Virus record (IMG/VR): IMGVR_UViG_3300045738_002455
Span: 1 to 44,396 of that record
Strand: one strand, 5' to 3'
Length of the DNA stretch: 44,396 bases
DNA from: a virus
Below the pieces are notes generated by a model that searched no databases, had not been told where the DNA came from, and worked only from the letters and a program-made list of their open reading frames with translations. Positions 1 to 44,396 of the stretch are shown here, piece after piece. The stretch's first letter is position 1. Every line of letters begins with the position of its first letter. The translations under genes were made by a program, and so were the position numbers.

Positions 1-45
1 ATGTTGGAGATTGCTATTTTTGGTAGTAAACAGAATGGAAATATA

Positions 46-531
46 ATGGCAAAGAAAAAAAAATCATCAAGCAGTAATACAATCGCACTGAATAAAAAAG
101 CGCGTCACAACTATAACTTAACCGATAAATATGAAGCGGGTATGAGTTTACAAGGTTGGGAAATAAAAAGTATACGCAGTGGTAAAGCTAACATCTCAGA
201 CTGCTACGTCTTTGTTAAAGACCGTGAGGCATTTTTAGTAGGCGCAGAAATTATGCCGCTAAATGCAGCCTCAAGCCATGTGGTGTGTGATCCTAACCGT
301 GCTCGAAAACTGTTATTAAACCGTCGTGAACTTGACCAACTCATGTTTGCCGTTGACCGAGATGGCTATTCACTCATTGCAACCGCAATGTATTGGAAGG
401 CATGTTGGGTAAAACTTGAGTTTTATCTTGGTAAAGGTAAGAAAGATCACGACAAGCGTGCCGATATTAAAGATCGTGAATGGGCGGTTGATAAAGGTCG
501 TTTAATGAAAAATAAAAACTTAGATAGATAG
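46..531 (+). CDS. smpB: SsrA-binding protein SmpB
   Basis: SmpB binds the tRNA-like part of tmRNA and brings it to stalled ribosomes for trans-translation. The 161-residue product has the family length and its hallmarks: NKKARHNY near the start, GWEIKSIR at about residue 36, and the basic C-terminal tail (DIKDREW, then KGRLMKNKN) that mimics a codon-anticodon in the decoding site. An upstream in-frame ATG at position 1 exists, but the ATG at 46 begins the canonical lysine-rich MAKKKK and follows GGAAATATA, so I use it. The gene is host chromosome; the tmRNA gene that it serves lies 93 bases downstream and is the prophage insertion target. Identification is very secure. Confidence 0.97.
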
Positions 532-585
532 TTGGTTAAAAAATACCACGTTGTCTATTTAAATAAAGCGTTGTACAATGCGTTT

Positions 586-608
586 TATAGACTGATTTAG
601 TCTATAAT
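586..608 (+). promoter_or_regulatory. Probable ssrA promoter -10 overlapping a palindrome
   Basis: A perfect TATAAT lies at 603-608, 17 bases before the mature tmRNA 5' end, which fits a precursor with a short leader. It overlaps an 8-bp perfect inverted repeat (TATAGACT, 5-base loop, AGTCTATA, 586-606). No good -35 is visible at the usual spacing. The palindrome could be an operator or chance; the promoter call is inferred from position and the -10 alone. Confidence 0.5.
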
Positions 609-624
609 AAAAAAGTTAAACTTT

Positions 625-974
625 GGGGCGGATCTAGGATTCGACAAGATTCACGAAACCCAAGGTGCATGCCGAGGGGCGGTTGGCCTCGTAAAAAGCC
701 GCAAAACTATAATTGCAAACGACGAAACGTTCGCACTAGCCGCTTAGGCTAGCCATCGCCTCAAAAATTCTCCTATTGTTTAGAGGATCGATGGTCACCC
801 CAAATAGGATAGCGAGGGAAGCACGCTTAAGGCTGAACCGCGAAATAGTATTAAGCTCACCATGACGAAGCCTGTCGATTGGCGTCTAATTGGTTAAACA
901 AATAATCGACTAAGCATGTAGTACCGAGGATGTAGGTTTTTTGGACGGGGGTTCGATTCCCCCCCGCTCCACCA
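625..974 (+). ncRNA. ssrA: tmRNA (ssrA), 3' end rebuilt by prophage attL
   Basis: The tmRNA rescues stalled ribosomes with SmpB, acting first as an alanyl-tRNA and then as an mRNA for a degradation tag. The 5' end GGGGCGG pairs with CCGCTCC before the terminal CCA; the conserved segments GGTGCATGCCGAGGGGCGG and GCATGTAGTACCGAGGATGT are present. The tag frame at 715-744 reads ANDETFALAA and stops with TAG at 745-747. The T-arm (GGGGG, TTCGATT, CCCCC) lies at 947-963. The last 28 bases are identical to the sequence at the far end of the prophage, so the acceptor stem is supplied by phage DNA while remaining functional. Identification is very secure. Confidence 0.97.
947..974 (+). other. attL: attL core (28 bp, in the tmRNA T-arm and acceptor stem)
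   Basis: The 28 bases GGGGGTTCGATT through CTCCACCA are repeated exactly at 43775-43802. The two flanks differ immediately outside this block, so it is the attachment core. It covers the T-stem-loop, the 3' acceptor strand and CCA, the usual target of tRNA/tmRNA-specific tyrosine recombinases. Confidence 0.93.
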
Positions 975-980
975 CACAAA

Positions 981-1014
981 CCCAGTAAAAGCGCTTGTTT
1001 TTACTGGGTTTTTT
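981..1014 (+). terminator. Terminator after ssrA, supplied by the prophage
   Basis: The arms CCCAGTAAAA (981-990) and TTTTACTGGG (999-1008) pair perfectly and are followed by TTTTTT. The hairpin starts 7 bases after the tmRNA CCA but is on the phage side of attL, so the prophage appears to bring its own terminator for the host tmRNA. Confidence 0.85.
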
Positions 1015-1056
1015 CTATTTAAACGCGCTACAACTACGCTATAACTACATTTAATC

Positions 1057-1077
1057 TGGCACCGATCTGGCACCGAT
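1057..1077 (+). repeat. Putative integrase arm-type sites, left pair 1
   Basis: TGGCACCGAT occurs twice with an 11-bp period (1057-1066, 1068-1077). The same paired arrangement recurs at 1166-1186 and, with a weaker second half, at 43711-43730 just inside attR. Direct repeats one helical turn apart inside both prophage ends are what arm-type binding sites of a tyrosine recombinase look like; the role is inferred. Confidence 0.65.
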
Positions 1078-1165
1078 TCATTTTTAAAGGGATAAAGCAT
1101 ACAAAACTGATCGTATGATCAGCTTGATCGTTTATACATACTGTTGCGTTTTACAGTGTGGTGTT

Positions 1166-1186
1166 TGGCACCGATCTGGCACCGAT
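1166..1186 (+). repeat. Putative integrase arm-type sites, left pair 2
   Basis: This is a second copy of the doublet TGGCACCGAT (1166-1175 and 1177-1186), identical over the whole 21 bases to the pair at 1057-1077. The pairs are 109 bp apart, which would suit integrase or IHF/Xis-bent DNA in the P' arm of attP. Confidence 0.65.
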
Positions 1187-1196
1187 TTTCAGGCAT

Positions 1197-1228
1197 AAAA
1201 AAACCGCCTTACAGGGGGCGGCTTTTTT
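1197..1228. terminator. Bidirectional hairpin terminator
   Basis: CCGCC (1204-1208) pairs with GGCGG (1217-1221). The hairpin is preceded by seven A and followed by six T, so it can end transcripts from either side. It would insulate ssrA from late-operon readthrough. Confidence 0.65.
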
Positions 1229-1328
1229 ATTTGTTTTACTTCGTTTTAGGTTACCAAGCTAAACAGAAGTTGGTTTAATTTCATTTTGGCAAATGATAAA
1301 AAACCTGCTCAGGACAGCCACGTAATAT

Positions 1329-1401
1329 TACCTAACTGTTGCGAATAATGCAACGGTTGGCATATATGTATAGATAATCGTTTTTTCTATACATATATGC
1401 C
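1329..1401. repeat. Two adjacent inverted repeats at the left end
   Basis: GGCATATATGTATAG (1359-1373) is perfectly complementary to CTATACATATATGCC (1387-1401), with a 13-base spacer. Just upstream, ACCTAAC-TGTTGC at about 1329 pairs imperfectly with GCAAC-GGTTGG ending at 1360. The rest of the non-coding stretch 975-1527 contains the arm-type repeats and terminators listed separately and no plausible gene. The role of this DNA is unknown; a protein-binding cruciform or recombination accessory site is possible. Confidence 0.6.
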
Positions 1402-1475
1402 GCCGAGCGCGAAAACTTTGTGATGGAGCTGCGAAAACTATTTGTTGTGTATATTAAAACTGATTTTAAAATAAG

Positions 1476-1506
1476 AAAAGCACTTAAGGTAATTTAAGTG
1501 CTTTTT
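1476..1506. terminator. Late-operon terminator
   Basis: AAAAGCACTTAA and TTAAGTGCTTTT form a long AT-rich stem with T-runs on both strands. It lies 22 bases beyond the stop codon of the last minus-strand tail gene, the expected end of the late transcript, and can also work on the plus strand. Confidence 0.8.
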
Positions 1507-1527
1507 GTTTGTGTTGGCTGTTAGTGG

Positions 1528-1851
1528 TTACGCCGATTCAAACGATAGAACTTGTCCGATTGATATAGATGTCTTGTCGTCGTTTTTATATACAATCAAC
1601 TCTGAATCACATCTAGCTAGCAATAATGACCTATTGGCCTCTGATGGCTTGATTTGAATAACGTTACCTTGCCATGTTATTTCTCCAGTGCTTGATGAAA
1701 TGACTACATCTACTTCGCCAAAGAAGACTAACTCTATCTTTGTTAACGTGTCTGGATCTATTACATAGTCGCCATTAACTTTATCCCTAACGTTTATTCT
1801 AAATAGCTCAACGTTAGCGCGGTTTTTCGGGAACTTAAATAGATGCGTCAT
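1528..1851 (-). CDS. Hypothetical protein, last gene of the late operon
   Basis: This 107-residue protein has no family I recognise. It is mostly predicted beta-strand with charged loops and no signal peptide or membrane segment. The start ATG is one base away from the stop of the upstream gene (1853-2242), so the two are translationally coupled. Position downstream of the tail fibre suggests an accessory fibre or baseplate component, or a fibre chaperone. This is position-based inference only. Confidence 0.7.
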   Translation of the reverse strand: MTHLFKFPKNRANVELFRINVRDKVNGDYVIDPDTLTKIELVFFGEVDVVISSSTGEITWQGNVIQIKPSEANRSLLLARCDSELIVYKNDDKTSISIGQVLSFESA

Positions 1852-1852
1852 G

Positions 1853-2242
1853 TTACACCTGGCTTAATTCGCGCACGAATGTCTGTAACGCCGGGATAGT
1901 AACCATATCGCCTGCCTCGTTAGTCACAGCTCTGTCGGTTGCGTCTTGGCAAATAATAACTTCACTGTTTACGCTGTCTAAAATCAACACCACTAAATCA
2001 TCACCAGCCGAAGCTGTGGCTGTAGGGTCGATTGATTTGCCGTTAACGGTTATCTCTAAGTCGTCACCTGACGGGGTTAATGCTACGTCAGCACCAGTCA
2101 TTGCCGCGCTAGCGATTACTTTTGCTGATGCTTGGGCGTATGTATCTGCTTTGAGTACGTTAAGCGCTAATGCTAATGTGGTAGCGTTGGTTTTTAAATG
2201 TTGAGCACCGTTTAGTTTAAAGTTGTAGCTTGAAAAATTCAT
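1853..2242 (-). CDS. Hypothetical tail-associated protein
   Basis: The 129-residue product is rich in Ala, Thr, Asp and Val with no Cys-rich, membrane or catalytic motif. The segment GADVALTPSGDDLEITVNGKSI looks like beta-strand material of the kind found in fibre-associated proteins. It follows the fibre gene by 12 bases behind AGGTAATATAA and is coupled to the next ORF. Function unknown; a fibre tip or capping protein is a reasonable guess from order alone. Confidence 0.7.
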   Translation of the reverse strand: MNFSSYNFKLNGAQHLKTNATTLALALNVLKADTYAQASAKVIASAAMTGADVALTPSGDDLEITVNGKSIDPTATASAGDDLVVLILDSVNSEVIICQDATDRAVTNEAGDMVTIPALQTFVRELSQV

Positions 2243-2254
2243 TTATATTACCTC

Positions 2255-4147
2255 TTAATGTAGTTGGTCGATTATGTAAATTGGGGTTAATAACTCTATG
2301 TGATAGGTGGGCGTTAGCATTTCCAGCGTAACCTGGTCTATGTCGACATTTAGCTCATAAGCAATATTGGATACGATAATATTAACGAGTTCGGCTTGTG
2401 TTAATTGCTGTGCAACGACTGGCGATATTGTTAAATCTATATCTATTTGCTGCGTGTTGTATTGTGTTAGCTGCTCTAAAACAACGGCACCCACCAGCGC
2501 GTTAACTTGACTATTAACCGTACTGGCATGCGCTAATTGCTCTGTTTGCACAACAGTAACGAATAAACCGCTACTTTCATCAACCGTGACTGTAACGGCA
2601 TTAGCTAGCTGTTCAGCTGTAATAGCATTTACCGATGAATCAACAACTACTGCACTATTGATTGATTGTGCTATTTGCTCGCAAATAACCAATTTTATGT
2701 TTGATAATTCACTGACTATTAATGCTTGGGTTTGCGTTTTTTGCTCCGTAATAACTACATTTACATCTTGAGCGCCGTCGCTTGTTACGCTAATTTGCAA
2801 TGATTGGGTTAATTGCTGAGCCTGTACTGCGCTAATCAGCTGGTTATTATCACTAGCAACTAACGCGCTTTGCGCTTTTTGTTCAGTAATAACAGTGGTT
2901 AATTGATTAATAGTCGCTATGGCGGCAATATTGCCTTGGGTTTTTTGCTCAGCGTTAACAGCTGCTACACTTAGTGTTGATGCGATATTGATTAACTGCG
3001 CACTTGCTAGCGATTCAGCCACAATAACGTTAATATTATTTAACTGGTTCGGTGATAAAAGCTGAGCTTGAGTTAATTGCTGCGCTGATGTCACAGCGAT
3101 TGTGGTATCAGAGCCGCCCCCGCTTTGCTCAGTCCATGCACCCATACTAGCCCATGTACCTGGGCTGCTTTGGTTTTCGTATTCTGCCGTCAACCAATCA
3201 GCGCTAACTGCCCCATACCTTACCTTTGCCTCAGCTATATCATGGGAGCCGCCTGTTTCAGGCGAACTATCCATTAATCTATTTAATGAAATTCTATCTA
3301 AAGATGCGGTAGGAAGGTTTATGCGTGAGTTTGTTGTCCCTATTGTCGTGCCGAAACTTGACTTTATATAGCCTGTCGTGCCAGTCGAACTATCAACCGA
3401 CACCGATGTAAATACATAATCGCCTTGGGCTGGGCCTGTTTGCTGTCCTAGACTTTCGTTTGATGCTGACACAGATCTAGCAAAAGTAAACATGTCAACT
3501 CTATCAACTGATACATCCTTATCCCATTTTATAGAGAAATTACCGTAAGGTGATGATGTATCGGCTATACCGAACAAAGTAGCATCACCGCCACCATGCT
3601 CAGCTACCCAAAGTGAAACGGTAAAGTCATCATTTGATGTTAATGATGTTAAGTTAGTATGTAAATAATCTGAGGATGAGCTAAATCTTATGGCTGGGCC
3701 TGTTGGTGCGCCTGTTATTATTGACGGACTGCCGACTGCTGAAAGTGTGCCGTGATTGCCTGTTGAGTCAGTTAACGCCCCATGTAACACCAACTCATAA
3801 TCATCCCAAACCGCATTGCGGCCGTAAGCAGCGCTAACGGCTGGTTGTGAAGTTTCAACGGAATCTTCTTCTACATAAATAGTCGCCCCCGTAAAAGCAC
3901 TGGGTATTTTTACCCAGGCTTGAATTGACGGACTACCACCCACGACAAATTCAACTATCTCACACGCTAAACGAGTTGCTTTTGTGTCGTCAGTGTAAAA
4001 TCTAGCTGAGCCACCGCCGTTAGCAAGCGACAAAACTCCACCGTCAATCGCATTAGCCGCAAAGCAACCGTTAGTTAGCAGTACAGGAAAATCTGAATGA
4101 CTCCCTGTAATTGTGGGTAGGGTTATTAACCCTTGACCAAATGCCAT
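2255..4147 (-). CDS. Tail fibre-like protein with LamG-like domain and 11 degenerate repeats
   Basis: The 630-residue protein has three parts. Residues about 10-110 resemble the DUF2341-type domain (PVLLTN, GSARFYTDD). Residues about 115-340 look like a concanavalin/LamG fold (FSSSSDYLHTNL, DDFTVSLWV, ending AEYENQSSPGTW). Residues 351 to about 600 hold eleven imperfect repeats of 20-27 residues centred on EQLTQA-like motifs (AQQLTQAQL, TEQKAQSAL, AEQLANAV, TEQLAHAS, LEQLTQYN and others). LamG-like domains commonly bind sugars, so surface recognition is likely. It is downstream of tail tip J and next to small accessory genes, a usual place for side fibres. Assignment as fibre is inference from architecture and position. 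Confidence 0.72.
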   Translation of the reverse strand: MAFGQGLITLPTITGSHSDFPVLLTNGCFAANAIDGGVLSLANGGGSARFYTDDTKATRLACEIVEFVVGGSPSIQAWVKIPSAFTGATIYVEEDSVETSQPAVSAAYGRNAVWDDYELVLHGALTDSTGNHGTLSAVGSPSIITGAPTGPAIRFSSSSDYLHTNLTSLTSNDDFTVSLWVAEHGGGDATLFGIADTSSPYGNFSIKWDKDVSVDRVDMFTFARSVSASNESLGQQTGPAQGDYVFTSVSVDSSTGTTGYIKSSFGTTIGTTNSRINLPTASLDRISLNRLMDSSPETGGSHDIAEAKVRYGAVSADWLTAEYENQSSPGTWASMGAWTEQSGGGSDTTIAVTSAQQLTQAQLLSPNQLNNINVIVAESLASAQLINIASTLSVAAVNAEQKTQGNIAAIATINQLTTVITEQKAQSALVASDNNQLISAVQAQQLTQSLQISVTSDGAQDVNVVITEQKTQTQALIVSELSNIKLVICEQIAQSINSAVVVDSSVNAITAEQLANAVTVTVDESSGLFVTVVQTEQLAHASTVNSQVNALVGAVVLEQLTQYNTQQIDIDLTISPVVAQQLTQAELVNIIVSNIAYELNVDIDQVTLEMLTPTYHIELLTPIYIIDQLH

Positions 4148-4486
4148 TTATTTATCCAATAAATCAGCTGAATAATTTAGCGCATCTTTGCCGTACTTTG
4201 TCGCTATTTCGTCAACTGTCATAGCGCCATTTTTTACCGCAATCAAATCGTCAATCTTTTCTTTTATCTCGTAAAAATAAGGTATTTGCTCTTCAAATCC
4301 TGCGCCAACATGCTCTAAAAGCCCTGTATCAACATTGCTGTCGGGGTTTTTTCGTGCATAGACTTGATGCCCTATTGCTGCCGACAAATCAGCATTTAAT
4401 TTAGCTATAGAACCAGCCACTTGCTTACGAGTTTCGCTTGTGTTTTTAGCGAAATTACTTAATTTTAACTGCTGTATTGAGTTCAT
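4148..4486 (-). CDS. Hypothetical tail-region protein
   Basis: I place the start at ATG 4486 (MNSIQQLKLSNF), which follows AAGGGTAAGACAA; a longer reading from 4597 would overlap the DUF1353 gene. The 112-residue product is helical, with a Lys/Thr-rich N-terminus and a C-terminal segment (MTVDEIATKYGKDALNYSADLL). It has no recognised family. The stop abuts the fibre gene start, so it may help assemble or attach the fibre. Confidence 0.6.
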   Translation of the reverse strand: MNSIQQLKLSNFAKNTSETRKQVAGSIAKLNADLSAAIGHQVYARKNPDSNVDTGLLEHVGAGFEEQIPYFYEIKEKIDDLIAVKNGAMTVDEIATKYGKDALNYSADLLDK

Positions 4487-4526
4487 TTGTCTTACCCTTA
4501 ATTTTCTGTTGTATAATTTAAGTTTA

Positions 4527-4847
4527 TTAGTAAAGGCCTTTTCCAAAAAGCTTAATAAAAACATACGCCAAGTTTCTGCGAAGTCTGTTAGCGCCATAGT
4601 GTTTAGCTACTCGTTTAAATAGGTGGTCGGCCTCGGCTTTGGTTTTAATCGCGTTTTTGTACATGTAGTCGTGAATAACGGCCGCTTCGAATAAGTCGCC
4701 GCTTGGGCTTGCAAATGCCCATAAAATTCTTGGCACGCTGGCACCGTCGGTAATAAAGCCTGAGGGTATAAACATAAAAGGTGATTGCCACCCCTCGGTT
4801 AACTGCCATTTGTTAGGACCAAGCCTAACGAGTTTTATTTTTGCCAT
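4527..4847 (-). CDS. DUF1353 family phage protein
   Basis: The family signature is clear: FITDGASVPRILWAFASPSG followed by AAVIHDYMY and a helical C-terminus with HLFKRV. DUF1353 proteins are found in the tail or lysis regions of many phages and their function is not established; the conserved His-Asp residues suggest a possible metal site. The start at 4847 (MAKIKLVRLG) overlaps the previous stop as TAATG and follows AAGGATCACG; a longer frame to 4895 exists but lacks support. Length 106 residues. Confidence 0.75.
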   Translation of the reverse strand: MAKIKLVRLGPNKWQLTEGWQSPFMFIPSGFITDGASVPRILWAFASPSGDLFEAAVIHDYMYKNAIKTKAEADHLFKRVAKHYGANRLRRNLAYVFIKLFGKGLY

Positions 4848-5143
4848 TACGTGATCCTTTTTCGTTTTTTGCCTTCGGGGCAATAACGCACCCAATCAGT
4901 GCTTTCTCTGTCAAAACCAATAAAGTTCATGAAGCGCTCTATATCTTTAAAGTCACTATGGCCTAAGTCTTCTATGCCGATCGTTCGTTCAATGGCTGCG
5001 CGGCCGTTCGTGATTGTTATTAATGATGTTGCATCCCAAGGCAGGCCGTATTCGTTGGCACGTATTGCGCTGAGTTGCTTAATTTCAAATAGCCATTTTC
5101 CAGATTTGAAATAGTGTTTTCCATCCTGTAAAAATAGCTGCAT
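4847..5143 (-). CDS. Hypothetical protein
   Basis: The chosen start at 5143 (MQLFLQDGKHYFKSG) follows AAGGTGAATAC, a strong ribosome-binding site, and avoids an overlap with the upstream gene that the longer frame (from 5239) would create. The 98-residue product ends in a very basic tail (CPEGKKRKRIT). No family recognised. It is coupled by TAATG to the DUF1353 gene, so the two probably act together in late infection. Confidence 0.65.
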   Translation of the reverse strand: MQLFLQDGKHYFKSGKWLFEIKQLSAIRANEYGLPWDATSLITITNGRAAIERTIGIEDLGHSDFKDIERFMNFIGFDRESTDWVRYCPEGKKRKRIT

Positions 5144-5157
5144 GTATTCACCTTGTT

Positions 5158-5556
5158 TTAAATACCTGCCCAGCTCGATAGCGTGGCTTTTTTGTTTACA
5201 ACAATAGGGATAAGTTCGGTGCTGATGTTGCTTATCCAATCGATAATATCTGTCGTGCCATCGCTTAGGCTTTCTACGCTTATGCTGTGCACTTGTGATA
5301 TTTTTATTTCTTTGTTGTTTAGTAGCTCTGGTGTGCCGTCTGTATTGATGAGCGTTAAATTAAATTTTGCATCTAGTGTGTCAATAGTGCCGTCACCGTC
5401 TACATCATTTTGCTGTTTGTCTATATGCACAAGTACTGTATGAGTAACATCAACATTGTTAATAGTATCTAGCGTGCTAAATACTCGCTGAGTTACCTCG
5501 TTATTTTGTACAAGTGTAAAGCTTAATGTGCTGGTATCTGTTGCTGTAATTTGCAT
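5158..5556 (-). CDS. Hypothetical tail protein with EF-hand-like loop
   Basis: This 132-residue protein carries DVDGDGTIDTLD at residues 51-62, the pattern of an EF-hand or dockerin-type calcium-binding loop. The rest is beta-rich with no membrane segment. It follows tail tip J after a 21-base gap and precedes small accessory genes. Calcium-dependent stabilisation of the tail tip is a plausible role, but only the loop is visible in the sequence. The frame overlaps no other good gene. Confidence 0.65.
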   Translation of the reverse strand: MQITATDTSTLSFTLVQNNEVTQRVFSTLDTINNVDVTHTVLVHIDKQQNDVDGDGTIDTLDAKFNLTLINTDGTPELLNNKEIKISQVHSISVESLSDGTTDIIDWISNISTELIPIVVNKKATLSSWAGI

Positions 5557-5577
5557 TGTTAGCCCTGTTTTTATTAG

Positions 5578-8500
5578 TTACGGTTTTTGTTGGCCGTTAT
5601 GGGTGATAATTCTATTTTTTGCGTTAACACCGGCAGCGAACGAGCCGTTACCTACGCTGATGTGCATTACGGGTTGTTCACCAATAATTTCTGCGCGTGT
5701 TACTTTTTCCCATACGAGTTGGTTGCTATCGCCTTTTAGCGTGGCGAGTTCGTCAACGTTAACGGTTAACTCTTTAGGGGTGATTATTACGTGGTTTTCA
5801 AGCTCTAGCGGGGTGCTTTCGCTGATGCGTACAATAGCGCCTGAGCTAGTTTGTATTTCGTAAATCACTTGTTTTTGCTCGATTAAGCGTGATTGTTTAA
5901 TCTGGCCTTTTACTGCATTTTCACCTTGGAACCACAAATCAATTTCATTATTTGCAAGAGCTTTTTGTGTTTGTAAATCTTTGCCTTGTAAATCTGGGGT
6001 TAACCACATGTCGAGTGTTATACAATCGTATACTGGTGGGGTAGTGCTGCCGCCGCCGTTAGCGGGTGTTGTAATGCTTGATACAAAAATACGGTGATTG
6101 CCTGCAGCTATGGTTTGTAAATTGGTTGTAGCGTTATACGTTACAGTGCCGCCTGTGTAAGTTGGGTCGTCGTAATACACGTAGTATTTAGTGCTAAAGG
6201 CTAATCCTGAGATTGAACCTGCATTAAGCGTTAACAATCCAAAACCATACTGGCGCGTGTGGCTAGCAATGTTTATTTTTGCGGTACTGCCGTTATCTAT
6301 AGCTGACAGCGGGTTAACATTTAATGCAGTACCAGCTCCGGCTGATACTAAGTTGGGCATGAACTGTTGGTCTTGCACGCGGTATAGTCTGTAGCCGCTG
6401 TAGTATGCTTGTCCTGTGGTATTATAGTTCATCAATAAACGTACACGCACATAACAAACCTCTTGGCCGTCTGAGCCGTTATACGGTGTATGGGTCTCAG
6501 GCAAGGTATGTGAATACACGTATTTTGTCCACGTATTTGAGACTACTGTGTTGATTAAACCCCCATAAACCGTACCGTTGTTGCTACCAAGTGGTTTTTT
6601 ATTGCGGTCGAAACGTTCAATACCCATGTATGCTTTAGCTGTATTGCCCGTTTGTTTGGCCCACATTTCCCAATGTAGAGTTTCGCCTTTTTTAACCGGG
6701 ATAAAATCACTTAAAGAGTCATAATTTAGCATTGTTGTTCGTGAGAAGCCTATGGCAAAAGGCGAACCAGCAGGCATTACATCGGGCGCTATACCGTTAA
6801 TATTGAATAGCGTTTGGTTAGATTGAGTAAATTCGCTGTATTGCTGTGCGGCTAATTGTGCGGCATCAGCCTTAGCTTGAGCATCAGCAATGGCGCGTGC
6901 TTCTTCTGCTGTTACTATATTGTCGGCATAGGCTTCTGCAGTTACGCGTGCTAGCTCTGCATCGGCTTTAGCGGCTATATCAGCAGCTAAAATGGCTTCG
7001 GCTTTAGCAGCATCTGCACGAGCTTGCGCGTCGATTTCAGCAGCAGCTATAGCTGCAGATTGTGCGGCATCAGCCTTAGCTTGAGCATCAGCAATGGCAC
7101 GGGCTTCTTCTGCTGTTACTATGTTGTCGGCGTAAGCTTCTGCAGTTACGCGTGCTAGTTCTGCATCGGCTTTAGCGGCGGCATCGGCAGCTGCTATGGC
7201 TACATCGGCGGCTGCATCAGCTTTGCTTTGCGCTTCTGTGGCATTAATTAATGAAATACCAGCAGCGTCGCGCAAGGTACTAACATTGACAGGGGTTATT
7301 GAGTTTTTTATCTCAGCGTTTAATGTGCCATTAGTGGTGCTGTCATACGCAATAAATTTGAATTGATCAGTTGGTGAGTAATTCCCCGCAGGTGACGTTG
7401 ACGACAATGTTCTTTGCCCCCAAAACTCCCACCGGGCATCTTGTACGTTATTGCCTGACTTTAGTGCTAGCCACTCTAATCCGTTATAAACAACTTTTAC
7501 TACCTGCCAATTCCACGATACATCAGATTTAGAGAGTGCTGTATATGTGGTGTTGTAAGCTGTCTTTGCTGCTATATCTATACGCTCAGACCTGTTGGTT
7601 CCTGACGCACCGCCCCTTCGAAATGTTAACGTACCAAAAACCTCAGACTCTCCCCAACCGGTAGCACCATTTGCATACGGTATCAGCAAAATTACGGCAG
7701 ACGTATAATGAGCATTAAAACTAAAAGTTTCTCTAGATACTGATTGGCCATAGTCAGTTACATCACTCACCAACAACCAATCAGCACCATTATAATTTTC
7801 AGACGTTGTTCTGTCTGTTTGGCAACGTTTAATACCGCTGCCGGTATCCCATAAGTCGCCCACGTCGTAAGGGGTAACAGGTTGAGCTACAAAAACACGG
7901 CGCTTACCGTCAGCAGTATCTTGAGCTTTTGCAGCATTTGCTAATGCAAGGGTTACATCACTGTCGCTAACTTTTTGCCATTCGTAAGTCGTACCATTAA
8001 TTAAAAATCGATAGGCATAGCCGGTATTGTTGTCGTAATACAAATCACCTAAATGGGTGTTTTTGTCGTCACCCGTGGCCCAGTCACTTGCGGGGCTGTT
8101 TGCTAACGTTGGCGCACCATCGTAAAACCAGGTGGTAATCGCTTTGTCGATTTGTGACTGTAATACCGCTTTTTCTTGGGCGTACAAGTCTTCGGTAACA
8201 AAACCGGTTATTTCAGCGTTGCTAATGCGGGGGTCTAAAAATAAAGCCTCTTTTCCGGTTATTACATCCCAGCCAACAGTAGTTTTTTCTAACGTAACTG
8301 TGATATTGGTATTTTGACTTAGAAATAAACTGTTCCCTGCGTAAAGTTTGAAGGTATGTTGCCCTCCCTCTAACCCATAAACGTCAAAAAAGTTTTCGGT
8401 TAAATCCTCTGATTTTACTATGTTTTGCTCTGCGTTTAATACGATCACACGATAAAAGGTGACGGCCGCATTATTTGCATCATCCCAAACCAACTTTCCT

Positions 8501-9963
8501 TGCTTTAATAGATCGTTATTTATTTTTTGAAATACAAGACCTGTTGGCGATGGGATATCGTTAGGCAAGAAAAAACTAGTATCCGTGTACTCTTCAGTTG
8601 TTTCAGTAACTGACCATGGGTAAATAGTATTTTGATGCTCAACACCTTGAAACTTAACAAGCCCAGTATCTAAATCTGGCTCGGCACTTTCAATTAAAAA
8701 TGGTTTTGCAATCCAACCATTAATTTTGCTTGGGAGTGATATTACATCACCGGCCTCCCACTGAATCGTCCAAGGAAACCCAATCCATTGAGCCCTTAAA
8801 TCTTGTCGGCTACGTTGAGTTATAACGTGGCCCATTTGTATTGCCTCGGCTTTATTGTCGATGGTTTCAATAGTGAACTCACCCAGCAACAATTTCCCAT
8901 TATCTTCTGCTAACCACGTTTGATGTAGCGTGTCAGACTCTGGATATACAACCTCGTCCATTTCGCCAGTTAAACGGCTGCGGTACTTTATAATAACTTG
9001 GTTAAAGCGGTTGTTTTGCCCACTTCCTTCACTAGTAATACCACCAGCAAGATCGTCAGTTGTAAAAGCGTATGCAACATCTTTTTCTTTTTCGATTATG
9101 TAAGTATATTTTCCGCCGGACTCGGTTAGCGCTGCCCGAGCGCCTTTTAATAAAATTTCAACGTTTTCTTTTATCGTTTTGTCAGTATCTAGCATGACGT
9201 TACAGCTAAACAGATTTTCGGTAACTGTTTCGTTTTCTACTGTTTGACCCGTTGTTATCCATGTTCTTGATTCAGGATCCCATTCTCTAACGTAAACAGT
9301 GCGTGAGTAAGTTCGCTGTAACTCATTATAGTCAGCCTCGCTCATCATAGCTTGTGCATTCACTTCACTTGCGCTTAATCCTTTGCCGTAACGAGTGTTA
9401 AGTAAAAAATCATAAGTACATAAAGCCAAGCTATTGCTGTACTTTGTTTGCCCATCACGCAAGTCATGTACTTTTTTACCCTGATCAACATCAACAGTTA
9501 TTATTGGCTCTCTCGACCACCAATCAACATTTTTGTTTTGATGTAGTCTGACATACAGATAAGCCAACCCATTTAAATCTGCAGTTGCTTTCCATAGTGA
9601 TAAGTGACTGGTAAGATCTGCGCTATGCGTTTGCGTATCGCTACCTGTGTACTTTTCAATATGATAACGTTCACTGTCGATAGCTGATGCGGCGATACCA
9701 TCAAAGAACACCTCACCAAAAGCCCCTATCTCACCTTCGCACACAATGCAGATAAAATGTAAGTATTCGTTTTTAGCACCGCCGGATACGTCACTACTCA
9801 TTTTCAAAACTTTAATTACAGGTGCTTTGGCATACTTACCATAAATAACTGGTATTGATTGGTTTGTGCCTACTTTTTCTAGATTAAAGCCTTTCTCTTG
9901 TTTTGGTACATCAGGCACTAACCAGCCGGTTACTTTTTTCCAGATTTTAGAAAAAATACCCAT
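5578..9963 (-). CDS. J: Tail tip / host specificity protein J with C-terminal Hint-like domain
   Basis: This is the lambda J-type central tail tip protein that contacts the host receptor. Start ATG 9963 overlaps the preceding stop as TAATG; an alternative GTG lies at 9978. From 9963 the product is 1461 residues. The N-terminus (VPVIYGKYAKAPVI, GEIGAFGEVFFDG, WRSREPIIT-like) matches the J family; a fibronectin-like stretch follows near PSPTGLVF. Residues about 929-1036 contain an Ala-rich coiled region with two 40-residue near-identical blocks 68 residues apart (DNA copies at 6856-6975 and 7060-7179). The last 148 residues, from CITLDMWL (Cys1314) to NRIITHN (His1455-Asn1456), resemble a Hint/intein-like domain. 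J identity is secure; the Hint call is moderate. Confidence 0.88.
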   Translation of the reverse strand: MGIFSKIWKKVTGWLVPDVPKQEKGFNLEKVGTNQSIPVIYGKYAKAPVIKVLKMSSDVSGGAKNEYLHFICIVCEGEIGAFGEVFFDGIAASAIDSERYHIEKYTGSDTQTHSADLTSHLSLWKATADLNGLAYLYVRLHQNKNVDWWSREPIITVDVDQGKKVHDLRDGQTKYSNSLALCTYDFLLNTRYGKGLSASEVNAQAMMSEADYNELQRTYSRTVYVREWDPESRTWITTGQTVENETVTENLFSCNVMLDTDKTIKENVEILLKGARAALTESGGKYTYIIEKEKDVAYAFTTDDLAGGITSEGSGQNNRFNQVIIKYRSRLTGEMDEVVYPESDTLHQTWLAEDNGKLLLGEFTIETIDNKAEAIQMGHVITQRSRQDLRAQWIGFPWTIQWEAGDVISLPSKINGWIAKPFLIESAEPDLDTGLVKFQGVEHQNTIYPWSVTETTEEYTDTSFFLPNDIPSPTGLVFQKINNDLLKQGKLVWDDANNAAVTFYRVIVLNAEQNIVKSEDLTENFFDVYGLEGGQHTFKLYAGNSLFLSQNTNITVTLEKTTVGWDVITGKEALFLDPRISNAEITGFVTEDLYAQEKAVLQSQIDKAITTWFYDGAPTLANSPASDWATGDDKNTHLGDLYYDNNTGYAYRFLINGTTYEWQKVSDSDVTLALANAAKAQDTADGKRRVFVAQPVTPYDVGDLWDTGSGIKRCQTDRTTSENYNGADWLLVSDVTDYGQSVSRETFSFNAHYTSAVILLIPYANGATGWGESEVFGTLTFRRGGASGTNRSERIDIAAKTAYNTTYTALSKSDVSWNWQVVKVVYNGLEWLALKSGNNVQDARWEFWGQRTLSSTSPAGNYSPTDQFKFIAYDSTTNGTLNAEIKNSITPVNVSTLRDAAGISLINATEAQSKADAAADVAIAAADAAAKADAELARVTAEAYADNIVTAEEARAIADAQAKADAAQSAAIAAAEIDAQARADAAKAEAILAADIAAKADAELARVTAEAYADNIVTAEEARAIADAQAKADAAQLAAQQYSEFTQSNQTLFNINGIAPDVMPAGSPFAIGFSRTTMLNYDSLSDFIPVKKGETLHWEMWAKQTGNTAKAYMGIERFDRNKKPLGSNNGTVYGGLINTVVSNTWTKYVYSHTLPETHTPYNGSDGQEVCYVRVRLLMNYNTTGQAYYSGYRLYRVQDQQFMPNLVSAGAGTALNVNPLSAIDNGSTAKINIASHTRQYGFGLLTLNAGSISGLAFSTKYYVYYDDPTYTGGTVTYNATTNLQTIAAGNHRIFVSSITTPANGGGSTTPPVYDCITLDMWLTPDLQGKDLQTQKALANNEIDLWFQGENAVKGQIKQSRLIEQKQVIYEIQTSSGAIVRISESTPLELENHVIITPKELTVNVDELATLKGDSNQLVWEKVTRAEIIGEQPVMHISVGNGSFAAGVNAKNRIITHNGQQKP
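6856..7179 (-). repeat. Two 120-bp repeats inside J, 204 bp apart
   Basis: Positions 6856-6975 and 7060-7179 are nearly identical (a handful of third-base differences) and encode ADAELARVTAEAYADNIV-type sequence. The 204-bp period equals 68 codons, so copy-number change would keep the frame. It marks a helical or coiled spacer in the tail tip. Confidence 0.85.
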
Positions 9964-10523
9964 TATTTTCTGCCCCACTTAATGTCGTTGTCAGCATAGG
10001 CTGCGTAATCAAAGCCAGTGTCATTTGGAAAATATCGTTGTTGGCTTGCGGGGGTTGTTCTTCTGCCTGCTTTTTGGGACCAGTTAGCAAAATCGCTTGA
10101 TATTTTTTGCGTTATTGTCGCTTTCCCTTGTGATGGGTTATCTTCAACTTTTGCTGCGCCATCGATGATCATTCTTTGCATTACAATAACGTCACCAGCA
10201 ACCGTGTAGTCATCATTTAAAATGGCGAGTGATATATTAACTTTTCGACTGTTTTGAGACTGCCCACGCAAAATAGCAACAAAACTAGGATCGGTAGCAT
10301 CAAAAACAATGCTTGTACTGCCCACTCTAATATCAAGCGTTTGCGATAAGCTACCCATTTGCAAAAACTGACCATTCGCCAAATAAGTGTTGCCGTTATA
10401 GACAATATTGAATGGTGTATTGGTTAAGTAAACAGGAAAAGGCGTAAACTCCAAGCTGATCAGGGTTGCCCTTTTGTGATCTACTTTTAATCTGGCCAAA
10501 GTGTCAGGGTTGATTATTTTCAA
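9963..10523 (-). CDS. Tail tip-associated protein (gpL/DUF2163-like position)
   Basis: The 186-residue product sits directly before J, where lambda has L/K/I-type tip proteins. Motifs such as ATLISLEFTPFPVYLTN, NTYLANGQFLQMG, RVGSTSIVFDATDP and the C-terminal YFPNDTGFDYAAYADNDIKWGRK are typical of the short baseplate-hub proteins of siphophages, in which the tail is often followed by J. The start is a TTG at 10523 after AAGAGAATACC. It overlaps J by TAATG. An identification as hub protein is likely, exact equivalence to a lambda protein is not claimed. Confidence 0.72.
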   Translation of the reverse strand: MKIINPDTLARLKVDHKRATLISLEFTPFPVYLTNTPFNIVYNGNTYLANGQFLQMGSLSQTLDIRVGSTSIVFDATDPSFVAILRGQSQNSRKVNISLAILNDDYTVAGDVIVMQRMIIDGAAKVEDNPSQGKATITQKISSDFANWSQKAGRRTTPASQQRYFPNDTGFDYAAYADNDIKWGRK

Positions 10524-10545
10524 GGTATTCTCTTTTTACAGAAAC

Positions 10546-10572
10546 AAAAAAAACCAGCCATCAAACTGGTTT
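10546..10572 (-). terminator. Internal minus-strand terminator in the late operon
   Basis: On the minus strand AAACCAG (10572-10566) pairs with CTGGTTT (10557-10551) and is followed by a run of eight T. It lies between two tail-tip genes. A strong terminator inside an operon fits either attenuation or read-through by a Q-modified polymerase. Confidence 0.7.
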
Positions 10573-10593
10573 ATTGAAGTACAAACAACGAAA

Positions 10594-11154
10594 TTAAAAA
10601 GCTTCTATTAACTTGATTTTGATTTTCGTTGTTTTTGTTGACTCGTTTTTTATTGTCGAAACGTCACTGCTTGATCTAACGGTGAACTTAACGTTATTAA
10701 CCGTAACAACTTCAGCTGTTGAAACGTTAGCTATTAAATTAGGAAAAATAGTGGCTGATGTTCCGGCAGTATCTGATATTTGATAAACCTTCGCATGACC
10801 TGCGAATTTTAAAAAATCACCAATTTCTGGCAAATAATTAGTAAAGCTAATGCTATTTTGACCCGCCGCATAAAAGATTGGTGACTGCACTTGCCCGGTA
10901 ACTACGCCCAATGGTTCACTAAAGTCTGGCAGCGCTATGCTGAATTTTTTAGAAGAACCAGAAAGTGCATTAATAAACGCCCATGCTCTGCGTAATTCAG
11001 CACCTTTTAATTCACCTGTTGTTAATGAAAACCCCCAACGTTGCGCACCCGTACTTACTGCTAATGTTTTTAATGATTGGCTTTCATTTAAATATGAGGG
11101 TGCTTCGCTCATGGGCTCTGAAATCAAAAAACCTATTCCGCTCGGAAAATCCAT
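10594..11154 (-). CDS. Distal tail protein, hypothetical
   Basis: The 186-residue protein follows the tape measure gene with a TAATG overlap, the position of lambda M-like minor tail proteins. It contains GAQRWGFSLTTGELKGAELRRAWAFINAL and a beta-rich C-terminus ending STKTTKIKIKLIEAF. No catalytic or membrane features are visible. A role in tail-tip assembly around the tape measure is inferred from order and from the general pattern of phage M/L proteins. Confidence 0.7.
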   Translation of the reverse strand: MDFPSGIGFLISEPMSEAPSYLNESQSLKTLAVSTGAQRWGFSLTTGELKGAELRRAWAFINALSGSSKKFSIALPDFSEPLGVVTGQVQSPIFYAAGQNSISFTNYLPEIGDFLKFAGHAKVYQISDTAGTSATIFPNLIANVSTAEVVTVNNVKFTVRSSSDVSTIKNESTKTTKIKIKLIEAF

Positions 11155-12953
11155 TAAAATACTTCTCCGCGATCTGCTTTAGCGCTAACCATAATGTTAT
11201 AGAGTGTTTCTTGTTGCTGCTCTAGTATGCCCGCAACTCCTGAACCATCCATAACCGTGAATGAGGGTGAATAACTAAATGATCCACCGTTATTGCCACC
11301 ACCAACCTGCTCTAGTTGCGACTGATTAAATACTGAGCCACCATTACCGCCTAGCAAAAAGTTTTTACCTTCAAAGTTTAATAATTCTGGCTTGTTTTTT
11401 TCACCAACTTCAACAATTGAACGAGTGCCAACATCACCACCTTTTTCTAAACCCGCAATTGATGCAACGTTTGCGGCGGTTGAGACTGTAGCCAAACCAA
11501 CCGCAGGTAAATTTAACGGGAACGGCGCACTGGCCCATGCTTTTTGAATGGCAACCCAACCATCGCCCAACGCTATTTTTAGTTGCGCTGCCTTTTCTTT
11601 TACTAAGTTTTTAATTCTGATCGCATCTTGAATTGCGGCTAATTTTTTACTATTACCTGCCTTGATGTTCAGTATTTTATCTTCGTTTGATTTTACCTTT
11701 GCCTGCTCATCTTGATGTTTTTTACTCAGATCAGCATTACCCGTATCTAAGCCATCTTTTTTATCTCCGCTAACGCCAACATCAGGTGTTTCACCTCGAT
11801 TGGTGGCCACTTCTAAAGCGACAGCCTCAGCTGCTTCAAGTGACTTGCGTTTGGCTTTGGCTGCCCAAGCTACTATGCCATCGTAAGGTAACGGCTCCAT
11901 TGCAAAAGTGGCTAAGTCAGTTTGAATTGTGTTCATTTGCTCGCGCATAGCACCAGCCATACCCGTGATAAATGTACTTGCTTTCGCTTCAACACCTGGT
12001 AACGAGTTTAAAAAGCTAGTTAACCCTGAGTCTAACCACTGCAAACCCTCTAAAATACCCGTTATTGCGGCGGCAGCTGCAAGTTTAACAACCTGCCAAA
12101 CTGCTTTTAAACCATGGATAACGTTGGCTGTATATGCAACGGATTGCACAACAGCATTTAACGCTTTAGTGGTGAACTCACCAAAACCACCAGCCTCTAA
12201 TGCTGAATTGTAAAACTCGTCAGATATGCCTTTTACATAAGGCGCTAAGCTAACCGTAATGGTGTTGCCTAACCCTGAAACAACACCAGCACTTCGGGTC
12301 ATTGAGTCGTTGGCGGCTTCTACTTTTGCTGCATCAACTCTGTTAAGTGCAATACCTAACATTTCAGCTTCTTTAGCGGTTTTAAGTAACGCCTCTTCAC
12401 CCATAGCCAAGGTGTTTAGCAAATCAGTGCCTTTGGCGCCAAAAAGGTCATAAGCTATTGCCACTTTATTGCCGTGGTGTTCAACCCCTTTCATCGCCTC
12501 AGATATTGCTATAAAAGCTTGGTCTGGTGACATTTTCGCAAGTTTTGTTGCATCTAAACCTAACTCTTGAATAGCATCCTTACCAACACCCATACCTTTT
12601 GCTGCATCTTGAACTTTAACGGTCATATCAAGCAAACCCTTATTAAGAGCTGTGCTTGATACACCAGTTAAATCTGCCGCATGCTGCAAACCGGCTAATG
12701 CTTGAGTTGTTATACCTAATTTGTCGGCTTGTTTTGCAAGTGCATCAATGTTCGCTGAGCTTTGTTTGTAAATAGCCCCTAAAGCAACCGCGCCAATTAC
12801 GCCAATTTTCCCGAGTGATTTAACGACCGCCTGAGAATTTGCACTGACTTGTTTAGCAAAAGATTTTGATTTGCTATTCGCTTTTTTTAGCTCTTTTTGA
12901 AAGTGCGAGCTGTTACCTTTTAAGTCAATAACTAACGTTGATAATACAGACAT
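11154..12953 (-). CDS. H: Tail tape measure protein
   Basis: Tape measure proteins set tail length and enter the host during DNA injection. The 599-residue protein has the usual signs: N-terminal helical HFQKELKKANSKSKSFAKQ, hydrophobic segments near residues 50-65 and 280-305, then QADKLGITTQALAGLQHAADLTGVS and AYDLFGAKGTDLLNTL. It follows the frameshifted chaperone pair, the canonical order. At about 0.15 nm per residue it would give a tail near 90 nm, shorter than lambda (853 residues); this is an estimate from the family rule. Confidence 0.93.
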   Translation of the reverse strand: MSVLSTLVIDLKGNSSHFQKELKKANSKSKSFAKQVSANSQAVVKSLGKIGVIGAVALGAIYKQSSANIDALAKQADKLGITTQALAGLQHAADLTGVSSTALNKGLLDMTVKVQDAAKGMGVGKDAIQELGLDATKLAKMSPDQAFIAISEAMKGVEHHGNKVAIAYDLFGAKGTDLLNTLAMGEEALLKTAKEAEMLGIALNRVDAAKVEAANDSMTRSAGVVSGLGNTITVSLAPYVKGISDEFYNSALEAGGFGEFTTKALNAVVQSVAYTANVIHGLKAVWQVVKLAAAAAITGILEGLQWLDSGLTSFLNSLPGVEAKASTFITGMAGAMREQMNTIQTDLATFAMEPLPYDGIVAWAAKAKRKSLEAAEAVALEVATNRGETPDVGVSGDKKDGLDTGNADLSKKHQDEQAKVKSNEDKILNIKAGNSKKLAAIQDAIRIKNLVKEKAAQLKIALGDGWVAIQKAWASAPFPLNLPAVGLATVSTAANVASIAGLEKGGDVGTRSIVEVGEKNKPELLNFEGKNFLLGGNGGSVFNQSQLEQVGGGNNGGSFSYSPSFTVMDGSGVAGILEQQQETLYNIMVSAKADRGEVF

Positions 12954-12984
12954 AATTTTTTCACTTTATAGGGTTGAATGAGTA

Positions 12985-13718
12985 TTAACAAAGTCGGTTA
13001 AACATTGATATTTGCTGCTCTATGCTTTGTTCTTTCACTTTAAAAACTGGCATAAAATCTTCAGGTTTACGGATTTCTTTAGTTGAAAAGTGCGGGCTGT
13101 TTACAATGTGTGCTTGTTGCATGGCGAAGCGTCGAGTTTCAGCACCAGCACCAAAAGGGTTAACACGATAAAAAGCTTGCCATTCGCTGAATTGATTACT
13201 CGACATTTCATCGAGCATTTGATCAACGTCTAATCGGCCCGCAGCCAAAGCGAGTTGCATTGCAAATAATCGCTCAGGCTGCGCCTTTAGTTTTTTGCTG
13301 CAGTTTCCTCTGGGTCGTCTTCATCTTCGGTTGATGAAAAAAGCACCCCGTTGAATTTTGATATTTCAACAAACGCTTTTGACGTTTCCTCAAGGCGATT
13401 ATCCATTAGCATTTTAACGCTTTCAGGATCTTCAAAAACAGCAGCGCCGTTTTCCCACCTTGAAGGGAACAACGGTAAACCATGATCATCAACCATCGAA
13501 AGTGCGACAATCGCACACTGCGGAGCAACTAAGGCTAGTTCGTCATCAATTGACGCTTCAGTGTTCGAGATCATGCTCATGTATTTTATGCGCTGGCTTG
13601 CGGTCCACTGCTTAACGTTGATCATGGCACCGAACAAATGCAATGCCTTGGTTTTTAGTCCTATATGCGCAAGCAATTCTTGCGCAGAGTTTAATGGTTT
13701 AATTTTTTCTTGTTTCAT
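12985..13718 (-). CDS. Tail assembly chaperone fusion (gpGT-like) made by -1 frameshift
   Basis: The frame of the second ORF (12985-13260, DUF4035-like, PERLFAMQLALAAGRLDVDQML) is open upstream to the end of the first chaperone gene and lies in the -1 frame relative to it. The slippery heptamer A AAA AAC lies at 13290-13296 in the correct phase, one codon before the first gene's stop. Slippage would give a fusion of about 244 residues. This matches lambda G/GT and its many relatives, where both forms are needed to assemble the tail around the tape measure. The T part has no convincing start of its own beyond an internal ATG at 13260. Confidence 0.85.
13287..13718 (-). CDS. G: Tail assembly chaperone (gpG-like)
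   Basis: The unshifted 143-residue product begins MKQEKIKPLNSAQELLAHIGL and ends with EDEDDPEETAAKN. It coats the tape measure during tail assembly. Length, acidic C-terminus and place between tail tube and tape measure fit the lambda gpG family; the AAAAAAC slip site is at its last two codons. The start ATG 13718 follows the tail tube stop by 8 bases. Confidence 0.85.
   Translation of the reverse strand: MKQEKIKPLNSAQELLAHIGLKTKALHLFGAMINVKQWTASQRIKYMSMISNTEASIDDELALVAPQCAIVALSMVDDHGLPLFPSRWENGAAVFEDPESVKMLMDNRLEETSKAFVEISKFNGVLFSSTEDEDDPEETAAKN
13290..13296 (-). promoter_or_regulatory. Programmed -1 frameshift slippery heptamer A AAA AAC
   Basis: On the minus strand the gene reads GCA AAA AAC TAA. 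Both tRNAs can re-pair in the -1 frame over A AAA AAC, which joins the G and T frames. This is among the most efficient bacterial slippery sequences. Confidence 0.85.
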
Positions 13719-13725
13719 TAGGGGT

Positions 13726-14139
13726 CTACGCTACGTTAATGGCTTTGCCATGCGGTTGAAAAGAAAACGTCTCTGTAACGTCTTCATACTGTGGCGTGGT
13801 CATGGTTATACCACTAACAAATAAAGCTAGTTGTTTTTTGGTTTGTGGATTGTCTGGCCAGTGAATTTGATAGTTAACGGGTTCTTCACTGTCAAAATCT
13901 GCATTGATTAACGCTGCAGTTTCTTGGCTTTTATCGTATCTAACTTTAAAATCAACAGGGTCGATTTTTTTCGCACCTGCATGCGCACCTTCGTAACCAT
14001 CAGATCCAAACGTAGGAGGGATCACTGACATGTCGCGTGATATTTTTATATCGCCAAATTCTAAAATTTCAGCAACTTCTGTAAATACTTCTGGGTCGGC
14101 ACCATCACCGCGTAGTAATTTTGCTTTATCGCCTTTCAT
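13726..14139 (-). CDS. Major tail tube protein
   Basis: The 137-residue protein forms the tail tube of a non-contractile tail. Key segments are EVAEILEFGDIKISRDMSVIP at the front, YEGAHAGAKKIDPVDFKVRYD in the middle and the C-terminal beta-strand TETFSFQPHGKAINVA. It is shorter than lambda gpV (no added Ig domain). It overlaps the upstream tail-completion gene as TCATGA and lies just before the chaperones, as expected. Confidence 0.82.
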   Translation of the reverse strand: MKGDKAKLLRGDGADPEVFTEVAEILEFGDIKISRDMSVIPPTFGSDGYEGAHAGAKKIDPVDFKVRYDKSQETAALINADFDSEEPVNYQIHWPDNPQTKKQLALFVSGITMTTPQYEDVTETFSFQPHGKAINVA

Positions 14140-14519
14140 GACAATTCCTTATAACTTAGGGTTAGTTCGAGGGTTTGTTTAAATATATGGGTTTTTTCTT
14201 CGTAACTGGGTTGTTCGCGTAAGTTGCTTATGCAATAAACGCTAGGCTCGTTATCGGTTAAGCTGTTTAAAAAAGTAACTAGTGCTTTTTTAATTTTTGC
14301 TATCTCATTGGTGGAAGCTGCCCAGTAGTCTATTTGAATGTTCGCAAGTTCATCACCAGTTACACCGCCAAAGGTTTGCTCTATATCATTATTTAGCGTT
14401 GATATTCTCACTGATGGATACAATAAATTTTTTGGTAACGTAATGGCGAATATATTAGGCACAGCTGCGGTAACGGCTGCGCTATCTCGCAACCATTGAC
14501 ATAATATTAATTCGATCAT
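14136..14519 (-). CDS. Tail completion protein (DUF3168-like, gpU-like)
   Basis: This 127-residue protein begins IELILCQWLRDSAAVTAAV and has NIFAITLPKNLLYPSVRIS and IQIDYWAASTNEIAKIKKAL, the pattern of the DUF3168 tail-terminator family (lambda gpU fold), which caps the tail tube and sets its end. Gene order (head closure, gp10, this, tail tube) supports the call. Confidence 0.78.
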   Translation of the reverse strand: MIELILCQWLRDSAAVTAAVPNIFAITLPKNLLYPSVRISTLNNDIEQTFGGVTGDELANIQIDYWAASTNEIAKIKKALVTFLNSLTDNEPSVYCISNLREQPSYEEKTHIFKQTLELTLSYKELS

Positions 14520-14538
14520 GAAAAACCCTTAATTGCCG

Positions 14539-14961
14539 TTACTTTGGTATTTTGGCTAAGCGCTTGGCTTGTTGTTGTATACGTTTTTTTAAGGCGTAAC
14601 CGAAAATAGATGATGATTTTTGCCAGTTTTTTGACAATGCAAAACGAATAAATGGCTTTGCTGTTTGTTTTTCAGTACCGAACTCGGCAGCAATAGCCGC
14701 GTGAAAGTTCTTTTTATGGGTGCCAACACTAACGGTTGCACTGGTTTTCCCGTTGCCTTTACCCTTTTTAGCCCGCTTTTTAATACCTGCTTTAAGTGCG
14801 CCTTCGTTTTCTGGCGCATTTGCAACCATGTGAGTATGCACAGGCTCTGCTGCATCTTTTAGCGCAGCGACTAAAGCACGACTACCAGCAACAGCACCAA
14901 GCGAAGCTAAAGCTTTATCTAATTCAGCTAAACCTTTAATTTGTGTACTATGCGATATCAT
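14539..14961 (-). CDS. HK97 gp10-like tail component
   Basis: The 140-residue basic protein has GLAELDKALASLGAVAG, AAEPVHTHMVANAPENEG, and VGTHKKNFHAAIAAEFGTEKQTAKPFIRFAL. The phrase AEFGT..Q.A.PF.R is the signature of the HK97 gp10 family (lambda Z-like minor tail or neck component). It sits between the head-tail adaptor and tail completion genes. Confidence 0.85.
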   Translation of the reverse strand: MISHSTQIKGLAELDKALASLGAVAGSRALVAALKDAAEPVHTHMVANAPENEGALKAGIKKRAKKGKGNGKTSATVSVGTHKKNFHAAIAAEFGTEKQTAKPFIRFALSKNWQKSSSIFGYALKKRIQQQAKRLAKIPK

Positions 14962-14970
14962 TACTGGACC

Positions 14971-15315
14971 TTATAGTTCGGTAATAACTAAATTCAAGCG
15001 GCGGTTAGCAAAATCAACATTGTCTAACTGGCCGATAGAAAAAAGCTTGTTGAAAATAAATATTACTTGGTCGTTTTCAAGCCTTGGATCGTAATGCGTA
15101 AACAAATTCACGGTTCTTTTGTTACCTGTGTTATTTGTTGCATCGTTTTCACTGATCACTTTATTGTCGATGCCAAAGTGATCATAAAATTCGTCTTTTG
15201 ATTTTTCAGGCTGACCATCAACGGTGTAGCTAGTGATAGTTCTGATAATACCCTCGTGCTTTAAGTCACCAGGTCGAACGAGCGTTTTTTTTGAACTAGC
15301 CAACGTAAACACCAC
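14971..15315 (-). CDS. Head-tail adaptor / head closure protein (SPP1 gp16-like)
   Basis: The 114-residue product has RPGDLKHEGIIRTITSYTVDGQPEKSKDEFYDHFG and FNKLFSIGQLDNVDFANRRLNLVITEL, typical of phage head-tail joining proteins (head closure, gpFII/gp16 fold). It starts with GTG at 15315 and overlaps the connector gene by 20 bases. Role: closes the connector after DNA packaging so that the tail can dock. Confidence 0.8.
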   Translation of the reverse strand: MVFTLASSKKTLVRPGDLKHEGIIRTITSYTVDGQPEKSKDEFYDHFGIDNKVISENDATNNTGNKRTVNLFTHYDPRLENDQVIFIFNKLFSIGQLDNVDFANRRLNLVITEL

Positions 15316-15637
15316 TAAACCCAGATATACAGGCTTTAAAAGCAGGGTTTTCTGATAACTTTAAATCGGTGGTTGACTCACGATACAAGTACAATGAAGA
15401 TAACAATAATTTAGTAGCAACTTGCAGTGCCGCCTGTTTAGATGGTGTTAGTTCATTAAAAATAATAACGTTAGTGTTACCCTCTGGCACATCTTCTACG
15501 GATTGGTAAATATCACGTTCAATTTCTTGCTCAATAATACCTTGCGCTGCAGAAATAAAACCTTCAATAAGCATGCTTTCATTGCTGCATGTTATCCCTA
15601 AGTGATCTAATGCTTCTGGTACACTAACGATATTCAT
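15296..15637 (-). CDS. Head-tail connector (HK97 gp6-like)
   Basis: The 113-residue helical protein begins NIVSVPEALDHLGITCSNESMLIEGFISAAQGIIEQEIERDIY and includes LTPSKQAALQVATKLLLSSLYLYRES, the pattern of gp6-like connector proteins. It forms the ring below the portal. It starts with ATG 15637 after AGGTAATAAA and overlaps the adaptor gene. Confidence 0.83.
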   Translation of the reverse strand: MNIVSVPEALDHLGITCSNESMLIEGFISAAQGIIEQEIERDIYQSVEDVPEGNTNVIIFNELTPSKQAALQVATKLLLSSLYLYRESTTDLKLSENPAFKACISGFSGVYVG

Positions 15638-15651
15638 TTTATTACCTACTG

Positions 15652-15969
15652 TTAATCAGCTGACTTTTCGGTTTTTTTCTCTACATACTCAACCGCAACA
15701 GCTGGCTTAAGCTTTAAAATATCGCCACCAACTTTGGCGCTAAAGCCTGCAACATCACCATTACTGTAACGCTTATAAGGCTTTTTAAATTCGAGCACTA
15801 AACGCTCAGAATTTTGTTTTTCGCCTAATTCATCTTGCACAGCTTTTTGTGCAGTTAACTGTTCGTGCAGCGCTTCAAGCTCTTTAACTTCAAGACCTTC
15901 AGTCGAAGCTTCAACACCTAAGTCTGCTGTCAGTAAAACAACAGCGGCAATTAATTGTTTTTTATTCAC
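15652..15969 (-). CDS. Hypothetical head-region protein
   Basis: I prefer the GTG start at 15969 (product 105 residues, beginning MNKKQLIAAVVLL), which is 7 bases after GGAG; the TTG at 15981 would give 109. The N-terminal half is a coiled helix (LEVKELEALHEQLTAQKAVQDELGEKQ). The C-terminal half has KPYKRYSNGDVAGFSAKVGGDILKLKPAVAVEYVEK, similar in style to small head-completion or Mu-FluMu N-terminal-like domains. It lies between capsid and connector. Function is not known. Confidence 0.68.
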   Translation of the reverse strand: MNKKQLIAAVVLLTADLGVEASTEGLEVKELEALHEQLTAQKAVQDELGEKQNSERLVLEFKKPYKRYSNGDVAGFSAKVGGDILKLKPAVAVEYVEKKTEKSAD

Positions 15970-15981
15970 AATGTTCTCCAA

Positions 15982-16004
15982 ATTGCGCCCATTACAGGCG
16001 CAAT
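15982..16004 (-). promoter_or_regulatory. Intergenic hairpin after the capsid gene
   Basis: ATTGCGCC (15982-15989) and GGCGCAAT (15997-16004) are perfectly complementary. No T-run follows on the minus strand, so this is more likely an mRNA-stabilising or processing hairpin protecting capsid mRNA than a terminator. Confidence 0.55.
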
Positions 16005-16047
16005 TAATTTATTGAGGATTTATTAAGTAACGACTACCGGGCAACTA

Positions 16048-17331
16048 TTACCAAGTAACGCCAGTACCTAATTGAAGACCTTCTAAATGACGGAAACCAA
16101 CATCATTACCTGTAACAACACGCAATACTGATTGGTTGCGTGAGTATGCTGAGACTAAAGCACCGGTTGAGTCGTTGTAAGTTGCTTCACGACTAAAGTC
16201 GATAGTGTAAACGTCAGTTTCACCAATGATCACATCATTCCAATCAGCGAAGTAAATCTCTGATTCATTAGTACCTGAACCTAAATTCACTGGAATGTTA
16301 GTAGTGTGCTTAATTGGCCAACCTTTTAAGAAGCCCGTTGCGATTTCAGGATAAGCTTTGTTGCCGTTACCATCACGCAAACCTTGCAGTTTCATGTATG
16401 AGCGCGGAGACATTGCCCAACCAGCCATGATCATGCTTGAGTCTGATTCCATTAAGCCAAGCACTAACGTATCAAGATAAGCGTCAATTGTGGCTAAGTC
16501 TGCAGTACCAGAAAACGCTTGGGTGCGACCTGCATCAGTAGCAACCTTTTTAAAGCCGGTTGGTGTGTCGTTTGTACCATCGTCACGTAAAAATGCTTTA
16601 TCTTGACGATTTGACACAGCGCTGATCATGTCGTTTAAGAAGATAGTTTCAACACGAAAGCCTGCTTTACCGATTAATTCATTCGACATTGGTACAACTG
16701 ACATTTGCGTTTTCGCTGACAACTTAACATCGTCAACCGTTGGGTTTTCAGCATTTTGCGCGTCATTTTCGCCTTTGTAGTTACTTGATGCACCACCACT
16801 TAAGCGTGGGATGGTTAAGTTACCATTAGTTAATGGCACCATGCTTGCGCCAAGTTGACGAACCACTGAACGAGGGCGTAACAATTCGATGATTTCATTA
16901 GCGATAGTTTCAGGCACTAATGCACCACCTGAGTTTGACGCGGTTGAAATAGCCAGTGCCACTTCTTTATCGCCGATTTCATTTTCAGCGAACTTTGCCG
17001 CATCAGCCATGTTGTTCTCAGCTGCTGCAATCGACATTGCAAAGCGTGCTAATTTCGCACCTGGGTAATTAGCAGCTACTTGCTTAACGTGAATAGCAGG
17101 TGTTGCAATAGTTGAAGTTACAGGCTGTGCAGAAGCAATAGCCATTTGTTCAGATTGCTCAGCGCGTGAAATTTTAGCGCCTAATTCGTTAAACTCAGCT
17201 TGCATACTGGTGAAGCTTTCGATCTCTTCAACAGAAAGGCTTTCACCTTTATTTTCTTTGTCTGCTAGAGTTTTTACGTTCTCAGCAATTAGCGCCTGAT
17301 CGCGGCGTAGTTCTTCAATGCGTTTTAGCAT
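16048..17331 (-). CDS. Major capsid protein, HK97 family
   Basis: This protein forms the icosahedral head. The start ATG 17331 (MLKRIEELRRDQALI) follows AAAAAAGGTAAATAAC; a longer frame begins at 17355 without a good site. The 427-residue product has the HK97 pattern: an N-terminal coiled scaffolding (delta) region of about 70-110 residues, then STASNSGGALVPETIANEIIELLRPRSVVRQLGA, LTIPRLSGGASSNYKGE, and the C-terminal YSRNQSVLRVVTGNDVGFRH. The upstream S49 protease would remove the delta region. Confidence 0.95.
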   Translation of the reverse strand: MLKRIEELRRDQALIAENVKTLADKENKGESLSVEEIESFTSMQAEFNELGAKISRAEQSEQMAIASAQPVTSTIATPAIHVKQVAANYPGAKLARFAMSIAAAENNMADAAKFAENEIGDKEVALAISTASNSGGALVPETIANEIIELLRPRSVVRQLGASMVPLTNGNLTIPRLSGGASSNYKGENDAQNAENPTVDDVKLSAKTQMSVVPMSNELIGKAGFRVETIFLNDMISAVSNRQDKAFLRDDGTNDTPTGFKKVATDAGRTQAFSGTADLATIDAYLDTLVLGLMESDSSMIMAGWAMSPRSYMKLQGLRDGNGNKAYPEIATGFLKGWPIKHTTNIPVNLGSGTNESEIYFADWNDVIIGETDVYTIDFSREATYNDSTGALVSAYSRNQSVLRVVTGNDVGFRHLEGLQLGTGVTW

Positions 17332-17353
17332 GTTATTTACCTTTTTTAAGTAC

Positions 17354-17379
17354 AAAAAAAAGGCCGCTAAATAGCGACC
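17354..17379 (-). terminator. Terminator-like hairpin between protease and capsid genes
   Basis: On the minus strand GGTCGCTA (17379-17372) pairs with TAGCGGCC (17369-17362), followed by eight T and then at once by the capsid ribosome-binding site. It could limit upstream read-through or, after processing, protect the 5' end of capsid mRNA. Confidence 0.7.
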
Positions 17380-17405
17380 TTATGGTGGTTAACTCTGCCG
17401 CGAGG

Positions 17406-18353
17406 CTAGAGTTTTGATTGCATACGCAAATGCGCAGCTTGGATTGAAATGCTTTGTTGTCTTTGCGGTTGATTGTTAGTCAATATCGCTTGTGATATTT
17501 GGTTAATTGCATCTTGAGGTGATGCCATTCTGTCAGCTAAACCTAATTCAATACCTTGTTGACCTTCAAAACAATCAGCCTCTGTTGCCATAACAGCTTC
17601 GGCGGTAATGTTTCGATACTTTGCAACAGCATTGATAAACTTTTGGTAAGTCGATTCAATGTTTGTTTCGATATTTGCGCGTTCTTCTTCACTTAGTTCG
17701 GTATCTGGGTGAAAGTCAATTTTACGTGCACCGCGATAGAACGAGTGAATTTTTACGCCTTGCTCTTGGTAGTGCTGCGTTAAATCTAAACGCTTGGTGT
17801 AAACACCAATTGAACCAACACCACTGGTTTCTGACACTATAATTTCAGAGCATGCCGCTGCGATTAAATACGCACCTGAAAAAGCGTTAAAGTTTACAAC
17901 ACAACGAATTGGCTTAATGCTGCGAGACTGATATATAAACTCAGCGATTTCAAACGCACCTTGTGCATTACCACCACCTGAATTGATATCTAAAACGATT
18001 TCATTCACGCTATCGTCATTCAGGGCCATGGTTAATTGTGTGCGTAATAATTCGTAGCTCATCATTTCAGCGCAAGCTTCTATAGCAAAACGTCGAGGCA
18101 CTAAAATGCCGTGAACTGGAATAACAGTTAGGCTTTGACCATTTGCAGGATTACCCAAAACAATAGCGGTTACTTCACCGGCTGACATTTCTTGATTGCT
18201 TTGGATTTGGTCCATAGCAGAGCCTGAAATTTTGCTTTGCAAAAAAGATGTGACTGTATCGGCCAGTTGAGCAGTAGCAAGCAACGGCACGTTAAACGCC
18301 ATTTGTGCAATGTGTGAGTAGTTAATAATTTTTGGCGTTATTTTGTCATGCAT
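17406..18353 (-). CDS. Prohead protease, S49/SppA-like
   Basis: The 315-residue serine peptidase matures the prohead. LDINSGGGNAQGAFEIAEFI, VVNFNAFSGAYLIAAAC (nucleophile serine in AFSGAY) and SETSGVGSIGVYTKRLDLT are typical of S49 / lambda gpC-like phage proteases. It overlaps the portal gene by 16 bases and precedes the HK97-type capsid, the standard order. A sequence-internal scaffold, as in lambda Nu3, is not apparent. Confidence 0.9.
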   Translation of the reverse strand: MHDKITPKIINYSHIAQMAFNVPLLATAQLADTVTSFLQSKISGSAMDQIQSNQEMSAGEVTAIVLGNPANGQSLTVIPVHGILVPRRFAIEACAEMMSYELLRTQLTMALNDDSVNEIVLDINSGGGNAQGAFEIAEFIYQSRSIKPIRCVVNFNAFSGAYLIAAACSEIIVSETSGVGSIGVYTKRLDLTQHYQEQGVKIHSFYRGARKIDFHPDTELSEEERANIETNIESTYQKFINAVAKYRNITAEAVMATEADCFEGQQGIELGLADRMASPQDAINQISQAILTNNQPQRQQSISIQAAHLRMQSKL

Positions 18354-19603
18354 AATATTTTTTCAACCTCGGCTATGCGCTCAGGTGAGGCGCTTTGAAT
18401 GGTGTTGTGAATTTCTGAATTTTTAGAATCAATCATATTTAGCGGTGTTAAGTAAGTGTTACCACCCTCAACAGGTGTTAGGTTTTCTAAGCGGCGAATA
18501 TCGTTAACTGACAGCCAACCCCATTGTCGAGCAATAGCGTAAGCGTCATAACGTGATTTCATGTCACCACGAATTAAACCAGCAACATTAAATTCAATAA
18601 AATATTCTTTGCGCTCGCTCGGCAAAAGCAAGTCGCGTTGCATGGCAGATTCCCATCGCTTAAGCCATGGCATTAAACCAAAAATAACGTAGTTTAATGA
18701 TTGTTGTTCTATTGATGCGTATGACTCGCCCGATGTTTCATTTAACATTGACAGCGGTATACCATAAAGCCTTGATACATCAGCAACTGAAAGTTTTCTT
18801 GCTTCAACCAATTGGGCCTGATCGTTGTTCATAGCCATTTGCTTGTAGCTCATACCCTCTTGAAGTAAAGCAACGCTGAACATGTTTCTAATGCCAGAGT
18901 GTTTCCCCACAAAAGAATTAACAACTTTATCAATACCTTCTTGCGTTTTTATCGGTGCTACCTTGTCAGTGGTTGGGCGCTCAATAACACCTGACAATGT
19001 GGTTCCGTTTGAAAAAACGCGAGACGCATGTTCTTCAACGGCCAATGCTAAACCGATTGTGTCAGCACTGGTTTGCAGTGGCGATAAACCTTGAAAACCA
19101 TCTTGAGAAAAAGCTTTAACATGATGGATCATGCGCATAGGTAAAGTTTTATTTTCTTCTATTAAATGATAATACGGTAAACCGTCCGACCCTTTTAATA
19201 TGTTAACTTTATCGCGGTGAATGGGGATTAACTCGGTTATTCTAGCCTTATTATCTCGCTCGATAATAGCAATGTGATTGCCATTTAAACCTAAGAATCC
19301 TTGCCCCGTTTCAAAATACTCAAAGCTTGAGTCTTTTTGATTTGGCTGGTGCTTTAGTATGTCGTAAAGTGGGTGTTCAACAGCGCGTTTTCTCTGATCA
19401 CCATCGCGCTTGTAAACTTCACATGGCAATTGTGCCACTGATTCACCTAGCAAGGTAACAGCTCGACGTAGTGAAGATAAACTTAATGCTGTTTTAGGAT
19501 CTACTACGGTTCCGGCTTTTGAATAAGCAGCATTTGAAGAACCAAACATACTGAAGTTGCTAGAACTATCGCTTGAGTTATTCCAAAGACTTGAGAAAAA
19601 CAT
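18338..19603 (-). CDS. Portal protein, HK97 family
   Basis: The dodecameric portal is the DNA entry gate and tail attachment site. The 421-residue product has TALSLSSLRRAVTLLGESVAQLPCEVYKRDGD, HPLYDILKHQPN, GQGFLGLNGNHIAIIERD and DVSRLYGIPLSMLNETSG, all characteristic of HK97-type portals. Start ATG 19603 follows the small membrane ORF after 3 bases. Confidence 0.95.
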   Translation of the reverse strand: MFFSSLWNNSSDSSSNFSMFGSSNAAYSKAGTVVDPKTALSLSSLRRAVTLLGESVAQLPCEVYKRDGDQRKRAVEHPLYDILKHQPNQKDSSFEYFETGQGFLGLNGNHIAIIERDNKARITELIPIHRDKVNILKGSDGLPYYHLIEENKTLPMRMIHHVKAFSQDGFQGLSPLQTSADTIGLALAVEEHASRVFSNGTTLSGVIERPTTDKVAPIKTQEGIDKVVNSFVGKHSGIRNMFSVALLQEGMSYKQMAMNNDQAQLVEARKLSVADVSRLYGIPLSMLNETSGESYASIEQQSLNYVIFGLMPWLKRWESAMQRDLLLPSERKEYFIEFNVAGLIRGDMKSRYDAYAIARQWGWLSVNDIRRLENLTPVEGGNTYLTPLNMIDSKNSEIHNTIQSASPERIAEVEKILCMTK

Positions 19604-19606
19604 ATT

Positions 19607-19786
19607 TTATCGCTTCTTATTTTTAAGTTTGTTGTGAGCAATAGCCCGAGAAAACAAAAACGAAAAAGCAGTTAACATTAATCCCATGGTGATAAAACCG
19701 TACTGCGGAGCGATTAAGTAAAAGCCGTAAGATAATAGTAAAATACCCACAAGACCAATAAACACGCTGATAATATCTTTTAGCAC
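19607..19786 (-). CDS. Small two-helix membrane protein (GTG start)
   Basis: This 59-residue frame fills the gap between terminase and portal. It reads [20 protein letters not shown], then [20 protein letters not shown], ending in HNKLKNKKR. It predicts two membrane helices with a basic tail. GTG is the only start; it lies just before the terminase stop, overlapping nothing beyond the gap. The frame is open exactly between its neighbours, which favours a real gene. Similar tiny membrane ORFs occur between terL and portal in some HK97-type phages; function unknown. Confidence 0.6.
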
Positions 19787-21492
19787 CCTAATGCTCCTGT
19801 ATCGTAAATAGAATCTTCTGCTAAAGGCTCGCGTTCTTGCAACATTGCCTCACCTATTGCCATGATCAATGCCACGGCTCCATCAATTTTATTAATGGCT
19901 TTTTGCTTGACGGGTCTAACTACATCGTCGTTACCTGGTAAGTTTTTACCGATAACGTTTGATATATTCCACGTCATAACTGGATTGCCATCATGATGAA
20001 AGCGCCCGTTATTAATTGCCGCTTCAAGCTCTTTCATCGGATCGCTTAAATTGGTGTAGTTTTGCGTAATGGTCACCACTTCTAAACCATCATCCATTAG
20101 GTGATGCCCTAAGTTAGTTGCACCATGTGGATCAAGTGGTATTTTTACGCTCGGTGTTTCTAAATGACTCGCTAATATATCTTGCTGTATTTCTCGATAG
20201 TCAATTTCTGCACCATCAGTTACGCTTAATACGCCAAGGTTTATATACTTTTGGTATCTGTCAGCAAGCGATCTGTTTTCATTATCAAAAGCGGTTTCGT
20301 ATGGGACCCAAAATTGAGGCGATATACAATACCAATGCTTTTTGCCATCAATAGTTTTCCAGAAAATGCGAGCTTTTGAGTTCATATCTAACTTACGCGC
20401 TAAATCGCAAGCCTGAACGCATTCTTCGCCAAGAAATTTATCAATGGTTAATGTTTTATCTTCACAAGCGTTCCATTTTTCCATGTTGAAATAAGCTTCT
20501 TTTGCAGAAACCCACATGTTCAAATGTTTTGTTTTAAATCTGTTGGTGAATCGCGGTCTTGATATGGCTTTTTGTTGCTGGTTTAGTAGATAATCAGCTT
20601 TAACAGAAATCCCGTAATTCGGATTAGCTTTGATAAGCGCCGTTGGTGAAGTCCAATCGTCACCTTCATCAATACCAAAGATTAAACCAAACAGCGTATC
20701 GTCCTTTGTGCCTTGTAGCATTTCAATAACACGCTGCTCAAGATCATAACAAGGACTGTCAATATCAGTACCGGCAGTCGTGATAACCAACATCATTGGT
20801 TGTTCGCGTGCGCCCATACCTGTGTTAAAAGTATCGTACTGTTCATCACTTGGGTGTTCATGATATTCATCAACGATAGCGATGTGAGGACTTGCCCCAT
20901 CACCGGGTTGACCAATAACAGGTTCGAAAACTGAACCATCACTTTTTACTAACTTTTTAGCATTAACTTCTATACCAAATCTTTTACGCAAGTTAGGTGT
21001 TTTTTGAACCATTAACTTTGCAGGCTTGAAAACTTCCCATGCTTGCTTTTCATTGGTTGCACCACAAAACACTTCTGCACCATATTCATTATCAGCGCAA
21101 AAACCATAAAGGCCCGTGCCAGCTGCTATCGCTGACTTGCCATTTTTGCGAGGAACTTTTAAATACAGCTCGCTAAAGCGACGCATTCCATCAGTTTTTT
21201 TTAACCAACCAAAACCAACGGCAAAAAAGAATAGTTGCCAAGGCTCAAGTGTTATTTTTAATTTGCGCCTTAACCATTCACCTTTGGTGTGCGGTAAGAA
21301 CTGAATAAATTTACATATTCGTTCAGCCGCATTTCGGTCGAATCTATATTTAAAGCTTTTATTCTTTTCTTTTTTTAAATCATCTAAATGTCGTTTGCAT
21401 GCAAGTATCGTAAACTTACAAGCCGGTATTTTTTCCGCTACAACTTCGCGTGCATATTTATTTGCCGCGTTAACGTTTGGGTAAGTTGACAT
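19780..21492 (-). CDS. terL: Terminase large subunit
   Basis: The packaging ATPase-nuclease cuts and pumps phage DNA into the prohead. The 570-residue protein has [22 protein letters not shown] (Walker A-like), [11 protein letters not shown] (Walker B), [16 protein letters not shown] (coupling motif) and a C-terminal RNase H-like nuclease with ACDLARKLD and [17 protein letters not shown]. Family: HK97/P27-linked TerL, usually cos packaging. It starts 4 bases after the small subunit gene. Confidence 0.95.
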
Positions 21493-21495
21493 GAT

Positions 21496-21939
21496 TTAGA
21501 ATTCATTAAACTCGTTTTCTTCCTCTTCGCCTTTACCACTCAAGCCTGAACCTACAACACGAGAACGCGATAAAGGATCTAAGCCCAAAAGAGAGCCAAG
21601 CATTTTTAACTGACCTACCGCGATTTTATTTATGTTTACTGATGGGTGAACTTTCTCTCCACCATCTGCAGTTGTTGAATAAAGTGTATTGGCCATATCA
21701 TCTTGAGTTTCAAGCATCAATGACCAGGCGTTGCAGTAAGCAACTAAAATGGGTAAATCTTCACGGGATAATGTTCCGCGTGAGATCATGATCTTGCTTT
21801 GCGCTTTCCACAAATCAATAGCATGTTGATCACGACATTGTTCAGGTGGCGCGACTCGAGTTAAACTTGGATCGCCTACCGATAATAGCGCATCATTCTT
21901 TTTTCGACCGCCTCCAGGGGCGCGAACTGCTGAGCTCAA
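21496..21939 (-). CDS. terS: Terminase small subunit, P27-like
   Basis: The 147-residue protein recognises the packaging site. RAPGGGRKKNDALLSVGDPSL, APPEQCRDQHAIDLWKAQSKIMISRGTLSREDLPILVAYCNAW and a final KGEEEENEFNEF match P27-type TerS. The start is a TTG at 21939 directly behind AAGGAGGCGT, a perfect ribosome-binding site. The 97-base gap upstream (21940-22036) holds no gene and is a good place for cos. Confidence 0.88.
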   Translation of the reverse strand: MSSAVRAPGGGRKKNDALLSVGDPSLTRVAPPEQCRDQHAIDLWKAQSKIMISRGTLSREDLPILVAYCNAWSLMLETQDDMANTLYSTTADGGEKVHPSVNINKIAVGQLKMLGSLLGLDPLSRSRVVGSGLSGKGEEEENEFNEF

Positions 21940-22036
21940 AACGCCTCCTTAACTTCCAAAAAAAGTTTTCTTATTTCTCACGCGTAAAAATTTAGTTAGG
22001 TGGCAGTGTAGAAAAGGCAATTTGTTTTGAACAATT

Positions 22037-22471
22037 TTACCCCCCTACCCCCTTGAACAGTGCAATAGAAGTATGTTGATACCTCCTAAGCACTTCATTA
22101 ATTGATTTGTTTCTTTCCCATGCAGTTTTCACCTTGGCACAGTCAACACAGAAGCATGAAAGGTTTGATAGCTCATTAGAGCCCCCCTTCGCAACAGGAA
22201 TTATATGTTCGGTAATCATTGGCCCATCAATTATTACTGAAGGACTCATTAAATAATGATTAATACATATGTGTCCGGCCAACTGTTTGACGTGTAGAGA
22301 TAACCTTCGCCACTCACTAGTGTGATGAACTCTCTTACCTATCGCTGCCTGTTCGTTGCCATACTTACGCCACCCTGCGTTACCTGCATGATCATCACAG
22401 TAACCATGCCTATGAATAGTAGTCTTACCACACGACCGTTGCCTGCAGCGCTTAGGTGTAGCCCTAGGCAT
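22037..22471 (-). CDS. HNH endonuclease
   Basis: The 144-residue protein starts at ATG 22471, overlapping the upstream stop as TGATG. An N-terminal zinc-binding part (CRQRSCGKTTIHRHGYCDDH) precedes the HNH motif EHIIPVAKGGSNELSNLSCFCVDCAKVKTAWE. In HK97-like phages such a nuclease next to terS/terL is required for cos cleavage. Its 3' end holds a G-rich run (minus strand GGGTAGGG at 22050-22043). Confidence 0.9.
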   Translation of the reverse strand: MPRATPKRCRQRSCGKTTIHRHGYCDDHAGNAGWRKYGNEQAAIGKRVHHTSEWRRLSLHVKQLAGHICINHYLMSPSVIIDGPMITEHIIPVAKGGSNELSNLSCFCVDCAKVKTAWERNKSINEVLRRYQHTSIALFKGVGG

Positions 22472-23196
22472 CAAGGCACCGCTTTCAATTGGCTTTCGTA
22501 CTTGATACCAATACTTAATATTTCTTTCATGTTAGCTGAGTTTAAAGCAATACCACCCACACCAGAACGATCATCATCAAGCTCAATAGAGAACTTCCAC
22601 ACGATTAATGGAATTATCACACCATTAACCTTTACTTCTTCGTGTGCTGTTACTGGTTTGTTCGAACTTATTACTAAGTTGTCAGATTTTTCATATTGTT
22701 TAACAAGATGCCTCGGGTGAATTTTATAATCAGTAGCGCCTTGGTACGCTTTCTTTGTTACCTGGTACTTAATAACATAAGCATCATTGATCATCTCCAT
22801 GACAAACAACCCATCTTCTCGCTTTGTTTTTATCCAAGCAGGAAAAGGAAGTGAATCAAGAAAAGTTTGCAGCAGCTGCTTACGATCATATTCAGCCTTT
22901 AGCTTTATCTTTAAATCTAAGACCTGAAGGTTCAGCAATATGTTTGACTTGCGAAGATCATCAGCTTCCTTTCTGAGTTTGTTATTCTCTAAAGTCAGCA
23001 ATGTGCGCAATTCATGATAATCCTTACGCATTTGGGTAATACTTTGTTCTGCTTGAGTGAGGCGCTCAAGATCTGTTTTGTCTGCAACACCTATAAATGT
23101 TACATAACTTGCACCAAACGCCCCTAGCGCAGATATCAATGCAACAACAACAAGAGCTAAGAAGCTGTTATCCTTTACGGTTTTAGCTTTTACCAT
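22471..23196 (-). CDS. Membrane-anchored coiled-coil protein with PAS-like domain
   Basis: The 241-residue protein occupies the spanin position of a lysis cassette. Residues 12-36 form one membrane helix (SFLALVVVALISALGAFGAS), residues 40-108 a long coiled coil, and residues about 110-223 look like a PAS fold (LDSLPFPAWIKTKREDGLFVMEMINDAYVIKY, then a strand VIIPLIVWKFSIEL). An i-spanin such as Rz has a helix and coiled coil but no PAS domain. It overlaps the hydrolase gene by 14 bases. The PAS assignment is by pattern only; ligand unknown. Confidence 0.68.
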   Translation of the reverse strand: MVKAKTVKDNSFLALVVVALISALGAFGASYVTFIGVADKTDLERLTQAEQSITQMRKDYHELRTLLTLENNKLRKEADDLRKSNILLNLQVLDLKIKLKAEYDRKQLLQTFLDSLPFPAWIKTKREDGLFVMEMINDAYVIKYQVTKKAYQGATDYKIHPRHLVKQYEKSDNLVISSNKPVTAHEEVKVNGVIIPLIVWKFSIELDDDRSGVGGIALNSANMKEILSIGIKYESQLKAVP

Positions 23197-23770
23197 GAAG
23201 TTTCGCCTTGTTAATTATTAGCGAGACTTTAACGAATAAATCACTGATCATTCTACTGCTAAATACATCTGAATGACCGTTAGCAAAAGCATGATTAGTT
23301 ACACGACTATCACCACCTTGATAACCAGTATTACCCATCTCACCCCAAAGGAAATCATCACGCCAAAATACAATCTTTCTCAACCATTTAGCACCAACAA
23401 CAGCTAAGTCGTTATCATTATGAAAAACATGTATCTCTTTAACATCACCAGGGAATTCATAATTTTTATCTAACGCAGGGTTTATCAGTATGAGTACAGA
23501 AAACTTAGCACCTTGTAGTAAAGCTTTAACTAGAATCGGGCAACCGTTTGAATGGCCTATGCCGATATCATCATGATCAACCAATTGCTCTTTAATCTCT
23601 AAAGCAATATCTTTGTTCTTACGCAGTACACCGAAAAAGTCTAACCAACCGTAATCATGTTGCACTGGATTTAATCCTAGCGACTCAACAAGCGGTATAA
23701 GCTTATCCGTTGTACCTGCACCACCATCACGAACATTAAAGCCATGCACTAAGTGACAATTATTCTTCAT
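23183..23770 (-). CDS. Alpha/beta hydrolase (putative esterase/lipase) in the lysis cassette
   Basis: The 195-residue product has the alpha/beta hydrolase pattern: HGFN (7-12 region, oxyanion), the nucleophile elbow GIGHSNG with Ser74, an acidic residue in FHNDND (Asp119 or Asp121) and His166 in NGHSDVF. No signal peptide is visible. It starts inside the endolysin stop (ATGA). Phage LysB enzymes of mycobacteriophages are hydrolases of this fold acting on outer-envelope lipids; a lipid or lipoprotein role here is by analogy only. Substrate unknown. Confidence 0.75.
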   Translation of the reverse strand: MKNNCHLVHGFNVRDGGAGTTDKLIPLVESLGLNPVQHDYGWLDFFGVLRKNKDIALEIKEQLVDHDDIGIGHSNGCPILVKALLQGAKFSVLILINPALDKNYEFPGDVKEIHVFHNDNDLAVVGAKWLRKIVFWRDDFLWGEMGNTGYQGGDSRVTNHAFANGHSDVFSSRMISDLFVKVSLIINKAKLHGKS

Positions 23771-24198
23771 AGCGCTTTCACCAGTTCAAAGTGTGGTAAA
23801 TCATGAAAGGTTTGATCTAACGTTCGACCATCACCATCCCAATCACCACCCCATCTCAAGCGGTGCGCTATCAAACCTTTTTCAAGCAGCTCATCAGCAA
23901 CGCGCATGCAGTATCCTGCAAAAACGGCAAAGGCTTGGCGGTCACTCCAATCAGTATTTTTAATGTCTGGGAAGTAAGGGCCAGCATCAACAGCTAATGA
24001 AGGAAAAGTATTATGCTTAGAATGAGGGTATTTAAGTTCTGACACGTTATCGTCAAAAGCTTTATCTTGACTTGCCTTACCTCTATGCCCACAAAAAACG
24101 CTACAATCAACGGTTTTTATGACAGTATTGAAAATTAACTGCAGATCAATATGGCATGTTGCCAACCGACCGCTAGATGTTTTTCCAAACTTCGGCAT
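23767..24198 (-). CDS. Endolysin, M15-family L-alanyl-D-glutamate peptidase
   Basis: The 143-residue peptidase cuts the peptide stem of peptidoglycan. Zinc ligands are visible: SKH (His62), AVDAGPYFPD (Asp71) and LPHFEL (His136), the VanY/M15 arrangement also seen in T5 and A500-type endolysins. No signal peptide or separate binding domain is present; export would need a holin, and none is clearly identified nearby. It is the first gene of the late operon, just after two minus-strand terminators. Confidence 0.9.
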   Translation of the reverse strand: MPKFGKTSSGRLATCHIDLQLIFNTVIKTVDCSVFCGHRGKASQDKAFDDNVSELKYPHSKHNTFPSLAVDAGPYFPDIKNTDWSDRQAFAVFAGYCMRVADELLEKGLIAHRLRWGGDWDGDGRTLDQTFHDLPHFELVKAL

Positions 24199-24215
24199 GA
24201 GTTAATCCTAAAAAT

Positions 24216-24243
24216 AAAAAAGCCCCATCAAACTGATGAGGCC
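24216..24243 (-). terminator. Terminator just upstream of the endolysin gene (tR'-like)
   Basis: On the minus strand GCCTCATCA pairs with TGATGGGGC (one mismatch) and runs into six T. It ends about 17 bases before the endolysin start, so late transcription must begin in the gap or pass through it by antitermination. Confidence 0.78.
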
Positions 24244-24356
24244 ATTGCTATAAATAAAATAGCGCTAAGGGAGTAGTTGCTTATAGTTGTCGGTTAAAGA
24301 GTCGCAAACTCTATATTGTGTAATTACATTAGAATCACCTCACCCGAATTCAGAGC

Positions 24357-24389
24357 AAAAAAAATCCGCTTAAAATAAATGAGCGGATT
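24357..24389 (-). terminator. Upstream tandem terminator before the late operon
   Basis: AATCCGCT and AGCGGATT (24363-24370 and 24382-24389) pair perfectly and are followed on the minus strand by eight T. Together with 24216-24243 it forms a double stop. The 380-base stretch 24199-24578 has no gene; a weak minus-strand promoter (TTGCAG, 17 bases, TTATAT, about 24433-24405) may start the late RNA there. Confidence 0.78.
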
Positions 24390-24578
24390 TCTTCAACATG
24401 GGAAATATAACACTATATCTGGGAGGTCTGCAATACTTTTAATTTTTTTAATCGGCCTTTCGTGCGATTATTTCATGCCAGTTTTGTTTTTGTTAACTTT
24501 ACAATTACTTAAGTAAACTGGTCAGCTTGGTGAAATACGGAACATTTCCGCTTAATTACAGTGTTAGGCGGTTAGAGT

Positions 24579-25130
24579 TTAATTACCTCTATGCGCCTCT
24601 AAGTGATCAAATTGCTTTGATATAAATTCGTGAAAATCGCTTGTTATATTTTTACCCATGCTAGCCTTTGTTTTCTCGTAAAAATTGCGCGGGTTATCTT
24701 TAAATTTGTAACTCATTGCTACCCAATCGACAACCATGTGAACCAAATCATTATAATTTTTTGCTGTCTCATGGTGGTGGTGGTTTTCCTGTTTGTGGTT
24801 TTCCCATGCCGCATCAAAACAACTATTTTCTTTGTCAGAATCACTTACGGCAAAAAAGTGGTCTCGGTATTGTGTAAATTCTTCTTTGCTGAACTTAGAA
24901 AGATCATGGTGTACAACTTCATGATGTAATGTGTGCCACGCACAATCATCACCAACCCAATGCTCTTTACCGTCACAAGCCTCGGATAACTCAGAAAAGG
25001 CTCTTGATACATTAGCTAAATGCTCTTGCAAATAATCAAGATACTGTTTTGTGCTTTCAATGTAATCTTCACCTTTCATTCGCTTAATAAAGCGACTTTC
25101 TGTTTTATCTTTTCTTTTAAATAAATTCAC
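24579..25130 (-). CDS. DUF5662 family phage protein
   Basis: The 183-residue protein has the family pattern HHEVVHHDLSKFSKEEFTQYRDHFF, a middle CFDAAWENHKQENHHHHE, and DLVHMVVDWVAMSYKFKDN. Many histidines and acids suggest a metal-binding helical bundle of HD-like style. The family is widespread in phages and has no known function. The start is GTG 25130 behind GGAGAAATATAA. It is downstream of the structured segment 25141-25440. Confidence 0.75.
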   Translation of the reverse strand: MNLFKRKDKTESRFIKRMKGEDYIESTKQYLDYLQEHLANVSRAFSELSEACDGKEHWVGDDCAWHTLHHEVVHHDLSKFSKEEFTQYRDHFFAVSDSDKENSCFDAAWENHKQENHHHHETAKNYNDLVHMVVDWVAMSYKFKDNPRNFYEKTKASMGKNITSDFHEFISKQFDHLEAHRGN

Positions 25131-25140
25131 TTATATTTCT

Positions 25141-25440
25141 CCAATAGTTACCGACTAACAAGGCAATCAATCGTGATTGCTAACAGTTTGTTGTTAGCTC
25201 TGTTGTATGTAATCTTTATGTGTTTAACGTTACATTAGGTTATCCATATGTAACGCAACACATTATTGCGAGGTTAGGTTGCTAGTCTTTCCTAGCAGTC
25301 ATCGGTTTAATATCCTCACGGTATATTCACCCTCTTCGAGGTCATGCCTACGATGGCATCTTTGGCGCACCCGACCCGAAACGCTCGCCACAAAATAACT
25401 ATGTAAATTAACTTGTGGCGAAAATCTCAATAAACGAGAC
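25141..25440 (-). ncRNA. Candidate structured RNA (about 300 nt, many nested hairpins)
   Basis: This gene-free stretch between two minus-strand ORFs contains at least nine close inverted repeats: 25163-69/25174-80 (7 bp), 25180-85/25192-97, 25228-35/25248-55 (8 bp), 25254-58/25266-70, 25280-85/25292-97, 25331-34/25338-41, 25344-48/25355-59, 25386-93/25413-20 (8 bp) and 25425-28/25436-39. It contains only very short ORFs. The density of stems suggests a folded RNA or a long structured leader of the DUF5662 gene. No known RNA family was recognised. Confidence 0.5.
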
Positions 25441-25450
25441 TAACAATTAA

Positions 25451-25747
25451 TTAAATCGCCTTAACCAGTGTCCTATATGTTGCTATCATTTGCCTATACT
25501 TTTTATCGTCAATCTTAGCTATTAACATATCAGCAAGCCTAACATTCTCTTTAAGCGCAGCTACATCTTTACTTGTTTTTTCTATATTGTTAGCCATGCC
25601 TAAGCACAAACACTCTAAATCTTCGTATTGCGTTTCAATGCTGTGCACAAAATCATTCACGTTTGCAAAACTGTAATCAATGGGCATTGTTACACCCTCA
25701 ATTGTTTCAGTTAAAGCATTGCCATTTTGATCTAAAGTTAAACTCAT
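25451..25747 (-). CDS. Hypothetical phage protein
   Basis: The 98-residue product is helical and acidic in its first half (NVNDFVHSIETQYEDLECLCLGMANNI), with a more basic second half. It has no membrane helix or known motif. The start ATG 25747 follows AGGATAAATA. It lies after Q among small ORFs that in lambda would precede the late promoter. Function unknown. Confidence 0.65.
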   Translation of the reverse strand: MSLTLDQNGNALTETIEGVTMPIDYSFANVNDFVHSIETQYEDLECLCLGMANNIEKTSKDVAALKENVRLADMLIAKIDDKKYRQMIATYRTLVKAI

Positions 25748-25771
25748 TATTTATCCTCATGGTTAAGTGAA

Positions 25772-25972
25772 TCACTTAACGAGCAGTTCACTAGCAATAT
25801 TGCACTTTGTTATTTTTGAGTTTATCTGCGGCAAGTCCATCCAGACAAAACCTATTTGGTTTATTTTTATTCCATGCTCAGCCTCAATATTTTCTACAAC
25901 TTCTATAAGTTTTTTCTGAAAGATGCTTTCTACGCTTATTTGCACAGTCAACTTATCAATTAATTTAGCCAT
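25772..25972 (-). CDS. Hypothetical phage protein
   Basis: This 66-residue product starts at ATG 25972 after AGGTAAAGAA. It shows a coiled N-terminal half (QKKLIEVVENIEAEHG) and a beta-like end. It has no recognised family. It is one of a run of small same-strand ORFs with proper ribosome-binding sites. Confidence 0.62.
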   Translation of the reverse strand: MAKLIDKLTVQISVESIFQKKLIEVVENIEAEHGIKINQIGFVWMDLPQINSKITKCNIASELLVK

Positions 25973-26023
25973 TTCTTTACCTATATTTAGTTAGTTTTTA
26001 TCAGTAAAAATCACCTTTCAGCG

Positions 26024-26218
26024 TTAAGTTGTTTTGTTTGCATTCTCAGCTTTATTGGTGGTTTTAGTTTTACCTTGGCCCCAGTCACGTATAAAGTAAG
26101 CTAATGATTCTGCACCCTCAAAAGCCCACTGCTTTCCTATTCTCGCGTGATCATGGCTTTGCTCATATACAATAAACCCATTTTCAGCAACATCTACTTT
26201 CAAATTTCCATAACTCAT
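26024..26218 (-). CDS. Hypothetical phage protein
   Basis: The 64-residue protein begins MSYGNLKVDVAENGFIVYEQ and contains QWAFEGAESLAYFIRDWG, a pattern I associate with small conserved phage proteins of unknown function; its last 14 residues are a Thr/Lys/Asn-rich tail. It has no membrane helix. Confidence 0.62.
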   Translation of the reverse strand: MSYGNLKVDVAENGFIVYEQSHDHARIGKQWAFEGAESLAYFIRDWGQGKTKTTNKAENANKTT

Positions 26219-26263
26219 TTACACTCTCCAGTTCAATAAATCTCAACTAACAATAACTTTTAA

Positions 26264-26494
26264 TTACCCTACAGCGTAACCGTATCTTATCGCGCACCAT
26301 ACATTCCAAGAGCAAAAACCTATAAATAAGCTAAGCCCTAGACCTGAAAAAGAATGATGGATATTTACAGTCCAGTAGTGACAAATAAAAATCAAACACA
26401 AAACAAATAAGCTATGGCTGTATGCGTAAAAATTCCAATCAATCCAGACGATAAACCAAGGCAGCTTTTCCACTGAAAAATAATCAATTAACAT
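26264..26494 (-). CDS. Small membrane protein
   Basis: The 76-residue product has two hydrophobic segments, HSLFVLCLIFICHYWTV and FSGLGLSLFIGFCSWNVWCA, with many aromatic residues. It starts 3 bases after the Q-like gene stop. A role in lysis (holin-like) is possible by topology, but it lies upstream of Q-dependent genes rather than beside the endolysin, so I leave the function open. Confidence 0.6.
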   Translation of the reverse strand: MLIDYFSVEKLPWFIVWIDWNFYAYSHSLFVLCLIFICHYWTVNIHHSFSGLGLSLFIGFCSWNVWCAIRYGYAVG

Positions 26495-26496
26495 AT

Positions 26497-27045
26497 TTAA
26501 GCAACCTCCCCCATTTTATCATTCACATTCTTAATAATGAGCTGTTCCCACTTAGATATAATATTCAGTAACTCTTTAGATATTTCATCATGACTATCAG
26601 CGTAACTATTTGGCTTTATACCAATAACTCGACAGCGCTCGCGTTTAGATATCGTTTTTCTGCCTTTTCCATGACAAGGAGGGCATTCTTTTAAACCTAA
26701 ATGGTCCGTAACCCAACCTGAGCCATGGCACTCACCACAAACAGGTTGAGTAAACTCAAGAATTGCCGCTCTAACAATACCATCCAAAGTGTCAGGTTTT
26801 ATTTTGAAACGTCTGATCTTGATCAACAAGGTAACTGTCATGGTTAACGTTCTTATAATAGTGCGTTCTTTTTCATCATGTCCAGCGAACCGGTACAATG
26901 CCCAACTGTAAGCATCTTGCTGTAAACCCACTAGTGAATGTGAAGCATCTCGCCAATCAATAACATCAACTGAACTACCACCACCTACTGCGCCAATATT
27001 TGAAGTTTTAGGTGTCATTTTTGCTAATAGCTTGATCGGGTGCAT
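26497..27045 (-). CDS. Q: Antitermination protein Q, lambda type
   Basis: The 182-residue protein shows the zinc-binding pattern of lambda Q-type antiterminators: CGECHGSGW (Cys103, Cys106) and CPPCHGKGRKTISKRERCRV (Cys121, Cys124), after a helical N-terminus. Q loads on RNA polymerase paused at the late promoter and lets it pass terminators. It is encoded at the end of the early operon, before the late genes, as in lambda. The tandem terminators ahead of the endolysin and further ones in the late operon fit this. Start ATG 27045 follows AAGAGGTAAGC. Confidence 0.78.
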   Translation of the reverse strand: MHPIKLLAKMTPKTSNIGAVGGGSSVDVIDWRDASHSLVGLQQDAYSWALYRFAGHDEKERTIIRTLTMTVTLLIKIRRFKIKPDTLDGIVRAAILEFTQPVCGECHGSGWVTDHLGLKECPPCHGKGRKTISKRERCRVIGIKPNSYADSHDEISKELLNIISKWEQLIIKNVNDKMGEVA

Positions 27046-27436
27046 GCTTACCTCTTAATAAAATAGCGTCTTTTATCCAAATGAGCATTTGCCCGTTAAT
27101 TACCTGAGCCTTAGTAACTTCAATCACAATCCAACCAAGCAACTGTGCATTGTTCATTTTTACTTTGTCCTCAGTAAAACCTTTACCTCTGGTATGTCGG
27201 CCATTAGCAAAAACACCGCCGTGAACCTCTAAAGCAACTTTTAAATCTAACCAGGCGTAATCAAATCGCCATTTCTTTACCGGGTGAAAAGTAACTTCTT
27301 TATCGTAACCGGGCATATCAACCAAGTTAGCTTCAACCATTTCAGCTAACTTAATGGCAAGCAACTTAGAATGCTTTCGCTTTCGCTCCTTCGCTGCTTT
27401 TACTAACTCATCTTTACCAGTAACAGTGGACTTCAT
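27008..27436 (-). CDS. PD-(D/E)XK endonuclease-like protein
   Basis: The 142-residue protein has KKWRFDYAWLDLKVALEVHGGVFANGRHTRGKGFTEDKVKMNNAQLLGWIVIEV, the core of small PD-(D/E)XK nucleases (D in FDYAW, E in LEVHGG, then a lysine). Phage versions of this size are often linked to recombination or resolution and may replace RusA/Rap or NinB-type proteins. It overlaps Q by 38 bases. The exact substrate is not shown by the sequence. Confidence 0.72.
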   Translation of the reverse strand: MKSTVTGKDELVKAAKERKRKHSKLLAIKLAEMVEANLVDMPGYDKEVTFHPVKKWRFDYAWLDLKVALEVHGGVFANGRHTRGKGFTEDKVKMNNAQLLGWIVIEVTKAQVINGQMLIWIKDAILLRGKHAPDQAISKNDT

Positions 27437-27439
27437 TAA

Positions 27440-27658
27440 TCAATACATCCTTAGCCGGTCATTTAGTCTATTATTAAAACGTAACCCTCTTGAGGTTTGC
27501 CATTCTGCATCTTGGGTTTTGAACCATGCTTTAAGCTTTATAGGATCACGCTCAACTTTTAACTGATGAGCTGCTAAACAATCCATCCGGTCCCAATTAG
27601 ACTTTTTGGCAGCTGCTTCACCTTGTGGCCCAAGGCTACACATATTCTTACTAACCAT
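27440..27658 (-). CDS. Hypothetical basic phage protein
   Basis: The 72-residue basic protein (KLKAWFKTQDAEWQTSRGLRFNNRLNDRLRMY) has no known motif. It overlaps the upstream HAD gene by 8 bases and ends 3 bases before the nuclease start, so it is in a tightly packed operon. A nin-region role is possible by location. Confidence 0.65.
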   Translation of the reverse strand: MVSKNMCSLGPQGEAAAKKSNWDRMDCLAAHQLKVERDPIKLKAWFKTQDAEWQTSRGLRFNNRLNDRLRMY

Positions 27659-28130
27659 TGATCACGGTACAATCAAATGAAGGGACCAAAAGTCGATTAA
27701 TTTGTGGGAAATTATCTGCAGTCATTTTTATAATGCCAGGATGATCATCAATAATGATTGAATCGTCACTAAACTGTTCGCTTAACTTGTGCAACTGGTC
27801 ACGCTTATAATCAATTGTGCATCTATGATCATTCATTGCCCTCATGATCACAGTAACGTTAAATTTAAAAAACCACTTAAATAATTGAGCCTCAGTTTGC
27901 TGCCTTACGTTCTCACCCCGAGACGTTAAAAAAACAATATGATCACAATGCTCATCAGCTCTATTTCTTGATAAAAATTTAACTAAACTAATTACCGCTG
28001 GAATAGGTGAATCATCAACACAAGCTTCATTGAACTTAGTCCAGTTTGGCGTATGCGTTCTATCCAATGGCACTAAATGAGCCCTATGAATGTTATTAAC
28101 AACACAACCATCTACATCACAAATAATCAT
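27651..28130 (-). CDS. HAD-superfamily phosphatase (PseT/PNKP phosphatase-like)
   Basis: I place the start at ATG 28130, after AAGGGTTTTT; a longer frame to 28187 adds 19 residues with no motif. The 159-residue product begins MIICDVDGCVVNNIHR: DxDG motif I with nucleophile Asp5 and Asp7. Motif II is LTSRGEN and motif III SIIIDDHPG. T4-type polynucleotide kinase 3'-phosphatases have this style; a 5'-nucleotidase or other HAD role is possible. It sits between the internal recombinase and the nuclease. Confidence 0.75.
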   Translation of the reverse strand: MIICDVDGCVVNNIHRAHLVPLDRTHTPNWTKFNEACVDDSPIPAVISLVKFLSRNRADEHCDHIVFLTSRGENVRQQTEAQLFKWFFKFNVTVIMRAMNDHRCTIDYKRDQLHKLSEQFSDDSIIIDDHPGIIKMTADNFPQINRLLVPSFDCTVING

Positions 28131-28189
28131 AAAAACCCTTAAAACTACCTTAAAATATATTCCACTTATGGATACACGAAAACACAACG

Positions 28190-29440
28190 CTATGCAGCAT
28201 CATTACTAGCCTTACTATTAATAACCAATCCGCTCGGGGTTGACTCTGGGTTGAGAATAAAGCAATCGCTTTTATTACTCTTTAACCACTCACAATGTTT
28301 TTCCAAAGCCGCTAAACGTAAATCTTCAACCGTAGTATCTAAGTAAGCTTCAGCAACTTTACCTAAACTGTGGTTAAGCATTCTTTCAGCAACCATAAAA
28401 TCAACTTTCTGATTAGCCCACGATATTCGTGCACACTTTCGTAAATCGTGCGAGGCCCATTCTCCACCACTAAACTCATGTATTAAAGAAGATGCTTCAT
28501 TAGCACTAATACACTCTTTATTATTAACATGAGGAAACAAAAACTTACCTTTGTAACCCTTGCTCAACTGGTATTTTTTCCATGCATTAAGTAGCTGAAC
28601 AACATCACCAGGTAAATGAATAGTGTGGGAATTATGTGTTTTGGTGCACTCTTCAGGTATTACCCAAACTGCATTAGCACCCACTCCCATATGAGACCAT
28701 TTAGCGGTTCTAGTTTCACCAATACGATTACCAAGTGCCAACATCAGCATTACAATAACTTTCGTCATAACCTTCTGATCTTGCAATTCATCAAGCAACG
28801 CAGCAACCATAAACGGTTGTAATTGAGTGCCTTTGTTTCTATACATAAAATCACCAAAGTCAGTAATTTTAATGCCTGCTAGTGGGTTGTTTTCAATTAA
28901 ATGTTGCTTAGCGGCATCAGAGAACGCAGCCTTTAACGTCCTAAATAATTTCGCTACGGTACTTTTTGCTAAATGCTTTTGCAAAGGCCAAATAATTTTT
29001 CTATCTAAAAAAGCATGTGTTAATTCATCAAACGAACAACCATTTAATCTTGGTAGCAAATGGCATTTAATCGCGCTTTTAATATCTTTTTTACGCTGTT
29101 CGCTTAACTCGCTTTCATCTTCTTTACGCTCTCCATACCAAACAATCAAATCGCCAACGTGGTTAAAACAATCTTTAATAGCAGCGGCTTCTTGGTGGTT
29201 TCTTATCTTGCTGATCAAATTACTAAAGCCATTGCGAATATCTCGGGTTTTAGTCTCTGGCCACTCACCAACCTTGTGCCATTTGTTACGAAAAAGAATA
29301 CGCCAAACACCAAAAGCTCTATTCTTTTTGTAGCGCAACTGCAACAACGGGTTTTGTTCATCACGTAAAACTGACACACCAGGTAAAGCAACATGACTAG
29401 ATATCGACTTATCAGTGATCAACACTCGAACTAAGCTCAT
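28190..29440 (-). CDS. Internal tyrosine recombinase
   Basis: The 416-residue protein is a second tyrosine recombinase, embedded in the early operon rather than at a prophage end. Conserved catalytic segments are visible: GNRIGETRTAKW (Arg I), CTKTHNSHTIHLP (Lys), ASHDLRKCARISWA (His-x-x-Arg), LNHSLGK (His) and AEAYLDT (Tyr). The N-terminal part has an arm-binding-like region and a core-binding helical region (FNHVGDLIVWYGERK, then TVAKLFRTLKAAFSDA). It seems intact. It may be the former phage integrase, a resolvase or a DNA-inverting enzyme; I see no att-like repeats flanking it. Confidence 0.88.
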   Translation of the reverse strand: MSLVRVLITDKSISSHVALPGVSVLRDEQNPLLQLRYKKNRAFGVWRILFRNKWHKVGEWPETKTRDIRNGFSNLISKIRNHQEAAAIKDCFNHVGDLIVWYGERKEDESELSEQRKKDIKSAIKCHLLPRLNGCSFDELTHAFLDRKIIWPLQKHLAKSTVAKLFRTLKAAFSDAAKQHLIENNPLAGIKITDFGDFMYRNKGTQLQPFMVAALLDELQDQKVMTKVIVMLMLALGNRIGETRTAKWSHMGVGANAVWVIPEECTKTHNSHTIHLPGDVVQLLNAWKKYQLSKGYKGKFLFPHVNNKECISANEASSLIHEFSGGEWASHDLRKCARISWANQKVDFMVAERMLNHSLGKVAEAYLDTTVEDLRLAALEKHCEWLKSNKSDCFILNPESTPSGLVINSKASNDAA

Positions 29441-29467
29441 GCAGCTGTATCCACTAAATAAATAAAA

Positions 29468-29683
29468 TTAAACATTAACCGTCAATCTCGACCAAAGCAC
29501 CAACACCAAGCAAACTAAAAATATAATAGTAACTTTTGCGATAAAAAATTTACGCTTCAGGGTTCTATCAGTAAATCTATTTAAACCATACATACTTTGA
29601 TTGTATTCTTTAGCCGTTACACGACGAGTGATCACCGCAGTAACCACAATCACTAATAACAAAAATGAAGTTTGATAAAACAT
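29468..29683 (-). CDS. Small two-helix membrane protein
   Basis: The 71-residue product has an N-terminal helix (QTSFLLLVIVVTAVITRR) and a C-terminal one (FIAKVTIIFLVCLVLVLWS) around a basic loop. It overlaps the DnaC-like gene as TAATG and is therefore probably translated with it. No known family; superinfection exclusion or membrane anchoring could be guessed but is not shown. Confidence 0.62.
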   Translation of the reverse strand: MFYQTSFLLLVIVVTAVITRRVTAKEYNQSMYGLNRFTDRTLKRKFFIAKVTIIFLVCLVLVLWSRLTVNV

Positions 29684-30531
29684 TACGCTGCCCCTAATTT
29701 ATTTGCTGCTACATCTGCGCAAGACTCACTTTTAAGCGCCTTGTCTTGATAAACGTTTGCTCTGTAACTACCCCAAGTAAACGAAATAGTTGAACCGCCA
29801 CCTTCTTGAATACGGTCAACGTTGCGTTCACCAATACAAGCGTTTAACTCTTCACCAACAAGGTTAGTAAGCAAAATGGTAGGTTTAACGTTTTCATAGC
29901 GGCCGTTAAGTACATCGAACAAAATAAGCTTTTCAGACTCGGTTTCGTACTGCACGCCAATTTCATCAATGATCAACAAATCGTAATCAACAATCGACTG
30001 CAAAACATCACTTTCGCTTTGCTCACTATCACGCTTCCAAGTAGCCCTAATAGCTCTAACAAGCTGCATAACTGTTGTAAATCTGGCAGAGCCGCCGTTA
30101 GTAATCACCGCATTAGCAATAGCACAAGCCAAATGTGTTTTACCTGTACCGGGCTTGCCTTGTAAAATTAAACCACCACCGTTTTCAAGGCGTTCATCAA
30201 AATGTGAGGCATAGTGACGAGAAACATTCAGGGCCAACTGCTGTTGCTGACTGCTAACATTGTAATTATCAAACGTGCGGTTTAAATAACGCTTAGGAAT
30301 AGCGGCCTTAGTAAACTGGTTTCTAATAGAATCTTGCTTACGCTGTAATTTCTCTTGCGATTGCTTAGCATTCAAATCGATTAACTGTTGGTTTTTTTCT
30401 AACTCAGCACAAGCAGGACACTGACCAGAATGTTTAGCAAAGATCGGTGGCACTCGATAATCCCAATCGCCATGTTCTGCACAGGTGCCATTAACAATCA
30501 CCGTATTTTCAGAATCAAAAACGTTTTTCAT
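29683..30531 (-). CDS. DnaC-like helicase loader
   Basis: The 282-residue AAA+ ATPase loads the host DnaB helicase at the phage origin. It has Walker A GKPGTGKTH (residues 125-133), Walker B LLIIDEIG, and a sensor LLTNLVGEEL. An N-terminal Cys cluster (CAEHGDW, CPAC; Cys17, Cys38, Cys41) may bind zinc, a feature of some phage DnaC/IstB-type loaders. It overlaps the O-like gene as ATGA. The P-protein of lambda is replaced here by this loader. Confidence 0.9.
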   Translation of the reverse strand: MKNVFDSENTVIVNGTCAEHGDWDYRVPPIFAKHSGQCPACAELEKNQQLIDLNAKQSQEKLQRKQDSIRNQFTKAAIPKRYLNRTFDNYNVSSQQQQLALNVSRHYASHFDERLENGGGLILQGKPGTGKTHLACAIANAVITNGGSARFTTVMQLVRAIRATWKRDSEQSESDVLQSIVDYDLLIIDEIGVQYETESEKLILFDVLNGRYENVKPTILLTNLVGEELNACIGERNVDRIQEGGGSTISFTWGSYRANVYQDKALKSESCADVAANKLGAA

Positions 30532-31370
30532 GATTGCACCTCATTCATCCAAGCAGGTATTTCCGTTACGCCATAATCTTTATCATCAAAGTTTTCACTG
30601 GTTGATCTAGTATTAAAGTTTTTAGGTTCGTAAACATCAGACCAGCTATTGTCGATTGATTTAATTAATTGTCCTTGGGCATCAAAGCCAGCATCTTGCA
30701 TTTTTTGCAATTTAGTTAACATGCGTTCTTTGGCTTTTTCCGTCATTGGCTTTTTAATCAATTTACGCATCGCTATAAATTCTTGCCAAACATCAACCGG
30801 TAACCATTGAGGAATATTTAAAATCACCTTGTCTTTTGTAATAGTGTCTTTTGTAATAGTGTCTTTTGTAATAGTGTCTTTCTTTTGTATGGGTCTAGAT
30901 TCACTTATTTTTATGTGAGTTTGGATAGGTTCAAGGGTCTGTTTAGACTTATTCAAGGGTCTAGACTTACTTATTTTTTTATTGGTTTTATGGGTCTGGA
31001 TAGACTTAAAAACCCATTCAGACACAACAGGATTAACACCAGTTTTTTTACCTTCAACAATTAATATGTTACGTGCAACTAAGCGTTTTTTAATCTTGCT
31101 TATGTTGTCAACACTTATACCGGTTAACTCTGATATTTGATCGTAACAAATCCAATCAAGTGATTTATTCCAACCAAAAGTTTTAAGCATAACAGTGTGA
31201 AGAATACGCCCTTCACTGTCATTTAAGTGCGCCTTACACAAGGCTAAGCCTATTTCATTAGCAACGCGATAATAGCCATTGTCGATATCTGCTTTCACGT
31301 ACTCGCGCCCCTGGTTGTTATCATCAACTTCTTTTTCAGGAAAGTTGATTATTTTTGCTGATTGATTCAT
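30528..31370 (-). CDS. O: Replication initiator, lambda O-like
   Basis: The 280-residue protein has a winged-helix N-terminal domain of phage O type (IDNGYYRVANEIGLALCKAHLNDSEGRILHTVMLKTFGWNKSLDWICYDQISELTGIS), which binds origin iterons. The middle is low-complexity, encoding KDTIT three times, and contains the DNA repeats listed as origin. The C-terminus (WQEFIAMRKLIKKPMTEKAKERMLTKL) would contact the loader. Its position before dnaC-like gene is standard. Confidence 0.85.
   Translation of the reverse strand: MNQSAKIINFPEKEVDDNNQGREYVKADIDNGYYRVANEIGLALCKAHLNDSEGRILHTVMLKTFGWNKSLDWICYDQISELTGISVDNISKIKKRLVARNILIVEGKKTGVNPVVSEWVFKSIQTHKTNKKISKSRPLNKSKQTLEPIQTHIKISESRPIQKKDTITKDTITKDTITKDKVILNIPQWLPVDVWQEFIAMRKLIKKPMTEKAKERMLTKLQKMQDAGFDAQGQLIKSIDNSWSDVYEPKNFNTRSTSENFDDKDYGVTEIPAWMNEVQS
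30831..31012. repeat. Replication origin candidate with iterons inside the O-like gene
   Basis: GGGTCT-led repeats start at 30891, 30935, 30957 and 30992 (plus strand). Copies 1 and 3 share GGGTCTAGA then TTACTTATTTTT-like tails; copies 2 and 4 share GGGTCTG then TAGACTTA. Beside them GTCTTTTGTAATAGT is repeated three times (30831-30875). AT-rich DNA lies between. Lambda-type origins sit at the same place in O. Repeat units are imperfect. Confidence 0.72.
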
Positions 31371-31389
31371 AATTACCTCGTATTGAATT

Positions 31390-31430
31390 AACCGCTTTCA
31401 TAATCTTGCCGGATTGAAGCGGTTTTTTTT
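31390..31430 (+). terminator. Plus-strand terminator
   Basis: AACCGCTT (31390-31397) pairs with AAGCGGTT (31417-31424), followed by a run of eight T. It points opposite to the flanking minus-strand genes. A second GC-rich hairpin (31437-31445 with 31452-31460) lies beside it, so antisense transcripts may be stopped here. Confidence 0.65.
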
Positions 31431-31509
31431 GTGCTCGGTCGGTAGGTAAAACTACCGGCCACCTTTTTAACTGGTCTTCGTCTTTCCGAAGCGTCAAACG
31501 GTTAAGCCG

Positions 31510-31713
31510 TTAATCTGCTGATAACCTATGCAACTTACCCATACTTAACCCAAAGCCAAGCGGTGATGGTTGCACGTTAATTTTTAACTCAAGCGGTGGA
31601 TCTTTGCTACTTAAGCTATCGCTCACTCTGGCGTTGCATGGGCCAAAGTAAAAAACGCCCGTTATTATCACGGCATAAGCAAAGCCAAATAAGCCGTAAA
31701 CAAATAAAATCAT
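31510..31713 (-). CDS. Small single-helix membrane protein
   Basis: The 67-residue protein starts with one hydrophobic helix (LFVYGLFGFAYAVIITGVFYFG) followed by a soluble tail (LELKINVQPSPLGFGLSMGKL). Start ATG 31713 overlaps the stop of the preceding gene. It is in the operon after Cro. No known family. Confidence 0.6.
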   Translation of the reverse strand: MILFVYGLFGFAYAVIITGVFYFGPCNARVSDSLSSKDPPLELKINVQPSPLGFGLSMGKLHRLSAD

Positions 31714-32345
31714 TAAGCCGCACTACCAGGTAAACTAGGTTCGCCACTTAATTTTAATAAATCTTCATTTATCTCAAGCAGTAATTCACCAATATCAAGC
31801 GCTAAAATATTTGAAAGCTGAACAAGTACAGCGCTTTTTATTGTTAAATCATCAATAATAATGGCCGGTGAAGATAGTTTTTGTTCCAGCTCTTTAAGCT
31901 GATCAAAAACGGGGGATTTGGCAGCATTAGTAACGGCTGCCAAATTTGGTTTGTTACTATTTAGTGCTGTCTTTTCTACATGCGTAACAAAAGGGGCCAC
32001 GGTGCGAGCAAACGACTTTTCAGCTAATGCAATATCACATTTAACACTGTCTTTCATGTTGCTGTTTTCAGCACTTAACTTGGCGTTTAATTTTACTTCC
32101 TCGTCAGATTTGGCACGTTCGCTTGGTTCATATACGCCCATTTCTAACTTACCATCTTTTAACAAGTACACTTCGCCCTTGTTAGTGGTATTAATTAATT
32201 GCAATTTTTTTAAGCCATCAACCAGCTCATCAACTTCATTACGAGCTTTACCAGTTGCTACGGTTAATTTTTTAATTGATGATGCTTTAGGATAAACATC
32301 AGAAATAGCTTTTAATATTACTCGTTCTGTCATAGTTATATGCAT
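31713..32345 (-). CDS. Early winged-helix-like protein, hypothetical
   Basis: The 210-residue product has an N-terminal segment (TERVILKAISDVYPKASSIKKLTVATGKARNEVDELVDGLKKLQLINTTNKGEVYLLKDGK) that looks like a winged-helix DNA-binding domain. The rest is helical, with an acidic Leu-rich C-terminus (VLVQLSNILALDIGELLLEINEDLLKL). The start at 32345 follows AAGGAAGGTGAGTA. A regulator of the early operon, in place of CII, is possible but not demonstrated. Confidence 0.65.
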   Translation of the reverse strand: MHITMTERVILKAISDVYPKASSIKKLTVATGKARNEVDELVDGLKKLQLINTTNKGEVYLLKDGKLEMGVYEPSERAKSDEEVKLNAKLSAENSNMKDSVKCDIALAEKSFARTVAPFVTHVEKTALNSNKPNLAAVTNAAKSPVFDQLKELEQKLSSPAIIIDDLTIKSAVLVQLSNILALDIGELLLEINEDLLKLSGEPSLPGSAA

Positions 32346-32440
32346 TACTCACCTTCCTTTTCACTAAAATCATGATCAAAGAAAAAGCGCTCGATAAGTG
32401 CTTGGTTTACCGCTTTTGCTACTTTGTTTAGTTTATACAT
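32345..32440 (-). CDS. Very small early protein (31 aa)
   Basis: A 31-codon frame begins at ATG 32440 behind AAGAGGTAAGC, the same ribosome-binding sequence as the Q gene. It reads MYKLNKVAKAVNQALIERFF and ends SEKEGE, stopping as TAATG on the next gene's start. The coupling and the strong site argue for translation. Function unknown; it may serve as a leader peptide for the next gene. Confidence 0.5.
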   Translation of the reverse strand: MYKLNKVAKAVNQALIERFFFDHDFSEKEGE

Positions 32441-32781
32441 GCTTACCTCTTTTTATTTGTTAAAAATCATCACGACAGCCAGAACCGCTTTCAAAAGCTA
32501 AATAAAAACCACCTCCTTTCAGTGTCACTTAACAGCAGCAACACTCACCAATAAAAGAAAGTTCTGCATTGTTTTTTGCTTTGAAAACTTAAGTTATAAA
32601 TCAGTTTGCTTTTGCGGCCTATCTGCACTGCCCATTACAAACCAACCCTTTACTTGTGGTCACTTGTGTTTGATTAATACCTGTATAAAAAAACACATAC
32701 CTATTAATATTTTTTTATTCAATGCAAAAGCTATAATTAACTAACACAACGAATAAGGAAATCACCATGAAAAAAAAGAAA
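32441..32781. other. Leader between cro and the early operon
   Basis: This 340-base stretch has no ORF above about 15 codons on the minus strand. A near-perfect Shine-Dalgarno (minus-strand GAAAGGAGGT, 32520-32511) has no proper start codon close behind it. The plus strand carries a promoter-like TATAAT at 32742-32747. It may be an untranslated leader with regulatory function (N- or cII-like control); no protein of those families is visible. Confidence 0.4.
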
Positions 32782-32925
32782 TTAACTAGCCTTTTTATGT
32801 TCTTTAAATGGAGTAAAAGAGGGATCACATTTCAACTCGCCACCTGTAATTTTTTCAATTTGGTAAGCGCGAAGTTGCGGCACATTTTCACCCCATTGAG
32901 ATATGGCTGCTTTAGATATACCTAA
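32742..32925 (+). promoter_or_regulatory. Putative antisense unit over cro (promoter and 52-codon ORF)
   Basis: A perfect TATAAT at 32742-32747 with a T-rich -35 would start a plus-strand RNA near 32754. It meets AAGGAAATCACC and ATG at 32767, opening a 52-codon frame (MKKKKLTSLFMFFKWSKRGI onward) that ends at 32925 and runs antisense to cro. Whether the peptide is made is doubtful; the antisense RNA against cro is the more plausible product. Confidence 0.35.
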
Positions 32926-32982
32926 TGCTTTTCCTGTATTCGTTTTGCTACCGAAGTGCAAAAGTACATCGCTAGTTCTCAT
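32782..32982 (-). CDS. cro: Cro-like repressor
   Basis: The 66-residue protein matches Cro/YdaS-type regulators: MRTSDVLLHFGSKTNTGKALGISKAAISQWGENVPQLRAYQIEKIT, a helix-turn-helix at about residues 15-38. Cro turns down CI and early transcription during lytic growth. It is divergent from the CI gene with operators between. The basic tail (KEHKKAS) is typical. Start ATG 32982 follows AAAAAGGC. Confidence 0.85.
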   Translation of the reverse strand: MRTSDVLLHFGSKTNTGKALGISKAAISQWGENVPQLRAYQIEKITGGELKCDPSFTPFKEHKKAS

Positions 32983-33001
32983 TTTTATTGCCTTTTTAAT
33001 T

Positions 33002-33055
33002 ATCTGCGCACAGATGTTAAGAACTCTTTACTTCAAAGTCAATAAAAATTGACTT
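33002..33055. promoter_or_regulatory. Early switch: PR promoter and CI/Cro operators
   Basis: AAGTCAA-6-TTGACTT (33036-33055) is a perfect inverted repeat; ATCTG-CGCA-CAGAT (33002-33015) is a second. On the minus strand TTGACT (33042-33037), a 17-base spacer and TAACAT (33019-33014) form the cro promoter, with -35 inside the first operator. The cI start is 25 bases from the operator and has little upstream ribosome-binding sequence, so its mRNA may be nearly leaderless. Confidence 0.7.
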
Positions 33056-33079
33056 AAATAAGGTTAAGATAGCTAAACT

Positions 33080-33895
33080 ATGATGAATGAAACAATAAAA
33101 TCCAGACGAAAAGAGCTAAAACTCACACAATTGAAAGTCGCTGAGTATATTGGTGTCTCTAAGGCTACCGTTTCCCAATGGGAAAAAGGTGACACGTCAC
33201 CTAATGGTAAAAACTTAATTAAACTACTTGATGTATTGCAGACGAATTATAAAGAATTGATTGAGGGTCTAGTACCTGTGTCAGGATCAACTAATCAAGG
33301 TAAATCATCTTCTGGTATATATACAATTTCAGATGAGGTAAAAGAGGTTCGTAATATCAATGAATTACCTTTGTCTTATAATAAGCTAGATATAGACGCG
33401 CCTAGCAACTACCAAAGTAATGCTGAACTTATCGGCGGTATGGAGCCGTGGAGTAGTAGGACAGAATTACCTGATTACGAGGTTGAAATACCTTTTTTCA
33501 CTGAGATTGAACTAGCAGCAGGCAACGGAATGATTGACGCACAAGAACATAATGGTTTTAAGTTAAGGTTCGCCCGCTCTACCTTGAAAAAGCAAGGTGT
33601 TGATGCTGCAAATGCGGCTTGCGTAAAAGTATCAGGAAACAGTATGGAACCAGTATTACCGGACGGCTCTACCATTGGAGTTGACATAGCGAAAACCGAT
33701 ATAGTTGACGGAAAAATGTTTGCGTTGGACCATGATGGAATGCTTAGGGTGAAGACTTTGTATAAAGTACCTGGCGGTGGCATTCGTTTAAAGAGCTTTA
33801 ATTCTGATGAACACCCTGATGAAATTTATGACAAAGACGAATCTAAACTTATACGCATTATAGGCAAGGTTTTCTGGTATTCAGTTTTATTATAA
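33080..33895 (+). CDS. cI: CI-type repressor with S24 peptidase domain
   Basis: The 271-residue repressor maintains lysogeny. Residues 5-60 form an XRE helix-turn-helix (RRKELKLTQLKVAEYIGVSKATVSQWEKG). The C-terminal LexA/S24 domain has the Ala147-Gly148 cleavage site (ELAAGNG), Ser188 (GNSMEP) and Lys225 (LRVKTL), so RecA-stimulated self-cleavage and SOS induction are expected. It is divergent from cro. The first two codons are both ATG. Confidence 0.93.
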   Translation: MMNETIKSRRKELKLTQLKVAEYIGVSKATVSQWEKGDTSPNGKNLIKLLDVLQTNYKELIEGLVPVSGSTNQGKSSSGIYTISDEVKEVRNINELPLSYNKLDIDAPSNYQSNAELIGGMEPWSSRTELPDYEVEIPFFTEIELAAGNGMIDAQEHNGFKLRFARSTLKKQGVDAANAACVKVSGNSMEPVLPDGSTIGVDIAKTDIVDGKMFALDHDGMLRVKTLYKVPGGGIRLKSFNSDEHPDEIYDKDESKLIRIIGKVFWYSVLL

Positions 33896-33937
33896 AACAA
33901 AATTTTCTGTATTATGTAATTTTACAATCAAAGGAAT

Positions 33938-34810
33938 ATGATGATTAAATTAACACCCCTCTTACTTGTGATCTTTTTAACTGGCTGTTTTGGACCGTCA
34001 ACATTAGATACAACCAATAAAGACACGATCAAATCAACTATAGAAAAAATAAATGAATCACTGCCAATTAATAAAAAAGAGCAGCTATCTAAAGCCATAA
34101 GTTACTATAGCTTAGGTGGTTCGAAGGGTGTTGCAACTATGCTTAAAAATGCCTTCAACAATAAAAGAAGTGCAAATACAACTGATGCTCTTTTTATAGA
34201 AAACCTCCATCCATTGCATGGTAAAACTGCTGATGAAATTTTAGCTTTATATAAAAAACAGCTTACTGCAGATAAAATTGAAAAAGAAGAAAGATCTAAA
34301 GTACGCAAATTAAGTGAGGAAGCTGAAACCTTTTTAACTAGTAATAAATTTAAAGAAGCATTAAGTAAATATAAAGATATGTCTTTGTTAAAGTCTGGTA
34401 TAAAAGCTTCTGAAGAAGGTATTGCAAAAATCAATTTACAGATAAAATCATTTGAAGAAAAAGCAAATTATATAGAAAAAATCAAAGTCACAGAGTTTAT
34501 ATCTACCAGAATAGACACCTATACTAAAAAAGGGGTAGCCGCTGTACGCATTGGCTTGAAAAACACCGGCATTAGATCGTTAGATAAAGTAAAAGTTACT
34601 GTTTATTTTCAAGATAAAAATGGCAACAACATTTATGAGCAAGACTTTAATCCTGTTCTAGTTTCCAAATACACCAGAGAAAAACCTTTAAAGCCAGGCT
34701 ACTCATATGAAATGGAAAAAAATAATTACAAAATAATAAAAGCGCCTTTAACTGACTGGAGTGAAGGAAAGGCAACCATGAAAATAGTAGATATATCATT
34801 TAGCAACTAA
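33938..34810 (+). CDS. Prophage-encoded lipoprotein (DUF6694-like)
   Basis: The 290-residue product has a lipoprotein signal: MMIKLTPLLLVIFLTGC with lipobox LTGC, so it would be anchored to a membrane after export. Then comes TLDTTNKDTIKSTIEKINESLP, close to the DUF6694 pattern, a helical middle, and a beta-rich C-terminal domain (FISTRIDTYTKKGVAAVRIGLKNTGIRSLDKVKVTVYFQDKNG). It lies 42 bases after cI on the same strand and ends in its own terminator, so it is likely expressed in the lysogen as a moron. Surface modification or exclusion is inferred. Confidence 0.75.
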   Translation: MMIKLTPLLLVIFLTGCFGPSTLDTTNKDTIKSTIEKINESLPINKKEQLSKAISYYSLGGSKGVATMLKNAFNNKRSANTTDALFIENLHPLHGKTADEILALYKKQLTADKIEKEERSKVRKLSEEAETFLTSNKFKEALSKYKDMSLLKSGIKASEEGIAKINLQIKSFEEKANYIEKIKVTEFISTRIDTYTKKGVAAVRIGLKNTGIRSLDKVKVTVYFQDKNGNNIYEQDFNPVLVSKYTREKPLKPGYSYEMEKNNYKIIKAPLTDWSEGKATMKIVDISFSN

Positions 34811-34839
34811 AACAACAGCGCTCACCCAGTAAATAAAAG

Positions 34840-34861
34840 CCACCATCTCGGTGGTTTTTTT
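34840..34861 (+). terminator. Terminator of the cI-lipoprotein operon
   Basis: CCACC, loop ATCTC, GGTGG and seven T form a rho-independent terminator 30 bases after the lipoprotein stop. Confidence 0.85.
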
Positions 34862-34919
34862 ATGCCTAAAATTTACAAAATCAAGATTTATAAACAATTC
34901 AACAATAAAAAATCAATTT

Positions 34920-34977
34920 AACTTAACTTTTTACTTGATATTAAAGTAAAGATAACTTAACCTTTGTAAAAGTTAAG
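34920..34977 (+). promoter_or_regulatory. Control region of the plus-strand operon
   Basis: TTTACTT-7-AAGTAAA (34930-34950) is an inverted repeat. It is flanked by direct repeats of AACTTAAC (34920-34927 and 34954-34961) and CTTAAC/GTTAAG (34956-34961/34972-34977). TTGATA (34935-34940) with TAACCT 17 bases on could be the promoter. The arrangement suggests a repressor-controlled start for 35007-40947. Confidence 0.5.
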
Positions 34978-35006
34978 CATTGGCAATTACAAAACGGAAT
35001 TAAATT

Positions 35007-35432
35007 ATGAGATCCAGCATGCAAACAACAAGAACAGATACGGGTTATCAACTCGATAACATGCAAGTTGATGCAAAACCTTATTCCATATTGCCAACAC
35101 AGCAAGCGAGAACTCTACTTTTTATAGCTCAAGGATTACCGCAGAAATTCATTGCGCAATCAATGGGCGTAAAACTGTGCACTGTTAAAAAGTCTTGTAA
35201 TGATTTGAGCTTTAAATTTCACACTCAAAGCATGCGTGAAACAGTTCACAAAGCTATTAAACAAGGTGTGCTTCGTTACTCATTTTGCTTGGTGCTGTGC
35301 TTATTAAGTGGCTTGAATGAAGATTTAACGCGTAGCTTTAGGAGTGTTAGAAGCACTAGAACAACACGCACAACACGAAGCGGCAGAACGCGCAGGTTAA
35401 CCAGCTTACAAGCTGACTTTTTAAACTGTTAA
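35007..35432 (+). CDS. LuxR/GerE-type helix-turn-helix protein
   Basis: Residues about 28-90 of this 141-residue protein match a GerE helix-turn-helix: LPTQQARTLLFIAQGLPQKFIAQSMGVKLCTVKKSCNDLSFKF. There is no receiver or ligand domain. A hydrophobic stretch (RYSFCLVLCLLSGL) follows, then a very basic Thr/Arg tail (RSTRTTRTTRSGRTRR) that may bind nucleic acid. As the first gene of the plus-strand operon it is a likely regulator. Ribosome-binding site: GGAATTAAATT. Confidence 0.72.
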   Translation: MRSSMQTTRTDTGYQLDNMQVDAKPYSILPTQQARTLLFIAQGLPQKFIAQSMGVKLCTVKKSCNDLSFKFHTQSMRETVHKAIKQGVLRYSFCLVLCLLSGLNEDLTRSFRSVRSTRTTRTTRSGRTRRLTSLQADFLNC

Positions 35433-35471
35433 AAGCAATCGTACTAATATATTTATATTAAGGAACCAACA

Positions 35472-36197
35472 ATGCTCACATCTGGACAGAAACATCACAA
35501 GAAATTTGCCGTAAGTAATTTAGATAACGCTACGTTATCTGTAGCCCGTTGCGAACTAAGCAATCTAACTGACTGCATTTCAGAAGGGCTTTCTATTGGT
35601 GTTAGTCATATCGGTGGAGACTTTTGTCACTCAGTGATAACAATCCATAAAGTAGCACTCGATAAAAGTTACTGCGTCACGGTTATGAATGTGATTATTG
35701 GTTGGGATATGAAAAACACGATACATCAATTTAAAGAAGCCATTTTAATGGCTAGAAAAATAATTTGTGACCATAACAAACTGTTAAATATATCCAGCTG
35801 CAATGCTCAAACTGCAGCACATAAACAAAATCAAGCGATCGCGCTATTCAACGAGCAGAACCAACCCTTTAGCACAGCAAATTCAAAGCTAGTGTTAGAG
35901 GAAGTTAACGGATTATTCAACGATGCAAGAAACATAAAGCATAGCACTATCGAATTAAACCAAACGCAAACTAGCGAAGGCATGGAAGCCTACCCCTTTC
36001 AGCAACTATCAATTACTGAATCAATCAGCGCATTTAATTACGTTCAATCAAGCGTGAATTATGGTGATTATCAGCCGTTAAATCTGTGGCCAAGCGCAAT
36101 CGACAGAGAAAAATCAACAGGCCTTAACATGGTTTGTCAAAAACTAGCTGAAGCTGAATTATACATTTCATTGTTGCTAGCAGAAAAAGCAGCTTAA
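35472..36197 (+). CDS. Hypothetical protein
   Basis: The 241-residue product has no recognised domain. The N-terminal 110 residues are mixed alpha/beta with five Cys; the C-terminal half is polar and rich in Gln and Asn, ending with a helix (AEAELYISLLLAEKAA). Start ATG 35472 follows AAGGAACCAACA. It belongs to the plus-strand operon of unknown-function phage genes. Confidence 0.65.
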   Translation: MLTSGQKHHKKFAVSNLDNATLSVARCELSNLTDCISEGLSIGVSHIGGDFCHSVITIHKVALDKSYCVTVMNVIIGWDMKNTIHQFKEAILMARKIICDHNKLLNISSCNAQTAAHKQNQAIALFNEQNQPFSTANSKLVLEEVNGLFNDARNIKHSTIELNQTQTSEGMEAYPFQQLSITESISAFNYVQSSVNYGDYQPLNLWPSAIDREKSTGLNMVCQKLAEAELYISLLLAEKAA

Positions 36198-36211
36198 CCA
36201 GTTCCACCAAT

Positions 36212-36241
36212 GCGGCACTTGTTTACTCCGGCAAGTGCCGC
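36212..36241 (+). promoter_or_regulatory. Intergenic hairpin
   Basis: GCGGCACTTG and CAAGTGCCGC pair perfectly over 10 bp around a 10-base loop, without a T-run. Similar hairpins are found in other gaps of this operon (38194-38210, 39945-39960, 40243-40263), so they may be processing or stabilising elements. Confidence 0.6.
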
Positions 36242-36275
36242 CCCTTACGGGCTAAATTAATTTTAAGGCAATAAA

Positions 36276-36974
36276 ATGAAAGAATTACAAGAGATAATGA
36301 ACGCAAAGGTTTTAGAAATGGCTAACGCTGGCACCATTCAAAAAAGTATTGAAGATAAAGTAGAGGCAGCTATCCAGTCAGCAATCAACGATCAGTTTAA
36401 ATCTTATGGTGATGTTACCAAGCAAATAGGCGAACTCTTAACAAAAAAACTTAAGATAGACGCCAAAAACTTCGATATCCCAACATACAACGAAGTTTTA
36501 AGCAAAGCCGTTAATCAGAAGGTAAATGAATTTTTTGAAACGAAAGCAGCAAGCCGAATGATGCAAACAATGGATAAACTTTTCGCTCCATTGCCGGAAG
36601 AAATGACCCTGAAAACTTTCGTTGAAACAATATGCAATCATTGGAAAACAGATGAACCATGGGATGCTGATGATATTGATGATTACGCAACTGTTGAGTT
36701 TGAAAAATCAGATTATAGCGGTTACAACCTTAAAATGTGGAAGCAAAAAGAGTCTTCCGGCCTATATTCATCAAGTAGAACTAATTCAGAAGATATTCAT
36801 TTATACATATCTGAAAAAGGCGAAATCAGATTGCGCCACACCTGGAACCCTACAATATTACGTGATGAAGACAGCTTTATTGTTAAGGCTTATGCATCAA
36901 GCGTCACATTAACTGACTTGACTGACTTTGATAGCGACGATTGCGATCTGACACTAAAAGACAGCGAATATTAA
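36276..36974 (+). CDS. Hypothetical phage protein
   Basis: The 232-residue protein has a helical N-terminal half (KELQEIMNAKVLEMANAGTIQKSIEDKVEAAIQSAIND) and a C-terminal part with acidic clusters (DAD-DIDDYATVEFE, DSDDCDLTLKD) and beta segments. I recall this N-terminal pattern from enterobacterial prophages too, without a known role. Start follows AAGGCAATAAA. No membrane or catalytic motif. Confidence 0.68.
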   Translation: MKELQEIMNAKVLEMANAGTIQKSIEDKVEAAIQSAINDQFKSYGDVTKQIGELLTKKLKIDAKNFDIPTYNEVLSKAVNQKVNEFFETKAASRMMQTMDKLFAPLPEEMTLKTFVETICNHWKTDEPWDADDIDDYATVEFEKSDYSGYNLKMWKQKESSGLYSSSRTNSEDIHLYISEKGEIRLRHTWNPTILRDEDSFIVKAYASSVTLTDLTDFDSDDCDLTLKDSEY

Positions 36975-37010
36975 TCAAGCAACAAAATTAATTTACAGGA
37001 AAATAATAAA

Positions 37011-38183
37011 ATGAAAAATATCCAAGTGTTTCAAACAGAATTACCAGTAATCGCAGTAATTGAAGAAAAATTATTACAAGAAGAAGGTTTAATGTTTTCA
37101 CCGTTACTCGAAAGTCAATCAGCAAAGTTTGGTTTTAACCATCTAGAGCCGTTAGTTAAATTAAGTAATGGCTATAAAATAAATTTCGTCTTTAGTTGGA
37201 AAAAACTTCCTATGCTAGCGATAGACGAAGAAGCAGCTCGCAGAGTTCAAGTGACGCTTGAAGAATATGATTATTTGATTGGTGATGAAGATGCTATCGA
37301 GTCACTAACTGAAGGCATGGTATCAAGTGTTCTCGCTGAATATTGCGCTAAAGTATTACCTGAAACCGTTCACTTCAGCGCTTACTATCACACTAAAAAT
37401 GAAAAGTTCATTGTTGATGCAAAAGAAGATTTCGCCAAGCGCGCTATTGGTATGGTTTGCCAGTTGCTGGGGTCAATTGAAACGACAACTTTGCATTGTA
37501 GCGGCATATCAAACTCATTAACCACTAACCTTTTAGCTAGCATGGAAAACGAACAAGAGCGCTTAAATGGCTTAACCTTTGCTGGTTTTAATACTGGTGA
37601 CTTATTGGTCCTGACTAATAAAAACAAAGATGTTGCACGTTTTAAGGGCGATTACCCTTTAGATAATGTAAAAGAGCTCTTAGCCGATGGTTATGAAGTT
37701 AAGCAAATTAACTTATCAAAAGATGGTATAGCATTTACGCTAACTGAAAAATTCAAAATAAAACAAATAAAATCTACTTTTGACATTGATGATCATGAAT
37801 CATTAAGTGATGTAAACGATTTTAGATTACACCATGAAGCGGTAGAGCTTGAATTGATAGTTGCTCATTGCGATACGTTGAAAGCTTTCTTTGATCAAGG
37901 TCAAGATGATGAAGCCACTAGTGCGCCTATCAATACTAATCAAGCACCAGTAACCAGCAAGCAGAAAACAACCGAAGATAGCGCCAATGAATTTAATGAC
38001 TTTCTTTACGATGATGTTGTCGAGTTCGTCATTGAAACACAACGCGCTTCAATCTCAAGCATTCAACGCAAGTTCAGAATTGGCTATAACCGAGCAGCTG
38101 CATTAGTTGAACAACTCGAAGTAAACGACATTATTTCTGAGCCTGGTCACAATGGCGCAAGAGAAGTGCTAGCTGCAGCGTAA
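37011..38183 (+). CDS. RdgC-like protein fused to an FtsK gamma domain
   Basis: Residues 1 to about 300 follow the RdgC pattern ([51 protein letters not shown]; a C-terminal [18 protein letters not shown]). RdgC is a ring-shaped DNA-binding protein that limits RecA loading. A polar linker (about 305-327) leads to residues 328-390 ([50 protein letters not shown]), a clear FtsK gamma winged helix. In FtsK that domain reads the KOPS sequence and activates XerCD. The motor domain is absent. The pairing suggests sequence-guided binding to the host chromosome or phage DNA. Both domain matches are by pattern. Confidence 0.8.
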
Positions 38184-38193
38184 ACAATTAACC

Positions 38194-38210
38194 GGCACCG
38201 CACAGGTGCC
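38194..38210 (+). promoter_or_regulatory. Intergenic hairpin
   Basis: GGCACC and GGTGCC form a 6-bp stem with a 5-base loop between the RdgC-like and coiled-coil genes. No terminator tail follows. Confidence 0.45.
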
Positions 38211-38245
38211 ACAACCTTTATATAATAATTCTTGGTGGAGTAATT

Positions 38246-39088
38246 ATGCAAACTCAACAAATAGCACAAGTAGAACAAGCCTTACCGTTGGCTGATGCTA
38301 TCAATCAACTAATCGCCTCTTATGAAGCTGACGCGCAAGAGTCGAATAAGTTAGTCGATGAAATAGTAAGTTCAGAGCAAGAAAATACATTTTTAAAACT
38401 TCAGCTATCAAACATGAAAAATCGTTTAAATGAAGTGATAGATGAAAACGAGCAGCTAGTTAACGCGAGAAAACGTGATGAAGCCAAAGAAAAAGATTTT
38501 AACAAGAAAGCGCAAATGGTTTCTGACAACGCAGCTCAGCACATGCAAATGCTTGAACAAGCCAAACGTGAAAAAGCCCAAATTGCACTAAAACTTGATA
38601 ATGCCATGCTCACAATTGCCTCATATAAAGATATGGGCTCACCTAAAAAAATCCGTGAACAGCGCAAAGATTATCAGGAACGTATAGCTAATGATTTGAA
38701 AGCTAAAAAAGCACATAAAGCTGAAGTTAAAAAATACCGCCAGGCGTTAGAGCTTGCAGAAAAATCTGTTATCGCAATGAAAAAAGAAGTGCAACAAATT
38801 GATGTAACACCTAAGTATTACAAAAATGGTGATCATCTATCTGTTTATCCACTAACAATGCACATTCAAAAGCGAGGCATGAAAAAAGATCAGTTCGTCA
38901 TTGATTATAAAAACGATGATGGTCGTGGCTGTTTAATGTCACTTGATGAAAATGGCGATTTAGTGATGGGTTCAATGCCAATCAAACCTAAAAAAGAAAC
39001 GAAAGAACTCGCTACGCAATTGCTTCGCAAAATAGCAGCAAACAACAACGTAGTTACGTATGACGATTTATTAGTGCTGGGTGGTTAA
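38246..39088 (+). CDS. Coiled-coil phage protein
   Basis: The 280-residue protein is almost all coiled coil from residue 20 to 190 (ESNKLVDEIVSSEQENTFLKLQLSNMKNRLNEVIDENEQLV, and QRKDYQERIANDLKAKKAHKAEVKKYRQALELAEK). A small C-terminal beta-domain (HLSVYPLTMHIQKRGMKKDQFVIDYKNDDGRGCLMSLDENG) follows. No known function; a scaffold or binding partner for DNA-metabolism proteins is possible. Start ATG 38246 follows GGTGGAGTAATT. Confidence 0.65.
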   Translation: MQTQQIAQVEQALPLADAINQLIASYEADAQESNKLVDEIVSSEQENTFLKLQLSNMKNRLNEVIDENEQLVNARKRDEAKEKDFNKKAQMVSDNAAQHMQMLEQAKREKAQIALKLDNAMLTIASYKDMGSPKKIREQRKDYQERIANDLKAKKAHKAEVKKYRQALELAEKSVIAMKKEVQQIDVTPKYYKNGDHLSVYPLTMHIQKRGMKKDQFVIDYKNDDGRGCLMSLDENGDLVMGSMPIKPKKETKELATQLLRKIAANNNVVTYDDLLVLGG

Positions 39089-39089
39089 G

Positions 39090-39683
39090 ATGGCAATTCT
39101 AGTTAAAAGCACAACCAAGGCCAACGAGAAGAACCGTTGGGGAACTACCTGGCGCTGTAATAATCACGCTGCAGCTTTAACTGGTCATGCGTTTATCCTT
39201 GATGCTTGTGCCGAAAAAGAAACAGCTAAGTGCGCAAACTTCATTAGCCCTGAAGAAGATTCATTGACCGTTGATTGGGTTAATCGCCTGTCAACGATAG
39301 AGCGAAGTATTAGCAAAATAGAAGCTGTTCGCCTTCCGTTTAGACAATCAGCTATCTGGTGTAACCCACCCTTTGATAACAAACTTGATTTTATTAATGA
39401 ATGTTATCGGTACAGTAAGCAAGGAATAACAAGTGTGATGTTATTGCCATGGGAGCGCACGACCGGTTGGTGGCGTGACAATATCAACAATAAGGCAAGT
39501 CGCGTTTTTGTACCTGATGGCCGCTACCCTTTTCTTGATGTAGATGGCGTAACGCAAAAGTCTGGTGTTAATTTCTCAAGTTGTTTCGTCGAATTTTCGC
39601 CTCGTCACTTTAATATCACTGAATACGTTGATTTTGTTCGCAGTGATTTAGATAGAAAAGTTGTTTTAGGGAGATCTACATAA
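39090..39683 (+). CDS. Phage N6-adenine methyltransferase (Dam-like)
   Basis: The 197-residue enzyme belongs to the phage DNA N6-adenine methyltransferase group (PF05869 type). Motif I is FILDACAEKETAKC and motif IV is NPPF in IWCNPPFDNKLDF (residues 92-95 from this start). The ending GRYPFLDVDGVTQKSGVNFSSCFVEFSP is characteristic. It would methylate adenines, possibly protecting phage DNA or affecting regulation. ATG 39090 is chosen over GTG 39081, which overlaps the previous stop. Confidence 0.88.
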   Translation: MAILVKSTTKANEKNRWGTTWRCNNHAAALTGHAFILDACAEKETAKCANFISPEEDSLTVDWVNRLSTIERSISKIEAVRLPFRQSAIWCNPPFDNKLDFINECYRYSKQGITSVMLLPWERTTGWWRDNINNKASRVFVPDGRYPFLDVDGVTQKSGVNFSSCFVEFSPRHFNITEYVDFVRSDLDRKVVLGRST

Positions 39684-39934
39684 TGCCACAAGTTAGCGTT
39701 CGCATAGATGAAGTTATTGAAGTTGATGTTGATTTAGACGAACTAGAAACATCTGATTTATTAGAGGAATTACGTTCTAGAAAAGTAAACATTCCATTTG
39801 CTGTAGCTGATGAATATGAAATAAGAAACTTAGCCGAAAAATTTCGCTATGCACTGTACCGCAACGATACGGAAGCAATGATTGATTCGGCAAAAGATTA
39901 CTTTGACTGTGTTCATGATATGCGCAGCTTTTAA
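39683..39934 (+). CDS. Hypothetical acidic protein
   Basis: The 83-residue acidic protein (EVIEVDVDLDELETSDLLEEL) overlaps the methylase stop as TAATG. A helical C-terminal half with SAKDYFDCVHDM follows. No recognised family; it may be a partner of the methylase by coupling. Confidence 0.62.
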   Translation: MPQVSVRIDEVIEVDVDLDELETSDLLEELRSRKVNIPFAVADEYEIRNLAEKFRYALYRNDTEAMIDSAKDYFDCVHDMRSF

Positions 39935-39944
39935 CCTTACAAAC

Positions 39945-39960
39945 AGCGGTTAAAACCGCT
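39945..39960 (+). promoter_or_regulatory. Intergenic hairpin
   Basis: AGCGGTT and AACCGCT pair perfectly around AA. It is one of four hairpins between genes of the plus-strand operon. Confidence 0.5.
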
Positions 39961-40035
39961 AGGAACGAAGTGACGCAGACTGTTTTAATCCGACTGATTT
40001 GCGTTGTTAGCAGGATTTTTTTAAGGAATATAAAA

Positions 40036-40221
40036 ATGACCTACGACAATGATTATGTAGAAGCGCTGAAAGAACAGGCAGATTTAATGGCTCATCATTT
40101 ACAGGTGGTTGTTGAGCAATCTAAATGCAAAGGAAACTTAAGCAGAGAAGTAGTTATAACTAATGCAGATCAAGCAGTTGATAATTATTTCGCTATGCAG
40201 CAGAGATTTAACAGCGATTAA
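40036..40221 (+). CDS. Small hypothetical helical protein
   Basis: The start at ATG 40036 (MTYDNDYVEALKEQ) follows AAGGAATATAAAA; the longer frame from 39970 has no good site and crosses the hairpin region. The 61-residue helical product has no known motif. Confidence 0.6.
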   Translation: MTYDNDYVEALKEQADLMAHHLQVVVEQSKCKGNLSREVVITNADQAVDNYFAMQQRFNSD

Positions 40222-40242
40222 TTCTGCTAACCTTTTAAATAA

Positions 40243-40263
40243 CGGGCAACTGTAAGTTGTCCC
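40243..40263 (+). promoter_or_regulatory. Intergenic hairpin
   Basis: GGGCAACT and AGTTG-CCC (one bulged T) form a stem around GTA between two small genes. Confidence 0.45.
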
Positions 40264-40324
40264 TGTTTATTTTGTTGTTAGTTTTGCTGACAGCACTTAA
40301 CGATTAACAAGAAAGGATGAAATA

Positions 40325-40495
40325 ATGAACTACATAGTAATTGTGGGGTGTAAGAATCCATACACAGCAAAGCCTTTTACACTGGCTGATGACGTTGAAA
40401 ATGATGTTTATTCTGATTTACGAAGTGCACAAGCATTAGCTGATCAGTTGGACGATGTAGAAGGTGATGGGTATGCAAGGGTGGTGGTATTATGA
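40325..40495 (+). CDS. Small hypothetical protein (56 aa)
   Basis: A 56-codon frame begins at ATG 40325 behind AAGAAAGGATGAAATA, a good ribosome-binding site. It reads MNYIVIVGCKNPYTAKPF and later SDLRSAQALADQLDDV, and stops as ATGA on the next gene. The coupling supports a real gene. No family known. Confidence 0.6.
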   Translation: MNYIVIVGCKNPYTAKPFTLADDVENDVYSDLRSAQALADQLDDVEGDGYARVVVL

Positions 40496-40947
40496 AATTT
40501 ACAGCGCAAGAATTAACAGAGTGGGAAAATCATCAAGACGCAGGCACTAGCGGTTGGATACCTGCGAGATCTGATGGTTGGAAAATAGAAGGTTTATTTA
40601 ACCGAATTAGCAACGCTTGGAAAGTGATTACTGGTGATTATGATGTGGTCGACTGGTACTCCTTTAGAAAAACAGAAAAGCGAACAATATCAGTTGTTGT
40701 ACCCAGTGAGTTGCACCGTGATACAGTAAATCTTCTTTGGCAGTTTTCATCTGCAATGGCTGAGAAATTAAGAAAGTCAGAAATAAAATATGGATATGCA
40801 AATAAATGGAAAAATCAAGAATGGGCTGACGAGTGTAGAAATTCTTTACTACAGCACATTAAAAAAGGAGATCCGTTAGATGTTGCTAACTACTGTGCGT
40901 TTCTTTGGTACTTAAAAGAGCCTACATGCAACCCGAACACGGAATAA
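40492..40947 (+). CDS. MazG-like dATP/dGTP diphosphohydrolase-type protein
   Basis: The C-terminal half (residues about 75-147) has VNLLWQFSSAMAEKLRKSEIKYGYANKWKN and LLQHIKKGDPLDVANYCAFLWYL, the pattern of DUF550/MazZ-type phage proteins: a helical alpha-NTP-PPase fold with KYG, GDP-DVA and CAFLW motifs. Such enzymes hydrolyse dATP or dGTP. The 151-residue protein has a variable N-terminus. No purine-Z synthesis gene is present, so a simple nucleotide-pool role is more likely. Confidence 0.6.
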   Translation: MKFTAQELTEWENHQDAGTSGWIPARSDGWKIEGLFNRISNAWKVITGDYDVVDWYSFRKTEKRTISVVVPSELHRDTVNLLWQFSSAMAEKLRKSEIKYGYANKWKNQEWADECRNSLLQHIKKGDPLDVANYCAFLWYLKEPTCNPNTE

Positions 40948-41153
40948 CAAAAGCAAACTAACACTTAATACACGCGCAAATTGCCTCATTTCTACAATAT
41001 AAAATATAACAATATCAAACATATTGCGATATTTTCGCGGAAAGAATGCAAAAAACACGTATCACTCAAAATATCAATTTGGTAGCAGTGTTATAAAAAA
41101 AGTAATTTAATTTACATAAAAGTAATAATTCTTATATAAGAAGGTAAACGATA
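40948..41153. promoter_or_regulatory. AT-rich gap with promoter for the next gene
   Basis: TTTACA (41111-41116), a 16-base gap and TATATA (41133-41138) make a good promoter 16 bases ahead of the 41154 start. The rest of the 206-base gap holds no gene. Confidence 0.6.
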
Positions 41154-41420
41154 ATGAGTGACGAATCTAAGGTTTTATTCGGTTTATGCGATCAATGCGG
41201 CGAAGGCGATTGTGAGTGTGACGAAAATGAAAGCGGTGTAGAAATCGATTTTTTTGGCAATAGAGTCTCTTGGGTTTATTCATGTGACGACTATTTAATT
41301 AGCTTTTATCTTAACGGTGAAGAGATCACCTGTTGGTCAATAGAAACGGAAGCTCAGGTAGTTGTCATTGATTTTATGAAAACGTGGAATCTTGCTCAAA
41401 AAAGTAACCCGCAAAAGTAG
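41154..41420 (+). CDS. Hypothetical protein with Cys-rich N-terminus
   Basis: The 88-residue acidic protein has CDQCGEGDCEC near its start, a possible zinc knuckle, then beta-strands (VSWVYSCDDYLISFYLNGEEITCWSI). It has its own promoter and AAGAAGG site. No family known. It ends at the ssrA-like sequence at 41417. Confidence 0.62.
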   Translation: MSDESKVLFGLCDQCGEGDCECDENESGVEIDFFGNRVSWVYSCDDYLISFYLNGEEITCWSIETEAQVVVIDFMKTWNLAQKSNPQK

Positions 41421-41463
41421 TTTTTTTGGACGCGGATTCGATTCCCTACAAGGGATTCGAATC
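41417..41463 (+). repeat. Third ssrA 3'-end-like sequence with inverted core arms
   Basis: Positions 41417-41446 match tmRNA 932-961 at 27 of 30 bases, across the start of the att core. Then GGATTCGATTCCC is followed, after 5 bases, by GGGATTCGAATCC, an inverted copy with one mismatch. Such paired arms with a short spacer look like tyrosine-recombinase core sites. It may be an old att site or accessory site; a terminator use is also possible since the sequence continues AATAATTTT. Confidence 0.6.
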
Positions 41464-41490
41464 CAATAATTTTATAGAAGGTATGGTAAA

Positions 41491-41688
41491 ATGTTATCAG
41501 TAGTGCCAATATCAAAATACTGTGAACTATCAGGCGAAAAAGTTCGGACTGTCCAAGCCCGTATAGAGCGTGGCGTGTGGCAAGAAGGCAAGCATGTTCA
41601 CAAAGTTAAAAATGTTAAAGAACGATTCGTTGATCTGGTGGAGATTGAGAAATGGGTAAGAAATGGTGGAGGCTTCCGAGCGGCATAA
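41491..41688 (+). CDS. xis: Excisionase
   Basis: The 65-residue protein is a small winged-helix recombination directionality factor: PISKYCELSGEKVRTVQARIERGVWQEGKHVHKVKNVKERFVDLVEIEKWV. Xis bends attachment-site DNA to favour excision. It overlaps the integrase start by 37 bases. Confidence 0.82.
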   Translation: MLSVVPISKYCELSGEKVRTVQARIERGVWQEGKHVHKVKNVKERFVDLVEIEKWVRNGGGFRAA

Positions 41689-42839
41689 CTATTCGTGACA
41701 ATGCCAAGAGTCAATCAATACGAGTTGATTTTTTGTATAAAGGTGTTCGGTGTCGTGAGACATTGGGCCTTGATGTTACGAAAGCCAATATTACCTGGGC
41801 CGGTAACTTGGTCGGTGAAATTCGCAACAATATAGAACGTGACACTTTTCACTATGCTGAGTACTTCCCGAACTCGCCAAAGCTTAAAGTCTTTGGCGCA
41901 GCAACAAGCAAAGCAACAGTACTATCTTATATAGAAGAACTAATTCACCAGGGCGAAACGGTCCGTAAACTTTCCCACACGACAACCGAAGGTTATAACA
42001 AGGGCAAAAATGCTCTTAAACCTCTTCATAAACTTTTAGTTACTAAGATCACGCCAAAAGAAATAGCCAATTGGATCAAAGAGCGAAACAAGTCAGTATC
42101 ACCGAAAACCATTACTAATCATAAAAGCGTATTGGATCTTGCCTTAGATCAGGCCGTGACAGACCAAGTAATACAATTCAATCCTTCACGCCAAGTTAAC
42201 ACTAATCAATACATCACTAAAAAAATCGTTAATGCGCGTAATGAAGATGATGATGATATCGACGTTTTTACACCCGATGAATTAAACGCTATTTACCAAC
42301 AGTGCCGACCGGCAGAATTAAACATTGTGCAATTTTGGGTTAACACTGGTGTCCGTTCTGCCGAATGGCCAGCGTTAAAATGGGTAGATGTAGACTTTGT
42401 ACATGAGCAAGTGCATGTAGTTGAATCATACTCGCAAGGCATCACTAAGCCCACCAAGACTAAAAACAAAAGATTTATACCATTAAATGTTGAAGCATTG
42501 TCAGCGCTTAAGCGACAAAAAGAATTAACGTTTTTACATAGTGAGTATGTTTTTTTAAATGATCAGGGTAAACAGTGGGAGCATGAAAGTTTTCGCAAAC
42601 ATCGTTGGCAAGCAAGAATATTAAAAGCGGCTGGTGTTCGTTATCGTTACCCTTATCAATTGCGTCACACTTTCGCTACTAAGCATATTTCACAAGAAGT
42701 GCATTTATGGAAAATTGCTAATTGGATGGGCCATAAAAATACGGAAATGATCTATCGTCATTATGGTAGTTTCATCGAAGCATACGAAAAGCCGAAGCCT
42801 ACAATAAATAAATCAAAATTAATTAATGTTAAAACTTGA
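41652..42839 (+). CDS. int: Tyrosine integrase of the ssrA-type (DUF3596 arm-binding)
   Basis: The 395-residue recombinase lies next to attR and Xis and most likely catalyses insertion into ssrA. The N-terminus (PSGITIRDNAKSQSIRVDFLYKGVRCRETLGL) is a DUF3596-like arm-binding domain. Catalytic residues: Arg235 (TGVRSAEW), Lys in KNKRFIPL, Arg338 (PYQLRHTFAT; Tyr335 replaces the first His, as common in this group), His361 (MGHKN) and Tyr371 (YRHYGSF). The TGGCACCGAT repeats are its likely arm sites. Confidence 0.93.
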   Translation: MGKKWWRLPSGITIRDNAKSQSIRVDFLYKGVRCRETLGLDVTKANITWAGNLVGEIRNNIERDTFHYAEYFPNSPKLKVFGAATSKATVLSYIEELIHQGETVRKLSHTTTEGYNKGKNALKPLHKLLVTKITPKEIANWIKERNKSVSPKTITNHKSVLDLALDQAVTDQVIQFNPSRQVNTNQYITKKIVNARNEDDDDIDVFTPDELNAIYQQCRPAELNIVQFWVNTGVRSAEWPALKWVDVDFVHEQVHVVESYSQGITKPTKTKNKRFIPLNVEALSALKRQKELTFLHSEYVFLNDQGKQWEHESFRKHRWQARILKAAGVRYRYPYQLRHTFATKHISQEVHLWKIANWMGHKNTEMIYRHYGSFIEAYEKPKPTINKSKLINVKT

Positions 42840-42896
42840 TGGTTGCGCGCAACTCATTTATGATTAAGCTCTTAGTCAACCTAAATAGGATTAACG

Positions 42897-43271
42897 ATGG
42901 ATTATAATTTTAAGCCTGGCGAAGTTGTAGTAACTGGTTGGAACAGCAAAAGACAAGGAACGTGGAGCTTAAAGCCTGAGTATGGCGTTAAGGTCGTGCA
43001 TATACCAACTGGAATTATCGTTACTTGTGAAGAAGAAAGGTCACAACATAGGAATAGGCACCTAGCATTTATGGAACTTCAAATACAAATAAGGAACCTA
43101 ATGGATAAGCCACTAACAAATACCGAGAAGTCGGTGCTTTTTCGTAAGCGCAATGCTGAACTTGGCCGTTCTGAGCTTCGCGGAATTTGGGCCACTGATG
43201 ATGAAAAGGCTTCACTAAAAGAAATCATTAAAGCTGAACTCGATAATATGCGCAAGGAAGATGATAAATGA
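42897..43271 (+). CDS. Release-factor-like protein lacking GGQ
   Basis: The 124-residue protein has GVKVVHIPTGIIVTCEEERSQHRNRHLAFMELQIQI at about residues 30-65, very close to the bacterial class I release-factor segment (VRITHLPTGIVV.CQDERSQHKN). The preceding GGQ, which catalyses peptide release, is replaced by KRQ (GWNSKRQGTW). The codon-recognition domain is absent. Small RF-like phage proteins may bind the ribosome without hydrolysis or have a new role. Its location in an ssrA-inserted element is suggestive. Matches are by eye. Confidence 0.6.
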   Translation: MDYNFKPGEVVVTGWNSKRQGTWSLKPEYGVKVVHIPTGIIVTCEEERSQHRNRHLAFMELQIQIRNLMDKPLTNTEKSVLFRKRNAELGRSELRGIWATDDEKASLKEIIKAELDNMRKEDDK

Positions 43272-43696
43272 ACACTAAGCCCACTAAAGAACTAATCGAA
43301 CAAATAAGTAAATTTTCAGACAATGAAGTGATCATTGACCAACTTAAAGCTCTTGATGATGAATTGGTCGGTGAACTAGACTACCCATCTGAAAGCGTTT
43401 ACTGGTTGCGAGAAGCGAGAAGCCAGTTAGATGGCATGTTTAGTTTGCTAATGGATATTAAAAAAGCTGAGCTAGTGAGTGGGTTCGAGCAAGAGCATAA
43501 TGAAGCAGAGCCGATTAACGAGGTTGCAAGTTCAGGGCTGAGTACGGCAGTATGCAACCTATTAAATAATGCAAACCTGTACACCAAGGCTGAAGTATCT
43601 AAATTTTTCGGTAACTATTTCTTGTCAATAAACGGCATGGGCGAACAAAGGATCAAAGAAGTAAAAGCTTGGCTGTCCGAAGAAAGTCATAAATAG
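43268..43696 (+). CDS. RNA polymerase alpha-CTD-like protein
   Basis: The C-terminal 53 residues (86-138: VASSGLSTAVCNLLNNANLYTKAEVSKFFGNYFLSINGMGEQRIKEVKAWLSE) resemble the helix-hairpin-helix core of RNA polymerase alpha-CTD (LS.R..NCLKN.NI.T..DL...... NLG.KSL.EIK). The N-terminal part is an acidic helix. It overlaps the previous gene as ATGA. It may contact UP-element DNA or activators, or be a generic HhH DNA-binding protein. Confidence 0.55.
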   Translation: MNTKPTKELIEQISKFSDNEVIIDQLKALDDELVGELDYPSESVYWLREARSQLDGMFSLLMDIKKAELVSGFEQEHNEAEPINEVASSGLSTAVCNLLNNANLYTKAEVSKFFGNYFLSINGMGEQRIKEVKAWLSEESHK

Positions 43697-43710
43697 AAAA
43701 ACGAACGATA

Positions 43711-43730
43711 TGGCACCGATTCGGCACCTA
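43711..43730 (+). repeat. Putative integrase arm-type sites, right pair
   Basis: TGGCACCGAT (43711-43720) is followed 11 bases on by the weaker CGGCACCTA. It is the attR counterpart of the doublets at 1057 and 1166. Confidence 0.6.
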
Positions 43731-43774
43731 AAATAACAAAACACCAAAAACAGTAGCCTGTAGCGATTTAGTCG

Positions 43775-43802
43775 GGGGGTTCGATTCCCCCCCGCTCCAC
43801 CA
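43775..43802 (+). other. attR: attR core (displaced ssrA 3' end)
   Basis: These 28 bases are identical to 947-974. They are the original 3' end of ssrA, now cut off from the gene by the prophage. The next base is A here versus C at attL, which sets the boundary. Confidence 0.93.
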
Positions 43803-43856
43803 AAATAAAGACCTTTTTTAGTTTATTCGTTATACCTAGTAACTTATAAATTTGGC

Positions 43857-43909
43857 CATAGTCTGGTAACAGACTATGATAAAAAAAACCGCTTAATTGC
43901 GGTTTTTTT
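43857..43909. terminator. Hairpins after attR, probably the old ssrA terminator
   Basis: CATAGTCTG-GTAA-CAGACTATG (43857-43878) is a perfect 9-bp inverted repeat. Then a bidirectional terminator follows (CCGC/GCGG with runs of eight A and seven T, 43881-43909). The displaced ssrA gene would have ended here. Confidence 0.7.
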
Positions 43910-43992
43910 ATGTCTGGAGTTTAATGTATACCTGACCCCATTGAATATATTATGTCTGGAGTTTAATGTATACCTGACCCCATTGAATATAT
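43909..43992. repeat. 42-bp perfect tandem duplication
   Basis: Positions 43909-43950 and 43951-43992 are identical and contain TGTATACCTGACCCCA. From memory, GGGGTCAGGTATACATTAA-like strings accompany IS200/REP-associated tyrosine transposase genes; no transposase is visible here. Confidence 0.9.
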
Positions 43993-43993
43993 T

Positions 43994-44038
43994 GATTTAA
44001 ATATAACGCATTAATCGGTAATGCATTATATTTAAATC
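43994..44038. promoter_or_regulatory. 45-bp palindromic operator of the HipB-like gene
   Basis: The 20-base arms GATTTAAATATAACGCATTA and its reverse complement (one mismatch) flank ATCGG. Related half-sites recur around 44066-44076 and over the start codon (44094-44108). A promoter TTGATA (44043-44048), 17 bases, TATATT (44066-44071) lies between them. Confidence 0.75.
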
Positions 44039-44102
44039 ATTATTGATACAACAATACTTATGAGTTATATTTAACGCATAAGCAGACAATGACTTAAATA
44101 TA

Positions 44103-44396
44103 ATGCATAAAGATACTGATTTACTACTAATATCAATTGGTAAGCTTGTTAAGAGTGTAAGATCTGAAACAATGGATCAAACCGAACTTGGAAAAAGAGT
44201 AGGTGTAAGTCGTACAACAATATCATCTATTGAACGTGGTATTGGAGTGAATTCTAAAGCATTATTTAAAGTAATCTCCTTTTTAGATTTAGCGGAGCTA
44301 ATACAAGAAGCAGTTAATGAACGTTTTGAATTACTTGAAGTTAACCGCTCACGCAAATCGAGAAAGACTCGTGAGGAACTATCCAATGACTTCTAG
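44103..44396 (+). CDS. HipB-like XRE-family regulator
   Basis: This host gene to the right of attR encodes 97 residues with an XRE helix-turn-helix (IGKLVKSVRSETMDQTELGKRVGVSRTTISSIERG, residues about 11-45). The size, start and sequence style fit HipB-type antitoxins, which pair with a HipA kinase; the partner would lie beyond the window. Operator half-sites upstream, and one over the start codon, indicate self-repression. It is complete: the stop TAG ends at the last base. Confidence 0.78.
   Translation: MHKDTDLLLISIGKLVKSVRSETMDQTELGKRVGVSRTTISSIERGIGVNSKALFKVISFLDLAELIQEAVNERFELLEVNRSRKSRKTREELSNDF

Follow-up and report, generated by a model that had tools for sequence, protein, structure and literature searches.

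Results

Genomic setting and layout of the tail-tip protein

The window, by which we mean the whole viral DNA stretch of 44,396 nucleotides analysed here, contains a siphovirus-type prophage with PHROG-recognised genes for the tape measure, distal tail, portal, protease, major head and large terminase proteins. At the left edge (1–974), smpB and a tmRNA gene adjoin the prophage tail genes, and the tmRNA gene is probably the insertion site of the prophage. Two integrase-family genes are present, at 28190–29440 (minus strand) and 41652–42839 (plus strand), both matching phrog_1 (3.8e-37 and 3e-44).

The tail-tip protein J belongs to this prophage. It matches phrog_37728 (6.5e-70), the tail family phrog_21973 (1.5e-52) and the central tail fiber J family phrog_31 (3e-20). 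The features of the left edge and of J are as follows.

1–531, plus strand: smpB
625–974, plus strand: tmRNA, with the tag ANDETFALAA
5578–9978, minus strand: tail-tip (central fibre J) protein; the GTG start at 9978 gives 1466 aa (open reading frame and PHROG matches)
6061–6468, minus strand: domain region directly upstream of the linker, with homologs that carry a Hint domain (L008, L048, L049) and homologs that lack one (L050, L051)
6025–6060, minus strand: linker NGGGSTTPPVYD preceding Cys1319 (AlphaFold pLDDT and alignments)
5596–6024, minus strand: predicted Hint (Hedgehog/intein-like) domain, Cys1319 to Asn1461, 143 aa (PDB profile matches; AlphaFold and Foldseek)
6022–6024, minus strand: Cys1319, domain position 1, candidate nucleophile of an acyl shift (invariant in the alignment)
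5800–5841, minus strand: block B-like stretch GAIVRISESTPLEL, with Ser1386 at B:7 (HMMER alignments to the CDC21, gp41-1 and DnaB inteins)
5812–5814, minus strand: codon of Thr1389, at the position of intein His B:10 (same alignments)
5596–5601, minus strand: His1460-Asn1461, equivalent to the last two residues of inteins (kept in every complete member)
5581–5595, minus strand: C-terminal tail GQQKP after Asn1461, including Lys1465 (tails of relatives, 5–11 aa)

The C-terminus of J reads ...VYD-CITLDMWL...IYEIQTSSGAIVRISESTPLEL...AAGVNAKNRIITHN-GQQKP-stop, so that its final 148 residues comprise Cys1319 to Asn1461 followed by GQQKP. The sequence features on which the original prediction was based are all present; its Cys1314 and Asn1456 are our Cys1319 and Asn1461, since its numbering starts at an ATG five codons after the GTG used here. 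The linker NGGGSTTPPVYD scored low in the AlphaFold model (pLDDT about 45, model residues 1–10) and is for this reason likely flexible; a poly-Gly linker occupies the same place in many relatives. Further upstream, at about residues 930–1060, an Ala-rich stretch, AKADAELARVTAEAYADNIVTAEEARAIADAQAKADAAQ, occurs twice in almost the same form and likely makes a coiled coil.

Assignment to the Hint superfamily

Searched as a single sequence, the end of J matched no Pfam family, no PHROG Hint family and no PDB intein. Against phages, tblastn returned seven records, all distant, the best of which aligned over query residues 27–169, i.e., from the Cys to the Asn, with 32% identity (E 4e-10). Since unrelated phage proteins align over nearly exactly this Cys-Asn interval, the domain is more than a chance resemblance.

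Profiles of the family, built from ten members and then from 17, were compared with 177,635 PDB sequences. Every match was a Hint protein (8 of 8 with the ten-member profile and 11 of 11 with the 17-member profile), with E-values of 3.9e-5 for the CDC21 intein, 3e-4 for gp41-1, 3.6e-4 for NpuDnaB and 0.18–0.29 for Hedgehog. AlphaFold models were obtained for the J domain and for a member only about 24% identical to it (L023); their pLDDT values were 85.4 and 86.9, and their pTM values 0.83 and 0.84. Among the 50 top Foldseek matches in the PDB listed for each model, only inteins, Hedgehog and BIL (bacterial intein-like) domains were found, among the last that of Clostridium thermocellum. In a viral structure library, the lengths of the best matches fit the LucasX, DLP6 and XacN1 members. 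Matches to a terminase small subunit, DUF3757 and the like were weak and scattered and were dropped. None of the 17 members matched a curated Hint model in Pfam, NCBIfam or PHROG, such a match being an aid to annotation and not a defining trait of the Hint fold. The agreement of the profile matches with the predicted folds of two divergent members supports the assignment of the end of J to the Hint (Hedgehog/intein) superfamily, as had been predicted from the sequence.

Family members and their carriers

We recovered 19 distinct complete members of the family, each located at the very end of its protein; none interrupts a protein. The phages recovered by tblastn were Stenotrophomonas phage DLP6, the Xanthomonas jumbo phages LucasX, XacN1 and PhiXhv-12/15/16, and Erwinia Ep032, and further members came from IMG/VR scans and a Microbulbifer plasmid record. 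The complete members thus derive from DLP6, LucasX, XacN1, PhiXhv-12/Ep032, the Microbulbifer plasmid and uncultivated phages, and the domain is common to siphoviral prophages and jumbo myophages. Identity to the J domain is mostly about 18–35%, and a poly-Gly linker often precedes the domain. Most carriers are recognisable or likely structural proteins. The carriers include tail-tip proteins resembling J, VlrC of DLP6 (predicted to be structural) and unnamed proteins, some of which adjoin tail or baseplate genes. Scans of species-genome contigs found no relative, and the family is therefore rare in species genomes or was missed there.

Several members have features of their own. A Hint-bearing ORF of DLP6 (492 aa, KU682439.2, 177–1652 of our locus L001) is without annotation in its record. 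PhiXhv-12 encodes a second, divergent Hint-bearing protein, XYR92711 (13084–14627 of locus L038), which has Thr at +1 and adjoins a 2OG-Fe(II) oxygenase gene, and a separate 139-aa gene, XYR92700 (2111–2530 of the same locus), overlaps the end of a Hint-bearing gene. This gene encodes a divergent family copy that lacks Cys1 and His-Asn; Ep032 likewise has such a copy as a separate gene, which in both phages directly follows a normal one.

Relatives of the upstream domain differ at their ends: L050 and L051 stop after a Gly-rich stretch without a Hint domain, whereas L048 and L049 carry one, which indicates that the Hint module is an optional addition. Compared with L008 (1897–6432), J is 22% identical over the first 580 aa and about 90% identical over the remaining ~880 aa; thus, phages exchange the C-terminal part of J together with its Hint domain. 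Between the two Hint domains, dN is 0.038 and dS 0.43 (dN/dS about 0.09), and the domain is under purifying selection.

Conserved and missing active-site residues of inteins

Seven columns are invariant in the 17 aligned members: Cys1, block-B Gly, Trp, Gly, Val and the His-Asn pair. The penultimate His and terminal Asn are kept in all complete members, and Cys1 is present in all 17 aligned sequences and in L048 and L049, which were fetched through the upstream domain. Because most members were found through similarity to the domain itself, these two are the only unbiased test of invariance, and Cys1, His-Asn, the block-B Thr and the Lys-containing tail are present in both. That Cys1, His and Asn stay invariant in such dissimilar sequences, together with purifying selection, fits catalysis.

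Block B has the pattern Ser/Thr-x-x-Thr, in which HMMER alignments place the Thr opposite intein His B:10 and the Ser/Thr at B:7. The Thr is nearly universal, the only exception being the divergent XYR92711. There is no counterpart of the Asp F:4 and His F:13 found in ordinary inteins, both positions being variable in the alignment, although the mapping of block F depends on weak alignments across a variable region. Cys1, the block-B Thr, a W[DE]xV motif (in which the Val varies in a few members), His-Asn, a short Lys-containing tail and a location at the extreme C-terminus characterise the subfamily, and all are found in the J domain. By sequence, the family possesses the nucleophiles for both reactions of intein-type processing and lacks the usual step-1 helpers. 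Since block-B His, Asp F:4 and His F:13 are all absent, step 1 would have to proceed without them, and activity of the domain cannot be assumed.

Position −1 is Asp (Asp1318) in J and Gly in 8 of 19 members. At +1, J has Gly, which the original prediction took to argue against ordinary splicing. The argument holds: 18 of 19 members have G, A, L, I, V or N there and so lack a Cys, Ser or Thr, and the remaining one has Thr. The 5–11 residues that follow the domain contain a Lys in all 19 members, mostly near the end (KP, KM, KQI, KEI) and at positions ranging from +2 to +7. With five clusters counted as independent, the chance of a Lys in all tails is 3e-4 if Lys is as frequent as in the domain, and 0.02 if 10% of residues are Lys. 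Release of a toxin, as in the Hint domains of polymorphic toxins, was ruled out, only 5–11 residues following the domain.

Discussion

A putative autoprocessing domain

We propose that the Hint domain at the end of J acts like a type-A BIL, with cleavage, and possibly ligation of the tail, during assembly. Once folded, Cys1319 would attack the Asp1318-Cys1319 peptide bond, giving a thioester; Asn1461, helped by His1460, would cyclise and cut the bond before the five-residue tail. Resolution of the thioester by water or an amine would then let the Hint domain leave and define a new C-terminus of J, the product being either J with Asp1318 as its last residue or J ligated to GQQKP via the free amino end of the tail. 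The purpose might be maturation of tail-tip or adhesin proteins in assembly. We infer the occurrence of the reaction, the bonds broken and this purpose alike.

The scheme has precedents. BILs, which have no nucleophile at +1, cleave and are able to ligate; those of type A keep His-Asn and combine an N-terminal thioester with cleavage by Asn cyclisation and ligation via the freed amino group (PMC4031507). A few natural inteins without the block-B His compensate for it, and in the Ssp DnaB intein bulky −1 residues can do so, whereas with Gly at −1 loss of this His blocked the acyl shift (PMC6333167). The eight members with Gly at −1 correspond to the blocked case, which, if the analogy holds, counts against autoprocessing. 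We consider autoprocessing the most likely reading, yet place only about half of our confidence in it, because the step-1 helpers are missing, compensation is known, and position −1 is Asp in J but Gly in eight members. The text of the published XacN1 virion proteomics makes no mention of ORF231, and the LucasX, PhiXhv and DLP6 papers contain no relevant processing data.

Simple cleavage does not explain the conservation of the tail Lys, which would not be expected in a mere leaving peptide. The tail is conserved as though it stayed attached, and this would fit a non-catalytic Hint scaffold that remains on J and, at the distal end of the tail tip or adhesin, serves in binding, capping or docking, with Cys and His-Asn retained for structure. 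The missing step-1 helpers fit such a scaffold, as does the fact that some J-like proteins end without any domain of this kind; moreover, the PhiXhv-12 and Ep032 copies without Cys1 and His-Asn imply that the fold can persist when these residues are lost. Structure alone, however, hardly explains the exact invariance of Cys1, His and Asn in divergent members, and we regard the scaffold as somewhat unlikely. The tail Lys would have a direct role if it, or a Lys of a neighbouring subunit, attacked the Cys1 thioester and placed the C-terminus of the fibre covalently on Lys, by which trimers could be cross-linked. In Tetrahymena, the Hint domain of BIL2 couples a ubiquitin-like protein to Lys (PMC8616854), which makes Lys cross-linking a serious, if hypothetical, alternative; the fold matches listed include BIL2 structures (6y75/6tmm), and acyl transfer would be eased by the Gly-rich linkers that precede Cys1 in many members. 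Against this, the position of the Lys varies, Lys-rich short tails may have other reasons, and the chance estimate shifts with the Lys background assumed; such an isopeptide is, in our judgement, improbable. A broader version, in which a rewired Hint domain on tail tips and adhesins acylates a Lys of its own tail or of a neighbouring subunit, or else a host-surface amine, also seems improbable to us; if true, fibres would be cross-linked, or attached to the receptor, by covalent bonds.

A decayed mobile intein, or a functionless chance resemblance, would account for the degenerate active site and the empty single-sequence searches. This explanation is already largely refuted by the low dN/dS relative to L008, by the strictly terminal location and by the profile and fold matches to Hint proteins, and we hold it to be very improbable.

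Significance

Known phage inteins interrupt enzymes, for example terminase or polymerase. The papers on phiCbK and CBB describe inteins in terminase and ribonucleotide reductase. The Hint domain described here instead regularly occupies the end of structural proteins, and has no curated model in Pfam, PHROG or NCBIfam. Our literature search, limited to open-access papers, found none that deals with a Hint domain in a tail or fibre protein of a phage. While the fold and chemistry are already known, the family, its strict location at the C-terminus of phage structural proteins, its block-B Thr and its Lys tail are not in these three libraries or the papers searched. The sequence and model comparisons suggest that some phages may use intein-type chemistry to trim or join tail-tip proteins. 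If the domain is active, this chemistry joins the means by which phages mature their fibres, and a compact domain may work without a His deemed essential in many inteins.

Comparison with known systems

Like type-A BILs, the phage family combines a Hint fold (Foldseek match to 2lwy of C. thermocellum) with Cys1 and His-Asn, and has no Cys, Ser or Thr at +1 except in one phage member. Unlike them, it has Thr for the block-B His, does not conserve the Asp F:4 and His F:13 positions, and sits on structural proteins with a C-extein of only 5–11 aa. The family therefore resembles type-A BILs but does not fully belong with them, since it has lost the conserved residues that help step 1. With class 1 splicing inteins it shares the position-1 Cys and C-terminal His-Asn, but it lacks the block-B TxxH and, in 18 of 19 members, the +1 Cys/Ser/Thr. 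Closest by profile and fold are the mini-inteins NpuDnaB, gp41-1, Ssp DnaB and CDC21-1, which have Cys1 and His-Asn in common with it; the phage domain differs in being strictly terminal, in not being inserted into a conserved enzyme, and in lacking the block-B His. The Tko CDC21-1 group has naturally lost this His and is still active (PMC6333167), although its members are archaeal CDC21 inteins.

Tetrahymena BUBL BIL2 is also a Hint domain, and its Lys isopeptide product is a precedent; it differs in having its own catalytic His (H69), Zn control, and a place between ubiquitin-like domains. The Hedgehog C-terminal autoprocessing domain, to which the profile matches are weak (1at0, 6tyy), is likewise a C-terminal Hint domain that leaves its protein. 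Hedgehog autoprocessing involves no Asn cyclisation, proceeds by transfer to cholesterol and requires the block-B His. Finally, the Peptidase S74 or intramolecular chaperone ends of phage fibres are terminal domains that remove themselves after assembly; their fold and chemistry are unrelated to those of the Hint domain, and the likeness is one of role only.
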